Origin: Verrucomicrobiota bacterium
GTDB taxonomy: Bacteria; Verrucomicrobiota; Verrucomicrobiia; Opitutales; Opitutaceae
Assembly: GCA_016235555.1 (NCBI GenBank)
Contig: JACRKC010000069.1
Coordinates: forward strand, 62,001 to 126,000
Direction: 5' to 3'
DNA: 64,000 nt
Below the pieces are notes generated by a model that was given only the letters and a program-made list of their open reading frames with translations, did no database searches and was not told where the DNA came from. The position numbers were made by a program, and so were the translations under genes. Below, one piece after another: positions 1 through 64,000 of the stretch. How positions within the stretch are numbered: the stretch's first letter is position 1; each line of letters begins with the position of its first letter.

Positions 1-187
1 GCTGGAGCAGCTCGATCACCTCGTCGAAGGCCAGATCGATGTATTTCGCCGGGGTCTCCTCCTTGCCCTTGATCGGCCAGTCAGGGCCGTCGAGATTTTG
101 CGCGAGGCTGCTCAGCGCGGTGTCAACCATGATGGAGGTCGCAAACGCGCTGCGCACTTCGTCCCAGTCTTTGGCGGTGGATTTCAT
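1..187 (-). CDS. Partial hypothetical protein downstream of ParA
   Basis: This is the first 62 codons of a minus-strand gene that runs off the left edge. It starts at ATG 187, 20 bases after the ParA stop codon, so it is probably co-transcribed with parA. The visible protein begins MKSTAKDWDEVRSAF, is soluble and helical, and has no signal peptide. I do not recognise the family. Its position suggests a small ParA partner or an unrelated cytoplasmic protein, but nothing in the visible part decides this. Confidence 0.6.
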   Translation of the reverse strand, partial: MKSTAKDWDEVRSAFATSIMVDTALSSLAQNLDGPDWPIKGKEETPAKYIDLAFDEVIELLQ

Positions 188-207
188 GGAGCGGAATTCA
201 GCCGGCC

Positions 208-1107
208 TCACGCCGACGCGTGTGTGATGATCTCGGACGCGAGCCGGCGGTAATCATTGACCACGTTGTCGCTGCCCGCGCCGGTGTCGGCGGCCTCGGC
301 GCTCACGAGCATCACGGGCAGGCCGAGCGCGACCGCGCGGCGCACCACCATCGCGTCGCGAATCTGCGTCTCAAAAATCTTTGCCACCGGCGCGGCACGC
401 TTCGCGGTTTTGAACTGGTTGAGCCGAAGCTGGAGGCGCATCTTCGGCACCTCGATATCCACCCCGGCCTTGATCGAGTTGAAGACCAGGCCCTGCACCT
501 GCGCCGGCACGCCCATCGCGGACCGGCGAAAACTCGCGGAGAGTTGGTGAAACTTGTAGAGCTTTTCGACCAGCAGCGTGAAACCGATGAGGCTGAGCGC
601 ATCCGGATTCACCGGCACGTAGATTTCATTGCACGAAAATATCCCGCACTGCGATGCGCGCAGGATGTTCGGCGGGCAGTCAAACAGGATGAAATCGTAG
701 TTCGCCTCGATCGCCGCGAGCTGCTCGTAGAAGACCAGATAAGGCGGGCGCTTCGGGTCGCCGTTGTATTCGTTCTCGAGGTCGACCAGGTTGAAGGTGG
801 TCGCGACGAGATCGAGGCCGGGCAGCAGCTTCTCGCCGGTTTTGCCCTCGAGCACGTCCTTGATCACGATGTCCCTCACCTGCGCCCGGCCGGGATCGAA
901 GATCGAGTAGACCGCGCCCTCGCCCGTCGAGTTGAGCTTGTTCCAGCGGTCGAGCTTCAGCAGCCAGATGCTCGCGTTCGACTGCGTGTCGAAATCACAC
1001 AGCAGGACGCGCTTTCCGAGTCTGGCGAGGGACGCCGCGGTGTTGACGATGAGCGACGTTTTGCCGACGCCACCCTTGTAGTTAATAAAGCTGATTTTGC
1101 GCGCCAT
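208..1107 (-). CDS. ParA/MinD-type P-loop ATPase
   Basis: A 299-residue cytoplasmic ATPase of the ParA/Soj type. These proteins bind ATP, dimerise and usually position DNA, chemoreceptors or other cargo. The deviant Walker A motif KGGVGKTS lies at residues 11-18, followed by the switch segment CDFDTQSNAS and the Walker B segment FILFDCPP. I chose ATG 1107 because the conserved beta strand MARKISFINYKGG begins there; the frame stays open 20 codons upstream without homology-like sequence. No ParB or parS is visible. The following gene (1-187) is the only candidate partner. Chromosome partitioning is therefore not established, and cargo positioning by an orphan ParA is equally possible. Confidence 0.88.
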   Translation of the reverse strand: MARKISFINYKGGVGKTSLIVNTAASLARLGKRVLLCDFDTQSNASIWLLKLDRWNKLNSTGEGAVYSIFDPGRAQVRDIVIKDVLEGKTGEKLLPGLDLVATTFNLVDLENEYNGDPKRPPYLVFYEQLAAIEANYDFILFDCPPNILRASQCGIFSCNEIYVPVNPDALSLIGFTLLVEKLYKFHQLSASFRRSAMGVPAQVQGLVFNSIKAGVDIEVPKMRLQLRLNQFKTAKRAAPVAKIFETQIRDAMVVRRAVALGLPVMLVSAEAADTGAGSDNVVNDYRRLASEIITHASA

Positions 1108-1238
1108 GCGTGGGGGTGTCCGGCTGGCCGGACGAACACCGCCACGCTGTTCCACGACCGCCGGCACCGCGAGTCAAAAACGGACGCCATGCCTTTTGAC
1201 CAATTTTCGACGCGGCGCGCGGAGCGGATCGAGTGCGC

Positions 1239-1922
1239 TCATTCGCGATCGAGTTTGAATACGACCGGCACCGCCATGCGGAACGGCACCACCCGGCCGT
1301 CGCGCGTGCCGGGTTCGAAACGCCACCGGGACACCGCGCGGAGCGTCGGCTCATCAAACGCATGATCGGTCGTGCGCACGACCCGCGGGGCGAGCACGGC
1401 GCCGTTCTCGTCGACCATGAACTCGACGATGACCTCGCCGTCCCCGCCGGTGCGGCGTTTGTCCGGCGGGTATTGCGGCGGCACCCGCAGGCGTGTGCGC
1501 GGCGGATGGTCGAGCAGGCGGGCGTCAATCAGACTCCGACCGCCACCCTCCGTCCCCGTCCGATCGCCGACCGCACCGCGAAGACGGTCGAGCCCGTCGA
1601 GGTTGACGACGGGATGCTCCGGGTTCCGCGTCGCCCGGTCCGGCACCTGGATGACAAACGGATCGTTGGCCGGGAGCGGCGGCGGCTCGGTGGTGACCGG
1701 CGGTGATTCGCGGTCGGCCCTCTCCGGCGCGACCTCTTTCGCCGGGTCCGTGTCCGCCGCCAGCGTCACCACCACCGGATCGCTGTCGGGCGGCGGCGAC
1801 GACGATGGAGGCGGGGGCGGCGGGTCGCCGGGCGCTGTTGTCGGTGAATTTGTGATACCAAACAGCAGGCCGACGTGAACGGCGGCTGCGAGCGCAATCG
1901 GCAGTGCGAACTGGCGTTCCAT
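1239..1922 (-). CDS. TonB family energy transducer
   Basis: A 227-residue protein with the TonB layout. A single N-terminal membrane anchor lies at about residues 7-22, then a proline-rich periplasmic stretch (about 33-55, with a second Pro/Glu segment to about 95), and a C-terminal TonB domain from about 145 to the end. The C-terminal domain has the family pattern: PPQYPPDKRR, then GEVIVEFMVDENG, then a closing WRFEPG segment. It would carry proton-motive-force energy to outer-membrane receptors such as the one at 57018. ExbB and ExbD are not in the window. The gene is transcribed divergently from the PilX-like gene at 2126, with about 200 bases between them. Confidence 0.85.
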   Translation of the reverse strand: MERQFALPIALAAAVHVGLLFGITNSPTTAPGDPPPPPPSSSPPPDSDPVVVTLAADTDPAKEVAPERADRESPPVTTEPPPLPANDPFVIQVPDRATRNPEHPVVNLDGLDRLRGAVGDRTGTEGGGRSLIDARLLDHPPRTRLRVPPQYPPDKRRTGGDGEVIVEFMVDENGAVLAPRVVRTTDHAFDEPTLRAVSRWRFEPGTRDGRVVPFRMAVPVVFKLDRE

Positions 1923-2125
1923 GTTTCCTCCGGGGTTCAGGGTTCGCTCAGGACTACGCGCGGCCGGCCGGTTTCTTAGTTCCCGGCGCTCCGGGTGGAA
2001 ACCACGCAGGCGCCGCCCGGCGGATTTTCGCCCCTACGTAGTCTCCTTGCCGGCAGCTAGTGCAAACTGCTTATCGCGAGGGGTGTTTCCCTGTCTGGTC
2101 CGCCGGTGAAATAAGGCACTCACTG

Positions 2126-3502
2126 GTGCCCGTGAAGCAGAACTCCCGACTGACAAAGCAGCTGACCAGCGAGCGCGGTGCCGCGCTGCTGGCGGCGATG
2201 TGCTTTGCGGCGGCCCTCGCGATCGCGTTGGGGAGCTACCTCACCCTGTGCTACCGGTCGCTCCAGATGAGCACCCGCAATATGAGCAGCACGCACAGCG
2301 TCGAACTCGCGGAAGTCGGGATGGAAGAGGCCCTCTGGGCGCTCAACAAAAACGACTGGTCCAGCTGGACCATCACCGGCACGACCGCCACGAAGACCAC
2401 CTCCGGGTTCACCTACGACAACGGCGTCACCGGCTCCGTCACCGCCACCGTCACCAACTACGACGGCAGCCTCGCCTCGGATCGCACCGTGACCGTCACC
2501 GGCACCACCACCTTGGACGACGGTTCGACCACCAGCCGCACGCTCACCAGCACCTCGTCGAAAGCCCCCCTCTTCGTCAACGCCGTCGCCGCCACCGCCG
2601 CCCGCACGACTTCGACAGGGTCTGTCTCCTTCAGCTCGGGCGGCACGGTCGACAGCTACGACTCCGCGCTCGGCACCTACGCCTCGCAGACCCCCACCTA
2701 CTCGGCCATCCTCGCCTCGTCCGCGACCGCGCCGGATTCCGCCACCATCGCGCTCGTCAACGCGCAGGTCAAAGGCTACGCCGCCAGCAACTATCCCGAT
2801 CTCCCTAGCTTTTCTACGAGCGCCACCCTTCGCGGTCCGTCGACGCCGCTCACCACCAAGATCGACACCGCCCGCATCAGCACCAGCCCCTACCAACCCC
2901 TCTTTTCGATCCTCACTCCGTCGGGCGCCGGCACCACGGTGAGCAGCCCCGCCGCTGGCACGACTCTGACACTCGGCGTCGCCGGTGAAACCACGCCGCG
3001 CCTCTACTACTGCAACAGCATCGATCTGAAGGCGGCCAACACCAAGATCGTCGTCAACGGCCCGGTCCAACTCGTCATCACCGGCTCCGGCAGCTTTTAC
3101 GTCGGTCTCAACGGCGGCAACAATACGACGCTGGTCCAGATCAGCAGCACCGGCAGTCTCGAGGTCTTTACCGGCGGCGACATTGCGATCTACAAGGGCG
3201 GCATCAGCAACCTCACCCTCGATCCGAAAAAGTGCGCGATCTACGGCACGTGGACCGGCACCGCCCCGGACATGAACACCGCGACCGCTTTCCACGGCGT
3301 CGTCTACCTGCCCTACGCCGATTTCAAGGTCATCAGCAACAACGCCATCTACGGCTCGATCGTTGCGAACAAGGTGGTTTTCTCCGGCGGCAGCCCGGTG
3401 GTGCATTACGATGTGAACCTCCGCGATGTCTCGGCCACCGACTTCCGCGGCCTCGAACAGCCATACGCGGTCTCCAACTGGCGCGAGACCACCAACCCGT
3501 AA
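2126..3502 (+). CDS. PilX-like exported pilus-associated protein
   Basis: About 458 residues. The N-terminus carries a basic stretch and ERGAALLAAMCF followed by a hydrophobic helix, the usual start of PilX-type pseudopilin-like proteins, although no GFTLxE cleavage motif is present. The rest is Thr/Ser/Gly-rich and beta-strand-like, with a C-terminal region (about 370-440) ending in AIYGSIVANKVVFSGGSPV, typical of large PilX-associated proteins that present a beta-helix-like domain. No ATG lies near the hydrophobic segment. GTG 2126 or GTG 2132 gives a sensible short leader; an ATG-like start at 2060 would add an implausible Cys/Trp segment. It stands alone, 14 kb from the secretion operon. 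Confidence 0.65.
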   Translation: MPVKQNSRLTKQLTSERGAALLAAMCFAAALAIALGSYLTLCYRSLQMSTRNMSSTHSVELAEVGMEEALWALNKNDWSSWTITGTTATKTTSGFTYDNGVTGSVTATVTNYDGSLASDRTVTVTGTTTLDDGSTTSRTLTSTSSKAPLFVNAVAATAARTTSTGSVSFSSGGTVDSYDSALGTYASQTPTYSAILASSATAPDSATIALVNAQVKGYAASNYPDLPSFSTSATLRGPSTPLTTKIDTARISTSPYQPLFSILTPSGAGTTVSSPAAGTTLTLGVAGETTPRLYYCNSIDLKAANTKIVVNGPVQLVITGSGSFYVGLNGGNNTTLVQISSTGSLEVFTGGDIAIYKGGISNLTLDPKKCAIYGTWTGTAPDMNTATAFHGVVYLPYADFKVISNNAIYGSIVANKVVFSGGSPVVHYDVNLRDVSATDFRGLEQPYAVSNWRETTNP

Positions 3503-3557
3503 GCGGCGCACCACCGCTCGCGCTTGTGTCCCGCCGCCGCCTGCTTTGCAGTGCGTC

Positions 3558-6416
3558 GTGCTTCGGTCACTCCCCGTCCCCTTTCGGGCACTGCTATCAA
3601 CGCTGATCTGCTCGCCGCTGCTTCGGGCCGACGCATCATCGGCGACCGCCAGTCCCGCGGCGGTGAATCCGCGCCTGCTTTCGGGCGGTCTGCTCCTCGC
3701 CCGTGAATCCACCGGACTCTACGGCCACCGCGTCCCGCCCCGCGCCGCCCGCACGGGCCCGGCCGATCTGTCCAAGGGCCAACCGCCCGCCGTGCTCGAT
3801 GCCCGGGTCGGCCCCAACGTCCGTCTCGGCGCCGATCCCACGGCGCTCCCGGCCGGCCAGACCGCCCAGGCGGAGTCGCATGTCGTGCGTAGCCTTACCG
3901 ATCCCGACCTCCTCCTGGCCACGTTTCAGGAAGGTCGCTACACCACCAACGGCGGCGCGGTCAGCAACGGTTACGCCCTTTCCCGCGATGGCGGCTTCAC
4001 CTGGCAGCGCGGGTTGGTTCCCCAACTGACCCGATCCACCGGTGGCGCCTACCGCCGCGCGACGGACCCCGTCGCCGCCATCGGACCGCAGGGCGATCTC
4101 TACCTCAATTCTCTCGCGTCGGCCGACGATGCATTCGGGACGGCCGACATCGTGCTCTCCCGCTCCACCGACGGCGGCGCGACGTGGAGCGCTCCGTTGA
4201 TGGTGTTTCGGCAAACCTCCGCCCAAGCCTCGCCCGACAAAAACTGGATCGCCGTCAACGAATTCTCCGGCACGCCCGCCTTCAGTCGCCTCGCCTGCTC
4301 GTGGACGAATTTTACCACCGACGCGCGTGGTAGCAGCACCGGCAACAACATCATCCTCGCCCTCTCCGATGATCGCGGGACGACGTGGACATCCCCCATC
4401 GCCGTCACACCCGCCGGCACGATCAATCAAGGCTCCCTGCCGTTGTTCCTCCCCGACGGGTCCCTGCTCGTGGTCTTCCTCACGCTGAGCAATCCGAACA
4501 ATCCGGCGCTCTTCAGCGTCCAGTGCAAGCGCTCCACCGACGGCGGCCGGACGTTTCCCGCGGTCGCCACCACGATCGCCGCCAACGTCAACGGCTGGGA
4601 CGATCCCGACCTCCGCAACGGCATGCTCGTGCCGCAAGCCGACGTCGCCCGGCAGAACGGCGCCATCGTGGTCACCTGCAACGCCGTCATCGCCGGCACG
4701 CCGCGCGTCCTCGTGACGCGTTCGACCGATCAGGGGGCGACGTGGAGCGCGCCCGTTGTTGCAAGCGACAACCCCGACGGCATCAGCGTCACCAACCCGG
4801 CCATCGCCGTCACGCCGGACGGCGCCACGGTAACCGTCATTTTCACCGACAAGCGCCTCAGCCCGGTCGCGCCCGACGGCCATCGCTATTTCGTCGACCA
4901 CTACGCCGCGCAATCGTTCGACGGTGGCGCCACCTGGCAGCCGAACCTTCGCCTGAGCGAGATGAGCAGCGACGTGCGCTACGCGCCGCTCACCTCGCAG
5001 GGTTACATGCTCGGTGACTACATCGGGGTCACCGCGCTTTTCACCGCTGATCAACCGTGCGTCGCCATCTGGTGCGACACCCGCCGCGGTGATGCCGACC
5101 CTTTTTCGGTTCGCATCGCCCCGGTGAAAACCGCCGATTTTGCAGCATGGTCCGCCGTCCACGGCCTGCCTGCCGCGGGTGCGCTGCCCGACCTCGTGTC
5201 CGATGCCGATGGCGACGGCGAAGAGAAATACTTCGAATTCCTGTCCGGCTCGAACCCGCGCAACGCCGAGGACGGCGAACCGCTTTTTGTGCGCCGAACC
5301 ACTCCGGCCATCACCGACGTCTTCTGGCTGGAGCGCACGGGCATCCAGAAAATCCCGATCAGCGACGGCGTCGCCTGGGCCAATGCCGCGACACTCGGCC
5401 AGTCGAATCCATTCAGCATGTCCGCCGCCGTCGCCGGCAATGTGCCCGCCGACCAGTTTCCCGCCACCACGCCACCCTCCGGCCTCGCCTGGCAAGGCGC
5501 CCGCTTCACGTTTGATCCCAACCCGCCGGTCGCATTCGCCCGCGCCATCAAATACAGCACCGGCCTGCCAGTCACGCCATCGAAACTCATCGCCACGAGC
5601 GCGGCCGACTCCCGCCTCGTCAATCTCTCCACCCGCGGTCAGGTCGGCACCGGCGCGAATCAACTCATCGTCGGCTTCGTCCTCGACGGCAACAAGTCCA
5701 TGCTTGTCCGCGCCGCCGGTCCGGCGCTCTCGGCCCTCGGCGTGCCCGGTGCCCTCGCCGACCCGAGTCTCACGCTTGAGGCCCCCGCCTCGGATCTCTC
5801 GCGCGCCAACGACAACTGGCAGCAAGGCACCGCCACCGTCGCGCTGTTTGCGCGACTGGGCGCGTTTCCGTTTGCCGCCAACAGTCTCGATGCCGCGCTC
5901 GCCTTGTCGCTCGGCGCCCAGAGTTACTCCGCGTTAGTCTCAGGCGCCGGCGCCTCCACCGGCATCGCCCTCGTCGAAGCCTACGACGCCGACCCCGCGC
6001 CCGGCGCGCCCGCCAACCCGCGCCTCGTCAACCTGTCCACCCGCGGCAACGCCGGCACCGGCGACAACGCCCTCATCGCCGGCTTCGTCCTCTCCGGCAC
6101 GCAACCGCGGCGCGTGCTGATCCGCGCGGTCGGCCCTTCGCTGGCCACGGTCGGCGTCGACGGCGCGCTGGCCGATCCGCAGCTCGAACTCTTCCGCGGC
6201 ACGCAGCGAATCGCGGCCAACGACGACTGGGAAATCAGCCGCAGTTCCGCCGCCATCGCGGCTACGGCCCAACGGGTCGGTGCGTTTCCGCTCGCCGCAA
6301 CAAGCCTCGACGCCGCCCTCCTCCTCACCCTCGCACCCGGCAGCTACACGGTGGTCGTGACCGGAGTCGACGGCGCGACCGGCCTCGCGCTCGTTGAGAT
6401 TTACGATGCGGATTGA
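3558..6416 (+). CDS. Secreted BNR-repeat sialidase-fold protein
   Basis: About 952 residues from GTG 3558, chosen because it yields a clean signal peptide (MLRSLPVPFRALLSTLI then LLRADA); the frame is open back to 3426 but would overlap the previous gene. Asp-box (BNR) repeats typical of six-bladed propellers recur: SRDGGFTW, STDGGATW, SDDRGTTW, STDGGRTF, STDQGATW and SFDGGATW. Next comes a DADGDGEEKYFEF calcium-type linker, then two tandem domains of about 125 residues, each beginning RLVNLSTRG and ending ALVExYDAD. The catalytic Arg triad of true sialidases cannot be confirmed by eye, so substrate and activity are open; an adhesive or carbohydrate-binding role is also possible. Confidence 0.75.
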   Translation: MLRSLPVPFRALLSTLICSPLLRADASSATASPAAVNPRLLSGGLLLARESTGLYGHRVPPRAARTGPADLSKGQPPAVLDARVGPNVRLGADPTALPAGQTAQAESHVVRSLTDPDLLLATFQEGRYTTNGGAVSNGYALSRDGGFTWQRGLVPQLTRSTGGAYRRATDPVAAIGPQGDLYLNSLASADDAFGTADIVLSRSTDGGATWSAPLMVFRQTSAQASPDKNWIAVNEFSGTPAFSRLACSWTNFTTDARGSSTGNNIILALSDDRGTTWTSPIAVTPAGTINQGSLPLFLPDGSLLVVFLTLSNPNNPALFSVQCKRSTDGGRTFPAVATTIAANVNGWDDPDLRNGMLVPQADVARQNGAIVVTCNAVIAGTPRVLVTRSTDQGATWSAPVVASDNPDGISVTNPAIAVTPDGATVTVIFTDKRLSPVAPDGHRYFVDHYAAQSFDGGATWQPNLRLSEMSSDVRYAPLTSQGYMLGDYIGVTALFTADQPCVAIWCDTRRGDADPFSVRIAPVKTADFAAWSAVHGLPAAGALPDLVSDADGDGEEKYFEFLSGSNPRNAEDGEPLFVRRTTPAITDVFWLERTGIQKIPISDGVAWANAATLGQSNPFSMSAAVAGNVPADQFPATTPPSGLAWQGARFTFDPNPPVAFARAIKYSTGLPVTPSKLIATSAADSRLVNLSTRGQVGTGANQLIVGFVLDGNKSMLVRAAGPALSALGVPGALADPSLTLEAPASDLSRANDNWQQGTATVALFARLGAFPFAANSLDAALALSLGAQSYSALVSGAGASTGIALVEAYDADPAPGAPANPRLVNLSTRGNAGTGDNALIAGFVLSGTQPRRVLIRAVGPSLATVGVDGALADPQLELFRGTQRIAANDDWEISRSSAAIAATAQRVGAFPLAATSLDAALLLTLAPGSYTVVVTGVDGATGLALVEIYDAD

Positions 6417-7113
6417 ACCGCCCGCCGCGCCCCGGCTTGCTCGCCGGATGCGTTTGCCCGCTCTGTTCGGCCTGCTCGTCGCCACCGCGTCCGCCGCGGT
6501 CCCGCCCGCCCTCCAGGCCGCCCTCGATGCCTTTCAAGCCGAGCCGCCGCCCGGTTGGTCGTTCACCCAGACCACGGTAGGCGACGGCAAATCCACCGTC
6601 GAGCGATGCGATGCCGCGAGGCCCGAGTTCGAGCGCTGGTCGCTCGTCCAACAGGACGGTCGCGCTCCGACCGACGACGAAACCAGACGCTACCAGGAAA
6701 ACCGCTCCCGTCGTTCGCGCGGCGGCACCGCGCCAAAACTCACCAGCCAGTTCGATCTCGCCACGCTGGAAACGCTGTCCGACACCGCGGAACGCGCCAC
6801 TTATCGGTGTCCGCTGAAGCGCACCGATCCCGGTGACAAGACCGCCGAGTTCATCCGCGCCACCATCGTCCTGCACAAACCCACGCGCACGATCGAATCG
6901 CTCGAACTCGGCAGCGCCGCCGGGTTCAAACCCACCTTCGGCGTCACGATCGCCGAAATGAAAACGACGATGACCTACAGTCTCCCGGCCGCCGAGGCGC
7001 CCAGCCTTCCGCAAAAAGTCACCGTCCGCATGCGCGGCCGCGCCTTACTCGACAAGTCGCTCGACGCCGACCTCACGGTGACCTTCTGCGACTACGCTCC
7101 GGCGAAGCGCTAG
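6406..7113 (+). CDS. Small exported protein of unknown function
   Basis: A 235-residue product. ATG 6406 overlaps the stop codon of the BNR gene by 11 bases, suggesting translational coupling; ATG 6448 (MRLPALFGLLV) is an alternative that starts right at the signal peptide. After the signal peptide the protein is a mixed beta protein with only two cysteines and no motif I recognise. The segments FSFTQT-like near the start and MTYSLP...VTVRMRGRALLDKSL near the end resemble lipoprotein-carrier-like beta sheets, but this is only an impression. It probably works in the periplasm alongside the BNR protein. Confidence 0.6.
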   Translation: MRIEPPAAPRLARRMRLPALFGLLVATASAAVPPALQAALDAFQAEPPPGWSFTQTTVGDGKSTVERCDAARPEFERWSLVQQDGRAPTDDETRRYQENRSRRSRGGTAPKLTSQFDLATLETLSDTAERATYRCPLKRTDPGDKTAEFIRATIVLHKPTRTIESLELGSAAGFKPTFGVTIAEMKTTMTYSLPAAEAPSLPQKVTVRMRGRALLDKSLDADLTVTFCDYAPAKR

Positions 7114-7153
7114 CACTACTTTGTCACGTTCCTCTCAAAAACGACTCCAAAAC

Positions 7154-7178
7154 GAAAGTAACCCATTGGGTTACTTTC
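7154..7178. repeat. 25-bp perfect palindrome, CATTG spacer
   Basis: Arms GAAAGTAACC and GGTTACTTTC flank the spacer CATTG in the gap after the gene ending at 7113. Two other copies with the same 10-5-10 plan occur at 14729 and near 33536, with different outer bases but the same ACC-spacer-GGT centre. Confidence 0.7.
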
Positions 7179-7261
7179 CCTCTGAAAAACCCGACGGTGA
7201 TGAGAGTAAACATCCCCGGGGCATTTGATCAATCCCACCATGCAACCTTCGACCACTCATC

Positions 7262-7317
7262 GTAGCGGCGAGCGCCAGCGAGCCGACGCTCTTCGACTCG
7301 CTGGCGCTCGTCGCTAC
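7262..7317. repeat. Two-arm palindromic element (GTAG...CTAC)
   Basis: A 56-bp inverted repeat with 21-base arms that differ at one position, bounded by GTAGCG and CGCTAC. The arms share GAGCGCCAGCGAG with the element near 39844. It lies between convergent genes ending at 7113 and 7380, so it may also act as a bidirectional terminator. Confidence 0.75.
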
Positions 7318-7379
7318 CCGACCAAGCCGGAGCAAGCTCCGGGGCATCAGACCCAACGAGAGTGAACTACTAGCCGCCC

Positions 7380-8288
7380 TCACGCGCGGAACACCAGCTC
7401 GCGCGACGGCTCGCGCCCGTGCCCGGTCAGGATCAGCCGATCCGGCAGCACCTCGGCCGTCGCATACGCAGTCGTGGCGGCGGTCTCCACCATGCCATGC
7501 ATGGTCACGCACGGCACGCCGTGCACGACGGCGAAATGGCCCGCGTGATTGTGACCATTGAGCCACGCGACGATGTTCTTCTGCCGTTCGAGCACGGCCA
7601 GCACCGCCGGCGCGTTCCACAAATTGTGCTCGTTCTCCGGCGCGATCGGATGATGCGCCAGCACGATCACCTTCAGCTTCCGTTCGCGCGCTTCCGCGCA
7701 CCTGCGCTCGAACCACGCCAGTTGCACCGGACCGATGCCGCCGTTCCACGGTTTCGCCTGGCGCACCTTCGTCTCCGTGAGCCGTTTTAATTCCGCCTCC
7801 GCCACGGCGCGCTCCGGCGTGCCCGCCGCGTGCGCGTAGGTGCTCACGTCGTTCGTGTCGAGAATCGCAAAACAAAAGCCGCCGCGGTCGAAGCTCCGGT
7901 AGCGCGCCTCCATCGCCATTCGCCCCGGCACCTTTGATTTCAATTCGTCCAACACCTCGAAATCGTGATTCCCCAGCAGGTGGTGCCACCCGTGCCGACT
8001 ACGGGCGAGCGGTCGCATGATCTCATCGAAGCTCTTCCACTCGCGATCGATCAGGTCGCCGAGGTGCGCGCAAAACGCCAGCTCGCGACCGTTGAAGTGC
8101 TCCACCGCCTCGCCGAGTTTCGCGAGCGACTTCCGATAGAAACGCGTGCCCTTGTCCTCGACGTCGGCGTATTGGGCATCGGCCACGAGACCGATCTCGA
8201 ATCCGGCCCGCGCGGCGCCCCGCGCAACGTAGGGCGCAGCGGCGGCGGCGAGCGTTGTGCGCAGGAAACTCCGGCGGGTGACGTTCAT
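7380..8288 (-). CDS. Tat-exported calcineurin-like metallophosphoesterase
   Basis: A 302-residue protein starting MNVTRRSFLRTT, a twin-arginine leader. The calcineurin-like metal ligands follow in order: DAQYAD near residue 34, GDLIDRE near 72, GNHDFE near 100, AHHP near 215 and NGHNHAGH near 252. The family hydrolyses phosphomono- or diesters using a bimetal centre. The start at 8288 overlaps the preceding esterase stop as ATGA, so the two are co-translated. It is the last gene of a three-gene minus-strand operon of exported proteins. The substrate is unknown. Confidence 0.88.
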   Translation of the reverse strand: MNVTRRSFLRTTLAAAAAPYVARGAARAGFEIGLVADAQYADVEDKGTRFYRKSLAKLGEAVEHFNGRELAFCAHLGDLIDREWKSFDEIMRPLARSRHGWHHLLGNHDFEVLDELKSKVPGRMAMEARYRSFDRGGFCFAILDTNDVSTYAHAAGTPERAVAEAELKRLTETKVRQAKPWNGGIGPVQLAWFERRCAEARERKLKVIVLAHHPIAPENEHNLWNAPAVLAVLERQKNIVAWLNGHNHAGHFAVVHGVPCVTMHGMVETAATTAYATAEVLPDRLILTGHGREPSRELVFRA

Positions 8289-9187
8289 GATTTCACCTTG
8301 GGCAACCAACCGTTGAAACGCATCCACGATTCGCAGTGTTGCGGCCACTCCGCAATCGGCCCGAGCGCGGGCGACATGCCCGAACCGTGCGGCCCCTTCG
8401 GATAAAGGTGCATCTCGATCGGCGCTCTGGCGCGCCGCATCGCCTGGTAAAACAGGAGGCTGTTTTCGACCGGCACCGTCGTGTCCTCGGATGAGTGCAC
8501 GAGGAACGTCGGCGGCGTGTCCTTCGTCACCTGCTCGTCGACGGACAGGTGGTGTTTCAATTCCTCCGACGGATTCGCGCCCAGCAACGGATGCCGCGTC
8601 CCCGCCGGCACGCGCGCATTGGCGAGCGAGATCATCGAGAAGACGAGAATCATGAAATCCGGCCGGCCGCTGATCTTGTCCAGCTCCGCGCCCGTGCGGC
8701 CCTCCGGCGCATCGAACAACGTGCCCGCGCTCGCGGCGAGATGCCCGCCGGCTGAGCCGCCGAGCATGCCGAGCGCGTTTGGGTTGATGCCGAATTCCGC
8801 CGCCCGTGAACGAACCAGTCGCACCGCCCGCAACGCATCCTGCAACGGCGCCGGGTGACCGTAGTCGGCGTGCCGGTATTTCAACATGAACACCGTGACG
8901 CCGACCGAGTTCAGCCACTTCGTCACCTCGCCGCCGTTCACGCCGCCCGCGACGCGCACGTAGCCACCGCCCGGTGTGTAGATGATGGCGATGCCGACGG
9001 GCTTCTCCGGCGCGTAAACCACGAGCGACGGATGATGGATGTTGGTGAAGCGCCCCTGGCCGTCGTCTTTCTCGGGGCCGGCGTCGGGCTTGAGTCCGGG
9101 CACGCCCTCCGGCCAGAGCGGGATGATTTTAGGTTCGGCGGCGAGCGCGACGCCACCGAGCAACAGGAACGGAATCAGGATTCGCAT
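8285..9187 (-). CDS. Secreted alpha/beta hydrolase (BD-FAE-like esterase)
   Basis: A 300-residue protein with a signal peptide (MRILIPFLLLGGVALA). It resembles the endo-xylanase-associated/BD-FAE esterases: an oxyanion segment YTPGGGYV, nucleophile elbow GGSAGGH near residue 150, acid in HSSEDTTVP and catalytic His in GPHGSG. The opening motif IPLWPEGVPG is characteristic of this group. Such enzymes deacetylate plant polysaccharides or cleave small esters. It sits between the unknown 603-residue exported protein (gap 9 bases) and the metallophosphatase (overlap 4 bases), pointing to one secreted degradative operon. Confidence 0.87.
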   Translation of the reverse strand: MRILIPFLLLGGVALAAEPKIIPLWPEGVPGLKPDAGPEKDDGQGRFTNIHHPSLVVYAPEKPVGIAIIYTPGGGYVRVAGGVNGGEVTKWLNSVGVTVFMLKYRHADYGHPAPLQDALRAVRLVRSRAAEFGINPNALGMLGGSAGGHLAASAGTLFDAPEGRTGAELDKISGRPDFMILVFSMISLANARVPAGTRHPLLGANPSEELKHHLSVDEQVTKDTPPTFLVHSSEDTTVPVENSLLFYQAMRRARAPIEMHLYPKGPHGSGMSPALGPIAEWPQHCESWMRFNGWLPKVKS

Positions 9188-9196
9188 CGGAGAAAT

Positions 9197-11008
9197 TCAG
9201 GACCGATCCCACGGAAACGCCACCGTGGGCGCGCGTGCATACCGCCGCATCCCGAGCGTCAGCTTCGCGCCCGCGCCGGGCGCCAGCCGCACCGTGAAAC
9301 ACGCCCCGTCGACCGTGACCCGCCGGTCGCCGATTTCCACGGTCGTGATCGTGTGCTCGCCATACGCGCCGCCCTGCACGATCACCGTGCGCGGCTCGCT
9401 CGCATTCAAGTTCACCAGCGTGACGCTCGTCGCCGCCGCGCTCATCTCCGACACCAGCGCGGCGACATCCTCGGGCACGCCCGCGCGTTTGCGCTGCGGA
9501 TCGAAATAGCGCAGCCGCGCACTCAACAGTTCGCCTGCCCGCCCCGGTGGCAACGCGCCCCACATCAGTTGCTCGAGCGCCGTCACCGCCGCCGGATTGA
9601 AGTCCATCATGTTGTCCGCCAGCCGTCGCTCGGGTGGCTTCGTGTCGGCGCGAAATCCCGCGACCTTCCAGGCGACACTCGCGAGATCACGCCGCAACGC
9701 CGTCTCGGGGAAATCCGGATTCCGGCCTTCGAGGAATTCGAGCCAAGGATTCGCGCCTACGCGTGCGCGGTCGTCGCCGCGTTGCGTCCAATACCACAAT
9801 TCCAACGCGCCTACGTTCCACGGTGTGCTCTGCCAGCCATACCAGCCGTCGGCTCCGTGCATCGTCGGATATTCCCGGCGGCCATCGGCCGCGGTGCGTG
9901 CGTGCGAATTCACCGCGTCGATCATCGTGCGCCATGCGTCGGGATATTTCCGGTCGCCGGTCACGAGCAGCGCGTTGGCGAAGCCGACCGTCGCGCGCGG
10001 GATGCGGTTGCGATTCTCGCGGCGGCCGTTGACGGGATTCACCGGCGAGAATCCCCAGCCGTAGGCGTTGCCCCACCACCTGTTTTCCGGCCCGCCGATC
10101 TTGCCGTCGCGGTAGTCGACATAACTCGGGACGATGCCGCCGTTGGCCTTCATGCGCGCGAGCCACGCGTCCATGTAGTCGACGAGCCACGCTCTGTATT
10201 TCGGCTCGTTGGCGATCAGGTAGGCGGTCGTCGGCAGCGTCGTCGCCACGAGATTGAGGAAGTGGTCGCCGGCCACGTCGGTGTATTCCTGGTAGTGCTG
10301 GAGAAACTGCTCGAACGTGCTCTCGCCGTGCCCCGCGACGAACTTCGCCACGTCAAACGGATCGCCCACCCAGTCGAGCGCCGTGGCCGCGCGCAGCATC
10401 GGCCCCTTGCTGCCGTTCTGCATCGAGCGGATCAGTTTCAATTTCGGATCGTAGTTCGGCGGCGCCGCTGCCTCCCCCAGGTAAAGCCCGGCCCAGCGAC
10501 GCGCGCGCTCTTGATAGATCGGCAGCGTCGGCGCGCTGAGACCGAGCAGGTTGAAGGTCCGCAGCCCCTCGCCGTGGTGCATCCAGTCGGCCTGCGCGGA
10601 AAACTCCTGCACATACATGCCATCGCGCCCCGCGGGCACGTCGGTGGTCCTCGCCTCGGAATACTGCCGGATCATCCCGTTCCACGTCTTCAGGAAAATC
10701 TGGAGGATCTCGTCGCTCGCGCCGAGCGCGTGGAGTTGCGGCCAGTCGGCGAAATTTTCGAACGCATCGTCCGGCCCGTCGTTGGCGCCCCACCGCACGA
10801 AGCACTGCACGTAGCCGCGCTCGTCGTAGTATTTCCGGGCAAACTCGCGGCACGCGGGCACCGTCTCCGCGAGCAACCGGCGCTCCAACTTCGCCCACTC
10901 CGGCGCAACCATCGGCGTATCGATCGACACCGCCACCGCCGGCGCCGCGGCCGGCACGACGGGCGGCAGCGACAGCAGGGCGACGAGGGGCAACGCGCGC
11001 AGATTCAT
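9197..11008 (-). CDS. Large exported protein, probable alpha/alpha-barrel enzyme
   Basis: 603 residues with a signal peptide (MNLRALPLVALLSLPP then ending PAAAPA). The middle is rich in helix and aromatic motifs such as WWGNAYGWGFSP and YGWQSTPWNVG, the style of (alpha/alpha)-barrel glycoside hydrolases or polysaccharide lyases. The last 100 residues look like a beta-sandwich (SVTLVNLNASEPRTVIVQGG). I do not recognise the exact family. As first gene of the operon with an esterase it likely acts on a polysaccharide, which is inference from context. Confidence 0.7.
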   Translation of the reverse strand: MNLRALPLVALLSLPPVVPAAAPAVAVSIDTPMVAPEWAKLERRLLAETVPACREFARKYYDERGYVQCFVRWGANDGPDDAFENFADWPQLHALGASDEILQIFLKTWNGMIRQYSEARTTDVPAGRDGMYVQEFSAQADWMHHGEGLRTFNLLGLSAPTLPIYQERARRWAGLYLGEAAAPPNYDPKLKLIRSMQNGSKGPMLRAATALDWVGDPFDVAKFVAGHGESTFEQFLQHYQEYTDVAGDHFLNLVATTLPTTAYLIANEPKYRAWLVDYMDAWLARMKANGGIVPSYVDYRDGKIGGPENRWWGNAYGWGFSPVNPVNGRRENRNRIPRATVGFANALLVTGDRKYPDAWRTMIDAVNSHARTAADGRREYPTMHGADGWYGWQSTPWNVGALELWYWTQRGDDRARVGANPWLEFLEGRNPDFPETALRRDLASVAWKVAGFRADTKPPERRLADNMMDFNPAAVTALEQLMWGALPPGRAGELLSARLRYFDPQRKRAGVPEDVAALVSEMSAAATSVTLVNLNASEPRTVIVQGGAYGEHTITTVEIGDRRVTVDGACFTVRLAPGAGAKLTLGMRRYARAPTVAFPWDRS

Positions 11009-11224
11009 CGCGCGGGAGCATCCGCCCGCCGGCTACGAACGCCAGCCCCGATGCGATGGACGGTCAAACGGGGCGCATCTTACTTTCACGTAGTAAGCCG
11101 AAAGGTGGGCCGGCCGCTCCGCGGGCGGCCAGGAGCGAGCGGGAATCGCCGCGCGCTGAGCTGCGCCCGGTCAAACGTCCGCCTCGCGGCTCGACAGCGT
11201 CCGCCCCGCGCGAATCATCCCGGC

Positions 11225-12784
11225 ATGCGCTGCCCCACCGTGTTTCGCGTTTCGCTGCTCGCGACGTTGCTTCCCGCCGCCGCCGTGCTCGCGCAATCGC
11301 TCCCCGCCACCTACGCCGTCCCGCGTTTCACCGACGACACGCGCCGCGCGCGCGTCGAAAGCGTCCTGCCCGAACTGGACAAGATGTTCACCGACCTCGC
11401 CACGGAAAAACACCTGCCCGGCCTCGTCTACGGCGTCGTCCTCGACGGCCAGCTCATCCACGCGCGCGCGCTCGGCTTCGCCAACCTCGAGCGCAAAATC
11501 CCCGCCGCCGCCGACACCCGTTTCCGCATCGCGTCGATGACGAAGAGCTTCGTCGCGCTGGCCATCCTGCGCCTGCGCGACGCCGGCCAGCTCACGCTCG
11601 ACGATCCGGTGGCGAAGCATCTGCCCGAGTTTCGCGCGGTCCGTCCACCCACCGCCGACTCGCCTCCGATCACCATCCGAAACCTGCTCACGATGACGCC
11701 GGGCCTCCCCGAAGACAACCCGTGGGGCGACCGCCAGATGGCCATCACCAACGAAGCCCTCGAACGCTTCGTCGGCGCCGGCCTCTCCTTCTCCACTCCG
11801 CCCGGCGAGTCCTACGAATACAGCAACCTCGGCTTCGTCCTCCTCGGCAAAATCGTCTCGAAGACGGCCGGGCAGCGTTTTCAGGACTACATCACGCAAG
11901 CCATCCTCCGCCCGCTCGGCATGAAGGACACCGTCTGGGAATACGCCGAAGTCCCGCCCGACAAACTCGCCCTCGGCTACCATTGGTTGCGCGACCAGTG
12001 GCAGCGCGAACCCATTTTGCACGACGGCGACGGCGCGGCGATGGGCGGACTCATCACCACGCTCGACGATTTTGCGCGCTACGTCGCGTTTCACTTGGCG
12101 GCGTGGCCCGCGCGTGACGACACCGACGGCGGCCCGGTGCGCCGCGCCACGGTGCGCGAGATGCAGCAGCCGCGGATCTTCAGCGGCCTCGCGCCCAACG
12201 CCCAGCTCACCGACGGCAAGACGCCCAACCCCGCCGTCAACTTCTACGGCTACGGCCTCGGCTGGAGTCGCGACCAAACCGCTACCGTAAAGGTAGGCCA
12301 CTCCGGCGGCCTGCCCGGCTACGGCAGCAACTACCGCTTCGCCCCCGATCACGGCCTCGGCGTCATGGCCTTCTCCAACCTCCGCTACGGCCCCGTCTAT
12401 GCGCCGACCGCGCGCGCCCTCAGCCTCCTGCTCGAACGCGCCGCCCTGCCGCCCCGCCGCGTGCCGGTCTCGCCCATCCTCGCGCAACGCAAAGCGCAGG
12501 TCGTCGAACTCATCCGCACATGGAGCCCGGCGCTCGTAACGGAAATCACCGCGGAGAATTTCCTCCTCGACCGCTCGCTCGCCGACTGGGCCGCGCTCGC
12601 GAAAGAGCGTTTCGCCGCGATCGGCGCCGTGGCTTCGACCGGCGAGATCACGCCGGAAAACCAACTCCGGGGTGCCTTCGACATCATCGGCGAGAAGGCG
12701 AAACTGCGCGTATTTTTTACGCTGACGCCGGAGCGCACCCCGAAAATTCAAGAGCTGGACCTCCGGGTTGTGATCGCGAAATAA
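11225..12784 (+). CDS. Exported serine hydrolase, class C beta-lactamase fold
   Basis: 519 residues, starting at ATG 11225 which gives a signal peptide (MRCPTVFRVSLLATLLPAAA). It has the three active-site motifs of the serine beta-lactamase/DD-peptidase superfamily: SMTKS (SxxK) near residue 101, YSN near 200 and HSGG near 359 in place of KTG. The HSGG form is typical of esterase or peptidase members rather than true beta-lactamases. A C-terminal domain of about 120 residues follows, as in many environmental homologues. Its stop codon is 13 bases before surE. The operon to its left is divergent. Confidence 0.87.
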   Translation: MRCPTVFRVSLLATLLPAAAVLAQSLPATYAVPRFTDDTRRARVESVLPELDKMFTDLATEKHLPGLVYGVVLDGQLIHARALGFANLERKIPAAADTRFRIASMTKSFVALAILRLRDAGQLTLDDPVAKHLPEFRAVRPPTADSPPITIRNLLTMTPGLPEDNPWGDRQMAITNEALERFVGAGLSFSTPPGESYEYSNLGFVLLGKIVSKTAGQRFQDYITQAILRPLGMKDTVWEYAEVPPDKLALGYHWLRDQWQREPILHDGDGAAMGGLITTLDDFARYVAFHLAAWPARDDTDGGPVRRATVREMQQPRIFSGLAPNAQLTDGKTPNPAVNFYGYGLGWSRDQTATVKVGHSGGLPGYGSNYRFAPDHGLGVMAFSNLRYGPVYAPTARALSLLLERAALPPRRVPVSPILAQRKAQVVELIRTWSPALVTEITAENFLLDRSLADWAALAKERFAAIGAVASTGEITPENQLRGAFDIIGEKAKLRVFFTLTPERTPKIQELDLRVVIAK

Positions 12785-12797
12785 TGCCGGTTCCGCC

Positions 12798-13577
12798 ATG
12801 AAACTTCTCGTCACCAACGACGACGGCCTCGACTGCCTCTTCCTGCACGAACTGGTCCATGCCCTGAGGCTGGCCGGCCACACGCTCGCGGTTGTCGCGC
12901 CGAAGAAAGAGCAGAGCTGGATGGGCGCCTCCAAGTCGCGCAACCGCCCGGTGCACGCCGCGCGCGCCGAGCGTGGGCTCGGATGCATGACATGGAGTGT
13001 CGACGGCACGCCGAGCGATTGCGTCAACATCGCGCTCGATCACTTGCTACCCGCGGACTTCAGGCCCGACGCCGTGCTGAGCGGCATCAACATCGGGCTC
13101 AACGTCTCGCTCGGTTTCATCATCGCCAGCGGCACCCTCGGTGGCGCGTGGGAAGGCGCCCTCCACGGCCTGCCCGCCATCGCGTATTCGCAGGACCTGT
13201 CCTCGGAGGTCTACGATCGCGTGAAGGCCAATCACGACCAGCCCGATCCGGAGTTGCACGAGATTTTGAAGATCTCCGCGCAACATGCCGCGCGCCTGAC
13301 ACCCGAGTTGGTGGCGGCCACGCCGCCGAAGAGCTGGATCGTGCACAACGTGAATTTCCCGCACCCGTGCCGCCCCGAGTCCGTGCTGCGTCGCACCGTG
13401 CCCGCCCGCGTGCTGGTGCCGAAGCTCTTCTCGCCTGCCGCCCACGACGGGACGCATAACCTGATCTGGAACACCGGCGACGACCTGTCCCCGCCCGACC
13501 TCGTCACCGATCGTGGCGCACTGGCCGCGGGCTTCATCAGCCACACCGTGCTCGACTACCGGAAACTCGGCACCTGA
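12798..13577 (+). CDS. surE: 5'/3'-nucleotidase SurE
   Basis: 259 residues, usual SurE length. The metal-binding NDDG motif is at residues 7-10, followed by APKKEQSWMGAS and the conserved SGINIGLNVS loop near residue 96. SurE removes phosphate from nucleoside monophosphates in the cytoplasm, especially in stationary phase. It follows the serine hydrolase by 13 bases and probably shares its transcript. It converges on the DUF5107 gene ending at 13593. Confidence 0.93.
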   Translation: MKLLVTNDDGLDCLFLHELVHALRLAGHTLAVVAPKKEQSWMGASKSRNRPVHAARAERGLGCMTWSVDGTPSDCVNIALDHLLPADFRPDAVLSGINIGLNVSLGFIIASGTLGGAWEGALHGLPAIAYSQDLSSEVYDRVKANHDQPDPELHEILKISAQHAARLTPELVAATPPKSWIVHNVNFPHPCRPESVLRRTVPARVLVPKLFSPAAHDGTHNLIWNTGDDLSPPDLVTDRGALAAGFISHTVLDYRKLGT

Positions 13578-13592
13578 CCGCCGCCCCGCGGC

Positions 13593-16500
13593 TCACGCCG
13601 CCAGATATTCGCGCACCGTCGGGTGGTTCGGATCGCGTCGTAGCACGACGCGCAACTGCCGCCGCGCCGCGCTGCGGTGCCCGAGGCCGAGTTTCGCCAG
13701 CGCTTCGAGCAGCAGCGCCTCCGTGTCCTGCCGGATCTGCAGGTCATCGTCGAACAGCAACATGGTCGGCAGCGAGGTCGCGAAATAATCGACGACCGCC
13801 CTTTTCCGCCGCAGTGCCCGCGCGTAAGCGAGCAAACGCCCGAGCAGCCGGCGCGCGCCAGTCCGGCGGCCCAGTTTCTCCATCGCGAGCGCCGCGAAAT
13901 AGGCCTGCTCGGAAAAAGCGTTTACTTGCATCGAGCGAAAATCGCCGCTGGAGCGTGCCGCGGTCGACCAGGCTTGGCGCGCGGCCTTTCGGTTGCCCGC
14001 ACGGGCGTGGGCGCAACCGAGCCAATAGTGAACCTCGGCCTCATTCGCGAGCAGGTGTCTCGCCTCGCCGAGATTTTCCGGCGAGGTGAGCGCCGCAGCG
14101 AAATGCTCCCGTGCCGCGGCCGCCTCGCCCGTGGCCAGTGCACGTTTACCCAACACGAGATGCGCCCGCACGGACCGGCCTCGGGCCTGACCTTCTCCGC
14201 CCTCCCACGGCTGGAATCGCCTCGCGGTGAGGAGCGAGAGCGCCTCGTCGGCGCGATCCCGCTGCAACAGCAAGGCCGCATACTCCACGGACAGATCGTC
14301 CCGCTGGCGCACGAGATCGCGGTGTGACTCCAGTTCGCGTAGACGCTCCTCTGGCGGAACGCCCATGCGTTTCCACAGCTGATCCCGCTCGAAACAAATC
14401 CGCGCGTCACGCGGCGCGGCCCGAGACGCCCGGTCGTAGGCGCGGCGCGCCTGCGCGGGCGACCCGAGCACGTTGAAATAGGCGATGCCGAGATTCCGCC
14501 AAGTTACCGCCTGCCGGGGATCGAGCCGCGCCGATTTCTTCCAGAGATCGATCGCCTCGCGATGCCGCCGGCGGTCGTATAGCAAGTTGCCCAAGTAGTA
14601 GGGCGCGCGGGGGTCCCGCGGTTCGAGAGCGACCACGCGGGTGAGAATGATGAGTTCCTCGAGCCGCGCCGGAAAACAATAGTCCGGCGACGCAACTCGC
14701 GCCTTTTTCAGCCAGGCGCGCACGGCCCGTTTGTCACCCATTAGGTGACAAACGTGCGCGGCGGTGTAGGCGACGAGGGGTGCGGTGCCCGAGCAGGGCT
14801 CGGGGGACGCGGCCTCGAGCAACGCGAGCGCTTCGCCATGCAGCCCCGCGCGCAAATGATCGTGCACGAGATCGAGCCGCGTCTGCGTGTCGCACGCGAG
14901 CGGCTGGTCGGCCAGATGGCGTGCCCACCAGTCGAGCGGGTCGAGCGCGAGCGTGGCGCGGAGCTGTTCGTCGGCCTCCGCGGCGCGGCCGAGCCGGCGC
15001 AGGACGATGGCCCGAAGGTCGCGGGCGCGAAGGTTGTCGGTGTTGAGGCGGAGGGACCGGTCGAGATGGTCGAGCGCGAGCGACCAATCGCCCCTGCCAC
15101 AATCCATCTCAGCGATGGCGTGGTAGGCGGCGGACTGCCAGGCTTGGTTCCAGGTTGATTTGTAGAACGCGTCGTAGGCCTCGTCGTCCCGGCCAAGATG
15201 GCGAAGCGTGAGACCAAGGGTGTAATACGGCTCGCCGTCGGCGGGGTTCGGGTTGCGCTGCGTCAGGCGGGCGATGGCCGCACGGACATGGCGCTCCGCG
15301 TCGGCGAACTCGCCGCGCCGCAAGTGCCAGGCGCCGAGCGCGTGATTGCACCGCACGTCGCCGGGGTCGCGCCGGAGGGCTTCACGCCAGTAGGGCTTCG
15401 GGTGCCGAGTCGCGTGGCGATACTGGTCGAGGTGCAGGCCGGTGAGGAAAAGCTCGTCGGTGCTCCGAATCTCCCCAGGCGCCGGTGGCTCGGCGGCCGG
15501 TGGCGGCACGGCACCTTCGGGCCGCGGGCGCGGCTGGTAACGGAGCAACTCGGCCCCGTCACGCGCCCGGAGCGTCACGCACAGAGCGGTGATGGAAGCA
15601 CGCGGGGGGAGCCGCAACGTGGTCACGTGCGGTCGATCAGGGGCGAGATCGAGGGCGCTCTCGTGGATGACTTTCTTGCCGGCGGTCACGAGCAACGTCG
15701 AACCAGGACGCGGGCGCGTAACGGCGACGCCGAGACGGGCGACCTTACGCGCACGCTCATCGCGACAGGTGAGCGACAGTGCGGCCTCCACGTTGGCGTG
15801 GTGTGCCGGACCAATTTCCCGGATGGGATACCAGAACTGACTCCACGTTTTCGTTTCGCCGGGTTGGAGAAAGGAGAAGTCGGGTTGGTTGTCCGTGTAG
15901 ACTCCGGCCATGATCTCGATGTAGGGCGCATGTTCGCCCGCTGCGTCGACTTCGGTGAGGTTGCGATCCCACGCATAACCGAACTCGTGGTTGCCCCAGG
16001 TCCACTGCTTCTTCCCGGGCGAGATGTGATGGTTGGCGATGTGCATGATGCCCGCGCGACGGGTATGATCGTAGCCACCGAAAAAGTCCTCGCGCGTGCC
16101 CATGCACATGTAGGAGGTCGGCACGGGAATGTTGGCATACCACGAAAGGTCGTTCGCCGCGTAGTCGCCCGGTGGAACAAATTGGCGCGGGACTTCGTTC
16201 GCGGGCACGCCCCGCCTCGCGCGGGCCGCGTAGTCGACCCCGTAGTAACGCTCCGCGCAAAGCGGATAGGCGCTCATCGAACGCTTCGCGTGGTCGGCCA
16301 CGTAGTGCACGTCGGGCGGGAAAAACGACTGGTAGCGCTCATGCACGCGCGTCGCGACGTTGGCCCACCAGAGGAACGTTTGGGCCAGCGGCGTGCGATT
16401 GTAGGCCCGCACCTTCAACTCGATCACGGCACGGCCGGGATGGAGGCACACCCCGTGCATGCCTTTCATCCGCGCCACCGGATCGTGCTCGCTGAGCCAC

Positions 16501-16937
16501 ACCGTTTTCGAGCCGTCGGCGTGCTCCTCGCACCACACGTCGCACGGCATGAACGTCGAGGGCCGGTGGTGCTGCGGCCAGTTGAACTCGATGCCCCCGC
16601 TCAGCCACGGCCCCGCTAGGCCGACCAACGCCGGTTTGATCACATCCTGGCGGTAGATGAGGTCGTAGCCGTTGGTCTTGTCGACCGCCGCATGAATCCG
16701 ACCGCCGATCTCGGGCAGGACCATGACCTTCAGAAACTCGTTCTCCAGATACACCGCGTCCCATGCCCGGGATGTCGCCCGCTCGGCGATGCGGTCGGTG
16801 ACGGGCAGCGGGTAAACTTTTCCGGTGCTGCCTTGGTAAACCCGTTTCTCGAGAAACATGGGGTTCTTGTCGGGCGCCGACGGCTCGTAGGTCGGCAGGG
16901 TGACTGGCTCGCGCCAAAGTCGGACGGCGGTGGACAT
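13593..16937 (-). CDS. DUF5107 and TPR-repeat protein
   Basis: 1114 residues from ATG 16937 (MSTAVRLWREPVTLPTY); the frame is open 16 codons further but without homology-like sequence. The first 430 residues form the DUF5107 region (YLENEFLKVMVLPEIGGRI, then GGIEFNWPQHHRP), a beta-rich fold related to aldose-epimerase/galactose-mutarotase-like sugar binding domains. The rest is a long chain of TPR-like helical repeats. No signal peptide is visible. Such proteins often sit next to sugar metabolism genes, and a sugar-sensing or glycoside-handling role is inferred. A 25-bp palindrome is embedded in the coding sequence at 14729-14753. Confidence 0.82.
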   Translation of the reverse strand: MSTAVRLWREPVTLPTYEPSAPDKNPMFLEKRVYQGSTGKVYPLPVTDRIAERATSRAWDAVYLENEFLKVMVLPEIGGRIHAAVDKTNGYDLIYRQDVIKPALVGLAGPWLSGGIEFNWPQHHRPSTFMPCDVWCEEHADGSKTVWLSEHDPVARMKGMHGVCLHPGRAVIELKVRAYNRTPLAQTFLWWANVATRVHERYQSFFPPDVHYVADHAKRSMSAYPLCAERYYGVDYAARARRGVPANEVPRQFVPPGDYAANDLSWYANIPVPTSYMCMGTREDFFGGYDHTRRAGIMHIANHHISPGKKQWTWGNHEFGYAWDRNLTEVDAAGEHAPYIEIMAGVYTDNQPDFSFLQPGETKTWSQFWYPIREIGPAHHANVEAALSLTCRDERARKVARLGVAVTRPRPGSTLLVTAGKKVIHESALDLAPDRPHVTTLRLPPRASITALCVTLRARDGAELLRYQPRPRPEGAVPPPAAEPPAPGEIRSTDELFLTGLHLDQYRHATRHPKPYWREALRRDPGDVRCNHALGAWHLRRGEFADAERHVRAAIARLTQRNPNPADGEPYYTLGLTLRHLGRDDEAYDAFYKSTWNQAWQSAAYHAIAEMDCGRGDWSLALDHLDRSLRLNTDNLRARDLRAIVLRRLGRAAEADEQLRATLALDPLDWWARHLADQPLACDTQTRLDLVHDHLRAGLHGEALALLEAASPEPCSGTAPLVAYTAAHVCHLMGDKRAVRAWLKKARVASPDYCFPARLEELIILTRVVALEPRDPRAPYYLGNLLYDRRRHREAIDLWKKSARLDPRQAVTWRNLGIAYFNVLGSPAQARRAYDRASRAAPRDARICFERDQLWKRMGVPPEERLRELESHRDLVRQRDDLSVEYAALLLQRDRADEALSLLTARRFQPWEGGEGQARGRSVRAHLVLGKRALATGEAAAAREHFAAALTSPENLGEARHLLANEAEVHYWLGCAHARAGNRKAARQAWSTAARSSGDFRSMQVNAFSEQAYFAALAMEKLGRRTGARRLLGRLLAYARALRRKRAVVDYFATSLPTMLLFDDDLQIRQDTEALLLEALAKLGLGHRSAARRQLRVVLRRDPNHPTVREYLAA
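14729..14753. repeat. 25-bp palindrome inside the DUF5107-TPR gene
   Basis: Arms GTTTGTCACC and GGTGACAAAC around CATTA. On the coding (minus) strand it reads VCHLMGDKR within a TPR helix. The same arms, with a TATTG spacer, recur at 33536 in non-coding DNA. Confidence 0.75.
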
Positions 16938-17073
16938 CAGAGGAGGTTTGCCGCCGAGGTCATCGCGCCGCGAGGTTGGGCGCAAATCCGGAGTTTATTG
17001 GCCCCATCGGACCGGGCCGCCCGGCCCGATAGGTGCCGGAGGTTGCGCAATTTATACCCACCCACGGGAGCCG

Positions 17074-17090
17074 TGCGCAAAGTTTGCGCA
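17074..17090. promoter_or_regulatory. Possible operator palindrome between divergent genes
   Basis: TGCGCAAA and TTTGCGCA flank one G, a perfect 17-bp palindrome in the gap between the DUF5107 gene (start 16937) and the first gene of the secretion operon (start 17170). A related TTGCGCAA lies 30 bases to the left. The symmetry and place suit a repressor or activator site; it could also be a small repeat. Confidence 0.35.
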
Positions 17091-17169
17091 TCCCGCCGCA
17101 GAAATGCGCCCGTCTGCTAAAATGCAACCCTCTCGTCCCCGCTGCGACTTACCTTCACCCTCCGATTCC

Positions 17170-17793
17170 ATGAACTCCTCCGTTATGTCCACCTCCACGG
17201 CGATTCGCACCACGTGTGCCCGCCTGTTCCGCGGCCTCTCCCTCGTCGCCGCGCTCCTTACCCTCGTCGGCACCGTTCACGCCCAAGCTGACCAGCAGGA
17301 TCGCCGCAATCGTCGCGGCGGCGACAACAACAATAACAACAACGGCGGCGGTCGCGGCAACTTCGACCCGCAGCAGATGCAGCAGCAGATGCTCGACCGC
17401 ATCCGCGAGCAGTTCGGCATCACCGACGATGCCGAGTGGAAAATCATCTCCGACCGGCTGACCGCGGTCACCGAAGCCCGCCGCAACGCCGGCGGCGGCG
17501 TCGGCGGCATGTTCGGCGGTCGCGGCGGTCCGCCCCCCGGCGGCGGTCGCGGCGGTGACACCGGCGGCGGTGGCGGTCGCCGTGGCGGTTTTGGCGGCAG
17601 CCCGGAACAGGATTCGCTGCGCCAGGCCGTGACCGACAATCTGCCCGACGCCGAGTTGAAGAGCCGCATGGCCCGCCTCCGCGAGACGCGCAAAGCTAAC
17701 GAGGAGAAGCTCGCCCGGGCGCAGGAGGAATTGCGCGCCGTCCTCAGCGTCCGCCAGGAGGCGGTCGCCGTGATGTTCGGCCTCATTCCCTGA
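17170..17793 (+). CDS. Exported Gly/Asn-rich protein heading the secretion operon
   Basis: 207 residues from ATG 17170 (ATG 17185 also possible). A signal peptide ends near VHAQA. It is followed by an Arg/Asn/Gly-rich low-complexity stretch, a short helical module (QQMLDRIREQFGITDDAEW), a second Gly/Arg-rich stretch and a C-terminal coiled segment (LRETRKANEEKLARAQEELRAVL). No enzyme motif is seen. The stop codon is 7 bases before gspE, so it belongs to the operon. A periplasmic accessory of the secretion system is the natural guess; a heavy-metal-resistor-like helical fold is another. Confidence 0.7.
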   Translation: MNSSVMSTSTAIRTTCARLFRGLSLVAALLTLVGTVHAQADQQDRRNRRGGDNNNNNNGGGRGNFDPQQMQQQMLDRIREQFGITDDAEWKIISDRLTAVTEARRNAGGGVGGMFGGRGGPPPGGGRGGDTGGGGGRRGGFGGSPEQDSLRQAVTDNLPDAELKSRMARLRETRKANEEKLARAQEELRAVLSVRQEAVAVMFGLIP

Positions 17794-17800
17794 CGATTCC

Positions 17801-19567
17801 GTGCTTACCGACGCTCCCTCCGCTCACGCGGGCAATGGCGCCATTCCGGAACTGCTGGGTCGCATGATCGCGGCCCGGCAGCTCACCGAGACCGACGCCA
17901 AGACCTACCTCGCGCAGAATCGCAGCGCCGACGCCCTCACCGAGGAGCGCGTCCTGCGCTGGCTCGCCAAGGAATACGGCGTCGGCTTCGCCACGCTCGA
18001 TGAACTCGAGCCCGACAAGCAGGTGCTCTCGCTTTTCCCGGCGCGCCTGCTGCTCCGCGACGAACTGCTCCCGCTTCGCCGCGTTGACAACGAGATCGAG
18101 GTCGCCACGAGCCGCCTCTTCGCGACGCAGGGCCTCGACGGCCTGAAAACCCTCACCGGCCTGCGCCTGCGCCCCGTGCTCGCCACGAGCGAGGTGATCG
18201 GCCGCGAGATGAAGAAGCGCCTCGGCGTCGGCGCCGACACCATCGATACGCTCGACGACGAAGCCGGCCTGCAGGTCGTCGACGAAAACGGTCCGCTCGA
18301 CAACAACCTCGACGAAGCCGCCGAGGACGCGTCGATCATCCGCTTCGTCAACCAGGTCCTCAAGGACGCGATCGAACTGCGCGCCTCGGACATCCACCTT
18401 GAACCGTTCGAGGACGAGCTGCGCATCCGCTACCGCATCGACGGCGTGCTCCAGGAAGTGCCCGTGCCCGCGCAGGTGAAGCGCTTCCAGCCCGCCATCG
18501 TCGCCCGCGTCAAAATCCTCTCGCATCTCAACATCGCGGAAAAACGCCTCCCGCAGGACGGCCGCATCAAGGTCCGCATCGAGGATGCCGAGGTCGACAT
18601 CCGCGTCTCCATCATCCCGATGCTCCACGGCGAGGCCGTGGTCATGCGCTTGCTGCGCCAGAATTCCGCCCTCCGCGGCATGAAGGATCTCGGCATGAAC
18701 GAGCGCGAGTTCACCTGCATGTCGCGCGTGCTTCAGCTCCCGCACGGCATCGTGCTCGTCACCGGTCCCACCGGCTCCGGCAAGACTTCCACGCTCTACA
18801 CCGCGCTCAACGAGATCAACGACCACGAGCGCAAGATCGTCACGATCGAGGACCCCGTCGAATACCAGCTCAAGGGCGTGAACCAGATCCAGGTCTCGGA
18901 GAAATCCGGCCTCACCTTCGCCCGCGGCCTCCGCTCCATCCTCCGCCACGACCCCGATGTGATTCTCATCGGCGAAATCCGCGACCAGGAAACCGCGCAG
19001 ATCGCCGTGCAGGCTTCGCTCACGGGTCACTTGGTTTTCTCGACGCTGCATACCAACGACGCCGCCGGCGCCGTCACGCGTCTCGTCGACATGGGCGTCG
19101 AGCCCTATCTCGTCGCGTCCTCACTCGAGGCCGTGCTCGCCCAGCGTCTCGTGCGCCTGCTGTGTCCCCACTGCAAGCAGGTCGACACCACGCCGACCGC
19201 CCGCGAATACAAAGTGAAGATCGGCCTCAAGCCCGAGACGACCGTCCACCGCGCCGTCGGCTGCCGCGAGTGCCGCAACACCGGCTACCACGGCCGCCGC
19301 GCCATCTTTGAATGGATGGACTCCAACAGTGAGATTCGTTCGCTGGTGCTCCGCAACGCCTCGACCGACATCATCCGCGACGCCGCCCGGCGCGACGGCA
19401 TGAAGACCCTCGCCGAGGACGGCCGCCGCCTCGTCGAGCAGGGCGTGACCACCATCGAGGAAGTCCTCAGCGTCGCCACCGTGCAGGAATTCGCATCCGC
19501 CCACGCCGCTCCCGCCGCGCCTGCCGCGCACGCACCCGAGCCGCCCCCGCCGCGCACCTTGATCTGA
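17801..19567 (+). CDS. gspE: Type II secretion ATPase GspE
   Basis: 588 residues from GTG 17801. The N-terminal MshEN/N1E domain (about 20-150) is followed by the ATPase core: Walker A GPTGSGKT at 322-329, Asp box near 350 (IEDPVEYQ), Walker B ILIGEIRDQET and the His box STLHTNDA. Near the C-terminus the zinc-binding pattern CPHC...CREC of GspE/PilB proteins is present. The cytoplasmic hexamer powers pseudopilus assembly. It lies 13 bases before gspF. Confidence 0.95.
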   Translation: MLTDAPSAHAGNGAIPELLGRMIAARQLTETDAKTYLAQNRSADALTEERVLRWLAKEYGVGFATLDELEPDKQVLSLFPARLLLRDELLPLRRVDNEIEVATSRLFATQGLDGLKTLTGLRLRPVLATSEVIGREMKKRLGVGADTIDTLDDEAGLQVVDENGPLDNNLDEAAEDASIIRFVNQVLKDAIELRASDIHLEPFEDELRIRYRIDGVLQEVPVPAQVKRFQPAIVARVKILSHLNIAEKRLPQDGRIKVRIEDAEVDIRVSIIPMLHGEAVVMRLLRQNSALRGMKDLGMNEREFTCMSRVLQLPHGIVLVTGPTGSGKTSTLYTALNEINDHERKIVTIEDPVEYQLKGVNQIQVSEKSGLTFARGLRSILRHDPDVILIGEIRDQETAQIAVQASLTGHLVFSTLHTNDAAGAVTRLVDMGVEPYLVASSLEAVLAQRLVRLLCPHCKQVDTTPTAREYKVKIGLKPETTVHRAVGCRECRNTGYHGRRAIFEWMDSNSEIRSLVLRNASTDIIRDAARRDGMKTLAEDGRRLVEQGVTTIEEVLSVATVQEFASAHAAPAAPAAHAPEPPPPRTLI

Positions 19568-19580
19568 ACCTCGCCGTCTG

Positions 19581-20831
19581 ATGCCCCAGTTTTCCTACAA
19601 AGCGCTGCAGGCCGACGGCGTGCTGACCGAGGGATTCCTCGACGCCAGCAACCGCCACGAGGCCATGCGCCAGGTCGAGGGCCGCGGTCTGCGCCCGATC
19701 AAGATCTCCGAGTCAGCCGCCGGCGCGGCGGCCAAATCGCCCGGTGGCGGCAGCGACGGCAAGGCCGGCGGCTTCTCTTTCGGCGGCGGCACCAAGGTCA
19801 CGCCCCGCATGCTGGAGAACTTCACCCGCCTGCTCTCCAGCTTGCTCGCGGCCGGCGTGCCGTTCAGCCGGGCCTTGCAGATCCTCGTGCGCGAAGCCGC
19901 CGAGCCCGCCGCCAAGGCCAAGTGGAAGGGCATCCACGACCTCGTGATCGACGGCATGTCGCTGCACGAAGCGATGGCGAAGTCGCCCGAGACGTTTCCG
20001 CGGGTCTACGTCGCGATGGTCGAGGCCGGTGAGACCGGCGGCTTCCTCGATCTGGTGCTGGCGCAGATCGCGGATTTCCAGGCCCGCGAAAAGGAACTCA
20101 AGTCGAAGGTCATGACGGCGCTCATGTATCCCGTCATCCTCCTGATCCTCGCCGTCGGCGTGTTGATCTTCCTGCTGGTGTTCTTCATTCCGCGCTTCCA
20201 ACTCGTGTTCCAGGGCTTCAACGCCGAGCTGCCGCTCATCACCCAGATCATCGTCAAGACTAGTGAACTGGTGCGCGGCTACGGCCTGTTCCTCGCCGCC
20301 GCCGCTGTCATCGGCTTCATCATGGGCCGCACCTGGCTTCACTCGGAAAAGGGCCGCCGCTGGTGGGAAGGACTCCTTCTGCGACTCCCGGTCCTCGGAC
20401 CGCTCGTCGCCCAGTTCGCGATGGCGCGCTTCTGCCGCATGCTTGGCACGCTCCTGCAGTCCGGCGTGCCGCTCATCAACGGCCTCAACGTCGCCCGCCG
20501 CTCCATCGGCAACCAGGTGCTCATCGACGCCGTTTCCAAATCCATCGACGAGGTCAAGGAGGGCAAGGCGCTGGGCAAGAGCCTCGCCCAAAACCGCGCG
20601 CTCTTCCCCGGTGCCATCGTGGAGATGATCTCCGTCGCGGAGGAAAGCGGCAAACTTGACGCCGAGCTCCTCCGCATCGCCACGGTCACCGAAGGCGATC
20701 TCGACCGTCAGCTGAAAGCCACCGTCGCGCTCGCCGAGCCCGTGATGCTCTTCGTCATCGCGGCGTTCATCGGCACGATCTTCATCGGCATGGTGATCCC
20801 GATCTTCTCCCTGCAGGACCATATCAAGTGA
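19581..20831 (+). CDS. gspF: Type II secretion platform protein GspF
   Basis: 416 residues with the normal GspF/PilC layout: an N-terminal cytoplasmic MPQFSYKALQADG motif, two T2SF domains (about 80-200 and 285-405) and three membrane segments (near 185-205, 235-255 and 385-410). Motifs such as LLAAGVPFSRAL and AEESGKLD are typical. A Gly/Lys linker (about 55-75) separates the first motif from the body. It recruits GspE to the inner membrane and anchors the pseudopilus. Its stop overlaps the region just before gspG. Confidence 0.94.
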   Translation: MPQFSYKALQADGVLTEGFLDASNRHEAMRQVEGRGLRPIKISESAAGAAAKSPGGGSDGKAGGFSFGGGTKVTPRMLENFTRLLSSLLAAGVPFSRALQILVREAAEPAAKAKWKGIHDLVIDGMSLHEAMAKSPETFPRVYVAMVEAGETGGFLDLVLAQIADFQAREKELKSKVMTALMYPVILLILAVGVLIFLLVFFIPRFQLVFQGFNAELPLITQIIVKTSELVRGYGLFLAAAAVIGFIMGRTWLHSEKGRRWWEGLLLRLPVLGPLVAQFAMARFCRMLGTLLQSGVPLINGLNVARRSIGNQVLIDAVSKSIDEVKEGKALGKSLAQNRALFPGAIVEMISVAEESGKLDAELLRIATVTEGDLDRQLKATVALAEPVMLFVIAAFIGTIFIGMVIPIFSLQDHIK

Positions 20832-20839
20832 TTTCTCCT

Positions 20840-21319
20840 ATGAAAATCCAACGTTCTCTGAGTTTTTTGCCGCGCAAAAAACCAAGCTTAGGTTTTCGCG
20901 TCGCGAAAACCTCGGGTTTCACCCTCGTCGAGCTCCTGCTCGTGCTCGTGATCCTCGGCATCCTCGCCGCGCTCGTGCTGCCGAAGTTCACCGGCCGCAC
21001 CGAGCAGGCGCGCATCACCGCCGCGCAGACGCAGATCTCCACGTTCGGCACCGCCCTTGACGCTTTCGAGGTCGACACCGGCAGCTACCCGCGCGGCCAG
21101 GACGGTCTCACGCAGTTGCTCGCGCAACCCGCCGACATCACCGGCTGGCGCGGGCCCTACCTGAAGAGCGACATCCCTCTCGATCCTTGGGGACATCCCT
21201 ATGTTTACGAGTATCCCGGCCGCGTAAACGCCAACGGCTACGATGTCCGCTCCGCCGGCCCCGACGGTCAACTCGGCACCGCCGACGACGTGGTGAATGC
21301 CTCCATCACGGCAAAGTAA
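20840..21319 (+). CDS. gspG: Major pseudopilin GspG
   Basis: 159 residues from ATG 20840 (GTG 20828 is an alternative four codons upstream). The type III leader is cleaved before FTLVELLLVLVILGILAAL; Gly26 is the -1 residue and Glu5 of the mature chain is present. The C-terminal half has the major pseudopilin pattern: DTGSYPRGQDGL, GPYLKSDIPLDPWGHPYVY and a calcium-loop-like DVRSAGPDGQLGTADD. It polymerises into the periplasmic pseudopilus. Most of the leader (residues 8-24) is encoded by two adjacent palindromes at 20862-20882 and 20891-20911, so the leader sequence itself looks like inserted DNA. Confidence 0.95.
   Translation: MKIQRSLSFLPRKKPSLGFRVAKTSGFTLVELLLVLVILGILAALVLPKFTGRTEQARITAAQTQISTFGTALDAFEVDTGSYPRGQDGLTQLLAQPADITGWRGPYLKSDIPLDPWGHPYVYEYPGRVNANGYDVRSAGPDGQLGTADDVVNASITAK
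20862..20911. repeat. Two-hairpin palindrome within the gspG leader
   Basis: Hairpin 1: GTTTTTTGC, CGC, GCAAAAAAC (20862-20882). Hairpin 2: GGTTTTCGCG, T, CGCGAAAACC (20891-20911). Both have perfect arms and related stems, with the 8-base spacer CAAGCTTA between them. Confidence 0.8.
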
Positions 21320-21959
21320 ATTGTCCGCCAAATGGGTGGTGGGGCCGGCTCTCCGAGCCGGCCTGAGTTGCAGCGTGCAATTCGCTCCCGGCCTGCACAC
21401 GTCACTCAAACCCAGGCCCGCTCGGAGAGCGGGCCCCACCTCTGCCTTCACGCTGATCGAGCTGATCTTCGTCCTGGCGCTGCTCGCCATCTGCGCGACC
21501 CTCGTCACGTCGAGCCTCGGTTCGTTTTTCCGTGGGCGCGCCCTCAACTTCGAGGCCCGTCGCCTGCTCTCCCTCACCCACTACGGCCACACTCGCGCCG
21601 TCTCCGAGGGCGTGCCGGTGGTGCTCTGGGTCAGCGTCAAGGACTCGACCTACGGCCTCACCGTGCTCTCCAGCTACAACGACGACCAGGGCGACATCCG
21701 CGCCCGGGCCTACGCCGTCGAAGCCGGGCTCACCTTGGAGATCGAGGCCGCCGATTCCACCAACCTCTCCGAGCAGGATGACGAGCGCCTCGGCCTGACC
21801 GAGGAGCTTGCCGTCATCCGTTTCAATCCCGACGGCTTTTTCGATCCGTCGAGTGTGCGCAAGATCACGATCCGTCAGAGCCCCGACAACGCGCTCGACC
21901 TGGTGCAGGCGGCCAACGGGCTCGGCTACGAAGTCCGGCCCGCCTCGGTCCTCAACTGA
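21297..21959 (+). CDS. gspH: Minor pseudopilin GspH with repeat-derived leader
   Basis: 220 residues if ATG 21297 is used (overlapping gspG by 23 bases); TTG 21321 is the other plausible start. The mature part begins FTLIELIFVLALLAICATL after Ala50, so the -1 residue is Ala, not the usual Gly. The body (about 150-220) fits a GspH/FimT-type minor pseudopilin (DERLGLTEELAVIRFNPDG). The leader is about 50 residues, much longer than the usual 6-25. Residues 14-48 are encoded by a 103-bp two-hairpin palindromic element (21338-21440), directly up to the cleavage site. Confidence 0.85.
   Translation: MPPSRQSKLSAKWVVGPALRAGLSCSVQFAPGLHTSLKPRPARRAGPTSAFTLIELIFVLALLAICATLVTSSLGSFFRGRALNFEARRLLSLTHYGHTRAVSEGVPVVLWVSVKDSTYGLTVLSSYNDDQGDIRARAYAVEAGLTLEIEAADSTNLSEQDDERLGLTEELAVIRFNPDGFFDPSSVRKITIRQSPDNALDLVQAANGLGYEVRPASVLN
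21338..21440. repeat. Two-hairpin element forming the gspH leader
   Basis: Bounded by GGTGGGGCC and GGCCCCACC. Hairpin 1 (21343-21363) has stem GGCCGGCTC with loop TCC; hairpin 2 (21415-21435) has stem GGCCCGCTC with the complementary loop GGA. It lies after the gspG stop codon and ends three codons before the FTLIEL motif of gspH. Confidence 0.85.
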
Positions 21960-21960
21960 C

Positions 21961-22413
21961 ATGTCCCGCCCCCGGCATCGCTCGTTCCGCGCCCGCGCCT
22001 TCACCCTCGCCGAGGTGCTCGCCGCGCTGCTCTTCATGGCGATCGTGATTCCCGTGGCGATGCATGGCGTGAGCGTCTCGAGCCGCGCCGGCAACCTCGG
22101 CCAGCGCAAGGCGGCCGCGGCCCGCATCGCCGAGCGCGTGCTCGAGGAGCAGATGATCACCAACCAGGTCACCGGCACGACCCCCTACGGAACCATCACC
22201 GAGGGTGATTTCACTTATCCGTGGACACTGCGCACCGAGCCGTGGGTCGCGGACACCACCACGAGCCTGCTCGTGGTCACTGTGCGGGTGGAGTTCGAAC
22301 TTCAGGGCCACACCTACGACATCGCGGTCAGTTCGCTTCACGATCCAGCGGCACCGTCGTCCTCCGGCACGACTTCGTCGGCGACGACGAGCCCGGCCGC
22401 CGCCGAGCCATGA
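21961..22413 (+). CDS. gspI: Minor pseudopilin GspI-like
   Basis: 150 residues from ATG 21961, one base after the gspH stop codon. The leader MSRPRHRSFRARA is short and basic, and the mature chain begins FTLAEVLAALLFMAIVIP with Glu5 present. The -1 residue is Ala. The following stretch (RKAAAARIAERVLEEQM) matches the GspI/PilV pattern. It would help form the pseudopilus tip complex with GspJ and GspK. The end overlaps the gspJ start by four bases. Confidence 0.85.
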   Translation: MSRPRHRSFRARAFTLAEVLAALLFMAIVIPVAMHGVSVSSRAGNLGQRKAAAARIAERVLEEQMITNQVTGTTPYGTITEGDFTYPWTLRTEPWVADTTTSLLVVTVRVEFELQGHTYDIAVSSLHDPAAPSSSGTTSSATTSPAAAEP

Positions 22414-23150
22414 ACCGCCCCCGCCTCCAGGCTCGTCGGACCACTGCGGGTTTCACGCTGCTCGAACTCCTGCTGGCCACCGCCGTGGCCGCGATCGTGC
22501 TGCTCGTGATCAACACGACGTTCTTCGGCGCCCTCCGCCTGCACAACGCCACGCACGAGAAGATCGACGACGATCTGGTGCTGCAACGCACGCTCGGCAT
22601 CATCCGCCGCGATCTCGCCGGCCTCCGGCTGCCCGGCAATCCCCAGGCCACCACCTATCAGCTCGCCGGCCAGCTCAGCACCGAGGACAACACCACGAAC
22701 GAGCTCGACAACGTCGCCGAGCGCATCACGCCCGACCTCTACACCGGCTCCGCAAAGATCGACGGCTGGACGCCGTTTTCCGAGGTGCAGATGGTCTCCT
22801 ATTTTCTCGCCGCCGCCACCGACGGCCGGCCCAACAAGGATCTCGTCCGCGTCGTCACCCGCAATCTCCTCGCGGCCACCGAACCCCTCGCCGAGCAACA
22901 GCGCCTGCTCAACAACGTCGTCGCCGCCGGCCTGCAGTTCTTCGACGGCGAAAACTGGCAGGATTCATGGGACTCCGCCACGTCCAGCACGCTGCCGGCC
23001 GCGATCAAGTTCAGCGTCCTGCTCGCCGCCCGCGACGGCTCCGCTCCACGCACGACCGACCCCGTCGAACTCGTCGTGCCGATCATCGTCAAGACCACCC
23101 AGACCGCCGCCGACGAAGCCGCCGCGGCCGCCGCGAGCTCCCAGCCATGA
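22410..23150 (+). CDS. gspJ: Minor pseudopilin GspJ-like
   Basis: 246 residues from ATG 22410. The leader MNRPRLQARRTTAG is cleaved after Gly14, and the mature part begins FTLLELLLATAVAAIVLLV. A GspJ-type beta domain follows (DDLVLQRTLGIIRRDLAGL). It is translationally coupled to gspI. It belongs to the tip complex. A possible ATG for gspK (23147) overlaps its stop codon. Confidence 0.87.
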   Translation: MNRPRLQARRTTAGFTLLELLLATAVAAIVLLVINTTFFGALRLHNATHEKIDDDLVLQRTLGIIRRDLAGLRLPGNPQATTYQLAGQLSTEDNTTNELDNVAERITPDLYTGSAKIDGWTPFSEVQMVSYFLAAATDGRPNKDLVRVVTRNLLAATEPLAEQQRLLNNVVAAGLQFFDGENWQDSWDSATSSTLPAAIKFSVLLAARDGSAPRTTDPVELVVPIIVKTTQTAADEAAAAAASSQP

Positions 23151-23217
23151 AGCCCGCGCGCGATTACACCCCACGTGGCCGGCTCGAACCGGCTGTCGCC
23201 CGCGACGCGCTTGACTC

Positions 23218-23297
23218 GAGGTGGAGCGCGTTGCCCCCGCCGCGCTTTCCGGAGTCCCGCCGTAGCCCAGCGCGTCGGGGTCAACGCGCCCCACCTC
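23218..23297. repeat. Two-hairpin element at the 5' end of gspK
   Basis: 80 bp bounded by GAGGTGG and CCACCTC. Hairpin 1 stem AGCGCG at 23225-23230/23241-23246 with loop TTGCCCCCGC; hairpin 2 stem AGCGCG/CGCGCC at 23269-23290 with loop TCGGGGTCAA, which is nearly complementary to the first loop. It falls between the gspJ stop codon and the gspK hydrophobic segment. Confidence 0.85.
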
Positions 23298-23310
23298 CAC
23301 CCGCGCCTCG

Positions 23311-24681
23311 GTGCTCATCATCGTCATGTGGGTTTGCCTCGGCCTGATCGCGCTCGCGCTCTACTTCGCCAACTCGATGAGTTCGGAACTGCGCGCGGCG
23401 GATAATCGCGTCACCGAGATCGCCACGCGCCAGGCCATCGCCGGCGCCACCCGTTACGTCGCCAATATTCTCACGCAATACGCCGCCGGTGGAGTCGTCC
23501 CGAGCCTCGACGACTACAAGGCCGAGGAACTCGAAATCGGCGACGCCGCCTGCTGGTTCATCGGCCGCAACACCGACGAATGGCCGCGCGCGCAGCCCAA
23601 CGAGCCCTACTTCGCCCTCGTCGACGAAGCCTCCAAGCTGAACCTCAACACCGCCACCTCGGCCATGATCCAGGCGCTCCCGATTCAGGGCATGACGCAG
23701 GAATTCGCCGACGCCATCGTGGCGTGGCGCAGCGCCACCAGCCAGAACGCCGCCTACAACGAAAACATCTACAGTCAGCTCGAGCAGCCGCGCCACAACA
23801 AGGGCGCCGCCTACGAGACGGTCGACGAAGTCCGCCTTATCAACGGCGCCATGCTCGATCTGCTGTTTGGCGAGGACACCAACCGCAACGGCGTGCTCGA
23901 TGCCAACGAGGACGACGGCGAGACCTCCGCCCCGCGCGACGACCAAAACGGCACGCTCCTCGCCGGCCTGCTCGAGTATGTGACCGTCTACAGCCGCGAG
24001 CCCGCCACGTCCGCCGCCGGCAGCCGGCGCATCAATGTCACCCAGCTCAACACGCTGCAAACCCGCCAGCAGCTCCAGCAACGCCTCACGCAACGCGGCA
24101 TCACCAGCCAGCGCGCCGCCCAGATCATGGCGCGCATCCCCTTCAATCAAAACCAGGGCGGCCCCGGCCAGGGCGGTCAAAACCAGCCGGCCCAGGCGTT
24201 CACCAGTGTCGCCGACTTCATGGTCTCGACCCAGATCACCGCCGAGGAATTCGCGCTCGTGCACACGGAACTCACCGCCAGCACCGCCACCAACGGCACC
24301 ACCCAGGGACTGATCAACGTCAACACCGCCAGCGCCGCCGTGCTCGCCTGCATCCCCGGAATCGGCCAGGAGAACGCCCAAACGCTCGTCAACTACCGCC
24401 AGTCAAATCCGACCGCCCTCACGTCGTTCGCCTGGCTCACGCAGGTGTTGTCCAACGGCTCCATCCGTCAGGCCGGCCGGTATATCACCGATCAATCCTA
24501 CCAGTTTTCGGCCGACATCGTGGCGGTCGGTCTGAACGGTCGCGGCTACGGTCGCGAGAAGGTCGTCTTCGATACCCGCGCCGCCACGCCGCGCATCATT
24601 TTCCGGCAGGACCTCACCTCCTACGGCTGGGCGCTCGGCGCCGCCGTGCGCCAGCTCCTCCGCCAGAATCGCGATACTTGA
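23311..24681 (+). CDS. gspK: Minor pseudopilin GspK, 5' end apparently disrupted
   Basis: 456 residues from GTG 23311 (MLIIVMWVCLGLIALALYF), a GspK-type transmembrane start followed by a large globular domain with helix-hairpin-helix-like segments (LNLNTATSAMIQALPI and NVNTASAAVLACIPGIG). The natural leader, a basic segment before SVLIIVMW, is missing. The frame has a TAG at 23263 and no ATG, GTG or TTG between it and 23311. The obvious coupled start, ATG 23147 overlapping the gspJ stop, is in another frame. A palindromic element (23218-23297) fills the interval. Either the gene uses the leaderless GTG, or it is frameshifted, or there is a sequence error. Identity is sure; the start is not. 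Confidence 0.85.
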   Translation: MLIIVMWVCLGLIALALYFANSMSSELRAADNRVTEIATRQAIAGATRYVANILTQYAAGGVVPSLDDYKAEELEIGDAACWFIGRNTDEWPRAQPNEPYFALVDEASKLNLNTATSAMIQALPIQGMTQEFADAIVAWRSATSQNAAYNENIYSQLEQPRHNKGAAYETVDEVRLINGAMLDLLFGEDTNRNGVLDANEDDGETSAPRDDQNGTLLAGLLEYVTVYSREPATSAAGSRRINVTQLNTLQTRQQLQQRLTQRGITSQRAAQIMARIPFNQNQGGPGQGGQNQPAQAFTSVADFMVSTQITAEEFALVHTELTASTATNGTTQGLINVNTASAAVLACIPGIGQENAQTLVNYRQSNPTALTSFAWLTQVLSNGSIRQAGRYITDQSYQFSADIVAVGLNGRGYGREKVVFDTRAATPRIIFRQDLTSYGWALGAAVRQLLRQNRDT

Positions 24682-24685
24682 GCCC

Positions 24686-26089
24686 ATGAAACCACCCAAA
24701 CCACAACGCCTCCAGTCCATCCTCGGGCTCGACCTGGCTGCCGGCCACCTCCGCGCTTGCCGCGTCGCGCGCAACAAGGGCGGCGTCGAGGTGACGCGGG
24801 CCGCCGATGCGCCGCTCTCACTCGATCTCCTGCACCCGGACCCCGAGCTCGTCGGTCGCGAGATCAAGAATCACCTCGATGCCGCCGGCCTCCGCGAGCG
24901 CAACTGCGTCGTCGCGCTGCCACCGCGCTGGGTCATGACGCAGCACGCGAAAATTCCGGACCTCTCCGCCGAGGACGCGGCCAGTTTTCTCCAGCTCGAG
25001 GCGGAGCGAGGCTTCCCGGTCGATCCCGCCCAGCTCCAGATCGCGCAATCCTTTCAAAAAGCGGGCGGCGTCACCTGGGTCACGCAGCTCGCCGTCCGCA
25101 AGGAGCAACTCGACCAGCTTTCCCGCGTGCTCAAGGCCGCGGGCCTGCGCGCCGTCAGCTACTCGCTCGGCCTCACGGTCCTGCCCGGCACGATCCCCGC
25201 CGATCCCGCCGGGCGCATCACGGTCGCGATCGATGCGGCCGGCGTCACCTTGCTCGCGGCGGCCGGCGGCGGACTCGCGGCCTTCCGCACCTGTGACGCC
25301 AGCATCGAATCGGAAAACGGCGAAAAATTGATCAACGCCGCCGCGGTCGCGCGCGAACTGCGCATCACGTTCGAGCAGATTCCGCCCGAACTGCGCGCGG
25401 AGATCCGGCAGCTTCACCTCGAGGGCGATTCGACCATGGTGCGGCAGTTTGCGGAGGCGATTGCCGACTGGGCGCACGCCGCCGGCCTCACCCTCAGCCG
25501 GGGCGATCTTCCCGAAAAACACCTCGGGGCCGAGACGGCGAAGCAAGTGGCGACCCGCGCCCTTCAGTCCGGGGTCGACCTCGAATTCCTCCCGCCCCAT
25601 CCCAGCCGCTGGTCGCTGCTCATGGCCCGCTACAGTTCGCGCCGCCTCGCCACCGCGGGCTTCGCGGCCGGCGCCGCCGCGGTGCTGGTCCTCCTCGCCT
25701 TCGGCTGGCTGGAATTCCGCCGCTGGTCGCTGCGCTCCGAGTGGAGCGCCATGCAGGCCCAGGTCGCCGCGCTCGAAAACGTGCAGGGCCGCATCCGCGA
25801 ATTCCGGCCGTTCTACGACACCTCCTTCCGCACGCTCACCATCCTGAAACGCGTCACCGAGTGCTTCCCGGACACCGGTAATGTCACCGCCAAGACCTTC
25901 GAGGTCCACGGCAACACCATCGTCACCATCAGCGGCACCGCCCGCGACAACGCCTCGCTCCTCCGCGTGCAGGAACAGTTGCGCAAGGCCAGGGAGGTGC
26001 AGGGCCTCAAGATCGAGCAAATCCGCGGCAAGACCCCCGCGCAGTTCACCCTTATCTTCCGCTGGAACAGCAACCCCGCCGGCTCATGA
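24686..26089 (+). CDS. PilM/GspL-like cytoplasmic-inner membrane assembly protein
   Basis: 467 residues. The first 300 form an actin-like fold of the PilM/GspL type (ILGLDLAAGHLRACRV, then VALPPRWVM and TVAIDAAGVTLL). A single membrane segment near 317-340 (AAAVLVLLAFGWLEF) is followed by a periplasmic PilN/GspL-like domain with a coiled part and a ferredoxin-like end (VHGNTIVTISGTARD). It thus combines PilM and PilN, as GspL does. It would link GspE/F to the periplasmic parts. It starts 4 bases after gspK and ends overlapping the next gene. Confidence 0.8.
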   Translation: MKPPKPQRLQSILGLDLAAGHLRACRVARNKGGVEVTRAADAPLSLDLLHPDPELVGREIKNHLDAAGLRERNCVVALPPRWVMTQHAKIPDLSAEDAASFLQLEAERGFPVDPAQLQIAQSFQKAGGVTWVTQLAVRKEQLDQLSRVLKAAGLRAVSYSLGLTVLPGTIPADPAGRITVAIDAAGVTLLAAAGGGLAAFRTCDASIESENGEKLINAAAVARELRITFEQIPPELRAEIRQLHLEGDSTMVRQFAEAIADWAHAAGLTLSRGDLPEKHLGAETAKQVATRALQSGVDLEFLPPHPSRWSLLMARYSSRRLATAGFAAGAAAVLVLLAFGWLEFRRWSLRSEWSAMQAQVAALENVQGRIREFRPFYDTSFRTLTILKRVTECFPDTGNVTAKTFEVHGNTIVTISGTARDNASLLRVQEQLRKAREVQGLKIEQIRGKTPAQFTLIFRWNSNPAGS

Positions 26090-26634
26090 ACGTTCCCCTT
26101 CAAAACCGCCAGCGTCTCCTCGCCATCATCGCCGGCGCGGCCGTCGCGCTGCTCCTCCTCGACACGATTCTGTTCACCCCGCTCACCAAGCTGTGGCAGA
26201 CGCACTCCGCCGAGATCGTGACGCTCCAGAAAAAAGTCCGCGAAGGCCGCGGCCTCATCGCGAATGAGGCGGCCCTCAACCGCCGCTGGAGCGAGATGCA
26301 GACCAACGCGCTTCCGAAAGATCCCTCCCAGGCCGAGCAGGACGTGATCTCCGCCTTCGAGCGCTGGCGCGGCCAGAACAACATCGAACTCGGCTCCATC
26401 CGCCCGCAGTGGAAGCGCGGCGGCTCCGACCGCTATTCGCTGCTGGAGTGCCGCGTCGACGCCACCGGCTCCCTCGCCTCCCTCAGCCGCTTCCTCTGGG
26501 AGCTCGAACATTCGCCGCTCGCCCTGCGGGTTGATTCAATCGAACTCTCCTCCCGCGACGACTACGGCTCGAAGATGTCCCTCGGCCTCGTCGTCAGCGG
26601 CCTCCGCTTCTCCCCCTTGGAACGCAAACTATGA
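26086..26634 (+). CDS. PilO/GspM-like inner-membrane protein
   Basis: 182 residues: a short cytoplasmic start, one membrane helix (about 10-30, LLAIIAGAAVALLLLDTILF), a coiled segment (EIVTLQKKVREGRGLI) and a ferredoxin-like periplasmic domain. Size and layout match PilO/GspM. It probably pairs with the GspL-like protein encoded just upstream (4-base overlap) and the GspC/PilP-like protein downstream (4-base overlap). Confidence 0.75.
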   Translation: MNVPLQNRQRLLAIIAGAAVALLLLDTILFTPLTKLWQTHSAEIVTLQKKVREGRGLIANEAALNRRWSEMQTNALPKDPSQAEQDVISAFERWRGQNNIELGSIRPQWKRGGSDRYSLLECRVDATGSLASLSRFLWELEHSPLALRVDSIELSSRDDYGSKMSLGLVVSGLRFSPLERKL

Positions 26635-27287
26635 CCCCGCGCACCTTTCTGTTCACCAGCTGCGTGCTCGCCGGCCTCGCGTTGGCGGCCGACACACCCG
26701 TCACCCCGGCGCCCGCCGCGGGCAAATCCGCACCGGCGACCAGTTCGCGCCCTTCCCGCCGCGAACGCACCACGACCGAGACCACGACCGCGGCCGCCCG
26801 CACCGATCCCAACAGCCTCGACAGCTTCCGGGTCATCGCCGACCGCAACATCTTCAACCCCAATCGCACCGGCCGGCGCGACCGCGAAGAACGCGCGCCC
26901 CGCACCGACTCCATCTCTTTCGTCGGCACGATGGACTACGAGAAGGGCCTCCTCGCCTTTTTTGACGGCACCGATTCCGCCTACCGCAAAGCCCTCCGCG
27001 TCGGCCAGTCCGTCGGCCAGTTCAAGATCACCAGCATCGCCGCCGATCGCGTCGAACTCGATCGCGACGGCCAGGCGCTCACGATGGGCCTCGCCCAGCA
27101 ACTGCGCCGGCCGGAAGGTGGCGACTGGACCCTGGTCGGTGCCGACCTCGTCCGCAGCGAACAACAGGCCGCCGCCGCCGCCGATGCCGCCAAGAATGCC
27201 GCCGCCACCGCCAATGTCATTCCCGCCAACGCCCCCGAAGCCCTCCGGCGCCTGATGGAAGCCCGGCAAAAACAATTGAAACAATGA
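26631..27287 (+). CDS. GspC/PilP-like periplasmic coupler
   Basis: 218 residues with a signal peptide-like start (MTPRTFLFTSCVLAGLALAA), a Thr/Arg/Ser-rich linker to about residue 65 and a homology region (IADRNIFNPNR, then SFVGTMDYEKGLLAFFDG and YRKALRVGQSVGQFKITSI) like the HR domain of GspC. The end is Ala-rich. It would connect the inner-membrane platform to the secretin N0 domain. It overlaps both neighbours by 4 bases, which fixes its operon position. Confidence 0.75.
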   Translation: MTPRTFLFTSCVLAGLALAADTPVTPAPAAGKSAPATSSRPSRRERTTTETTTAAARTDPNSLDSFRVIADRNIFNPNRTGRRDREERAPRTDSISFVGTMDYEKGLLAFFDGTDSAYRKALRVGQSVGQFKITSIAADRVELDRDGQALTMGLAQQLRRPEGGDWTLVGADLVRSEQQAAAAADAAKNAAATANVIPANAPEALRRLMEARQKQLKQ

Positions 27288-28522
27288 AAACCACCCGCCT
27301 CGCCCCCACCCTCTGCCTCGCGCTCGCCGCGCTGGCCGCGCCCCTCCTGGCGCAGAACCCCGCTCCCGCCGCCGGCGCCCGCGCCTCCGCCGCGCCCGGC
27401 ACGCTGCGCTTCAACTTTCGCGGCGCCCCGCTCGAGACCGTGCTCAATTACATGAGCGAAGCCGCCGGCTTCATCATCGTCATGGAGACGCCCGTGCGCG
27501 GCACGGTCGACATGTTCAGCAGCCAGCCGGTCACCAAGGAAGAAGCCGTCCAGCTGCTCAACCTCGCGCTCAGCAAGAACGGCTACGCCGCCGTCGTGCA
27601 GGGCCGCACCATCGTCGTCTCCTCCAAGGATGACGCCAAAAAGAAGAACCTCCCCATCCGCACCGGCAACGACCCCGAGGAGATTCCCGCCACCGCCGAG
27701 ATGTTCATCCAGATCATTCCGCTCCGTCATCTCGACGCCACCACCGCGGCGCGCGATCTCGGCACCCTGCTGCCCGGCTCCTCCGCCATCACGGCCAACA
27801 TCGACAGCAACTCCCTCGTCGTCACCGACACCAACATCAACCTCAAGCAGGTCGTGAATCTCGTCAACGCCCTCGACAGCTCCAGCGACACGGTGTCGAC
27901 GATGAAAATCTTCAAGCTCAAGAACGCTGATCCCTACGAAATGGCCTCGCTGCTCACCAACCTCTACTCCGGCACCGGCACCGGCGGGGCGAATGCCGGC
28001 CGCGGCGGCGTTGGCGGCACGCGCGGCGGCGGCTTCCCGGGCTTCGGCGGCTTTCCGGGCTTCGGCCCGGGCGGCTTTGGTGCGGGTGGATTTGGCGCCG
28101 CCGCCGCCCTGGCCGCGGGTGGTCGTGGCGGCACCGGCGGGACCGGTCGTGGCGGCACCGGCACGCGCGGCGGCAACACGACCGTCCGCGCCGTGCCCGT
28201 CGTCGCCGTGGCTGATCCCCGCACCTACTCCGTCATTGTCACGTGCGCGAAGGAGCAGATGCCCGACATCGAGGCCATGGTCAACCAGCTCGACGAAAGC
28301 CCCGCGCGCAAACAGAAGGTCTTCGTCTACACGATGGAGAACGCCAACGTGAAACAGGTGGAGACCATCTTGAAGAACCTCTTCCAGAGCACCACCACCC
28401 GGCAGACCACGAACAATCAGGTCGATGCGCTCGAAACCCGGGCCCGCTCGAACGCCCAGCAGAACACCTCCCAGAACCTCCAACTCGGCACCCAGGGCGT
28501 GAGCGCCGGCCGCAACAACTGA
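27284..28522 (+). CDS. gspD: Secretin periplasmic half (N0-N1-N2, first part of N3)
   Basis: 412 residues with signal peptide (MKTTRLAPTLCLALAALAAP). N0 spans about 40-110 (LRFNFRGAPLETVLNYMSE), N1 about 138-200 (IIPLRHLDATTAARDL, ending VVNLVNALD), N2 about 205-340 with a Gly-rich insert (about 235-300). The last part (KVFVYTMENANVKQVETILKNLF) is the first half of an N3 domain and then the protein stops. The membrane-spanning secretin domain is absent. That is supplied by the next gene, which starts 43 bases on with its own signal peptide. Confidence 0.85.
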   Translation: MKTTRLAPTLCLALAALAAPLLAQNPAPAAGARASAAPGTLRFNFRGAPLETVLNYMSEAAGFIIVMETPVRGTVDMFSSQPVTKEEAVQLLNLALSKNGYAAVVQGRTIVVSSKDDAKKKNLPIRTGNDPEEIPATAEMFIQIIPLRHLDATTAARDLGTLLPGSSAITANIDSNSLVVTDTNINLKQVVNLVNALDSSSDTVSTMKIFKLKNADPYEMASLLTNLYSGTGTGGANAGRGGVGGTRGGGFPGFGGFPGFGPGGFGAGGFGAAAALAAGGRGGTGGTGRGGTGTRGGNTTVRAVPVVAVADPRTYSVIVTCAKEQMPDIEAMVNQLDESPARKQKVFVYTMENANVKQVETILKNLFQSTTTRQTTNNQVDALETRARSNAQQNTSQNLQLGTQGVSAGRNN

Positions 28523-28565
28523 CCGGCCCGCCCGACGTATCTCCGCACCCTCAATTTTTCCGCTC

Positions 28566-29717
28566 ATGAATTTCCGTTTTTCCCGTCTCTGTCCCCGCCC
28601 CTTGGCGTGGGGCGTCAGTTTCGCGCTCGCCGCGACGTGCTCACTCGCGCAAGGCCCCACCGGTGGCAACCGCGGTGGCGCCCCCACCGGCGGCATCACG
28701 GGTGGTGGTGGTGGTGGCGGCTCCAATTCCGGCGGCGCCCGCAACTATCAAAACACCACCATGGTCGGCGACGCCCTGATCTCGAGCGACGCCGAGACCC
28801 GCCGCCTCATCGTCGTCACGGACGACGCCACCAACGAGAACATCAAGCAGATCATCGCCAACCTCGATAAGCCCAAGCCGCAGGTGCTGATCAACGTCGT
28901 GTTCATGCAGGTCTCGCACGACAACAGCTTCGATCTTGGCACCGAGGCCAAATACAAGGGGCCGGTCGCCATCAAGACCAACCCCGATGGCACCGCCACC
29001 ACCCGCTTCGGCGTCGCCGATCAGCTCGCCAACAGCACCGTCTACGGGGCTTTCTACCAGATGGTCGGCCGCGACATCACCGCCACCATCCACGGCATGT
29101 CCGGGGTGACGCGCACCGAGATTCTCTCCCGTCCGTCGATCCTGACCCGCAGCAGCCAGCAGGCCACCATTCTCGTGGGCCAGTCCGTCCCGATCGTCAC
29201 CGGCACCCAGGTCGCGCAGACCACCGGGCAGGTGACCAACATCATCACCTATCAGGACGTCGGCATCATTCTTCGCGTCACGCCGTTCATCACCGCCGAG
29301 GGCCTCGTCGAAATGATCGTCTCGCCGGAGATTTCCTCCATCAGCGCCACCACGGTTCAGGTGTCCAACAACGCGAGCCAGCCCGTCATCGACAAACGCT
29401 CGGCCGACACCGTCGTGGTCACGCCCAGCGATCGCACGATCGTGATCGGCGGCCTCATCTCCACGCAGAAAAACAAGAACGAAAACAAGGTCCCGCTGCT
29501 CGGCGACATCCCGATCATCGGGTCCGCGTTCAAGCGCCAGGTCACCGACGATGTGAAGACCGAACTCCTGATTTTCCTCACGCCCCACGTGGTCGCCAAA
29601 CCCGACGACCTCGACAAGCTCGCGGATGTCGAGCGCGGCAAACTGCCGATGTCCAACAGCACCTTCGAGAAGGCCGACCTCTCCCGATTCCTCCCGCCGC
29701 AGCCCGTCAGGAATTGA
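28566..29717 (+). CDS. gspD: Secretin outer-membrane half (rest of N3 plus secretin barrel)
   Basis: 383 residues with signal peptide (MNFRFSRLCPRPLAWGVSF... ends near SLAQG). A Gly-rich segment leads into ISSDAETRRLIVVTDDATN and IIANLDKPKPQVLINV, the second half of an N3 domain. The full secretin domain follows: RPSILTRSSQQATILVGQ, VTPSDRTIVIGGLI, and the end motif VPLLGDIPIIGSAFK. It forms the outer-membrane channel. With the previous gene it makes one complete GspD. Confidence 0.9.
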   Translation: MNFRFSRLCPRPLAWGVSFALAATCSLAQGPTGGNRGGAPTGGITGGGGGGGSNSGGARNYQNTTMVGDALISSDAETRRLIVVTDDATNENIKQIIANLDKPKPQVLINVVFMQVSHDNSFDLGTEAKYKGPVAIKTNPDGTATTRFGVADQLANSTVYGAFYQMVGRDITATIHGMSGVTRTEILSRPSILTRSSQQATILVGQSVPIVTGTQVAQTTGQVTNIITYQDVGIILRVTPFITAEGLVEMIVSPEISSISATTVQVSNNASQPVIDKRSADTVVVTPSDRTIVIGGLISTQKNKNENKVPLLGDIPIIGSAFKRQVTDDVKTELLIFLTPHVVAKPDDLDKLADVERGKLPMSNSTFEKADLSRFLPPQPVRN

Positions 29718-29750
29718 GATTGGACCGGCGCCGGCTCCCGGATCATTCTT

Positions 29751-31259
29751 ATGGCGCGCACCATGAGCCCGCCTTCTGCTAAACGCCGCCTGCTCATCCC
29801 GGCGATTCTGCTCGGCTGCGGCGTGGCGGTTTGCGGCTGGCAGATCGAGGAGCATTTCCGTTTCCGCCGCTATTCCGCGCAAACCCTCGTCAATCGCGGC
29901 CGCGACATCACGTCCACCATGGGCGTGCTGCTGCGCTCGCAGCGCCGCGTCGGCATCGTCTCCCGCGACCGGCTCGAGACCGCGTTGCAGGATCTGGTCC
30001 GCCCCGGCGAGCTCGAATCGATCGCCATCCTCGGCGCCACCGGCGAAACCATCGCCAGCGCCGGCGCCCGCGTCGAGCTGACCCCCGAGATGCAGCAGGC
30101 ACGCGGCGTCTACTGGCGGGATCGCACGCTCACCATTCTCAACCTCATGGACCTCGGCGCCAACGCCGGTGAGGAAGGCACCCGGCCGCGCCCGCCGATC
30201 GTCGTTGCCGACGAACGCACCGCGCGCTCGCTCCGCGTGCCACCCGCGCGGCGCCCCACTGATCCGGCCGCCAAGGCCGCCGTCGAGGCTCCCCCGGTCG
30301 GCGCCGCCGAGCCTCCACCGGCCGCCAATCTGCCCCGGCCGCCTTTCGCCCGCCCCTCCTGGATGTCCCGCGAGGAATATGATGCCGTCATTCAGAAGCA
30401 GGGCGTGCACAGCCTCGTCATCGTGCTGTCGACCGAACCGATGCGCCGGCTCGTGAACAACGATCTGCTGCTCCGCTCGCTGGTCAGTTTGCTCGCGCTC
30501 GGCGGCGCCGTCATGGCCACGCGCGTCTGGCGCGACCACCGCCGCAACGCCGAGCTGCAGATCCGCCTCGTGAAGGCCGGCGAGATGAACACCCACCTCA
30601 AGGAAATGAACCTCGCCGCCGCCGGCCTCGCGCACGAGACCCGCAATCCGCTGAACCTCATCCGCGGTTTCGCGCAGATGGTCGCGCTCGAAGCCCGGGA
30701 AGCGCCCAAGCTCCGCGAACACGCCACCGCCATCATCGAGGAAACCGACCGCGTCACCGTCCAGCTCAACGAGTTCATCAACTACTCCAAGCCCCGCGAA
30801 GCCCAGCTCGGCCCCGTGCGCGTCGCCCAGCTGGTCGCCGATGTCGCGCGCACCCTCCTCCCCGACCTCGAGGAAAAACACCTCCAGCTCACCCCGCTCG
30901 ATTCGCCCCTCCTGATCCACGCAGACGAGCAGCTGCTCCGGCAGGCCATCTTCAACATCCTGCTCAACGCGACCCAGGCCGTGGCGGTGGGAGGCCGGAT
31001 CGAAGTCCGTCTCGTCCCGCAGGGCCCGGCGGAGGCGGCCTTGGAAATCGCCGACGATGGCCCTGGCGTGCCGGCCGACCATCGCGCGACGATCTTCAAG
31101 CCCTACGTCACCATGCGGCCCAAGGGTGTCGGCCTCGGCCTCGCGATCGTCGCACAGATCGCCGCCGCCCACCGCTGGGACGTCGTCTGCCTGGCCAACG
31201 AGCCGTGCGGCGCCGTGTTTCGCTTCAACCACCTCAAGCTCGCCTCCCGCGCGACATGA
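29751..31259 (+). CDS. Membrane sensor histidine kinase of the secretion operon
   Basis: 502 residues (ATG 29751; ATG 29763 also fits). Two membrane segments, near 12-28 and 240-260, frame a periplasmic sensor region of about 210 residues containing a Pro/Ala-rich tract. The kinase core has the H box AHETRNPLNLIRGF with His295, an N box (NILLNATQA), G1 IADDGPGVP and G2 GVGLGLAIV. It is a NtrB/HtrA-like histidine kinase. The gene starts 33 bases after the secretin half and its stop codon overlaps the regulator start (ATGA). Confidence 0.9.
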   Translation: MARTMSPPSAKRRLLIPAILLGCGVAVCGWQIEEHFRFRRYSAQTLVNRGRDITSTMGVLLRSQRRVGIVSRDRLETALQDLVRPGELESIAILGATGETIASAGARVELTPEMQQARGVYWRDRTLTILNLMDLGANAGEEGTRPRPPIVVADERTARSLRVPPARRPTDPAAKAAVEAPPVGAAEPPPAANLPRPPFARPSWMSREEYDAVIQKQGVHSLVIVLSTEPMRRLVNNDLLLRSLVSLLALGGAVMATRVWRDHRRNAELQIRLVKAGEMNTHLKEMNLAAAGLAHETRNPLNLIRGFAQMVALEAREAPKLREHATAIIEETDRVTVQLNEFINYSKPREAQLGPVRVAQLVADVARTLLPDLEEKHLQLTPLDSPLLIHADEQLLRQAIFNILLNATQAVAVGGRIEVRLVPQGPAEAALEIADDGPGVPADHRATIFKPYVTMRPKGVGLGLAIVAQIAAAHRWDVVCLANEPCGAVFRFNHLKLASRAT

Positions 31260-32629
31260 GCGCCCCCGCCTCCAATTCCGCCCGCATCCTCATTGTCGAC
31301 GACGATCACGCCCAGCGCAGTCTGTTGGAGACGTTCCTCCGCTCCCAGGGCTACTCCACCCAGTCCGCGGCCTCCGGCGAAGCCGCGTTGCAGCTCCTCT
31401 CCGAGGAGGACTACGCGATGATGATCTCCGATGTCCGCATGCCAGGCATGTCCGGACTCGAAACACTCCGCCGCGTGCGCCAGAAGAAACCCGGGCTGCC
31501 GGTCTTGCTGGTCACCGCCTTCGCCGACATCCGCAGCGCCGTGACCGCCATGCGCGACGGCGCGGTCAACTACCTCGCCAAGCCGATCGATCTGGAAGAA
31601 CTCATTGCCACCGTGCGGCGTGCCACCCAGGCCGCCACCGATGCGCCGATGCCGGTCGCAGGCGAAGCAAAGCTCCCCGTCGGCGTGATCGCCGCCAGTC
31701 CGTTGATGACCGCCGTGTTTCGCGACGCCGCGGTCATCGCCCCCTCCGACAGCCGCGTGCTCGTCACCGGCGAAAGCGGCGTCGGCAAGGAGATCGTCGT
31801 CGATTTGATCCACGCCTGGAGCCGGCGGGCCGGCGTCCCGCTGGTCAAAGTCAATTGCGCCGCCATTCCCGAGCATCTGCTCGAAAGCGAACTTTTCGGC
31901 CACGAAAAAGGTGCGATGCCGGGAACGAACCAGGCCCGGACCGGCCGGTTCGAGGAAGCCAACGCCGGCACGATCGTCCTCGACGAAATCGGCGACCTGC
32001 CGCCGGGGCTCCAGGCCAAGCTGCTGCAAGTCTTGCAGACCGGCACCTTTCGGCGGCTCGGTGCCACGCGCGATCTGCGCACGGGCGCGCGCGTGCTCGC
32101 GACCACGAACCGCGATCTCGAAGCGCAGATCGCCGCGGGGAAGTTCCGCGAGGATTTGTTCTACCGGCTCAACGTGGTGGAAATCCACGTCCCCCCCCTG
32201 CGCGAGCGCCCCGAGGATCTCCTGCCGCTCGCCACTCATTTTTTCGGCCAGTTCTCGCGCCAGAAATCACGCTTCTCCGCGACGGTGACGGCGGCCATCA
32301 CCCACTACCGCTGGCCCGGCAACGTCCGCGAACTCCGCAATGCGATGGAACGCGCCGCCCTGCTCTCCCGCGGCGAAATCGTCCTGCCCGAGCACCTGCC
32401 GGCGCGCATCGTGGCCGCCACCACCGAGGCGAAAGCCCCCACCGCCGGCGAGGCGCTGCGACTGGAGGAGATCGAGCGCGAAGCGATTTTGCGCACGCTG
32501 CGGAAAAACCACTACAACCGCACCGAGACGGCGAAGGAACTCGCCATCAGCCGCCGCGCCCTCACCTACAAACTCCTCCGCCTGCGTGAGCAGGGCCTCC
32601 CGATCGACCCACCGGTCAACGAGGACTGA
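31256..32629 (+). CDS. NtrC-like response regulator lacking the GAFTGA loop
   Basis: 457 residues. The receiver domain (1-120) has Asp59 in MISDVRMPGM. The AAA+ domain (about 140-375) keeps Walker A GESGVGKE, Walker B IVLDEIGDLP and the R-finger region LFYRLNVVEI. A Fis-type HTH closes the protein (RTETAKELAISRRALTYKL). The loop that contacts sigma-54, normally GAFTGA, reads GAMPGT at 219-224. The protein may regulate without sigma-54, or have lost activation. Cognate of the kinase just upstream; likely regulates secretion. Confidence 0.88.
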   Translation: MSAPASNSARILIVDDDHAQRSLLETFLRSQGYSTQSAASGEAALQLLSEEDYAMMISDVRMPGMSGLETLRRVRQKKPGLPVLLVTAFADIRSAVTAMRDGAVNYLAKPIDLEELIATVRRATQAATDAPMPVAGEAKLPVGVIAASPLMTAVFRDAAVIAPSDSRVLVTGESGVGKEIVVDLIHAWSRRAGVPLVKVNCAAIPEHLLESELFGHEKGAMPGTNQARTGRFEEANAGTIVLDEIGDLPPGLQAKLLQVLQTGTFRRLGATRDLRTGARVLATTNRDLEAQIAAGKFREDLFYRLNVVEIHVPPLRERPEDLLPLATHFFGQFSRQKSRFSATVTAAITHYRWPGNVRELRNAMERAALLSRGEIVLPEHLPARIVAATTEAKAPTAGEALRLEEIEREAILRTLRKNHYNRTETAKELAISRRALTYKLLRLREQGLPIDPPVNED

Positions 32630-32940
32630 TCCCAATGGCGGTTGATCTTCGGACGTTGGCCGTGGGTCGGGCTTTACGCCCGGCCCTCGTCCGCTTGTAG
32701 ATGTGACGTGTTTGGACCTTGTAGGGTGCCGCTTGTCGGCGGGCACTGTTGAGGGAAGAGCCACCACCACTCGGCGATTTCAGCTGGAAGCGGTCGGCAG
32801 GACTCTGGTTTGGGGAAATCAACGCCCTCGGAACCTAACCCTGGCTGCCAAGGCGAAGAAAAGGAAGTCAGTGGATGTCGTTGATTACGCCGCCCCCATA
32901 CGAAAAATCCGCTATCCCTTTCGAGATAGCGGACTTAAAG
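32630..32940. other. Gap between the regulator and tRNA-Phe
   Basis: No coding region is credible here. It holds a hairpin with GGGTCGGGC (32664) and GCCCGGCCC (32678), a second weaker hairpin around 32722 (GTGCCGC and GGCGGGCAC) and the tRNA terminator at its right end. The first hairpin lacks a clear T run, so it is a candidate end of the secretion operon only by position. Confidence 0.5.
32903..32935 (-). terminator. Terminator of tRNA-Phe
   Basis: On the minus strand TCCGCTATC pairs with GATAGCGGA around a short loop, followed by TTTTT (plus-strand A run 32903-32907). It begins 6 bases after the CCA end of the tRNA. Classical factor-independent form. Confidence 0.8.
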
Positions 32941-33016
<76 letters not shown>

Positions 33017-33034
33017 ATCGGTGTGAAGGGCCAG

Positions 33035-33062
33035 AGCAAAGAGCGCACGCCGGGCGCGTCAA
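33035..33062 (-). promoter_or_regulatory. Possible promoter of tRNA-Phe
   Basis: On the minus strand TTGACG at 33062-33057 and TTTGCT at 33040-33035 are 16 bases apart, about 19 bases before the tRNA start. The -35 is good, the -10 weak. Confidence 0.4.
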
Positions 33063-33151
33063 CGGGAATTTCCGCGCTAATTCACAAACGAGTGTGACCC
33101 AAACCGAGGACAGCCCGAGCGGTCATGCGACCGTGCGCGGGTGGTCGGTGA

Positions 33152-33232
33152 GGTGGGCTGGCGTCCCTGTGCCCGCGTGGTCGGACCGCCCTTGTCATTC
33201 GAAATGCGGGCACGGGGACGTGCCCGCCCACC
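33152..33232. repeat. Inverted-repeat element (GGTGGGC...GCCCACC)
   Basis: Arms GGTGGGC and GCCCACC enclose further matching blocks (GTCCCTGTGCCCGC against GCGGGCACGGGGAC). The arms differ by a small gap and one base. Confidence 0.65.
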
Positions 33233-33408
33233 GCGCAGCGGCTCACGCGCTGTCCGCGGTCTGGGTTGCACGCTTCACGAACGGGCTGTGCTCAAACCGA
33301 CGTTGATCGGTCTTGTCGCGTGGCGGCCCCGGTGCGGCAGAAGGCCGGCGGATAGCATGCAGGTTGGAGTCTGCCACCATCACGGCTTTCCGGTTTGGTT
33401 TCGCCACG

Positions 33409-33462
33409 GTAGGTCAGCTCGCTTGCGAGCGCGGTTTGGTGCGCGCCAGCGCGCTGGCCCAC
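33409..33462. repeat. Two-hairpin element (GTAGGTC...GGCCCAC)
   Basis: Hairpin 1 GCTCGC-TT-GCGAGC (33417-33430) and hairpin 2 GCCAGC-GC-GCTGGC (33445-33458), with outer ends GTAGGTC and GGCCCAC. Confidence 0.7.
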
Positions 33463-33535
33463 GCAGGAACGATTAATGCACTCACACCGGAAACACCCTG
33501 CGCCTCACGAAAAAAATTCCGCCTGACGGAGGAAG

Positions 33536-33558
33536 TTTGTCACCTATTGGGTGACAAA
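33536..33558. repeat. Short palindrome, TATTG spacer
   Basis: TTTGTCACC and GGTGACAAA flank TATTG. Same arms as the palindrome inside the gene at 14729. Confidence 0.75.
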
Positions 33559-33728
33559 ACCGCCCGGGGCGGACGCAGCATCGGGCGACGGGTGAGCGGG
33601 ATGCGGGGCAGCGCGTCGGACTGAAAACATCGGATGGAAACGACGCCCGATGTATCTCACCTGCAACGGGCCATTCCATTTTTTCGCCAGCGAGAGTCGC
33701 TTCGCCCGTGCGGTGGTCCCGCTCCGCC

Positions 33729-35429
33729 CTACCGGCCGGCGATGAATACGTCGTAGGCGCGCGCCCCCAGAAACTCATATCCCTTCCCCGCGAGATCCGT
33801 CCCCGCCAGCATCGCGTGGATGAAGCCGTTTCGCTCCACTTGCACCGTGTGGAGGATCTTCTTCTCCGGATTTTCCTTGAGCAAAAACTCGATCCGTCCC
33901 CCGGCGGCCACATGGCGCTGCAACCCATCGCGCGTCGCCTGGGTGAACGAAAATCGTCCGCTCAAATCCAGGAGCATCGCCCGGCTGCGGCCCCACGTGC
34001 CGCCGTTTTCGCTCACGAAGGTTTTGCCATCCAGCAGCGCGACGTAGTCCTGGTAGGCGAGCACGACGAGCCGGTGCTCCGGCGAGGCGGCCAGCCATGC
34101 GGCAAGTTTCGCGTCGTGCCCCTTGGCCGTTTCGTAGGCGTAGTTGCTGTCGAGAAAGGCGATGCGCTCGATCTCGTCGGGAATCGCCTCGACGCGGTCG
34201 AGGTAACCAAACGCGAGCGAACCGCCCGCGCTGTGTCCGGTGAACACGATCTTCGCCTCCGGGAAGGGGGCCCGCACGGCGTCGATGATCCGTTTTTCCT
34301 GGCCGGGGTGCTTGCGGCGCCAGAGCACCCAGGATCTTTCGGCACACTCGAGATAGGCGACGACGAGGTTGGCATCGGACAGCCGCGCACGCAGCCAGCG
34401 CGTCTGCGCGCCGATGTGCTGGATGTTGAAATGCCAGTCGTCGTCCTTCTCCTTCAAGCCACGGCCGATGGTTTGCTCGATGGTGTTGCCGGCTGGCAGC
34501 GCGTAGAGCACGAGGCGCGTGGGTTTTGCCGGATCGGTCTGCTCGGGCGAACAAAACATCGCCCGCACTCCCGCTGCGTGAAACGCCGTCTGCCACTTTT
34601 CGCCGGGCCATTCGGGCACCACCGGGCGCACGTCGGCATGACTGCGACCGGTCATCGGCCCTTCGTCGCTGAGGAGCGTCCAGAGCTGGTCGTCGGCGAG
34701 CACGACGCCGATCGTGGTCGCCTGGCCGTTGACGGTCATCGCGCGGCGCACGAGGCGCACTCCGTGACTGTAGTCGACCCACGTCGCCTTGTGCCCGAGA
34801 TAAAGCGCCTGGATGGGATTGGCCTCGGCCCGGTGCCAGCCGTAGATCGCAACCCGGTCGCGGAGAACGGCGAGCTGCGGGGTGAGCACCACGTCTTTTT
34901 TGTGGCCGGCCACGAGCATGCCCGGCGCCTGCGTGGCGAACGCCGCCGAGCGCTGGTCGCGCACGCTGCGGCTGTGCTGCGCGAAGACCTTCGCCGTGGT
35001 CATCTCACGGCTCGGCGGAATCGGCAGCGGCGCGAGTTTGAGCGGCGCGCTGCGATAGATGGCGTCGACCATCTTGCGCGTGGGCAGCGCACACTCCAAT
35101 TCGTCGGCAAGGAGCTGGGCGGACTGGGGCGTGAGTGGCGTGTAGAAGAAATCGTCTTCGGAGCCGACGGCGAGGTAGTCGGGCGCAACCGAGATCGTCG
35201 CCGCCCCGGACTTCACTTCGACAAACTGCCGCCACCAGGCCGGCACGTTGCCGCGTTTCACCTCGGTCACGATGGCCTCCTCGCGTTGCTTCAAGTCGAA
35301 GCTCTCGATGCGCCGCGCAAAGTCGGTGCCTTTCTCCGCGTCGGCCGGGCGCGGCGGAAGCTTGATCTCGTCGGCCCGCCCGCCCGCCCAGCCGAGGAGC
35401 GCTGCGATGAGCGTGAACCGAAAGATCAT
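33729..35429 (-). CDS. Exported protein with C-terminal alpha/beta-hydrolase elbow
   Basis: 566 residues from ATG 35429 (MIFRFTLIAALLGWAGG), a signal peptide; the frame extends upstream without sense. The first 250 residues (DDFFYTPLTPQSAQLLADEL, IYGWHRAEANPIQ, YSHGVRLV) resemble uncharacterised exported proteins of this phylum and no domain name can be given. Around residue 380 a lipase-like elbow appears, FTGHSAGGSLAFGYLD, with flanking strands KIVFTG and HRLVVLAYQ. Ser in GHSAGG is the probable nucleophile. A periplasmic esterase is a reasonable guess. It stands alone between the palindrome-rich gap and a divergent helicase. Confidence 0.7.
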   Translation of the reverse strand: MIFRFTLIAALLGWAGGRADEIKLPPRPADAEKGTDFARRIESFDLKQREEAIVTEVKRGNVPAWWRQFVEVKSGAATISVAPDYLAVGSEDDFFYTPLTPQSAQLLADELECALPTRKMVDAIYRSAPLKLAPLPIPPSREMTTAKVFAQHSRSVRDQRSAAFATQAPGMLVAGHKKDVVLTPQLAVLRDRVAIYGWHRAEANPIQALYLGHKATWVDYSHGVRLVRRAMTVNGQATTIGVVLADDQLWTLLSDEGPMTGRSHADVRPVVPEWPGEKWQTAFHAAGVRAMFCSPEQTDPAKPTRLVLYALPAGNTIEQTIGRGLKEKDDDWHFNIQHIGAQTRWLRARLSDANLVVAYLECAERSWVLWRRKHPGQEKRIIDAVRAPFPEAKIVFTGHSAGGSLAFGYLDRVEAIPDEIERIAFLDSNYAYETAKGHDAKLAAWLAASPEHRLVVLAYQDYVALLDGKTFVSENGGTWGRSRAMLLDLSGRFSFTQATRDGLQRHVAAGGRIEFLLKENPEKKILHTVQVERNGFIHAMLAGTDLAGKGYEFLGARAYDVFIAGR

Positions 35430-35626
35430 GTCCGGAAACTTGGCCACAAAAGGCTCAAAAGGCACAGAAATATTGCTGAGCCTGCCGCAGCCGGCACCGG
35501 AACAGTCACGGCCTGGAGCAATTTTTCCGCCCCAAATTTTCCTGCCTCCGTTCACCGGACAAGAGGCGGTGATGTGCCGGAGGTGCTCTCAATTGACGCC
35601 CTTCCGGCGGTCGCCACGCTGGCGGC

Positions 35627-37723
35627 GTGCTCTCCGACGCCTTTGCAGGCCTGCAAAAACTCATGCTCCCCGATCGCTGGCAGGCGCTCGCGGTGCAGGG
35701 GCTGCGGGCCGGGCGCGACGTGATTGTCGACGCCCCCACGGGCGCGGGAAAAACCTACGTCTTCGAACGCTGGGCCGAGCAGACGAACTTCGCCCGGCGC
35801 GCGCTTTTTACCGTCCCCACGCGCGCCCTCGCCAACGACAAGTTCGCCGAATGGCGCGCCCGCGACTGGCCCATCGGCATCATCACGGGGGATGTCTGCA
35901 TCGAGCCCGGGGCGCCCGTGGTCGTCGCCACGCTGGAGGCGGTGCAACGCCAGATCGGGCGGACCCCCGACGCGCGGCCCGAGGCGGGCGAACCGTTCCG
36001 CCTGCTCGTCGTGGACGAATATCACTGGCTCGCCGACGAGCACCGCGGCAACCACTACGAAGGCGTGATGCTGGCCGCGCCGCCCGATCTGCAATTCCTT
36101 TTGCTGTCCGGCGCCGTCGCCAATCCCACCGATGTGGCCGCGTGGCTCCGCCGGCTCGGCCGGGAGGTCGAGGTCGTGCAACACCGCGAGCGCCCGGTTC
36201 GACTCGAGGAGATCGAGGTCGACGACCTCGTGCATGGGCTGCCGCGCTGCATTGAGAGCTTCTGGGCCAGACGCGTGGCCGGAGCGCTGCGCGAAAACCT
36301 CGGTCCCGTGCTCGTGTTTGCGCCGCACCGGGCGGACGCCCAGCGGCTCGCCCGCCAGTTCGCCCGCGAGTTGCCGCTCGCCGATCCACTCACCCTGACC
36401 CCGGAACAGGAACAACTCTGCGGCCCGGAACTCACCAAACTCCTGCGCGCCCGGGTCGCGTATCACCACAGCGGTCTCACCTACGCGCAACGCGCCGGCG
36501 TGGTCGAGCCCCTCGCCAAAGCCGGCCAGCTCCGCGCCGTGGTCGCCACGCTGGGTCTCAGCGCCGGCATCAATTTTTCCCTCCGCTCCGTGCTCATCAC
36601 CGCGGGCGGCTACCGCCACGATCATTTCGAGCACGAGATCGAGCCCCATGAACTGCTGCAAATGATCGGGCGCGCCGGCCGGCGCGGGCTCGACGAGTTT
36701 GGCTATGTGCTGGTGAGCGGCAGCACGCCGCGCATGCGCCGCGCCGAGCCGCTGCAACTCAAGCGCGCCGCGCCGCTGCCGTGGGCGTTCTTCCTGCGCC
36801 AGCTCCGCGCCGGCCGCACCGCCGCCGCGATCGCCGGCACGGATGGCGTCCGCTTTTTCACCGATGAACCGCTGCCCCTCGGGCTCGAACAGACGGCGGC
36901 GCTCCCCGCGGATGCCCTGCCCTGCGGCCAGCGCACCGACACCGGTCGCGCCCGGCTCGTGCGCCGGGAACGCAATCCGTTTCCGGGTTGCGCCGGCTGC
37001 GCGCAGCGCGCGGCCTGTCTCGCCCTCCCGCCCCAGCCGACACTGTTGTGGCAGTGGCAGCGCACCGGCGTGCTCGACCGCGAACTCCGCCTGACCGTGC
37101 GCGGCGAGATCGTTTCCTTCTTTCTCGGCCCCGAAGGCCTCGCGCTCGCCGCCGCGCTGGAAGACCACCGCTACGCGCTCGACGAGCTGTTGTTCGATGG
37201 CGCCAACCTTTTCGCCGGCGACCGGTTTTCCGGCACCAACCCGCGACGCCTTGGCCGCCTTGCCGCGGTTTGCGAACGCGCTTACCGCCGCCTCACCATC
37301 GACGGCTGGCTGCACGAAGGCGTGCCGCTGCAATACGGCTCGGGTGCCAGCGAGGTCGTGCGCGCCCTCATCGCCGAGGGCGCGCGCACGCGCGAGGCGC
37401 TCGAGGGCATCGACACCGCCGGCCGCGGCGATGTGGATCGGCTGCTCACCGAGTGGCGCAGCCTGCTCCGCCAGGTCGCCGCCGCCGGCCCACTGCTCGG
37501 CGACGGAATGACCATGACCGGCCGCGATCAATTCATCGCCGAGCGCTGGGACGAGTTCCGCCAGCTCGCCCGCGAGTGGCTCCGCGAGGCCAAGGCTGAC
37601 TCGCTGCCCGAGCTACCGTCACTCACCGCCGACCAACGCCGCCCCGTCAATCACACCGTCCTGCGCAACCCCCGTCCCCCCCCTCCACCGCAACGGGCCC
37701 CGGCGCCGGCGGGGCGGCGTTGA
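35627..37723 (+). CDS. Ski2-like DExH helicase with a four-cysteine site
   Basis: 698 residues from GTG 35627. The superfamily 2 motifs run: Walker A APTGAGKT (about 41-48), TRALANDK, DEYH (motif II, Tyr in place of Val), SGAVANPTD (motif III), ATLGLSAGIN and the motif VI QMIGRAGRRG. The order and spacing are those of Ski2-like helicases. Four cysteines, Cys433, Cys455, Cys458 and Cys464, suggest a Zn or Fe-S site after the helicase core. The C-terminus is Pro/Arg-rich. Probable role in DNA repair or RNA handling, not decided by context. Confidence 0.85.
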   Translation: MLSDAFAGLQKLMLPDRWQALAVQGLRAGRDVIVDAPTGAGKTYVFERWAEQTNFARRALFTVPTRALANDKFAEWRARDWPIGIITGDVCIEPGAPVVVATLEAVQRQIGRTPDARPEAGEPFRLLVVDEYHWLADEHRGNHYEGVMLAAPPDLQFLLLSGAVANPTDVAAWLRRLGREVEVVQHRERPVRLEEIEVDDLVHGLPRCIESFWARRVAGALRENLGPVLVFAPHRADAQRLARQFARELPLADPLTLTPEQEQLCGPELTKLLRARVAYHHSGLTYAQRAGVVEPLAKAGQLRAVVATLGLSAGINFSLRSVLITAGGYRHDHFEHEIEPHELLQMIGRAGRRGLDEFGYVLVSGSTPRMRRAEPLQLKRAAPLPWAFFLRQLRAGRTAAAIAGTDGVRFFTDEPLPLGLEQTAALPADALPCGQRTDTGRARLVRRERNPFPGCAGCAQRAACLALPPQPTLLWQWQRTGVLDRELRLTVRGEIVSFFLGPEGLALAAALEDHRYALDELLFDGANLFAGDRFSGTNPRRLGRLAAVCERAYRRLTIDGWLHEGVPLQYGSGASEVVRALIAEGARTREALEGIDTAGRGDVDRLLTEWRSLLRQVAAAGPLLGDGMTMTGRDQFIAERWDEFRQLAREWLREAKADSLPELPSLTADQRRPVNHTVLRNPRPPPPPQRAPAPAGRR

Positions 37724-37813
37724 CTGCCGCGTCCTTTGCGAAAGACGCACCCTTGGTTGGCCTGGCCCGGCATTCCGCTTGAGGTGCGGTGCCCCCGGGC
37801 GTAGCGAGCTGGC

Positions 37814-38785
37814 ATGAAAGGTTCGCCGCGGAAGCCGCCGGCCATGAACCGGCGCGGGTTTCTGAAGTCGTCGTTGCTGGCCCCGGCGGTCGCCGGACTC
37901 AGCCTGAGTTTCGAGGAACACGCCCTGCTCGGTGCCGAACCCGCCAAGGTGCGCCCGGCTCCTGCTGCCGGTGGCACCATGCCCTGCGGGCGCATCGGCC
38001 AACTTGAGGTGAGTCGTCTCATCTGCGGCGGCAATCTCACGAGCGGTTTCGCGCACAGCCGCGATCTCATCTACGTCTCGGCGTTGCTGAAGAACTATTT
38101 CACTCCGGAGAAAGTCTTCGCGACGTGGCGCAAGTGCGAGGAGAACGGCATCAACACCGCGGTCCTCCGCCTCGACGCCGACGTGCTCCGCCTCCTCAAC
38201 GACTACTGGTTCGGCGAGGGCGGAAAAATCCAATGGATCGCGCAGTGCACGCTGCCGAAGGCGGATTGGAAATCCGACATCCTCCGTGCCATCGACGCCG
38301 GCGCGCACGCCGCGTTCGTGCATGGCGGCGTGGCGGACGACTGCGTGAAAACCAACCGGCTCGACGATCTCGCCAAGGCCGTGGAACTCATCCGCCAGAA
38401 CGGCCGGCCGGCCGGCATCGGCGGTCACATGACCGAGGTCCCGATCGCGGTCAGCCAGCGGGGCATCGGCGTCGATTTCTGGATGAAGACGCTCAACGCG
38501 AAGAACTACTGGTCCGCCGGCCCCATGCCGCGACATGACAGCGTCTTCGACGAGACGCCCGGGAAGACCATCGAGTTCATGCGAGGCAACGACCGGCCGT
38601 GGATCGCTTACAAGGTGCTGGGCGCCGGCGCGATCAAGCCCGAGGAGGGTTTCCGCTACGCGCTCGAAAACGGCGCCGATTTCATGTGCGTCGGCATGTT
38701 TGATTTCCAGGTCGACGAGGATGCGCGGATTGCGCGCCGCCTCCTGGCCGGCCAGATGACGCGCGCCCGCGCCTGGTGCGCGTAG
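37814..38785 (+). CDS. Tat-exported aldo/keto-reductase-like protein
   Basis: 323 residues; ATG 37814 or ATG 37844 (MNRRGFLKSSLLAP) both include the twin-arginine signal. The mature part is a TIM-barrel-like protein with ICGGNLTSGFAHSRDLIY, then WIAQCTLPKADWKSD, GIGGHMTEVPIAV and a C-terminal FMCVGMFDFQVDED. This looks like a divergent aldo/keto-reductase-related family found in Verrucomicrobiota and Planctomycetota; the usual Asp-Tyr-Lys-His tetrad is not clear, so catalytic activity is uncertain. It is about 90 bases after the helicase. Confidence 0.7.
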   Translation: MKGSPRKPPAMNRRGFLKSSLLAPAVAGLSLSFEEHALLGAEPAKVRPAPAAGGTMPCGRIGQLEVSRLICGGNLTSGFAHSRDLIYVSALLKNYFTPEKVFATWRKCEENGINTAVLRLDADVLRLLNDYWFGEGGKIQWIAQCTLPKADWKSDILRAIDAGAHAAFVHGGVADDCVKTNRLDDLAKAVELIRQNGRPAGIGGHMTEVPIAVSQRGIGVDFWMKTLNAKNYWSAGPMPRHDSVFDETPGKTIEFMRGNDRPWIAYKVLGAGAIKPEEGFRYALENGADFMCVGMFDFQVDEDARIARRLLAGQMTRARAWCA

Positions 38786-38911
38786 CGTTTTCCGGGGTCC
38801 GCACCCCGCTCGGACTGCAACGCCTCACGCGGATCGGGCCACCCCGCCCGGCACCGACATCGCGCGCGCACTTGCCTCGGCGGCGATCCGCGGTTGAGTC
38901 GCTCGATCCCC

Positions 38912-39619
38912 ATGACCCTCGATCAAGTGATGGCGGAACTCGCCGCCAAGGGCAGCGAATCCGTGAAACGCATTTTCGCCCGTCACGGCGCCAAGGAGCC
39001 GTTTTTCGGCGTCAAAGTCGCCGACCTCAAAGTCATTTCCAAAAAAATCAAAGGCGACCAGGCGCTCGCCTTGCAGTTGTTCGCCACCGGTAATGGCGAC
39101 GCACAATATCTGGCCGGGATGATCGCCGACGGAAAACGAATGACGGCCGCCCAACTCAGATCCTGGGCGAACCAGGCCGCCTGGCGCATGGTTTCCGGCA
39201 CCACCGTTCCCTGGGTGGCTGCCGAGCATCCGGACGGCGTGGCCCTCGCGCTCAAGTGGATCGACTCGCCGAAGGTCCACGTCGCCTGCGCGGGCTGGCA
39301 CACGCTGGGCGCGCTCGCCACCACCGTGGCGGACGACCAGCTCCCGGCGGAGAAGTTTTCCGCCCTGCTGGATCGGATTGCAGAAACGCTGCCGTCGTCT
39401 CCCGACCTCGTGCGCTACGCGATGAACTACTTCGTGATCGCCTGCGGCACCTACGTCGCCGCGCTCGGCCCCAAGGCCATCGCGACGGCGCGAAAGCTCG
39501 GCCAGGTGAAGGTCGACCTCGGCGAGACCGACTGCAAAGTGCCCGATGCCGAGGATTACATGGTGAAATGCCGCCGCGGCCGGCCGATTGCGCCCAAGCG
39601 CAAGACGATGCGGTGCTGA
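38912..39619 (+). CDS. AlkD-like DNA alkylation repair protein
   Basis: 235 residues from ATG 38912 (MTLDQVMAELAAKG); TTG 38894 would add six residues. The helical HEAT-like repeats match the DNA alkylation repair family (GVKVADLKVISKKIKGDQ, WANQAAWRMVSGT, VRYAMNYFVIACGTYV). These glycosylases or their relatives excise alkylated bases. The C-terminal RRGRPIAPKRKTMRC is basic and may contact DNA. It is a lone cytoplasmic gene. Confidence 0.82.
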   Translation: MTLDQVMAELAAKGSESVKRIFARHGAKEPFFGVKVADLKVISKKIKGDQALALQLFATGNGDAQYLAGMIADGKRMTAAQLRSWANQAAWRMVSGTTVPWVAAEHPDGVALALKWIDSPKVHVACAGWHTLGALATTVADDQLPAEKFSALLDRIAETLPSSPDLVRYAMNYFVIACGTYVAALGPKAIATARKLGQVKVDLGETDCKVPDAEDYMVKCRRGRPIAPKRKTMRC

Positions 39620-39771
39620 GCGGCGCGCGCCTTGCGCCGGGCGCCGTGGTGCCGACGCGCTTCGCAGCGCAATGCCAGCGTCGTCGCCGCTCGCCGGCCA
39701 CACCGTCTCACGCGGCTCTCCGCCCAACCGCCGTCTGATACCGACGTCCCGTAGCTTTCAGACTTTCCGTT

Positions 39772-39818
39772 GTGGGCCCGCCCGCTGGGCGGGCAGCCCG
39801 GCCACCGGCCGGGCCTAC
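39772..39818. repeat. Two-hairpin element (GTGGG...CCTAC)
   Basis: Hairpin 1 GCCCGCCC-GCT-GGGCGGGC (39776-39794) and hairpin 2 GCCCGGCC-ACC-GGCCGGGC (39796-39814), each perfect, separated by one base and bounded by GTGG and CTAC. Confidence 0.85.
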
Positions 39819-39843
39819 AGTCCAAAAAACGTGGCACAGTCCG

Positions 39844-39900
39844 TTAGCTGCGAGCGCCAGCGAGTGGCGAGCGCTCCTCCCGCTGAGCGCTCGCGGCGAC
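39844..39900. repeat. Imperfect palindromic element
   Basis: The arm GCTGCGAGCGCCAGCGAG is matched in reverse complement by the segment ending GCGGCGAC, with several mismatches. The arm shares GAGCGCCAGCGAG with the element at 7262. Confidence 0.5.
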
Positions 39901-39997
39901 CGGCACGAATCCTCCCGCTCGCGACACCGGGGTTGCTTCCGAAGCAGCCTCGGTGGAGTTACGTGCAGGGCCATCCCGCGAACGGCGCGTCCGCCGA

Positions 39998-40297
39998 TCA
40001 CCAGCGCAGGCGCCGGGCCGGCACCTCGATGAACGGTGTGAAGGGCGTGAGCAAACGGATCAGCAGCAAGGGCGCGGGCGACGTGGGGCGGTCGGTGCGC
40101 GGTGCAGCGGGACGCGGCTCGGTCACTTTCACCGACCGCGCGCCGGGCCGGCGGGGCGGAGTGGTCGCACTTGAGCCGACGGTGACCGACGGCGGCCCGC
40201 CGTTCTTTTCGGTTGAAACCGGCGCGTCCGCGGCGGGCGCACCGTGTGCCCGGCTGAACAACGCCCCCGCCACCAGCAGAGTTCGAATGGTTTTCAT
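39998..40297 (-). CDS. Small exported Pro-rich protein
   Basis: 99 residues. A strong ribosome-binding site, GGGGAGGTGA, lies 6 bases before ATG 40297, and the product starts with a good signal peptide (MKTIRTLLVAGALFSRAHG). The remainder is Pro/Arg/Ser/Thr-rich with no known domain. It lies beyond the stop codon of the luciferase-like gene, with a 57-base gap, and is read in the same direction. Function unknown. Confidence 0.6.
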   Translation of the reverse strand: MKTIRTLLVAGALFSRAHGAPAADAPVSTEKNGGPPSVTVGSSATTPPRRPGARSVKVTEPRPAAPRTDRPTSPAPLLLIRLLTPFTPFIEVPARRLRW

Positions 40298-40354
40298 GGG
40301 GATTCACCTCCCCTACACCCGCCGGTCGGTGAAATGGCACAGCGCCCACCCCCG

Positions 40355-41389
40355 TCAGCTGGATTTCGAGCCAAGCGCCCGCCTGACCAGCGGAGCCACC
40401 CGTGTCCCCAGCAGCTCGATCGCCTGCAACAGCTGGCGGTGGGTCAGCAGCCGATTGTCGAGCAGGATGCTCAGCCGGTCGAAGCCGCCGAGGGCGGCGT
40501 GCTCGAGCATGATCTTCTCCGCCACCGCGTCCGCATCGCCCACGTGCAAGGCGCCGACCAGGTCGCACTGCGCGTCGAATTGGGTTCGGGTCGGCGGGGG
40601 CCAGCCGCGCTCGCGACCAATCCGCCCGAACATCTCGCGGTAGCCCGGCCAGAACGCATCCCGCGCCGCCGCCGCCCCCTCGGCCAGAAATCCGATCGTG
40701 TGCAACCCGACGAACCGCTTGTCCGCCGGGTGCCCGCCCTGATGCCAGGCCCGGCGGTAAAGATCGACGAGGGGGCGAAACTGCGCCGGCTGCCCGCCGA
40801 TAATCGCGACCACGAGCGGCAGACCGAGCGCGCCGGCACGAATCACCGACTGCGGGGTGCCGCCCACGCCGACATAAACGGGCAACGGATTCTGCACGGG
40901 CCGCGGGTAGACGCCCTGACCGTTCAACGGCGCGCGATGCTGACCCGACCAATGCACCGCCGTCTGCGCACGGATTTTCAGCAGGAGCTCAAGCTTCTCG
41001 GCGAAGAGTTCGTCGTAATGCTCCAGGTCGTATCCGAACAGCGGGTAGGATTCGATGAACGACCCCCGCCCGACGATGATCTCGGCCCGGCCCTGCGACA
41101 GCAGGTCGACCGTGGCGAATTGCTGAAACACCCGCACGGGATCGTCGGAGCTCAGCACGGTGACCGCGCTGGCCAGCCGGATGCGTTTGGTGCGCGCGGC
41201 CGCGGCACCGAGCAGCACGGTGGGAGCGGACGAAACAAAGTCAGGACGGTGATGCTCGCCGATGCCGAACACATCCAAGCCAACCTGATCCGCCAGCTCG
41301 ATCTGTTCGAGCAACTCCTGGACGCGCACCGCATCTCCCGTCTCCCCGGCCTTCGCCGTCGCCACAAAACTATCCACGCCGAATTGCAT
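40355..41389 (-). CDS. Luciferase-like (LLM class) flavin oxidoreductase
   Basis: 344 residues from ATG 41389 (MQFGVDSFVATAKAGETGD). The bacterial-luciferase-like TIM barrel shows FGIGEHHRPDF, RIRLASAVTVLSSDDPVRVFQQFATVDLLS, AEIIVGRGS and PVYVGVGGTPQS. The family uses reduced FMN or F420 to oxidise or dehydrogenate small molecules. The substrate cannot be predicted. Its subfamily resembles the single-domain F420/FMN-independent 'LLM class' proteins common in soil bacteria. No partner flavin reductase is nearby. Confidence 0.88.
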   Translation of the reverse strand: MQFGVDSFVATAKAGETGDAVRVQELLEQIELADQVGLDVFGIGEHHRPDFVSSAPTVLLGAAAARTKRIRLASAVTVLSSDDPVRVFQQFATVDLLSQGRAEIIVGRGSFIESYPLFGYDLEHYDELFAEKLELLLKIRAQTAVHWSGQHRAPLNGQGVYPRPVQNPLPVYVGVGGTPQSVIRAGALGLPLVVAIIGGQPAQFRPLVDLYRRAWHQGGHPADKRFVGLHTIGFLAEGAAAARDAFWPGYREMFGRIGRERGWPPPTRTQFDAQCDLVGALHVGDADAVAEKIMLEHAALGGFDRLSILLDNRLLTHRQLLQAIELLGTRVAPLVRRALGSKSS

Positions 41390-41617
41390 GGCCGGCACTC
41401 GACGGGTTTTCGCCAAAAACGCCAGCCACCTTTTCCCGATTCGCTCCCGACCCGAGATTGTCAGCCCGCCACGTCGGTGCAGCGGCGCAAAATAAACACG
41501 ACGTGGCACAGCCCGGTCGCAGCGAGGCCCACGGCCGTCGAGATATTGCCCCGCTCACTCCCGCCGCCGCTCAGTCGGACGACGAAGATTGGACCCGGTG
41601 TTTTTTTGCCTCCCCAA

Positions 41618-42811
41618 TCAGCGCTTCAAGGTGGCGCAGAACCTCGCGAGACGGGCCACGCCTTTCGCGATGATCTCATCGCTCGTGGCGTAGCTCAGTC
41701 GCAGGTAGCCCTCGGCGCCGAACGCGCTGCCGGGCACCGCCGCCACTTTCTCCTGGTCGAGGAGGCGGGCGCAGAAGTCCTGATCCTTGAGGCCGAAGCT
41801 CGTGATATTCGGAAACAGATAAAACGCCCCCTGTGCGAGCTGGCAGGTGATGCCGGGAATCTTGTTCAGCTCGGCGTGCAGGTTTTTGCGCCGGCGGTCG
41901 AAGGCGCCCAGCATTTCCTTGAGCGCGGCCGCGGTGTTTTCCTTTTCTTTCAGCGCCGCCAGGGCCCCGTATTGCGCGAACGTCGTGACGTTGGACGACA
42001 TCTGGCTCTGCAATTCCGCGATCGCCTTGGCGATGGGCGCCGGCGCGAGCGTGGTGCCGATGCGCCAGCCGGTCATCGCATAGGTCTTGGAAAAACCGGC
42101 GACCGTGATCGTGCGGGCCTCGGCGTCCTTGCTGAGCGTCGCGATGCACGTGGGTTTCACGCCGTCATAGACGAGGTGTTCATACATCTCGTCCGACAGA
42201 ATGTAGAGGTTGTGCTTGAGCGCGACCGCGACAATCGCCTCGAGTTCGGCCCGCGAATAGACGGCGCCGGTCGGATTCGAGGGCGAATTGAGGATGAGCA
42301 GTTTCGTCCGCGGGGTGATGGCGCGCTCCACCATCTCGGGCGTGAGACGGAAACCGGTGCGATCATCGGCGAGGACAAATTTCGGCGTGGCGCCGGCCAG
42401 TTTGACCATCTCGGGATAGCTCACCCAGAACGGCGCCGGCACGATCGCTTCGTCGCCCGGCGAGCAGGTGGCGAGCACGCCGAGGTAGCAGTTGAACTTG
42501 CCGCCGGGCGAGACGATGACCTGGGAGGGGGCGGCCTTCAGGCCGTATTCCGCGGCGTAGCGTTCGACGATGGCCTGGCGCAGCGGCTCGATGCCGGGCG
42601 TCGGCGCATACTTCGTCTTGCCGGCCTTGAGGGCGGCGATGCAGGCGACCTTGATGTGCTCGGGCGTATCGAAGTCCGGCTCACCCGCCGCAAAGCCGCA
42701 CACATCCTCCCCGGCGGCGGCGAGCGCCTTGGCCTTCGCGTCGACCGCCAGCGTCGGCGAGGGAGCGATGTTCTGAGCCCAGACAGAGAGGGGACGAGGT
42801 GCGTTGGACAT
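41618..42811 (-). CDS. Class I pyridoxal-phosphate aminotransferase (AspC/Aat type)
   Basis: 397 residues from ATG 42811. Fold type I hallmarks are present: the N-terminal substrate loop [32 protein letters not shown] and the PLP lysine Lys242 in [15 protein letters not shown]. The C-terminal Arg of the substrate pocket is in YLRLSYATS. The pattern is that of aspartate/prephenate aminotransferases of the Igamma subfamily. It catalyses amino-group transfer between aspartate (or similar) and 2-oxoglutarate in the cytoplasm. Confidence 0.92.
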
Positions 42812-42899
42812 GGACGTAAAAGCATCCACTTCAACGGGAGCGGCGCGTGAAACGCAAGCTCCCCCTCGGCCCGGCGTGTCTTACGCCCGGCGCCGCCGC

Positions 42900-43217
42900 C
42901 TACCTTTTCTTCTTTGCCGGTTTGACCGGCAGACTCTCGAGGGCGAGCCGGAGCAGCTCGCCTACGCTGGCATCCTTCTGCCGCGCGTAGCGCTTGAGCA
43001 TCGCGCGTTGCTCGCCGGTCACGCGCACGGAGATCTGGGTGTGCGGATCGCGGGTGGGCGCGCAGCTTTCAAAATCAAAACTCTCGATCGCCAGGCGCAC
43101 CACCTCGCTGGCGGTGGCAAAGCCGTGGCCTTTGCGGCAGGCGGCGATTCGCGCGATCAAGGAGACGGGCAAATCGAATGTGAGTGGGGCGGAACCTTTG
43201 CGGGATGAACGTGACAT
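42900..43217 (-). CDS. Double ribbon-helix-helix DNA-binding protein
   Basis: 105 residues from ATG 43217. Two tandem ribbon-helix-helix-like units are visible: LTFDLPVSLIARIAACRKG...TASEVVRLAIESF (about 10-50) and ISVRVTGEQRAMLKRYARQ...SVGELLRLALESL (about 60-95), with a lysine-rich tail. RHH proteins normally dimerise from one unit per chain, so this chain could fold as a single-chain dimer. Likely a transcription factor or antitoxin-like protein; no toxin gene is adjacent. Confidence 0.65.
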   Translation of the reverse strand: MSRSSRKGSAPLTFDLPVSLIARIAACRKGHGFATASEVVRLAIESFDFESCAPTRDPHTQISVRVTGEQRAMLKRYARQKDASVGELLRLALESLPVKPAKKKR

Positions 43218-43305
43218 GGCAGCAGGGGCGGAAGCGGTTGGGAGGGAGTGAGCAGGCACCTACTTGCCGGTGGCGGCAACAGAAAACTCGCCGGTCGGAT
43301 GCGGG

Positions 43306-43962
43306 TTACTCGGCGTGCTGGAGGAGCAATTCGTAGGCCTCGTGCGGCGAGGTTACGGTGCGCCAGGCCTTTTCCCGCACCTCTCCGTCGACCAGGCGGC
43401 CGTGACGGATGAGCAACGCGGGCACGCCACAGCCCGCGGCACCGAGCACGTCCACATCGGCGTCGCCGACCATCATCACTTCCGCCGGCGCCAACCCCAG
43501 CCGCGAGAGGATCTCGCGCAGTCCTTCCGGGTCCGGCTTGTGGGTCGGCAGATCGTCGCCGCAGACCACCGCGGCAAAATGCTCCGTGAGACGGTGCTCC
43601 CGGAGCAGGACCTCGGTCGAGAGCCGGTCCCGCCCGGTCCAAAGCGCCAGCACGATCCCCGCGGACCGCAGTCGCTGCAACACCACCTCGACGCCATCGA
43701 ACGGTCGGATGAGGTGTTGATTGCGCAGGTGATAGTCGCCCATGCGCGCCACGGCCACCGGCACGTGACGCGCGTCGTCCAGCAGATCGCGCAGGAAGCG
43801 CTCGGGCGGTCCGCCCAGCTTGGCAAAAATATCCATGGTCGGCCGGGGCCCGAACGGCTCGATCGCATGCGTGATGGCCCGCAGAACCAGCGGCAGGCTG
43901 TCGACCAGCGTGCCGTCGAAATCGAACACGACGGCGCGGAGTGTCTTTTCGCGCGGGCTCAT
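43306..43962 (-). CDS. HAD-family phosphatase (phosphoglycolate phosphatase-like)
   Basis: 218 residues from ATG 43962, whose ATGA overlap with the preceding stop codon supports the start. The HAD motifs are: I VFDFDGTLVDS, II ALWTGRD, III HKPDPEG and IV GDADVDVLGA, with a C1 cap domain between I and II. It is likely a small-molecule phosphatase. Third gene of the secG operon. Confidence 0.88.
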   Translation of the reverse strand: MSPREKTLRAVVFDFDGTLVDSLPLVLRAITHAIEPFGPRPTMDIFAKLGGPPERFLRDLLDDARHVPVAVARMGDYHLRNQHLIRPFDGVEVVLQRLRSAGIVLALWTGRDRLSTEVLLREHRLTEHFAAVVCGDDLPTHKPDPEGLREILSRLGLAPAEVMMVGDADVDVLGAAGCGVPALLIRHGRLVDGEVREKAWRTVTSPHEAYELLLQHAE

Positions 43963-44837
43963 CGTCCGAGGGGAATCACTTGTTCGGATGGCGGTGCCGC
44001 GATGGCGCGATCCAGCGCCGCCGGGGTGAACATCGATTCGGGCAGCATCAGGTTCATGGCCGCGCCGGTGACCACCAATCGCGTCTTGTCCCGGCGCGCC
44101 TCGTCGCGCACCTCGAGCGATTTCACGATCCACTGCCCGGACACTTTTTTGAGATCAACCAGCGTGAGCGTTTTGGTGACCGAACCATCGGCGGCGAACC
44201 ATTCGGTTTGCACCGGAGCGTCATACTGCGTGTCAAAACACGCTCGCACCGCGGATAGCGACACGCCCGTCGGCGCAAAGTCCGGCGGCGGCCGGAAAAG
44301 GAACTCGTGCGCCGGCCGCCCGCGCACGCGCAGAATCCGCTCCACCGTCGGGTCCGGCCAGGACAAATACGGCATGAGCAGATCGAACGCCGCCAGCTCC
44401 ACGCCCGGCACCAACGCTTCGAACAGCGCAGCGGCCGGCAACGGTTCAGCCCGTCCTTCTTTCAGCCGCCACGCCATCGGCGTCAGCCCGTGCTGAACCA
44501 GCAGTCGGCGCTCCACGCCATCGGCACCGGTCACATTGATGCGCTCGACCGCCCCGAGGGAGTTGCGGCTGCCCCACAGGCGCCCGGTGAACACCTTGGT
44601 TTCACCACGCCGCGGCATTTGCTGCAGCTCAAACTCCAGGAAGTAATGTCCGGCGATGCCGGACTGCCGGAACTGTTCGAGAATGCGGGCCGCCTCAGCC
44701 GCATCGGGTTTGCCGATTTGGGCCAGCGGCGCGGGCTGAGCGGGAGGCGCCGCGGCGCGCACGCAGGCCGCCAGACCGGCGAGAACGAAAAACGCCCGCC
44801 GGACGATGGCGGGCGCAACCCTGCGGTATCTCGCCAT
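43959..44837 (-). CDS. LolA/YaiO-like outer-membrane lipoprotein-sorting protein
   Basis: 292 residues from ATG 44837, with signal peptide (MARYRRVAPAIVRRAFFVLAGLAAC). A Pro/Ala linker precedes a beta-rich domain of the outer-membrane lipoprotein-sorting type (YFLEFELQQMPRRGETKVFTG, then VLRVRGRPAHEFLF and LTLVDLKKVSGQWIVKSLEVRDE, each quoted in part). It would act in the periplasm on lipids or lipoproteins. It follows secG by 7 bases and overlaps the HAD gene by 4. Confidence 0.75.
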   Translation of the reverse strand: MARYRRVAPAIVRRAFFVLAGLAACVRAAAPPAQPAPLAQIGKPDAAEAARILEQFRQSGIAGHYFLEFELQQMPRRGETKVFTGRLWGSRNSLGAVERINVTGADGVERRLLVQHGLTPMAWRLKEGRAEPLPAAALFEALVPGVELAAFDLLMPYLSWPDPTVERILRVRGRPAHEFLFRPPPDFAPTGVSLSAVRACFDTQYDAPVQTEWFAADGSVTKTLTLVDLKKVSGQWIVKSLEVRDEARRDKTRLVVTGAAMNLMLPESMFTPAALDRAIAAPPSEQVIPLGR

Positions 44838-44844
44838 CAGCGGC

Positions 44845-45279
44845 TCACGGCTTCTTGGCCGGCTCGGCGGGGGCCGGGGTCGCCGTCGCCGGGGCGGCGG
44901 TGGCGGGGGCGGGCGTCGCAGCCGCCGCTCCCGTATTGACCGTGATGGGAGCGGTGGCCGGAGCCGGTGTGGCGGCCGTGGGGGCCGCCGGAGCGGCGAT
45001 GCTGGGCAACGCGTTGTTGGCCGCCGCGTTGGTGTGCTTGCGTTCGTAGATCCGCCCCATGTAGAGCGCGAGGGCGAGCACGAAGAAGATCGTCGCGGCC
45101 CATTTCGTCGCACTGGTAAGCACATTACCCGTCTCCGCGCCAAACGTCGCCTCGGCCATGCCGCCGCCGAGCGTCGCGCCCATCCCGCCGTCCTTGGATT
45201 TCTGCATCAGCACGACGAGAACGAGGAACAGCGAAACGAGAATCAGGAGAAAGGTCAGGATTCCGAGAAGGATGCTCAT
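44845..45279 (-). CDS. secG: Protein-export membrane protein SecG
   Basis: 144 residues. The first 75 match SecG: a first membrane helix (about 3-25), the conserved cytoplasmic KSKDGGMGATLGGGMA loop, GAETGNVL and a second helix (about 57-74). An Ala/Pro/Thr-rich tail of about 65 residues follows, longer than in E. coli. SecG assists SecYE translocation. It heads the operon secG, LolA-like, HAD. Confidence 0.9.
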   Translation of the reverse strand: MSILLGILTFLLILVSLFLVLVVLMQKSKDGGMGATLGGGMAEATFGAETGNVLTSATKWAATIFFVLALALYMGRIYERKHTNAAANNALPSIAAPAAPTAATPAPATAPITVNTGAAAATPAPATAAPATATPAPAEPAKKP

Positions 45280-45663
45280 GTGAAATGAAGCGGTCAGAAA
45301 AATAGAGCCGCCCGCGCCTTGTCAATGGTCGCGTTGGGATCAAACGGGGTGCCGCAATCCTTGCGATGGTTTCTCGTTGGAGTGGGCCTGAGGCGTGAGT
45401 GGGCGCAGGCGTCCGGCCAGCGGGGCGCGGCCGCGGAGGTGGCGCTCAATGGCCGACGCGCACGGTCTTTCGCGGTGCGGGGCAGTCCGCCTCGGTTGGG
45501 CGCCGGGCGCGCAAGTGGCGGAGGCGCGCGCGCCCTCCCGCAGCCTGGAATCGTCGAGCGCATCGAGTGCCGGGTTGCCGCCGGCAGACGCGCCATCCCG
45601 GCCATCGTTGCTCCGCCCCTTCACCAAAAGTGCATCCCTCCCCGCATTGTAACGGTCAAGGCA
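45280..45663. other. Gap between secG and the oxidoreductase gene
   Basis: 384 bases of very GC-rich DNA without a credible gene, apart from the possible secG promoter at its left end. No clear palindrome of the family was seen here. Confidence 0.45.
45299..45325 (-). promoter_or_regulatory. Possible secG promoter
   Basis: On the minus strand TTGACA at 45325-45320 and TATTTT at 45304-45299, 15 bases apart, about 20 bases before the secG ATG. The -35 is perfect; the spacing is short. Confidence 0.4.
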
Positions 45664-47109
45664 CTACCCTTTTTGCAGGATATGGTAGTTGGCCATCGAG
45701 ATGCCGCTGAGCATCGCGCCGACAATGCCAAGGAAACCCTGATCGGTTCCGCAAAGATAGAGGTTTTCAATGCGCGTGCGCCCCTGCCGGCGCTTCGCGG
45801 GCGCACCGTAAATCGCGCCGCCGAAATGACCGGTGAACTTCGTGATGGTGCGCGGCGTGAACATGTCGGTCGTCACGATCTCGGCGGCGAGCGTCGCATC
45901 GTCTACGGCCGGCAGAAAGCGCCGCGCGCTGCGCTGCATATCGGCGAACCAACACGCTTTGCCTGCCCGATAGTCGGTGTCGTCCAGATGCGCCCACTCA
46001 TCGTAGTTCGCGAGGCATGTGACGCGGAATACTCCCTCGGGCAGGGTCCGACCCGCGCCAAATTCAAAGTTGTTGGGAAAGCAGATCACGCCGCTCCGCA
46101 TGTCGACCGGTGCGGCTGCTTTTTCGTAGGAGAAGCGGGGCGAGTCGTTGAAGAAGACGATCGTGTCGCTCCCCCACCCGAGTTCGGCCGGCTGCCGGCG
46201 CAGGACGCTGATCGTCTCGACGAACGAGAGCCGGCCGACGCCTTCGTGTGGAACGGTTTCGTCGTCGGAGGCGCCGGCGCCGAGATGCACCAGCCAGTCG
46301 GTCTCGGGGGCGCCGATGGACGAGATCACGTGGCCGGCGGTGATTTCTTCGCCGCTGTCGAGCACGAGCGCGGCAGCCCGACCGTCGCGCGTGACGATGC
46401 GCTGCACGCCGCACTTCATCCGGCGCTCGCCGCCGGCGGCGCGGTATTTTTCGAGGAGCACGCGAATGACCACGCGCACGCCTTCAAACGGCCGCGCGAA
46501 CCCTTCGAGGAAGAGCGCCTTGAACATGATCACGAACTGGCCGAACTCCATGTCGTGCTCCGTGGCGCTGCCGTAATACATCACCGGGCAGAACAGCATG
46601 TCCTCGAGCAGCGGGTCGGCGATGTGCTGGCGGACCACCGCGCGTGCCGACTCGGGCGGCGCGTCGAGCGACACGTCGTCGTAGGTTTTCACCAGTGCGA
46701 CGAGCCGCCGGAAACCGTCGATCTGCGCGGGAAACCGCTGCGCGACCTCGCCCTCGAGCACGGCGAAATCGTTCGTGAACCGCAGCGAGGTCTCGCCGTG
46801 CGGGCCGAAGGCGATGCGCGATTGCTTTTGTTCGCAGAGGGCGAATTCGTCGCGATCGATGCGGAGCTGGCGCAGGAGTTTCGTGAGCGGCGTGCCCTTC
46901 ACGCCGGGGCGCACGAAATTGGTCATGGCGTGCAGGCCAACGTCGAACTTGCGGCCACCGAAACTGTAGAAACCGTTGAGCCCGCCGGCGGCGTTATGTC
47001 GCTCGAAGATGCACACCTTTTTCCCGAAGTGCGCCAGCCGGATGCCCGCGGCGAGGCCGGACATGCCGGCGCCGATGATGGCGACATCGTAGTGCGAGCG
47101 GGTGTTCAT
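45664..47109 (-). CDS. CrtI/phytoene-desaturase-like FAD oxidoreductase
   Basis: 481 residues. The N-terminal dinucleotide-binding motif AIIGAGMSGLAAGIRLA is followed by FERHNAAGG and SFGGRKFDVGLHA. The C-terminal FAD segment NLYLCGTDQGFLGIVGAMLSG (quoted in part) is typical of phytoene desaturase/carotenoid isomerase-like proteins. It desaturates or isomerises polyenes or long acyl chains. It lies downstream of the acyl carrier protein with a terminator and a repeat between, so it is probably a separate transcript from the same cluster. Substrate unknown. Confidence 0.85.
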   Translation of the reverse strand: MNTRSHYDVAIIGAGMSGLAAGIRLAHFGKKVCIFERHNAAGGLNGFYSFGGRKFDVGLHAMTNFVRPGVKGTPLTKLLRQLRIDRDEFALCEQKQSRIAFGPHGETSLRFTNDFAVLEGEVAQRFPAQIDGFRRLVALVKTYDDVSLDAPPESARAVVRQHIADPLLEDMLFCPVMYYGSATEHDMEFGQFVIMFKALFLEGFARPFEGVRVVIRVLLEKYRAAGGERRMKCGVQRIVTRDGRAAALVLDSGEEITAGHVISSIGAPETDWLVHLGAGASDDETVPHEGVGRLSFVETISVLRRQPAELGWGSDTIVFFNDSPRFSYEKAAAPVDMRSGVICFPNNFEFGAGRTLPEGVFRVTCLANYDEWAHLDDTDYRAGKACWFADMQRSARRFLPAVDDATLAAEIVTTDMFTPRTITKFTGHFGGAIYGAPAKRRQGRTRIENLYLCGTDQGFLGIVGAMLSGISMANYHILQKG

Positions 47110-47118
47110 GCTGAGATC

Positions 47119-47168
47119 TGTAGGTCGGGGTTTATCCCCGACACGTCGGGCGTAAAGCCCGACCTACA
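47119..47168. repeat. Two-hairpin element (TGTAGG...CCTACA)
   Basis: Hairpin 1 TCGGGG-TTTAT-CCCCGA and hairpin 2 GTCGGGC-GTAAA-GCCCGAC with near-complementary loops, bounded by TGTAGG and CCTACA. Lies ten bases upstream of the oxidoreductase ATG. Confidence 0.85.
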
Positions 47169-47194
47169 AAAAAGGCCGGGAGTAATCCCGGCCT
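47168..47194 (-). terminator. Terminator after the acyl carrier protein gene
   Basis: On the minus strand AGGCCGGG pairs with CCCGGCCT (plus coordinates 47173-47180 and 47187-47194) and is followed by TTTTTT. It lies 24 bases after the acyl carrier protein stop codon. Confidence 0.85.
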
Positions 47195-47217
47195 GATTGT
47201 GATGCGTGGATGCGCTT

Positions 47218-47481
47218 TCAGCGCTTGGCCGCCAGTTCGATGAACTTGGGCGTCAGGTATTCGGCGCTGCTGTCGAGGCTCGCGAGCTGCATGTAGTCCT
47301 TTTCCGGCACCTCGATGCCGTGCCGTTTGCGTAGCTCCATCACGATGTCGAGGAAGTCCATGCTATCGAGCTGGAGTTGGTCACGGAGTCGGACGTCCGG
47401 CTTCACGTTGCTCAGATCTTCGTCGGGCGCGATGTCCGCGATGATGTCGAGCACCAGCTTCTTGCATTCGTCTTTGGTCAT
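47218..47481 (-). CDS. Acyl carrier protein
   Basis: 87 residues with the four-helix ACP pattern. Ser40 in LQLDSMDFLDIV is the phosphopantetheine site. The protein is more divergent than fatty-acid AcpP (DSMD rather than DSLD), which suits a dedicated carrier for the ketosynthase encoded 21 bases upstream. Confidence 0.92.
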   Translation of the reverse strand: MTKDECKKLVLDIIADIAPDEDLSNVKPDVRLRDQLQLDSMDFLDIVMELRKRHGIEVPEKDYMQLASLDSSAEYLTPKFIELAAKR

Positions 47482-47502
47482 ATTCGGGTCGGTGGGCGCG
47501 TA

Positions 47503-48741
47503 TTAGGGGATAAACCGTTTAACAATCAACGTGGAATTTATGCCCAGCATCCCGAAGGAGTTGTTCAGGATGGTGTCCACCTTGCCGACCTTGCGCGGCG
47601 TGTTCAGAACGAGGCCGGGGAGCGCGCATTGCGGGTCGAGATCGTCGACGTTGATCGTGGGATGCACGGTCAGATCGCCGAAGGACGGCAGGTTGCCTGC
47701 GAGTTCGAGCGCCCCAGCGGCGCCCATGGCGTGGCCGATGAAACTCTTGGTGTTGTTGACGTAGGTGTCGGGGCAGCCCTCCCCGAACACCGCGCGGATG
47801 CCTTCGCATTCCTGAATATCGCCGAGCGGCGTGGCGGTGGCGTGGGTGTTGACGAGGTGGATGTCGTGCGGGGCGAGCCCGGCACGCTTGAGCGCGGCAC
47901 GGATGCACTCGGTCTGGCGCGTGGGATTGGGCAGCACGTAATCGCTGGCGTCGCTGTTGACGTGATAACCGGCGATCTCGGCATAGATTTTCGCGCCGCG
48001 AGCCTGCGCGTCTTCGAGGCGTTCGAGCGTGTAGAGCGCGCCGCCCTCGGAAATGACGATGCCGTTGCGCGCCTTGTCGAAGGGCCGCGAGGCCTTCTTC
48101 GGGTCGTCGTGCGTGGCGAGGGCGTTCTGCGATTTGAAGCCGGCGAAAATGCCGAAGGTGTGGATGCTCTCGCTCACGCCACCGCAGATCGCGAAGTCGA
48201 CCTCTCCGAGCCGCAGCATCTGCGTGGCGTGGATGAGGCCGAGGTTACCCGCCGCGCAGGCCGCGCCGATCGTGTAGGCGGGACCGGTTACGCCGAGGTT
48301 GAGCGAGGCTTCGCCCGCGGGGTTGTTGGCGACGGTGCGGGGGTTGTGGTAGTGCGACCAGAACTTGGTGTCGTAGTTAAATTTCGAGATGTTGTAGATT
48401 TCGTTCTCGGTCTCGACGTTACCGTGCTCGGTGCAGCCGATGTAGATGCCCACGCGGTCTTTCGGCACGCTGTCCCACGCCACGCGACTGTCGGCCAGCG
48501 CCTCGCGCGCGCAGTAGATCGAAATGCTCCCGGCGCGGGTGCCGACGCGCACCTCTTTCTTTTTCTGGTAGCGCAACGGATCGTAGTGGCAGACGCCGGC
48601 GAGTTGCTGGCCCATGTAGCGGATCTCGATGCGCTCCACGCCGGCGACCCCCGCGAGCAAGTTGGCGCGAAATTCGGCCAGCGAATTGCCGTTCGGGGCG
48701 GTGAGGCCGACTCCAGTGATGACGATGCGCGTCTGCTTCAT
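47503..48741 (-). CDS. Beta-ketoacyl-ACP synthase, FabF-like
   Basis: 412 residues from ATG 48741 (MKQTRIVITGVGLTAPNGNS). The Cys-His-His triad of condensing enzymes is complete: Cys162 in GAACAAGNLG, His300 in NTHATATPLGD and His337 in KSFIGHAMGAAG, with Lys332. It condenses acyl groups with malonyl-ACP. Pairing with its own carrier protein and a desaturase-like enzyme suggests a specialised acyl or polyene pathway rather than bulk fatty-acid synthesis. Confidence 0.9.
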   Translation of the reverse strand: MKQTRIVITGVGLTAPNGNSLAEFRANLLAGVAGVERIEIRYMGQQLAGVCHYDPLRYQKKKEVRVGTRAGSISIYCAREALADSRVAWDSVPKDRVGIYIGCTEHGNVETENEIYNISKFNYDTKFWSHYHNPRTVANNPAGEASLNLGVTGPAYTIGAACAAGNLGLIHATQMLRLGEVDFAICGGVSESIHTFGIFAGFKSQNALATHDDPKKASRPFDKARNGIVISEGGALYTLERLEDAQARGAKIYAEIAGYHVNSDASDYVLPNPTRQTECIRAALKRAGLAPHDIHLVNTHATATPLGDIQECEGIRAVFGEGCPDTYVNNTKSFIGHAMGAAGALELAGNLPSFGDLTVHPTINVDDLDPQCALPGLVLNTPRKVGKVDTILNNSFGMLGINSTLIVKRFIP

Positions 48742-48858
48742 TCGGATGGAAACGAAAATCGCTACCCAACCCGGCTCCGAAAGCAATACCAGCCTCGCCC
48801 GGATTGTCGTTGCGACGGGCGCGGCGACACCGCAATCCATCTGCTCCCATTTTCATTC

Positions 48859-49851
48859 ATGAACGTGCTCGTTATCGGAGGTGCCGGTTACATCGGCAGC
48901 CATTGCGTCCGCCAACTCATCGCCGCCGGTCATCGCCCCGTCGTGCTCGATAACTTCGCCTACGGCCACCGCGGCGCCCTTTCGCCCGACGTGACCGTGC
49001 ACGGAGCGGACCTGGGCGACGAGAGCGTCGTGAAGCGCGTCCTGCGCTCCGAAAAGATCGACGTCGTCATGCACTTCGCCGCCTTTTGCTACGTGGGCGA
49101 GTCGGTGACGAACCCGATGAAGTATTACCTCAACAACAGCGCCGCCACCGTCCACCTGCTCAACGCGATGCTCGAGGCGAAGGTGAAGAAGTTCGTGTTT
49201 TCCTCGACCTGCGCGACCTTCGGCGTGCCCGCGACCCTCCCGATTCACGAGAATCTGCCGCAGGCGCCGATCAATCCCTACGGCCAGACCAAGCTCGACA
49301 TCGAAAATCTCCTGCGCGCACTCGCTCCGGCCTCGGGCCTGAGTTTCGCGGTCTTCCGTTATTTCAACGCCGCCGGTGCCTCCGAAGACGGCGCCATCGG
49401 TGAGGACCACGATCCCGAGACGCATCTCATCCCCCTCGCGATCGATGTGGCCGTGGGCAAACGGCCCGAGCTCCAGTTGTTCGGCACCGACTATCCGACG
49501 CCCGACGGCACCTGCCTGCGCGACTACGTGCATGTCGACGATCTCAGCCGCGCCCACATCGCCGTCTTCGACAAACTCGCCACGCCGGGCGCGCAACTCT
49601 TCTACAATCTCGGCACCGGCCGGCCCACCTCGAACCGCGAGGTCATCCGTGCGGTTGAAAAAATCACGGGCAAAAAGGTGAAAGTCGTCGAAAGCCCGCG
49701 CCGTCCCGGCGATCCGCCCGCGCTCTATGCCGACTCGTCCAAGGCCCAGCGCGAACTCGGCTGGAAGGTCAAGTTCCCCGACATCGAGTCGATCGTCGCC
49801 ACGGCGTGGAAATGGCACTCGACGCACCCGAACGGCTACGGCGATCGCTGA
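48859..49851 (+). CDS. galE: UDP-glucose 4-epimerase
   Basis: 330 residues from ATG 48859. The NAD-binding motif GGAGYIGSH is at 7-15; the catalytic Ser is in FSSTCATFG and the Tyr-Lys pair in YGQTKLDIE. GLPT-like end motifs (RPTSNREVI, RRPGDPPALYADSSKA) fit GalE. It interconverts UDP-glucose and UDP-galactose for cell-surface sugars. It is divergent from the ketosynthase gene, 117 bases apart. Confidence 0.95.
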   Translation: MNVLVIGGAGYIGSHCVRQLIAAGHRPVVLDNFAYGHRGALSPDVTVHGADLGDESVVKRVLRSEKIDVVMHFAAFCYVGESVTNPMKYYLNNSAATVHLLNAMLEAKVKKFVFSSTCATFGVPATLPIHENLPQAPINPYGQTKLDIENLLRALAPASGLSFAVFRYFNAAGASEDGAIGEDHDPETHLIPLAIDVAVGKRPELQLFGTDYPTPDGTCLRDYVHVDDLSRAHIAVFDKLATPGAQLFYNLGTGRPTSNREVIRAVEKITGKKVKVVESPRRPGDPPALYADSSKAQRELGWKVKFPDIESIVATAWKWHSTHPNGYGDR

Positions 49852-49884
49852 GCGGGAGTATCAATCCGACCTGTCGGCGCCGAG

Positions 49885-50271
49885 CTACCTGCCACGCTGA
49901 AACTGTTCGAGCCGCGCGAGGTAAGGCATCACGCGCTCTTTAATCCAACTAACGTTACGGCGTGCGGCGGTTCGGGTATTCTGGCTAAAAGTCTTATTTG
50001 CATTCGTCTGCATCCTCTCGAGTTCGATAATATCGGTGTGCGCTGATTCGCGCAACGTCAGCAATTGCGTTGCAAGGGTCTCCAGTCTTAGCGCATCGAC
50101 CGCACTTTGATACTTTGCAAAATATCGCTGCGAAACGGCATCACTGCTTCCGGTGACTTTGCCACTAACATGTGGAGGAAACTGCTTCTTGAGAATTTCA
50201 AGCTGCTCAGCCCGCGTCGGCGCTGCGACCAATGAACCGGCAAAGATTAAAAACAACAGTAACGCACGCAT
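49885..50271 (-). CDS. Small exported helical protein, AT-richer than neighbours
   Basis: 128 residues with a signal peptide (MRALLLFLIFAGSLVAAPT). The rest is helical and charged, with no known domain (ATQLLTLRESAHTDIIELER). The gene has visibly more A/T and different codon use than the GC-rich genes around it, suggesting recent acquisition. It sits alone between galE and the BtpA-family gene. Confidence 0.6.
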   Translation of the reverse strand: MRALLLFLIFAGSLVAAPTRAEQLEILKKQFPPHVSGKVTGSSDAVSQRYFAKYQSAVDALRLETLATQLLTLRESAHTDIIELERMQTNANKTFSQNTRTAARRNVSWIKERVMPYLARLEQFQRGR

Positions 50272-50432
50272 ATCCGCGATTCAAAGTAGCCAACTACTGA
50301 CGTCAATCGCGACGCACACCAGCCACAGTTACGATTGTGGCAATGTCGTGGGTAGGTCCGTCGCTTGGCGGGCCACACTGCCGAGCCGACAAAAGCTTGG
50401 TTTGCTTGGGACTCCGCCTACGCTGCGCGATC

Positions 50433-51230
50433 ATGAGTGCGGCGAAGCGACTGTTTGCGGCGAAAAAGCCGGTGATTGCCATGATCCACGTGGGCGCCCT
50501 GCCGGGCACGCCGGCGAGTGCGGAATCACTGTGCGATCTCGAAACCAGGGCGGTCCGCGAGGCACGCCTTTACCGCGATGCGGGCGTCCATGGGCTCATG
50601 CTCGAAAACATGCACGACACGCCGTATCTGCGCGGCAGCGTCGGCCCGGAGATCGTGGCGGCGATGACCGTGATCGCGCGAGCCGTGCGCGAGGCGTCCG
50701 GCCTGCCCTGCGGCGTGCAGGTGCTCGCGGCCGCCAATCGCGAGGCGCTGGCCGTCGCGCTCGCCGCCGGGCTCGATTTCATCCGGGCCGAGGGCTTCGC
50801 GTTTGCGCACGTCGCCGACGAAGGGATCATTCAATCGTGCGCCGCGGAACTGCTCCGCTATCGCCGCGCCATCGGCGCCGGGCACGTGCAGGTGTGGGCC
50901 GACGTGAAGAAAAAGCACAGCGCGCACGCGATCACCGCGGATGTGGGCATCGGCGAGACGGCGCATGCGGTGGAGTTCTTGCGCGGCGACGCGGTCATCG
51001 TGACCGGAGCGGTGACCGGCGATGCGCCGGAACCGGACGACGTCGCGCAGGTGCAAGCCGCCACGCGCCTGCCCGTCTACCTCGGCTCGGGGGTAACGGC
51101 GGCGAATGTGGGCCAGTTTTTTCCGCAGGCCGACGGGTTTATCGTCGGTTCGGAGTTCAAACGCGACGGACACTGGGCCGGAGCCGTCGAATCAAAGCGC
51201 GTGGCACGCTTCATGGCGGCCTTCCGGTAG
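50433..51230 (+). CDS. BtpA/SgcQ family TIM-barrel protein
   Basis: 265 residues from ATG 50433 (MSAAKRLFAAKKPVIA). The family signature MIHVGALPGTP near residue 16 and LMLENMHDTPYL near 60 are clear, as are DFIRAEGFAFAHVADEG and VYLGSGVTAANVGQFF. BtpA was named for its effect on photosystem I in cyanobacteria, but most homologues are of unknown enzymatic role. The stop codon TAG lies in the GTAG end of a palindromic element. Confidence 0.85.
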   Translation: MSAAKRLFAAKKPVIAMIHVGALPGTPASAESLCDLETRAVREARLYRDAGVHGLMLENMHDTPYLRGSVGPEIVAAMTVIARAVREASGLPCGVQVLAAANREALAVALAAGLDFIRAEGFAFAHVADEGIIQSCAAELLRYRRAIGAGHVQVWADVKKKHSAHAITADVGIGETAHAVEFLRGDAVIVTGAVTGDAPEPDDVAQVQAATRLPVYLGSGVTAANVGQFFPQADGFIVGSEFKRDGHWAGAVESKRVARFMAAFR

Positions 51231-51291
51231 CAGCCGAGGTAACGAGGCTGGCCACTCTCACGTGCGCCGGCCTCCTCACGTCGGCCGCTAC
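51227..51291. repeat. Two-hairpin element carrying both convergent stop codons
   Basis: 65 bp. Hairpin 1 CAGCC/GGCTG with a 10-base loop GAGGTAACGA; hairpin 2 CGGCC/GGCCG with loop TCCTCACGTC. The left end GTAG supplies the TAG of the BtpA gene (51228-51230), the right end CTAC the TAG of the opposing gene (51288-51290). The element at 61450 carries the same two loops. Confidence 0.88.
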
Positions 51292-53039
51292 AATTTCGGT
51301 GCGACCGGTTTATGCGGAGCGTCCCACGCGTTAGCGCCGGTGACGTTGAGTTTTCGCCTGTAGACCTTCTCGTTGCAGGAAGCGTAGAGCGTGTCGAATT
51401 TCTCTCCGCCAAAGACGAGGTTCGTGCAGCGGCCGTTCGGCGTCGGGATGATCACGTTGACGCGTCCGGCCTGATCGCAGACTTGGATGCCGAGGCGCGT
51501 GGCGACCCAGAGATTGCCGTTGCGATCGACTTTCAGACCGTCGGCGTAGGCTTGGTCGTCCGTGTCGGGCTCGTGGAGCCAGTAATAACGCTGCTTGTGC
51601 GCGAGCGTGCCATCGGCCTGCACGACGTAGCTGTAGACCCAGTGCGACTGGTAGTCGGCCACGTAGAGCAACGCCTGGTCGGGCGAGAGCGCGATGCCGT
51701 TGGCGTATTTGAGCCCGGTGTCGACGATCTGCTTGGCGCCGTCGGGCTTGATGAGCCACACGCGGCTCGGATCGCGGCCCGCGCCGCCCGGCGGGTTGGT
51801 GACGTAGAGGTTGCCGTTGTGCGCGACGACGAGGTCGTTGCCCGCGATGTCGCTGGCGACGACGCTCGCTTGCCCGGCGGCATCATAGACGAGCACCTGT
51901 TGCGTGCCGGTCGCCACAGCGTAGAGGCGGCCGTCGGGGCCGAACGCCTGGCCGTTGGCGCGCTTCGTGTCGGCGATGAACTCCACCGGCTTCCCGTCGG
52001 GTCCGATCTTGTAGGCCTTGCTCGCGGGGATGTCGGTGAAGAATACCTCGCCCCTGGCGTTGACCGCGGTTCCTTCGGAAAGGCGGTAGCGTTCGCCGAC
52101 GAGTTCCCAACCCTCGCCCGGGAGAAAAATCGGCCCGACCCGTTCGAGCGGAAATTTTCCGGTTTTCACCGGCTGCGGCCAATCCTTCCACAACCAGCGC
52201 ATCGCGTCGGGAAACAGCAGCGTGCCGTGTTTGCCGTTGTGCCCGCCGTCGCCCCACTCGTGGCGCACCTCGTAGCCGGCATAGGCGAGCGCCCGTGCCA
52301 TCGTCTGATTGGCCATCCACCAATCGCCGGCGTAGATATTGTTGTCGGCCGAGCCGTCCTGCAAAAACACCCGCAGCGCCTTCGGCTCGGTCTTGCGGAT
52401 GAGCGTCGGGTAACGGTCACCGCCGCGGAGGCCGACGTAGGTGCCGACCACGCTGAACACGCGCGAAAACGCGTCCGGCCGTTCCCACGCCGCCGTGAAC
52501 GCCGCGATCGCCCCGCTGCTCGAACCACCGATCGCGCGGTCGTTGCCGGAACGCGAGAGCTTGATCGCGCGGCCGTCGGCCGTGGTCCTGGCTTCGACCG
52601 CGGGGAGAATCTCCTCGAGCAGGAAGCGCGCGTAGCCGTCGCCGAGACCGTCGTATTCGTAGCTGCGATTGAATCGGTCGAGGGCGGTCGCGGAGTTCGC
52701 GGTCTTCACGACCCCCGGGCGCACGAACACGCCGATGATCACCGGCAGCTCGCCACGCGCGATGAGATTGTCGAAGACGATGTTGGCGCTCCACTGCAGG
52801 CCGTCCTGGTTGACGTAGACGCACGCGGGTTTCGTCGCGTCGTATTGCCTCGGCACGTAGACGGTGACCTCGCGTGAGGTGCCGGGAAAAATCTTCGAGG
52901 TGGCGAACTCGAATTTGATCAACTCGCCCTGCGGCACGCCTGGCTGGATTTTCGAGTCGGGGCCAGGGACGTAATCGTCGGCGGCGCGGAGGCACGGAAC
53001 GGCGAGCGCGAGGAGCGCGAACAGGATCGGGGTCTTCAT
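51288..53039 (-). CDS. Exported esterase/SMP-30 fusion
   Basis: 583 residues from ATG 53039, with signal peptide (MKTPILFALLALAVPCLRA). Residues about 40-290 form an esterase-D-like alpha/beta hydrolase: nucleophile in IGGSSSGAIAAFTA, catalytic His in GDGGHNGKHGTLLFPDA. From about 330 a six-bladed SMP-30/gluconolactonase propeller follows: FFTDIPASKAYKI, NLYVTNPPGG, NGIALSPDQALLYVADYQS, DGLKVDRNGNLWVAT. Such fusions occur in Verrucomicrobiota and Planctomycetota and likely open sugar lactones or esters in the periplasm. The gene converges on the BtpA gene through a palindrome. Confidence 0.87.
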   Translation of the reverse strand: MKTPILFALLALAVPCLRAADDYVPGPDSKIQPGVPQGELIKFEFATSKIFPGTSREVTVYVPRQYDATKPACVYVNQDGLQWSANIVFDNLIARGELPVIIGVFVRPGVVKTANSATALDRFNRSYEYDGLGDGYARFLLEEILPAVEARTTADGRAIKLSRSGNDRAIGGSSSGAIAAFTAAWERPDAFSRVFSVVGTYVGLRGGDRYPTLIRKTEPKALRVFLQDGSADNNIYAGDWWMANQTMARALAYAGYEVRHEWGDGGHNGKHGTLLFPDAMRWLWKDWPQPVKTGKFPLERVGPIFLPGEGWELVGERYRLSEGTAVNARGEVFFTDIPASKAYKIGPDGKPVEFIADTKRANGQAFGPDGRLYAVATGTQQVLVYDAAGQASVVASDIAGNDLVVAHNGNLYVTNPPGGAGRDPSRVWLIKPDGAKQIVDTGLKYANGIALSPDQALLYVADYQSHWVYSYVVQADGTLAHKQRYYWLHEPDTDDQAYADGLKVDRNGNLWVATRLGIQVCDQAGRVNVIIPTPNGRCTNLVFGGEKFDTLYASCNEKVYRRKLNVTGANAWDAPHKPVAPKL

Positions 53040-53053
53040 GGGGAAATTCGAGT

Positions 53054-53119
53054 TCGTAGCCCCGGCTTCAGCCGGTTCGAAGAGACTGCGCGACATTCCG
53101 GCTGAAGCCGGGGCTACGA
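53054..53119. repeat. Perfect 22-base inverted repeat (GTAGCCCC...GGGGCTAC)
   Basis: Arms of 22 bases beginning TCGTAGCCCCGGC, perfect, with 22 bases between. Each arm also folds on itself (CCGGCT-TC-AGCCGG and CCGGCT-GA-AGCCGG). It lies 15 bases upstream of the esterase start and 25 bases after the regulator stop. Confidence 0.9.
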
Positions 53120-53144
53120 GCCAAGCCAGACGCAGGACACGGGA

Positions 53145-54647
<1,503 letters not shown>

Positions 54648-54719
54648 GGTTAGCCCTTGGTCAGCAGAATGCGTGCAAACTTGCTGGCGCTTTCCACCGT
54701 CGCGCCTTTGTTAGGCCGC

Positions 54720-55496
54720 ATGCTTGGCTGGTCAATGAACCTTTTCCGCGTCCGTGGCATATTGCTGTCGGTGCACTTCTCATTTTTGATCTGGCTGGCC
54801 TTCAAGGCGCACGAGGGCTGGGAGGAAGCAGGGTGGCCGGGTCTGGTCTGGAGCGTGGCGACGCTCATCACGTTTTTTACGTGCGTGGTGTTGCATGAGT
54901 TCGGGCACTCGTTCACCGCCATGCACTATGGCATCGGCGTGCGCCGCATCCTGCTCATGCCCATCGGCGGCATGGCCGAGATGGACGACATCCCCCGACA
55001 GCCGAAGCGCGAGTTCCTCATCACCCTGGCGGGGCCGATGGTGAACTTCGTGATCGCCGCCGTGCTCTGGGTGGCGTTCTGGCTGATCGATGTGCCTGAT
55101 GAGGTCGAGACCTACTCCGCATTGGGATTTGCGAGCGAACTGCTCGTGTGGAATCTCGCGATGGGCATTTTCAATCTGCTGCCCGCGTTTCCGATGGACG
55201 GCGGTCGCATGCTGCGCGCCTTGCTCGCGACCAAGATGCCCTATCTCAAGGCGACGTTTTGGGCGGTGACCGTCGGCAAGATCATCACCGCGATCGGTGT
55301 GCTGCTGGCGCTGTTTGCGTTCCATATGCCGATGCTCGCCATCCTCTTCGCGTTCATCTTTTTCGCGGGGGAGATGGAGTATCGCGCGGCCAAACGCCGC
55401 GAACTCGAGGACGCGCACTGGCGCATGGTGCTGGCGCGCGTGTATGCGCAGGGGCTGCCTCCGCCCGTCGAGGAACCGCCGGTGCTTTCGCGGTGA
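54720..55496 (+). CDS. Site-2-type membrane metalloprotease (M50)
   Basis: 258 residues from ATG 54720 (MLGWSMNLFRVRG); the frame is open further up without likely coding. The zinc motif HEFGH near residue 61 and the PMDGGRML motif near 158 identify an M50/site-2 protease in the short SpoIVFB-like class. Five or six membrane helices are visible. There is no PDZ or CBS domain. It cleaves within membranes, often releasing signalling factors. It ends 4 bases before the M20 peptidase. Confidence 0.88.
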   Translation: MLGWSMNLFRVRGILLSVHFSFLIWLAFKAHEGWEEAGWPGLVWSVATLITFFTCVVLHEFGHSFTAMHYGIGVRRILLMPIGGMAEMDDIPRQPKREFLITLAGPMVNFVIAAVLWVAFWLIDVPDEVETYSALGFASELLVWNLAMGIFNLLPAFPMDGGRMLRALLATKMPYLKATFWAVTVGKIITAIGVLLALFAFHMPMLAILFAFIFFAGEMEYRAAKRRELEDAHWRMVLARVYAQGLPPPVEEPPVLSR

Positions 55497-55500
55497 TCCG

Positions 55501-56901
55501 ATGACACGACGCTTTCCCATCCTTTGGTTTTCCGGCCTCTTCGCCGCCACAATCGCAGCGACCGCCGAGCCGGATTTCACCGCCGCCCATCGCGAGGCCG
55601 TCGAGACGCTCAAGCAGTTCATCCGGATCGACACCACCAATCCGCCCGGCAACGAGACGCGCGGCGCGGAGTTCCTCAAAGCACGCCTCGCCCGCGACGG
55701 CATCCCGGCCGAGATCGTGGCGCGCGATCCGGCGCGCGGCAACGTGATCGCCCGACTCAAGGGCTCCGGCAAAAAAAAGCCCCTGCTCCTCACCGGTCAC
55801 ATCGACACCGTCGGCATCGAGCGCGACAAATGGAGCGTCGATCCGCTCGCAGCCATCGAGAAGGATGGTTTCATTTACGGACGCGGCGCCTCGGACGACA
55901 AATGCATGACCACCGTGTGTCTCCAGGTGATGCTGATGCTGAAGCGCGCCGGCATCGCCCTGGACCGTGACGTGATTTTTCTCGGCGTGGCCGACGAGGA
56001 GAGCAACGCGTGGTGGGGCATGCGCTACGTGATCGAGCAACACTGGGACAAGATCGCGTGCGAATTCGCCCTGAACGAAGGTGGCACGATCCTGGAGGAA
56101 AACGGCCGCGTGAAATACGTCGCCGTCTCCACCACCGAAAAAATTCCGCGGACCGTTTTTCTCTCCGCGAAAGGGACCAGCCAACACGCTTCCCGACCAC
56201 GGACCGACAACGCCGTCACCCACCTCTCCGCCGCGGTCGCCAAAGTCGGCCAGTGGCAGGTGCCGATGCGGCTCAACGCCATGACGCGCGCATTTTTCGC
56301 CAGCATCGCCGCCATCAGTCCGCCGGAGGAGGCCTGGCTCTACGCCCACCTCGAAGATCCAGCGCTCGGCGGCCAGGTGCAGGAAATCATCCGGCGCACC
56401 AACCCCGTCTACAATTCCACCCTGCGCACGACCATTTCGCCCACGGTGCTCAAGGCCGGTTTCCGCGTGAATGTGGTGCCCGCCGATGCGCTGGCGACCC
56501 TCGACGTGCGCGCGCTGCCGGACGAGGACTGGCCCGCGTTTCTCGCGTCGATGCGCGCGCTCATCGACGACCCCGCGGTGGAGATCGTCGAAGCCGAGGG
56601 CGACGGTCGCGGCTTCGCCCCGCCCTCCGGCCTCGAAACCGAGATGTATCGCGCGCTCGTTCGCGCCCAGGGTGCGGTTTTTCCCGGACGAGCTACGATC
56701 CCGACCATGTCCACCGGCGCGACCGATTCGGCCTATCTGCGACCGCGCGGCGTGCATGCCTACGGCCTCGGCTCGGTCGCGAGTCTCGCCGATGGCGGCA
56801 ACCGCGTGCATGGGAATGACGAGCGCACCTCGGTGGCCGGGATGCGGCAGTTTCTGGAATTGGTTTACCGTGCGGTCGTCGACGTGGCGGCGGCGCGCTG
56901 A
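55501..56901 (+). CDS. Exported M20 metallopeptidase
   Basis: 466 residues from ATG 55501 with signal peptide (MTRRFPILWFSGLFAATIAATA). M20 ligands: GHIDTVG (His, Asp), GRGASDDK, DEESNAWWG (catalytic Glu) and the C-terminal HGNDE. It includes the standard dimerisation domain. Such enzymes remove residues from peptides or deacylate amino acids in the periplasm. It follows the site-2 protease by 4 bases. Confidence 0.92.
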   Translation: MTRRFPILWFSGLFAATIAATAEPDFTAAHREAVETLKQFIRIDTTNPPGNETRGAEFLKARLARDGIPAEIVARDPARGNVIARLKGSGKKKPLLLTGHIDTVGIERDKWSVDPLAAIEKDGFIYGRGASDDKCMTTVCLQVMLMLKRAGIALDRDVIFLGVADEESNAWWGMRYVIEQHWDKIACEFALNEGGTILEENGRVKYVAVSTTEKIPRTVFLSAKGTSQHASRPRTDNAVTHLSAAVAKVGQWQVPMRLNAMTRAFFASIAAISPPEEAWLYAHLEDPALGGQVQEIIRRTNPVYNSTLRTTISPTVLKAGFRVNVVPADALATLDVRALPDEDWPAFLASMRALIDDPAVEIVEAEGDGRGFAPPSGLETEMYRALVRAQGAVFPGRATIPTMSTGATDSAYLRPRGVHAYGLGSVASLADGGNRVHGNDERTSVAGMRQFLELVYRAVVDVAAAR

Positions 56902-56948
56902 GACACAACGCGCCGCCGGCGGCCCGAAAACATTTCAGATTAAAGGCT

Positions 56949-56967
56949 CGAAATCGTGGCGATTTCG
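56949..56967. promoter_or_regulatory. Perfect hairpin upstream of the TonB receptor
   Basis: CGAAATCG-TGG-CGATTTCG, 48 bases after the peptidase stop codon and 51 bases before the receptor ATG. It could be a terminator of the first gene (without a clear T run) or an operator for the receptor. Confidence 0.35.
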
Positions 56968-57017
56968 TCACCGTTTTCTCCGCGTCGCGTTCGATCGGAA
57001 TCTCCCCTCTTCTGACC

Positions 57018-59189
57018 ATGACCCAACCGATACCCACGTCCCGTCGTTTCTCCGCGCTCATGCTGGCCAGCGTGTGCGCTCTGTCGGCCCAGACCACTCC
57101 GGCGCTGCCCCCGGTGAGACTCGAGGAGTTCACCGTCTCCGGCAACAAACTCGAAAGCTACCAGGCCGATCGCGTGCAAGTCGGAGCGTTTCGCGACGTC
57201 GATCCGGTCGACGTCCCGCTCACCGTCAACGTGCTCACCCGCGAGGCGCTCGACGCGCAGAGCGCACGCTCGGTGTTTGATGCGTTGAAAAACACCGCCG
57301 GCGCCACGCGCTCGCAACTCAGCGGCTCCGTCTACGACAACATCGCCGTGCGCGGCATCCTCGTTGAGAACCGCGGCAACTACCGCCTCAACGGCTCGCT
57401 GCCCATCATCAACCTCATCGACCTGTCGCTGGAAAACAAAGAGCGCGTCGAGGTGCTCAAGGGCGGCAGCTCCCTCTACTACGGTTTCGTCCCGCCGAGC
57501 GGCGTCATCAACCTCACCACGAAGCGCCCCCTGCCCCAGCCGCTCACCTCGCTCACCGTCAACGCCAACAACTACGGTGCCGTTTCCGGCCACCTCGATC
57601 TGTCACGCCGCTTCGGACCGGCGGGCGCCGAGAAGTCGATGGGCCTGCGCCTCAACTTCGCCGGCGGCAACGAGGAACTCGGCATCGACAACTACAGCGG
57701 CACGCGCTTCTTTGCCGCCGCGGCCTACGACTGGAAGGTCAACGACAAGCTGCTCGTCCGTTTCGATTTCGAGAACCTGAAGAAGGACGTGACCGAGCAA
57801 ACCACGATCGCACTGCTGCCGGCCGTCGGCGCCGTGGGTGGCGTGGGCGGCACCATCACGCTGCCGCCCATGCCGCGCCTTTCGCGCAATTTCGGCGGCG
57901 ACTGGCTCAAATACGACGCCAACATGGCCAACGTCCTGGCGCGCGCCGACTACCTGATTTCGCCGCAATGGACCGTGTTCATCGAAGCCGGGCGCGCCAA
58001 AACCTACCGCAACCGGCTCTTCTCGCAGTTGCAAAACTACAACCTCACGACCGGCGCCGCCAACCTCTCGATCAACTTCACGCCGAGCCAGCTCTACCAG
58101 AATACCAACTGGCGCGGCGAGGCGTTCGGCCGCTTCCTCACCGCCGGCGTGCAGCACAACCTCACCCTCGGCGCCACGACCAACGCCCGTCAGCAGGACA
58201 TCTACAACCTCGGCAACGGCACCTTCGCGACCAACTTCTACAACCCCCTGCCCGTGCCGCAGCTCAATCCGCCCACCGCCACCACCACCCGCACCCCGAA
58301 CAAAATCGTCGACACCGGCTTCTACGTTTACGACCGCCTCGTCGCGTTTGACGACCACCTCCAGATCATCGGCGGCCTGCGCTCGACCGACTATTCGAGC
58401 CACACGACCGTTTACACGACGAACAACACCACGCGCGTCACCACCGTCGCCCCGACCAATTACGACGTGAGCAACAAAGTCAGCCCGATGCTCACCGCCG
58501 CGTGGAAGCCCACGAGAAAATCGTCGCTCTACGTGAGCTACCTGAAAGCACTGGAGGCCGGCGCCAACGCCCCCAACACCACCGTCAACGCCGGTTCCGT
58601 GCTCCCGCCGCTGGAATCGCGTCAATACGAGGTCGGCGTGAAGGCCGAGTTGTTCGGCGGCCTGCTCGTGCAGGTCGGTTACTTCGACATCGAACGGCCG
58701 AGCACTTTCACGACGGCGGCGAATCTCTTCACCGCCAACGGCAAGGCGACCTATCAAGGCACCGAGCTGTTCGCCTCCGGCGAAATCGTCCCGTCGCTCT
58801 CGCTCATCGCCTCGGGCGTGATCCTGGATTCCGAGCAGACCAACGCCGCCAACGCCGCCACCTTCGGCCGCATTCCCCAGGGCACCGCGAAATACACGGG
58901 CTCGCTCTTCCTCGACTGGCACGTGCCCGGCCTGCCCGAGCTGACATTCAACGGCGGCGCCTTCTACACCGGCCGCCGGCCCATGAACGATGCGAACCAG
59001 GCGTTCATCGGCGGTTTCACCACCTTCAATGCCGGCGCCGCGTATCGGTTCGCCGCCGGCGGTCGCAGCTATCGGGCGCGCGTGACGATCGAGAATATTT
59101 TCGAGCGGGCCTACTGGTCGGCGAGCAACGGTTTCCTCGCGACCAACTTCCCGCGGCAGATCAAGTTCTCCCTCACCACCAATTTCTGA
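57018..59189 (+). CDS. TonB-dependent outer-membrane receptor
   Basis: 723 residues. A signal peptide-like start (MTQPIPTSRRFSALMLASVCALSA) is followed by a TonB-box-like EEFTVSG and a plug domain (about 50-190: VDVPLTVNVLTREAL, VRGILVENRGNYRLNG, GGSSLYYG then PPSGVINLTTKRP). The 22-strand barrel follows and ends LTTNF, a C-terminal Phe as in outer-membrane proteins. The plug is of the FpvA/FhuA siderophore-receptor type, but the substrate may well be carbohydrate or metal chelate. Two hydrolase genes follow in the same direction. Confidence 0.92.
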   Translation: MTQPIPTSRRFSALMLASVCALSAQTTPALPPVRLEEFTVSGNKLESYQADRVQVGAFRDVDPVDVPLTVNVLTREALDAQSARSVFDALKNTAGATRSQLSGSVYDNIAVRGILVENRGNYRLNGSLPIINLIDLSLENKERVEVLKGGSSLYYGFVPPSGVINLTTKRPLPQPLTSLTVNANNYGAVSGHLDLSRRFGPAGAEKSMGLRLNFAGGNEELGIDNYSGTRFFAAAAYDWKVNDKLLVRFDFENLKKDVTEQTTIALLPAVGAVGGVGGTITLPPMPRLSRNFGGDWLKYDANMANVLARADYLISPQWTVFIEAGRAKTYRNRLFSQLQNYNLTTGAANLSINFTPSQLYQNTNWRGEAFGRFLTAGVQHNLTLGATTNARQQDIYNLGNGTFATNFYNPLPVPQLNPPTATTTRTPNKIVDTGFYVYDRLVAFDDHLQIIGGLRSTDYSSHTTVYTTNNTTRVTTVAPTNYDVSNKVSPMLTAAWKPTRKSSLYVSYLKALEAGANAPNTTVNAGSVLPPLESRQYEVGVKAELFGGLLVQVGYFDIERPSTFTTAANLFTANGKATYQGTELFASGEIVPSLSLIASGVILDSEQTNAANAATFGRIPQGTAKYTGSLFLDWHVPGLPELTFNGGAFYTGRRPMNDANQAFIGGFTTFNAGAAYRFAAGGRSYRARVTIENIFERAYWSASNGFLATNFPRQIKFSLTTNF

Positions 59190-59202
59190 ACCCGCCCCCG
59201 CG

Positions 59203-60213
59203 ATGAAATGGCTCCGCGTCCTGCTTCTGTTCCCCCTGTTCGTTGTCGCCCAGGAACCCGCCGCCAAGGCCCCCGCCGAGGGCACGCTCACGATCTTCAC
59301 CGACCGCAACGCGAAGGATGTCCCCACGCAGGTCAACCGGCTCACGCAGGAAGTCTTCATGCTGAAGACCGAGCTCAACGTGCTCACCTTCCGCCAGGAA
59401 TACGGCGACCGCATCAAAATGCAGCGCGTGTCCTTCCCGGCCAACACGGCCGACAAGGAGGCGATCCCCGCCTATCTGTTCACCCCGGCCGGCCTCGCCG
59501 CGGGGAAAAAACTCCCGGCCCTCGTCATGGTGCATGGCGGCAACCACATCCAGCTCACGCATGAGTGGTTCCCCTGGATCGCCGAGGCGGTCCGCCGCGG
59601 TTACGCCGTAATCTACCCTGAATATCGCGGCAGCTCCGGCCACGACGAGACGATCTACGAAAACAACTACGGGGTGACCGACGTGGCCGATGTGCTCGCC
59701 GCGGCGGCCTACTTCGCGAAAAAGGACTACGTCGACGCCACGCGCCTCGGCATCTTCGGCCACAGCCGCGGCGGCATGATCACCCTCAGCGCGATCGAGA
59801 AGGAGCCGAAGCGCTTCAAGGCCGCCATCAACGTCGCCGGCCTCAGCGACCTTGTCGCCTTCATGGGCTACAAGACCGACGCCCGCCGGCAGGACATCGC
59901 CAGCCAGAAAAACTTCGGCGGCAAACTCCCCGACAAAAATCTCCCGGCCTACATCGACGTATCCCCGGCATTCGCCATCGAGAAAATCGAGACGCCCGTG
60001 CTTCTCCTCTCCACGACGGGCGACAAAACGGTGCCCTACCAATTGCACAACAAGCGCGTCGCCGAAGCGCTCAAGGCCTACGGCAAGGTTTTCGAGTCGC
60101 ACCTCTACGAGCTCGCACCCGGCGGCCACGAGTTTCTCAACGTCGACAGCGACGAAGGCCGCGACTGCATGAAACGCTCCTTCGAGTGGTTCGCCAAATA
60201 TCTCACACCTTGA
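59203..60213 (+). CDS. Exported S9-like alpha/beta hydrolase, copy 1
   Basis: 336 residues with signal peptide (MKWLRVLLLFPLFVVAQ). The prolyl-oligopeptidase-type catalytic domain shows MVHGGNHIQ, YPEYRGSSG, nucleophile elbow GHSRGGM near residue 188, STTGDKTVP (Asp) and GGHEF (His). It starts 13 bases after the TonB receptor. It may hydrolyse a substrate imported by it, which is inference. Confidence 0.88.
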   Translation: MKWLRVLLLFPLFVVAQEPAAKAPAEGTLTIFTDRNAKDVPTQVNRLTQEVFMLKTELNVLTFRQEYGDRIKMQRVSFPANTADKEAIPAYLFTPAGLAAGKKLPALVMVHGGNHIQLTHEWFPWIAEAVRRGYAVIYPEYRGSSGHDETIYENNYGVTDVADVLAAAAYFAKKDYVDATRLGIFGHSRGGMITLSAIEKEPKRFKAAINVAGLSDLVAFMGYKTDARRQDIASQKNFGGKLPDKNLPAYIDVSPAFAIEKIETPVLLLSTTGDKTVPYQLHNKRVAEALKAYGKVFESHLYELAPGGHEFLNVDSDEGRDCMKRSFEWFAKYLTP

Positions 60214-60215
60214 CT

Positions 60216-60278
60216 GTGGCACGGGTCTCCTGACCCGTGATGCGACGACCAGAACACGGGGCTGTAACCCCGCGTCAC
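60216..60278. repeat. Two-hairpin element between the tandem hydrolases
   Basis: Hairpin 1 CACGGGTC-TCCT-GACCCGTG (60220-60239); hairpin 2 centred near 60265 (ACGGGG...CCCCGCGT). Outer ends GTGGCACGGG and CCCGCGTCAC. Confidence 0.75.
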
Positions 60279-60289
60279 CCTTCACTCCC

Positions 60290-61303
60290 ATGAAAATCCT
60301 CCGCCTCGCCGCGTTCGCCTCCTTCCTCGCTCACCGCCTCTTCGCGCAAGACGCCGCCCCCAAGGAAGGCGCCTTGCAAGCCTCCCGCGACCTCGAACCC
60401 ACCGAGGTGCACGCCCGCCTCGAACTCATGCAGCACGAGATCTACGGCCAGCGCGTGGACCAGGCGTGGCTGTTGTTCAACCAACTCTACGGCGCTCAGG
60501 TGCGGGCGGACCGCGTGCTGTTTCCGGCCAACACGCCCGAGAAGGAGATGATCCCCGGCTACGTGTTCACCCCCGCCGCCGGCATCCCGGCCGGCCAGAA
60601 ACGCCCGGCACTCCTGATCATCCACGGCGCGTTTCACACGAATTTCGAGTGGCGCTGGTTCAAGATCGTCGCCCAGGCGGTGCAGCAAGGCTACGCGGTG
60701 ATGTTTCCCGAGTATCGCGGCAGCTCCGGTTACGGCTCGACGATTTTTACCAACGACTACGGCACCACCGATGTCGCCGACTGCCTGGCCGCCGCCGACT
60801 ACCTCGCCAAGCAACCCTTCGTCGATGCGAAGCGCTGCGGCCTGCTCGGCCACAGCCGCGGTGGCATGATCACCGTGCGCCTCATCCAAAAGTATCCACA
60901 ACGCTTTCAAGCCGCCGTGCAGGTCTGCGCGCTGCTCGATTTCGTCGCCTACATGAGCTACAAGCCCGACTCGCGCCGCCGCGAGGTGGCCGAGGACAAG
61001 GGCTTCGGCGGCAAGCTCCCCGACAAGAACCTCCCGGCCTATATCGAGGTCTCGCCCATCAACTTCGTCCCCGCGATCCAGACCCCGCTGCTCTGTCTCG
61101 CGTCGACCGGCGACAAGCTCGTCCCGCTGGCACTCAACACCGAGCGCCTCATCGACCTGCTCAAGGCCCATGGCAAGACCTACGAGGCGCACATTTACAA
61201 GGGAGCTCCGGGCGGACATTCGTTCCTTTTTGCCGACACCGAGGAGGCGCGAGACTCCTTCAAACGCAGCTACGAATTTCTCGGCAAGTATCTCAAACCC
61301 TGA
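60290..61303 (+). CDS. Exported S9-like alpha/beta hydrolase, copy 2
   Basis: 337 residues with signal peptide (MKILRLAAFASFLAHRLFA). Catalytic motifs match copy 1: IIHGAFHTN, FPEYRGSSG, GHSRGGM, STGDKLVP and GGHSF. Conserved blocks such as FGGKLPDKNLPAYI are shared word for word. The pair is a tandem duplication with later divergence (the N-terminal 80 residues differ most). A palindromic element fills the gap. Confidence 0.88.
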   Translation: MKILRLAAFASFLAHRLFAQDAAPKEGALQASRDLEPTEVHARLELMQHEIYGQRVDQAWLLFNQLYGAQVRADRVLFPANTPEKEMIPGYVFTPAAGIPAGQKRPALLIIHGAFHTNFEWRWFKIVAQAVQQGYAVMFPEYRGSSGYGSTIFTNDYGTTDVADCLAAADYLAKQPFVDAKRCGLLGHSRGGMITVRLIQKYPQRFQAAVQVCALLDFVAYMSYKPDSRRREVAEDKGFGGKLPDKNLPAYIEVSPINFVPAIQTPLLCLASTGDKLVPLALNTERLIDLLKAHGKTYEAHIYKGAPGGHSFLFADTEEARDSFKRSYEFLGKYLKP

Positions 61304-61340
61304 GCCGGCATCGAAAAAAGCCTTGTGATCGCACCGCCCC

Positions 61341-61398
61341 GTAGCGGAACGCGTGAGCGTTTCGCTCGAAGCGGCGAAAGCCTCACGGCTTCCGCTAC
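61341..61398. repeat. Two-hairpin element (GTAGCGGAA...TTCCGCTAC)
   Basis: Hairpin 1 GGAACGC-GTGA-GCGTTTC; hairpin 2 GAAAGCC-TCAC-GGCTTCC. Loops GTGA and TCAC are complementary. Bounded by GTAGCGGAA and TTCCGCTAC. Confidence 0.85.
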
Positions 61399-61449
61399 CT
61401 GCTGAGCGACCTTTTTCGCTGCGCCCTGAGCCGGAACGTGCAGTCGGCC

Positions 61450-61519
61450 GTAGCAGCCGACGTGAGGAGGCTGGCGCAAGGGGAGTCGCGTCAACCCGCC
61501 TCGTTACCTCGGCGGCTAC
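61450..61519. repeat. Two-hairpin element, same loops as at 51227
   Basis: GTAG then CAGCC/GGCTG with loop GACGTGAGGA, and CCGCC/GGCGG with loop TCGTTACCTC, ending CTAC. Relative to 51227-51291 the two hairpins are in the opposite order, so the element is in inverted orientation. Confidence 0.85.
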
Positions 61520-61825
61520 CACGTTTCGCGAACTACCACTGCATCGTTCCGGCGGCGCGCGGAGCCGCGGCCCCGTGTCCGCACCGGCTCTATGACGCAC
61601 GATCATCGCGCCCTGCACGGGGTCGAATAGCCGCCCGGTCGCGAAGAAATTGGTTTACACCGCGGGATGAGTTTCATCCCCTCGCATTTCGCGCGTCCCC
61701 ACGGCCTGACCGACCGCATGACAACCCCAACCAACGCTAGCTTTCGCCTCCCGAATCGACCCGGGCGGGAAACCAGTTGCCCTCGTCCGTCGTCTGCCTG
61801 ACCGCCTTCTGCTTTTTCTTCCACC

Positions 61826-62284
61826 ATGAGCGATAATTCGTCCCCCAAGCCAGCGTCTCCGTGCGAGTTGACGGCGGCGTTTCTCATCCTCCGCCTGTTC
61901 ATCGGGCTGCGCACGCTGCTCGCCGGCATCGAGAAATTCGAGTCGGGCGGCAATTACTCGTTCGCCAACTATTACAAGAACATGGCGCGCATGGCCAACG
62001 GCATCACGAGTGCCTCGTTCCTGCCGCTCTGGGCGACCAAGATTTTCGCCCTCTCGATCGGCTATGTGCTGGTCGCGATCGGCCTCGCGGTGCTGCTCGG
62101 CCTGAAGCCGCGCGCTTCGCTCGCACTCGCAGGCCTCACCTACGTCAGCCTGTCCTTCGGCCTCATGGCCGTGCAGGAAAACGAAGGCGTGGCCTGGCTC
62201 GGAATCTACGTCGGCCTCATCGCCGGCGCCCTCTGCCTCGTTAAACACAGCAAGTTTGCCCTCTGGAGCGACTCCAATGAGTGA
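61826..62284 (+). CDS. DoxX-like membrane protein
   Basis: 152 residues with four membrane helices in the DoxX pattern (FLILRLFIGLRTLLAGIEKF, then LSIGYVLVAIGLAVLLGL, LALAGLTYVSLSFGLMA and WLGIYVGLIAGALCL, each quoted in part). Family members are small inner-membrane proteins of uncertain role, some linked to redox. It overlaps the next gene by 8 bases, so the two are coupled. Confidence 0.85.
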   Translation: MSDNSSPKPASPCELTAAFLILRLFIGLRTLLAGIEKFESGGNYSFANYYKNMARMANGITSASFLPLWATKIFALSIGYVLVAIGLAVLLGLKPRASLALAGLTYVSLSFGLMAVQENEGVAWLGIYVGLIAGALCLVKHSKFALWSDSNE

Positions 62285-63671
62285 ACCGGTCAATCCCGCG
62301 CTCACGCGCCGCGGGTTCCTCTCCACCAGCGCGAAACTCGGCGCCGTCGTCATGGCGGCCCCCTACATCAGCCGCGGTGCCTCCGCCGGCTCCGATGCCA
62401 TCAACGTTGCCCTGATCGGCTGCGGTGCCCAAGGCCGCGTGCTGCTCAATGCCGCGATCAAGATCCCCGACCTCCGCTTCAAGGCCGTCTGCGACATCTG
62501 GCCCTACAACCGCACTTACTGCGAACGCCTCCTGGGCAAGTTCGGCCACCAAGCGAAGCCCTTCGAGGACTACAAGGAGATGCTCTCCGCCGTCCCCGAC
62601 CTCGACGCCGTGATCGTCGCCACGCCGGATTTCTACCACGCTGAGCACGCCAACGGCTGCATGAAAGCCGGCAAGCACGTCTACTGCGAGAAGCTCATGG
62701 CCAATACCGTCGAAAACGCCCGGTCGATGGTGCTCACCCAGCGCGAGACCAAGAAACTTCTCCAGATCGGTCACCAGCGCCGCAGCAATCCGCGCTACCA
62801 GCACGCCCTCGGCAAGCTCGTTCGCGAAGGCAACATCCTCGGCCGCATCAACAATCTCTCCGGCCAGTGGAACCGCGCCGTCAGCGACGATCTCGTCGCC
62901 CCGCCGAGCCAGGTGCTCCCGGAGGCCGTCCTCCACAAATACGGCTACGCCAACATGCACGAGTTCAGCAATTGGCGCTGGTTCAAGAAATACGCCGGCG
63001 GCCCGATCTCCGACCTCGGCGCGCACCAGATCGACATCTACAACTGGTTCCTCAACGCCACGCCGAAGTCGGTCATGGCCAGCGGCGGCGCCGATTACTA
63101 CAAGAGCCACGAGTGGTATGACAACGTGATCGCGATCTACGAGTTCACCACTCCGACCGGTCCCGTCCGCGCCCAATACCAGGTGCTCACCACCACGAGC
63201 GCCGGCGGCGGCTACCACGAATACTTCATGGGTGACGAAGGCGCCCTCAAGATGTCGGAGAATCCGAAATATACGAAACTCTACCGCGAAGCCCGCGCTC
63301 CCGAGTGGGATCAGTGGGTCACCAAGGGTTGGCTCAAGAAGCCCGGCGAGGGCGAGGAAGGTGCCGCCGTCGCGGGCAAGCCGTGGGACAAGGCCGAAAA
63401 GCCGAAATTCACCATGGCCGCGCCCCGCTCCTCCGTCGTCGACGTGCGCGAGACCGCCGCCCTCTCGGCGTGGGACATCCCGGTCACCCTCGACAAGCCC
63501 ATCCACCAGCCGCACCTCGAAAACTTCTTCGACACGGTCCGCGGCAAAACGAAACTCAACTGCCCGGCCGATGTCGCATTCGCCAGCGCCATCACCGTCC
63601 TCCGCGTCAATGAAGCGGTGGCCGCCGGCGCCAAGCTCACCTTCAAACCCGAAGACTTCGTCGTCGCCTGA
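62277..63671 (+). CDS. Tat-exported Gfo/Idh/MocA oxidoreductase
   Basis: 464 residues from ATG 62277. A twin-arginine leader (LTRRGFLSTSAKLGAVVMAAP) precedes a Rossmann domain (VALIGCGAQGRVLL). The catalytic CEKLMANT (EKP-like) segment and a C-terminal substrate domain (GGPISDLGAHQIDIYNWF) identify the family. It oxidises or epimerises sugars or inositols with NAD(P). Tat-exported members are abundant in this phylum. The coupled DoxX protein may provide a membrane partner. It is 11 bases before the last gene. Confidence 0.92.
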   Translation: MSEPVNPALTRRGFLSTSAKLGAVVMAAPYISRGASAGSDAINVALIGCGAQGRVLLNAAIKIPDLRFKAVCDIWPYNRTYCERLLGKFGHQAKPFEDYKEMLSAVPDLDAVIVATPDFYHAEHANGCMKAGKHVYCEKLMANTVENARSMVLTQRETKKLLQIGHQRRSNPRYQHALGKLVREGNILGRINNLSGQWNRAVSDDLVAPPSQVLPEAVLHKYGYANMHEFSNWRWFKKYAGGPISDLGAHQIDIYNWFLNATPKSVMASGGADYYKSHEWYDNVIAIYEFTTPTGPVRAQYQVLTTTSAGGGYHEYFMGDEGALKMSENPKYTKLYREARAPEWDQWVTKGWLKKPGEGEEGAAVAGKPWDKAEKPKFTMAAPRSSVVDVRETAALSAWDIPVTLDKPIHQPHLENFFDTVRGKTKLNCPADVAFASAITVLRVNEAVAAGAKLTFKPEDFVVA

Positions 63672-63682
63672 TCCACTCACCC

Positions 63683-64000
63683 ATGAAACGCATCCTCCTC
63701 CTCACTCTCGCGTCGCTCGCAGCCACCGCGCTGCACGCGCAGGACAAGGTCCCGCTCAAGCTGGATCTCCCGAAGCCGCTCTTCGTCGGCACGCCGCGTC
63801 CGATTTCGCTGCCGAACCTTGAGCCGGCCACGGCCAAGCGCGCCGACCTCATGGTCCCGGCTGGCACCAAGCTGCTCTCCAAGGGCAAGCCCGTGACCAG
63901 CTCCGATCCCCTCCCCGTCATCGGCGAACTCTCGTTCATCACCGACGGCGAAAAGAGCGGTGTCGACGGCACCTACGTCGAGCTCGGGCCCGGAGTCCAA
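63683..64000 (+). CDS. Partial exported protein at the right edge
   Basis: 106 codons visible. A clear signal peptide (MKRILLLTLASLAATALHAQ) is followed by a beta-rich start (LKLDLPKPLFVGTPRPISL, VIGELSFITDGEKS). It is likely co-transcribed with the oxidoreductase. I cannot name it; the visible part resembles the N-terminus of exported sugar-binding or discoidin-type proteins. Confidence 0.6.
   Translation, partial: MKRILLLTLASLAATALHAQDKVPLKLDLPKPLFVGTPRPISLPNLEPATAKRADLMVPAGTKLLSKGKPVTSSDPLPVIGELSFITDGEKSGVDGTYVELGPGVQ

Follow-up and report, generated by a model that had tools for sequence, protein, structure and literature searches.

GTAG REPs have been described by Di Nocera and colleagues, and GTGG is the majority tag of the GTAG-20 family of Opitutus terrae (PMC3733652). 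According to this account, intragenic GTAG REPs are most numerous in O. terrae and more of them are found at N-termini than at ends, and many of the N-terminal cases are viewed as possible misannotations (PMC3733652). The leaders of prepilins, in turn, are described as cytoplasmic, hydrophilic and variable in length, ending in Gly or Ala and being removed by prepilin peptidase (PMC10191384). The REP dimer in the gspH gene studied here resembles the GTAG REPs of O. terrae, a member of the same bacterial family, in its tag, short stem-loop units, dimeric arrangement, high copy number and position within an ORF. It differs in that the site is a prepilin leader, while the account of O. terrae doubts many of the N-terminal cases (PMC3733652). 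The dimer also resembles the Rickettsia palindromic elements (RPEs), which by description are multicopy palindromes translated in frame within proteins; however, RPEs are known from proteins of unrelated function, while the gspH element sits in a segment that is predicted to be cleaved off. The gspH leader shares with other prepilin leaders the variation in length, the Gly/Ala end and, by prediction, the cytoplasmic location and the removal by peptidase, whereas the probable mobile-repeat origin of its extra length is a feature of the present case and not of the account in PMC10191384.

The earlier note on this DNA had called the use of a prepilin leader as a landing site apparently undescribed. 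In the literature searched, prepilin leaders were not reported as sites for REPs, and the words “pilin”, “leader” and “signal peptide” are absent from the main text of PMC3733652, although its supplementary gene list may name prepilins. REPs within ORFs of O. terrae, and thus within the same family, were already known (PMC3733652). What appears to be new here is that a protein-coding REP is sited in a disposable signal segment; protein-coding REPs as such are known.

The REP dimer at the gspG-gspH locus

The window, which is the whole 64-kb stretch of DNA that was analysed, belongs to a genome of 8.03 Mb in 140 contigs, and the best-scoring relatives of its gspG gene in the named collection are Opitutaceae-like MAGs. 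The features of the locus are as follows.

20840..21319, + strand: gspG (PF08334 T2SSG, 105 bits), with an AAT-G codon context that gives the overlapping gspH ATG
21297..21959, + strand: gspH-like pseudopilin gene of 220 codons with a 50-codon leader (ORF; PF12019 GspH; conserved overlapping ATG)
21338..21440, no strand: REP dimer of two inverted REP units with the tags outermost (91% complementary inverted repeat; fold z -8.07)
21339..21363, + strand: left REP unit with GTGG tag, 9-bp stem and TCC loop (match to the unit pattern with 0 mismatches)
21370..21408, + strand: spacer between the arms, within which GTG 21375 is in frame and may be an alternative start, as favoured by the codon-usage gene finder
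21415..21439, - strand: right REP unit in the opposite orientation (match to the unit pattern with 0 mismatches)
21441..21464, + strand: last two leader codons (Ser-Ala) and FTLIEL motif (sequence; N_methyl profile over residues 50-70; predicted cleavage after Ala50)

The gene product has a GspH domain, which scored 21.9 bits against PF12019 in the Pfam protein scan and thus barely exceeds the cut-off of 21, and the gene is located directly behind gspG, as identified by its T2SSG domain. The names of the other operon genes in the window were assigned by position and similarity. The N_methyl profile scored 19.2 bits in the protein scan (cut-off 21.2) and 21.9 bits, above the cut-off, in the genome scan. 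As in class III signal peptides, the leader has an end of the Gly/Ala type, followed by F-T-x-x-E and a hydrophobic stretch, and a single Peptidase_A24 locus (prepilin peptidase family) was identified in the genome. Two codons, TCT GCC, separate the dimer from TTC ACG CTG ATC GAG CTG, which starts at 21447, and not three as was first reported. The Ala at position -1 was read correctly from the sequence, but the idea that it was caused by the insertion was rejected because Ala is ordinary at this position: under a motif rule with G, A, S and R as the permitted residues, it was found in 58 of 156 prepilins in set A, 10 of 27 in set B and 16 of 68 in set C of the survey presented below, and the remainder had Gly.

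The two arms of the dimer (21338-21369 and 21409-21440) are 32 nt each, 91% complementary and 39 nt apart, and each arm is itself a hairpin with a GTGG tag, a stem of GGCCGGCTC or GGCCCGCTC and the loop TCC. The RNA fold of the 103-nt element has an energy of -70.5 kcal/mol (z = -8.07), which was equalled by none of 200 shuffled sequences. With up to three mismatches, the unit pattern has 126 matches on many contigs throughout the genome, while the reversed control has none. There are 11 exact matches, including both gspH units, and 37 of the 44 copies with one mismatch bear the classical GTAG tag. Facing pairs of units were also observed among the matches listed genome-wide, and no further copy of the gspH dimer was found inside the 64-kb window. 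The element thus combines a tag and stem-loop with a high, dispersed copy number and dimers in opposite orientation, as GTAG-type REPs do; it is a GTAG/GTGG-type REP dimer and not a palindrome peculiar to gspH. Ten places in the genome score above the cut-off for Y1_Tnp, the domain of RAYT-type (Y1) transposases.

The inverted repeat and the ORF agree in placing the 103-bp element wholly within the gspH frame (ATG 21297, stop 21959), as originally proposed, and the codons that it touches are codons 14-48 of the roughly 50-residue leader; precisely, it begins with the third base of codon 14 and its final base completes codon 48 of the 50 leader codons. Without the element, the leader would have 47 nt, compared with 48 nt in the related loci L135 and L141, and the net insertion thus preserves the frame. 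At the level of the frame, the element is an in-frame insertion within a protein-coding gene, as in the RPEs.

Other repeats were also seen in the window. The gspG leader contains a hairpin (20890-20912) with a perfect stem of 11 bp and a loop of 1 nt, of which few similar copies were seen in 436 kb of the genome, and this leader exceeds in length those of most of the six orthologs compared. REP-like DNA precedes gspK at 23147-23311, with a strong inverted repeat at 23218-23297. Here, the ATG of the orthologue type (23147, overlapping the gspJ stop codon) does not share the gspK frame, and from the in-frame TAG 23263 up to and including the motif the only standard start is GTG 23311, within the motif itself. 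The explanation is either the loss of the gspK leader or an assembly error. Four additional strong inverted repeats (7262-7317, 47119-47168, 53054-53119 and 61341-61398), which carry GTAG at or close to their termini, look like members of further REP families.

The translation start of gspH in the window and its relatives

The in-frame start codons upstream of or inside the element are ATG 21297, TTG 21321, GTG 21336, GTG 21339 and GTG 21375. A start codon downstream of the element would have spoken against a coding palindrome, but there is no ATG, GTG or TTG between the element and the cleavage motif. At least the right REP unit must therefore be coding if GspH is made, unless translation begins at an unusual codon, and this is so whichever of the starts is used.

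To place these starts in context, gspH was compared across related genomes in 44 loci selected from 80 gspG matches (L135-L178 minus L173 and L177, plus L186 and L202), the others not being Opitutaceae-like. An ATG that overlaps the end of gspG, formed by the last Asn codon AAT and the following G, is present in 19 of the 44 loci, and hence in 20 of 45 genes with the window included. The 25 loci without this ATG under the rule used are outside the count of 20; in six of them, the first motif behind the match belonged to the next pseudopilin. In 18 of the 20 genes, including the window, this ATG and the cleavage motif share a frame, and these genes have leaders of 13, 15, 16, 21, 22, 27, 29, 30, 39 or 50 residues. 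In the other two, L152 and L159, the ATG is out of frame and both contain long disrupted stretches. AAT is a minority among the Asn codons (15 of 89 in eight window genes; 26% in set A), so its conservation together with the G at the end of gspG fits selection for the ATG. The two longest of the 18 in-frame leaders, those of the window (50 residues) and of L147 (39 residues), both hold REP dimers, and no leader of the same length lacking a palindrome was seen among them. The other 16 in-frame leaders have 13-30 residues, and one of these (L136, 29 residues) contains a decayed REP-like unit. Leaders may also grow by a second route, as a short tandem duplication extends the leader of L139 to 30 residues. 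In L159 (10459-10646), one of the two loci with the ATG in another frame, the gspH leader has about 60 residues and contains an imperfect internal direct repeat.

Judging from these comparisons, gspH is likely translated through the whole element from ATG 21297. The codon-usage gene finder instead places the start at GTG 21375, inside the spacer. Translation from this codon would leave the left unit untranslated and yield a leader of 24 residues that is mostly encoded by the right unit, which is within the range of the REP-free orthologs (13-30 residues). Consistently, nine of the 11 strict cases scoring at least 12 in the survey below have an in-frame start within the repeat. However, the expected fraction is 56%, so that the difference is not significant (p = 0.08) and an excess of internal starts within leader repeats was rejected. 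Furthermore, a clear Shine-Dalgarno sequence is not apparent by eye in the 18 nt that precede GTG 21375. An internal start would not require the upstream ATG to be kept in frame in 18 of the 20 genes, nor would it require the frames to be open from an upstream start. Nine repeats with a score of at least 14 end no more than 60 nt from the motif and are followed by no later start, and eight of these, including gspH in the window, are open from an upstream start, the sole exception being gspK in the window. The expected fraction, estimated from intergenic repeats placed likewise, is 28% (p = 2.6e-4). We therefore regard a start at GTG 21375 as unlikely, while giving it some weight.

Far less probable still, to the point where we give it hardly any weight, is that the element belongs to a 5' region that is untranslated or was mis-annotated, a suspicion raised by Di Nocera and colleagues about many REPs at N-termini. 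Apart from the general caution expressed in PMC3733652, this is suggested by three of the ten leader repeats counted in the survey, which have a later in-frame start. It is opposed by gspH itself and likewise by the other seven of the ten, all of which lack an ATG, GTG or TTG between the element and the motif.

Inverted repeats in prepilin leaders

Inverted repeats were surveyed in five sets of stretches with a total of 2,456,287 nt. Set A contained the 44 T2SS loci and the window, set B 16 stretches of the window's own genome that were selected for holding prepilins, and set C 60 stretches from genomes of the family that represent the best-scoring matches listed and are not random. Set D contained 14 stretches from the two genomes of L147 and L153, picked because each had one positive prepilin (counted in A), and set E six further stretches from the family. 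Repeats were scored with +1 for a match and -2 for a mismatch, with a loop of at most 60 nt and a threshold of at least 14, and gspH in the window was left out of the pooled counts. Genes were called with a purpose-written codon-usage finder and prepilins with a purpose-written motif rule, which found 27 prepilins in set B; Pfam identified 37 places genome-wide, 32 of them above the cut-off, with the window included. Each leader interval was extended to the start farthest upstream within 70 codons and may take in untranslated DNA, for which reason we also used a strict count, restricted to repeats with no later start, and a comparison per gene.

At a score of at least 14, ten repeats were identified in the 305 prepilin leaders (25,584 nt), seven of them without a later start, compared with none in 181,854 nt of mature prepilin DNA, 12 in 1,751 other genes (1,865,907 nt) and 119 in 391,617 nt of intergenic DNA; another 19 repeats that span gene edges were assigned to no class. 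The densities per kb are thus 0.39 in leaders, 0.30 in intergenic DNA and 0.0064 in other coding DNA. At this score, repeats are some 60-fold denser in leaders than in other coding DNA, and at the laxer score of 12 this contrast falls to about 20-fold. The leader density differs significantly from that of the other genes (p = 1e-13; strict count, p = 4e-9) and from mature prepilin DNA (p = 8e-10). It does not differ from the intergenic density (p = 0.46). Per gene, a repeat begins within the first 70 codons in 7 of 305 prepilins under the strict count, as compared with 2 of 1,751 other genes (Fisher p = 4e-5). The idea that the leader is a safe landing site is supported by these numbers, with leaders at intergenic density, other coding DNA far below it and no repeats in mature prepilin DNA at this score.

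The signal comes chiefly from sets A and B, as sets A-E contain 6 (5 without the window), 3, 1, 1 and 0 leader repeats, respectively. Set B alone has 3 repeats in 2,412 nt of leaders, 51 in 39,262 nt of intergenic DNA and 4 in 241,863 nt of other genes. A third-order Markov simulation of this set (299 kb) yielded no repeats with a score of at least 14, as compared with 68 in the real sequences, so a repeat as strong as the gspH element is not due to chance. At a score of 12, the simulation yielded 12 repeats, and this laxer threshold thus lets in chance repeats. The counts at a score of at least 12 were 14 in leaders (window excluded), 6 in mature prepilin DNA, 52 in other genes and 192 in intergenic DNA, and include repeats that need not be REPs, such as that in L155.

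The prepilins with leader repeats include gspG, gspH, gspI, gspJ and others, and several REP families are involved. The 39-residue gspH leader of L147 contains a different REP that starts at the gspG stop codon, the unit of which has 129 matches in its own genome and none in the reversed control. The single decayed unit in L136 is located in a leader that is the same as that of a match in G023, and six related units were identified in the latter. L153 has a REP in the gspI leader (432 matches in its own genome, none in the reversed control), and REP-like elements were also found in the leaders of gspG in L159, gspJ in L160 and other prepilins in L306 and L243. In the window's own genome, four prepilins besides gspH carry leader elements, two in L226 and one each in L232 and L233. 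The repeat in L233 reaches only a score of 12, and in one of the two L226 prepilins the element is followed by a start, seven codons ahead of the motif. The units in these leaders have 9-33 matches in 436 kb of the genome, a sample that includes four stretches selected for REPs and excluded from the survey (L237-L240), and none in the reversed control; one of the unit families has 87 matches in the whole genome, again with none in the reversed control. The N_methyl domain is located directly behind the element in all nine hosts checked, with scores above the cut-off in five of them. REP-like DNA was also seen in the leaders of L026 and L012, but these were retrieved because the search query itself held REP-encoded residues, and both contain an ATG that is located between the arms or downstream of them; they were not counted.

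The 11 strict leaders (score of at least 12) have a net charge of +5 to +11, which is compatible with the positive-inside rule. We make no claim of selection for charge on the reading frame, as the frame used is the most positive, or tied for this, in 7 of these 11 cases. In a phylum-wide search, the query was a leader peptide from L306 joined to the helix of a prepilin. Of 30 loci retrieved, nine gave no readable leader under the motif rule, and none of the 21 readable leaders had a repeat with a score of 12. Similar repeat-like peptides were noted by eye in L323, L324, L330 and L333, the query being seeded with that peptide. The occurrence of REPs in leaders is thus suggested to extend across the bacterial family, and generality beyond the family is not claimed.

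These cases bear on whether gspH has recently been inactivated, in which case the insertion would be an artefact of a dying gene. Both gspH units match the pattern without mismatches, so the insertion may be recent, and the start region of the nearby gspK is disrupted. However, the gspH frame is intact downstream of the leader, with 65% identity to the closest match, the gspH frame of L136 has remained intact despite the decayed unit in its leader, and many prepilins, from several genomes, carry similar elements within frames that are open. Recent inactivation is accordingly an improbable explanation.

The prepilin leader as a site for REPs

We consider it probable that a REP dimer was inserted in frame between the conserved start of gspH and the cleavage site, and that the leader is near-neutral ground for REPs. 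The gspK gene of the window counts against this view, as a similar element there has shifted the ATG of the orthologue type into another frame. In the scenario that we propose, a dimer of the GTAG/GTGG type, moved by a RAYT-type transposase as expected from known REP biology, would have inserted into the gspH leader; compared with leaders of 16 codons, as in L135, the net gain is 102 nt. Translation from ATG 21297 would then proceed through the element, and the resulting hydrophilic, positively charged cytoplasmic leader may leave targeting undisturbed. Prepilin peptidase would cut off the leader after Ala50, leaving the mature pseudopilin unchanged. The mature protein would be the same for any REP that is in frame, free of stop codons and inserted downstream of the start but ahead of the final codons of the leader, and REPs would thus be tolerated in the leader while being purged from most other coding DNA. 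Because the density in leaders does not exceed that in intergenic DNA, our results suggest that the leader is tolerated as a site for REPs rather than aimed at.

Selection of leader REPs for a role in regulation, for example through hairpins that couple or limit the translation of pseudopilins, would fit with the very stable fold around the start region and with the recurrence of REPs among pseudopilin genes of one operon. We nevertheless find it quite doubtful, since the leader density is not above the intergenic density (p = 0.46), many orthologs have no repeat at that place, and the REP families and their positions differ between cases. Similarly speculative, and with a low probability in our view, is the idea that REPs have been recruited as a module for leaders and translation initiation, such that a start within the loop gives long and short leaders in a ratio set by the fold, which would tune pseudopilin stoichiometry, and new leaders are repeatedly built from unrelated palindromes.

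If REPs in leaders are indeed tolerated in this manner, the leader is a definite segment of a protein in which mobile palindromes appear to be near-neutral, and N-terminal intragenic REPs of this kind are likely to be real and not annotation errors. For annotators, the gspH gene provides a warning that programs that call starts from codon statistics can misplace them in such genes, as at 21375. The REP-bearing leaders also represent natural length variants with which the needs of prepilin peptidase and the targeting machinery may be probed.
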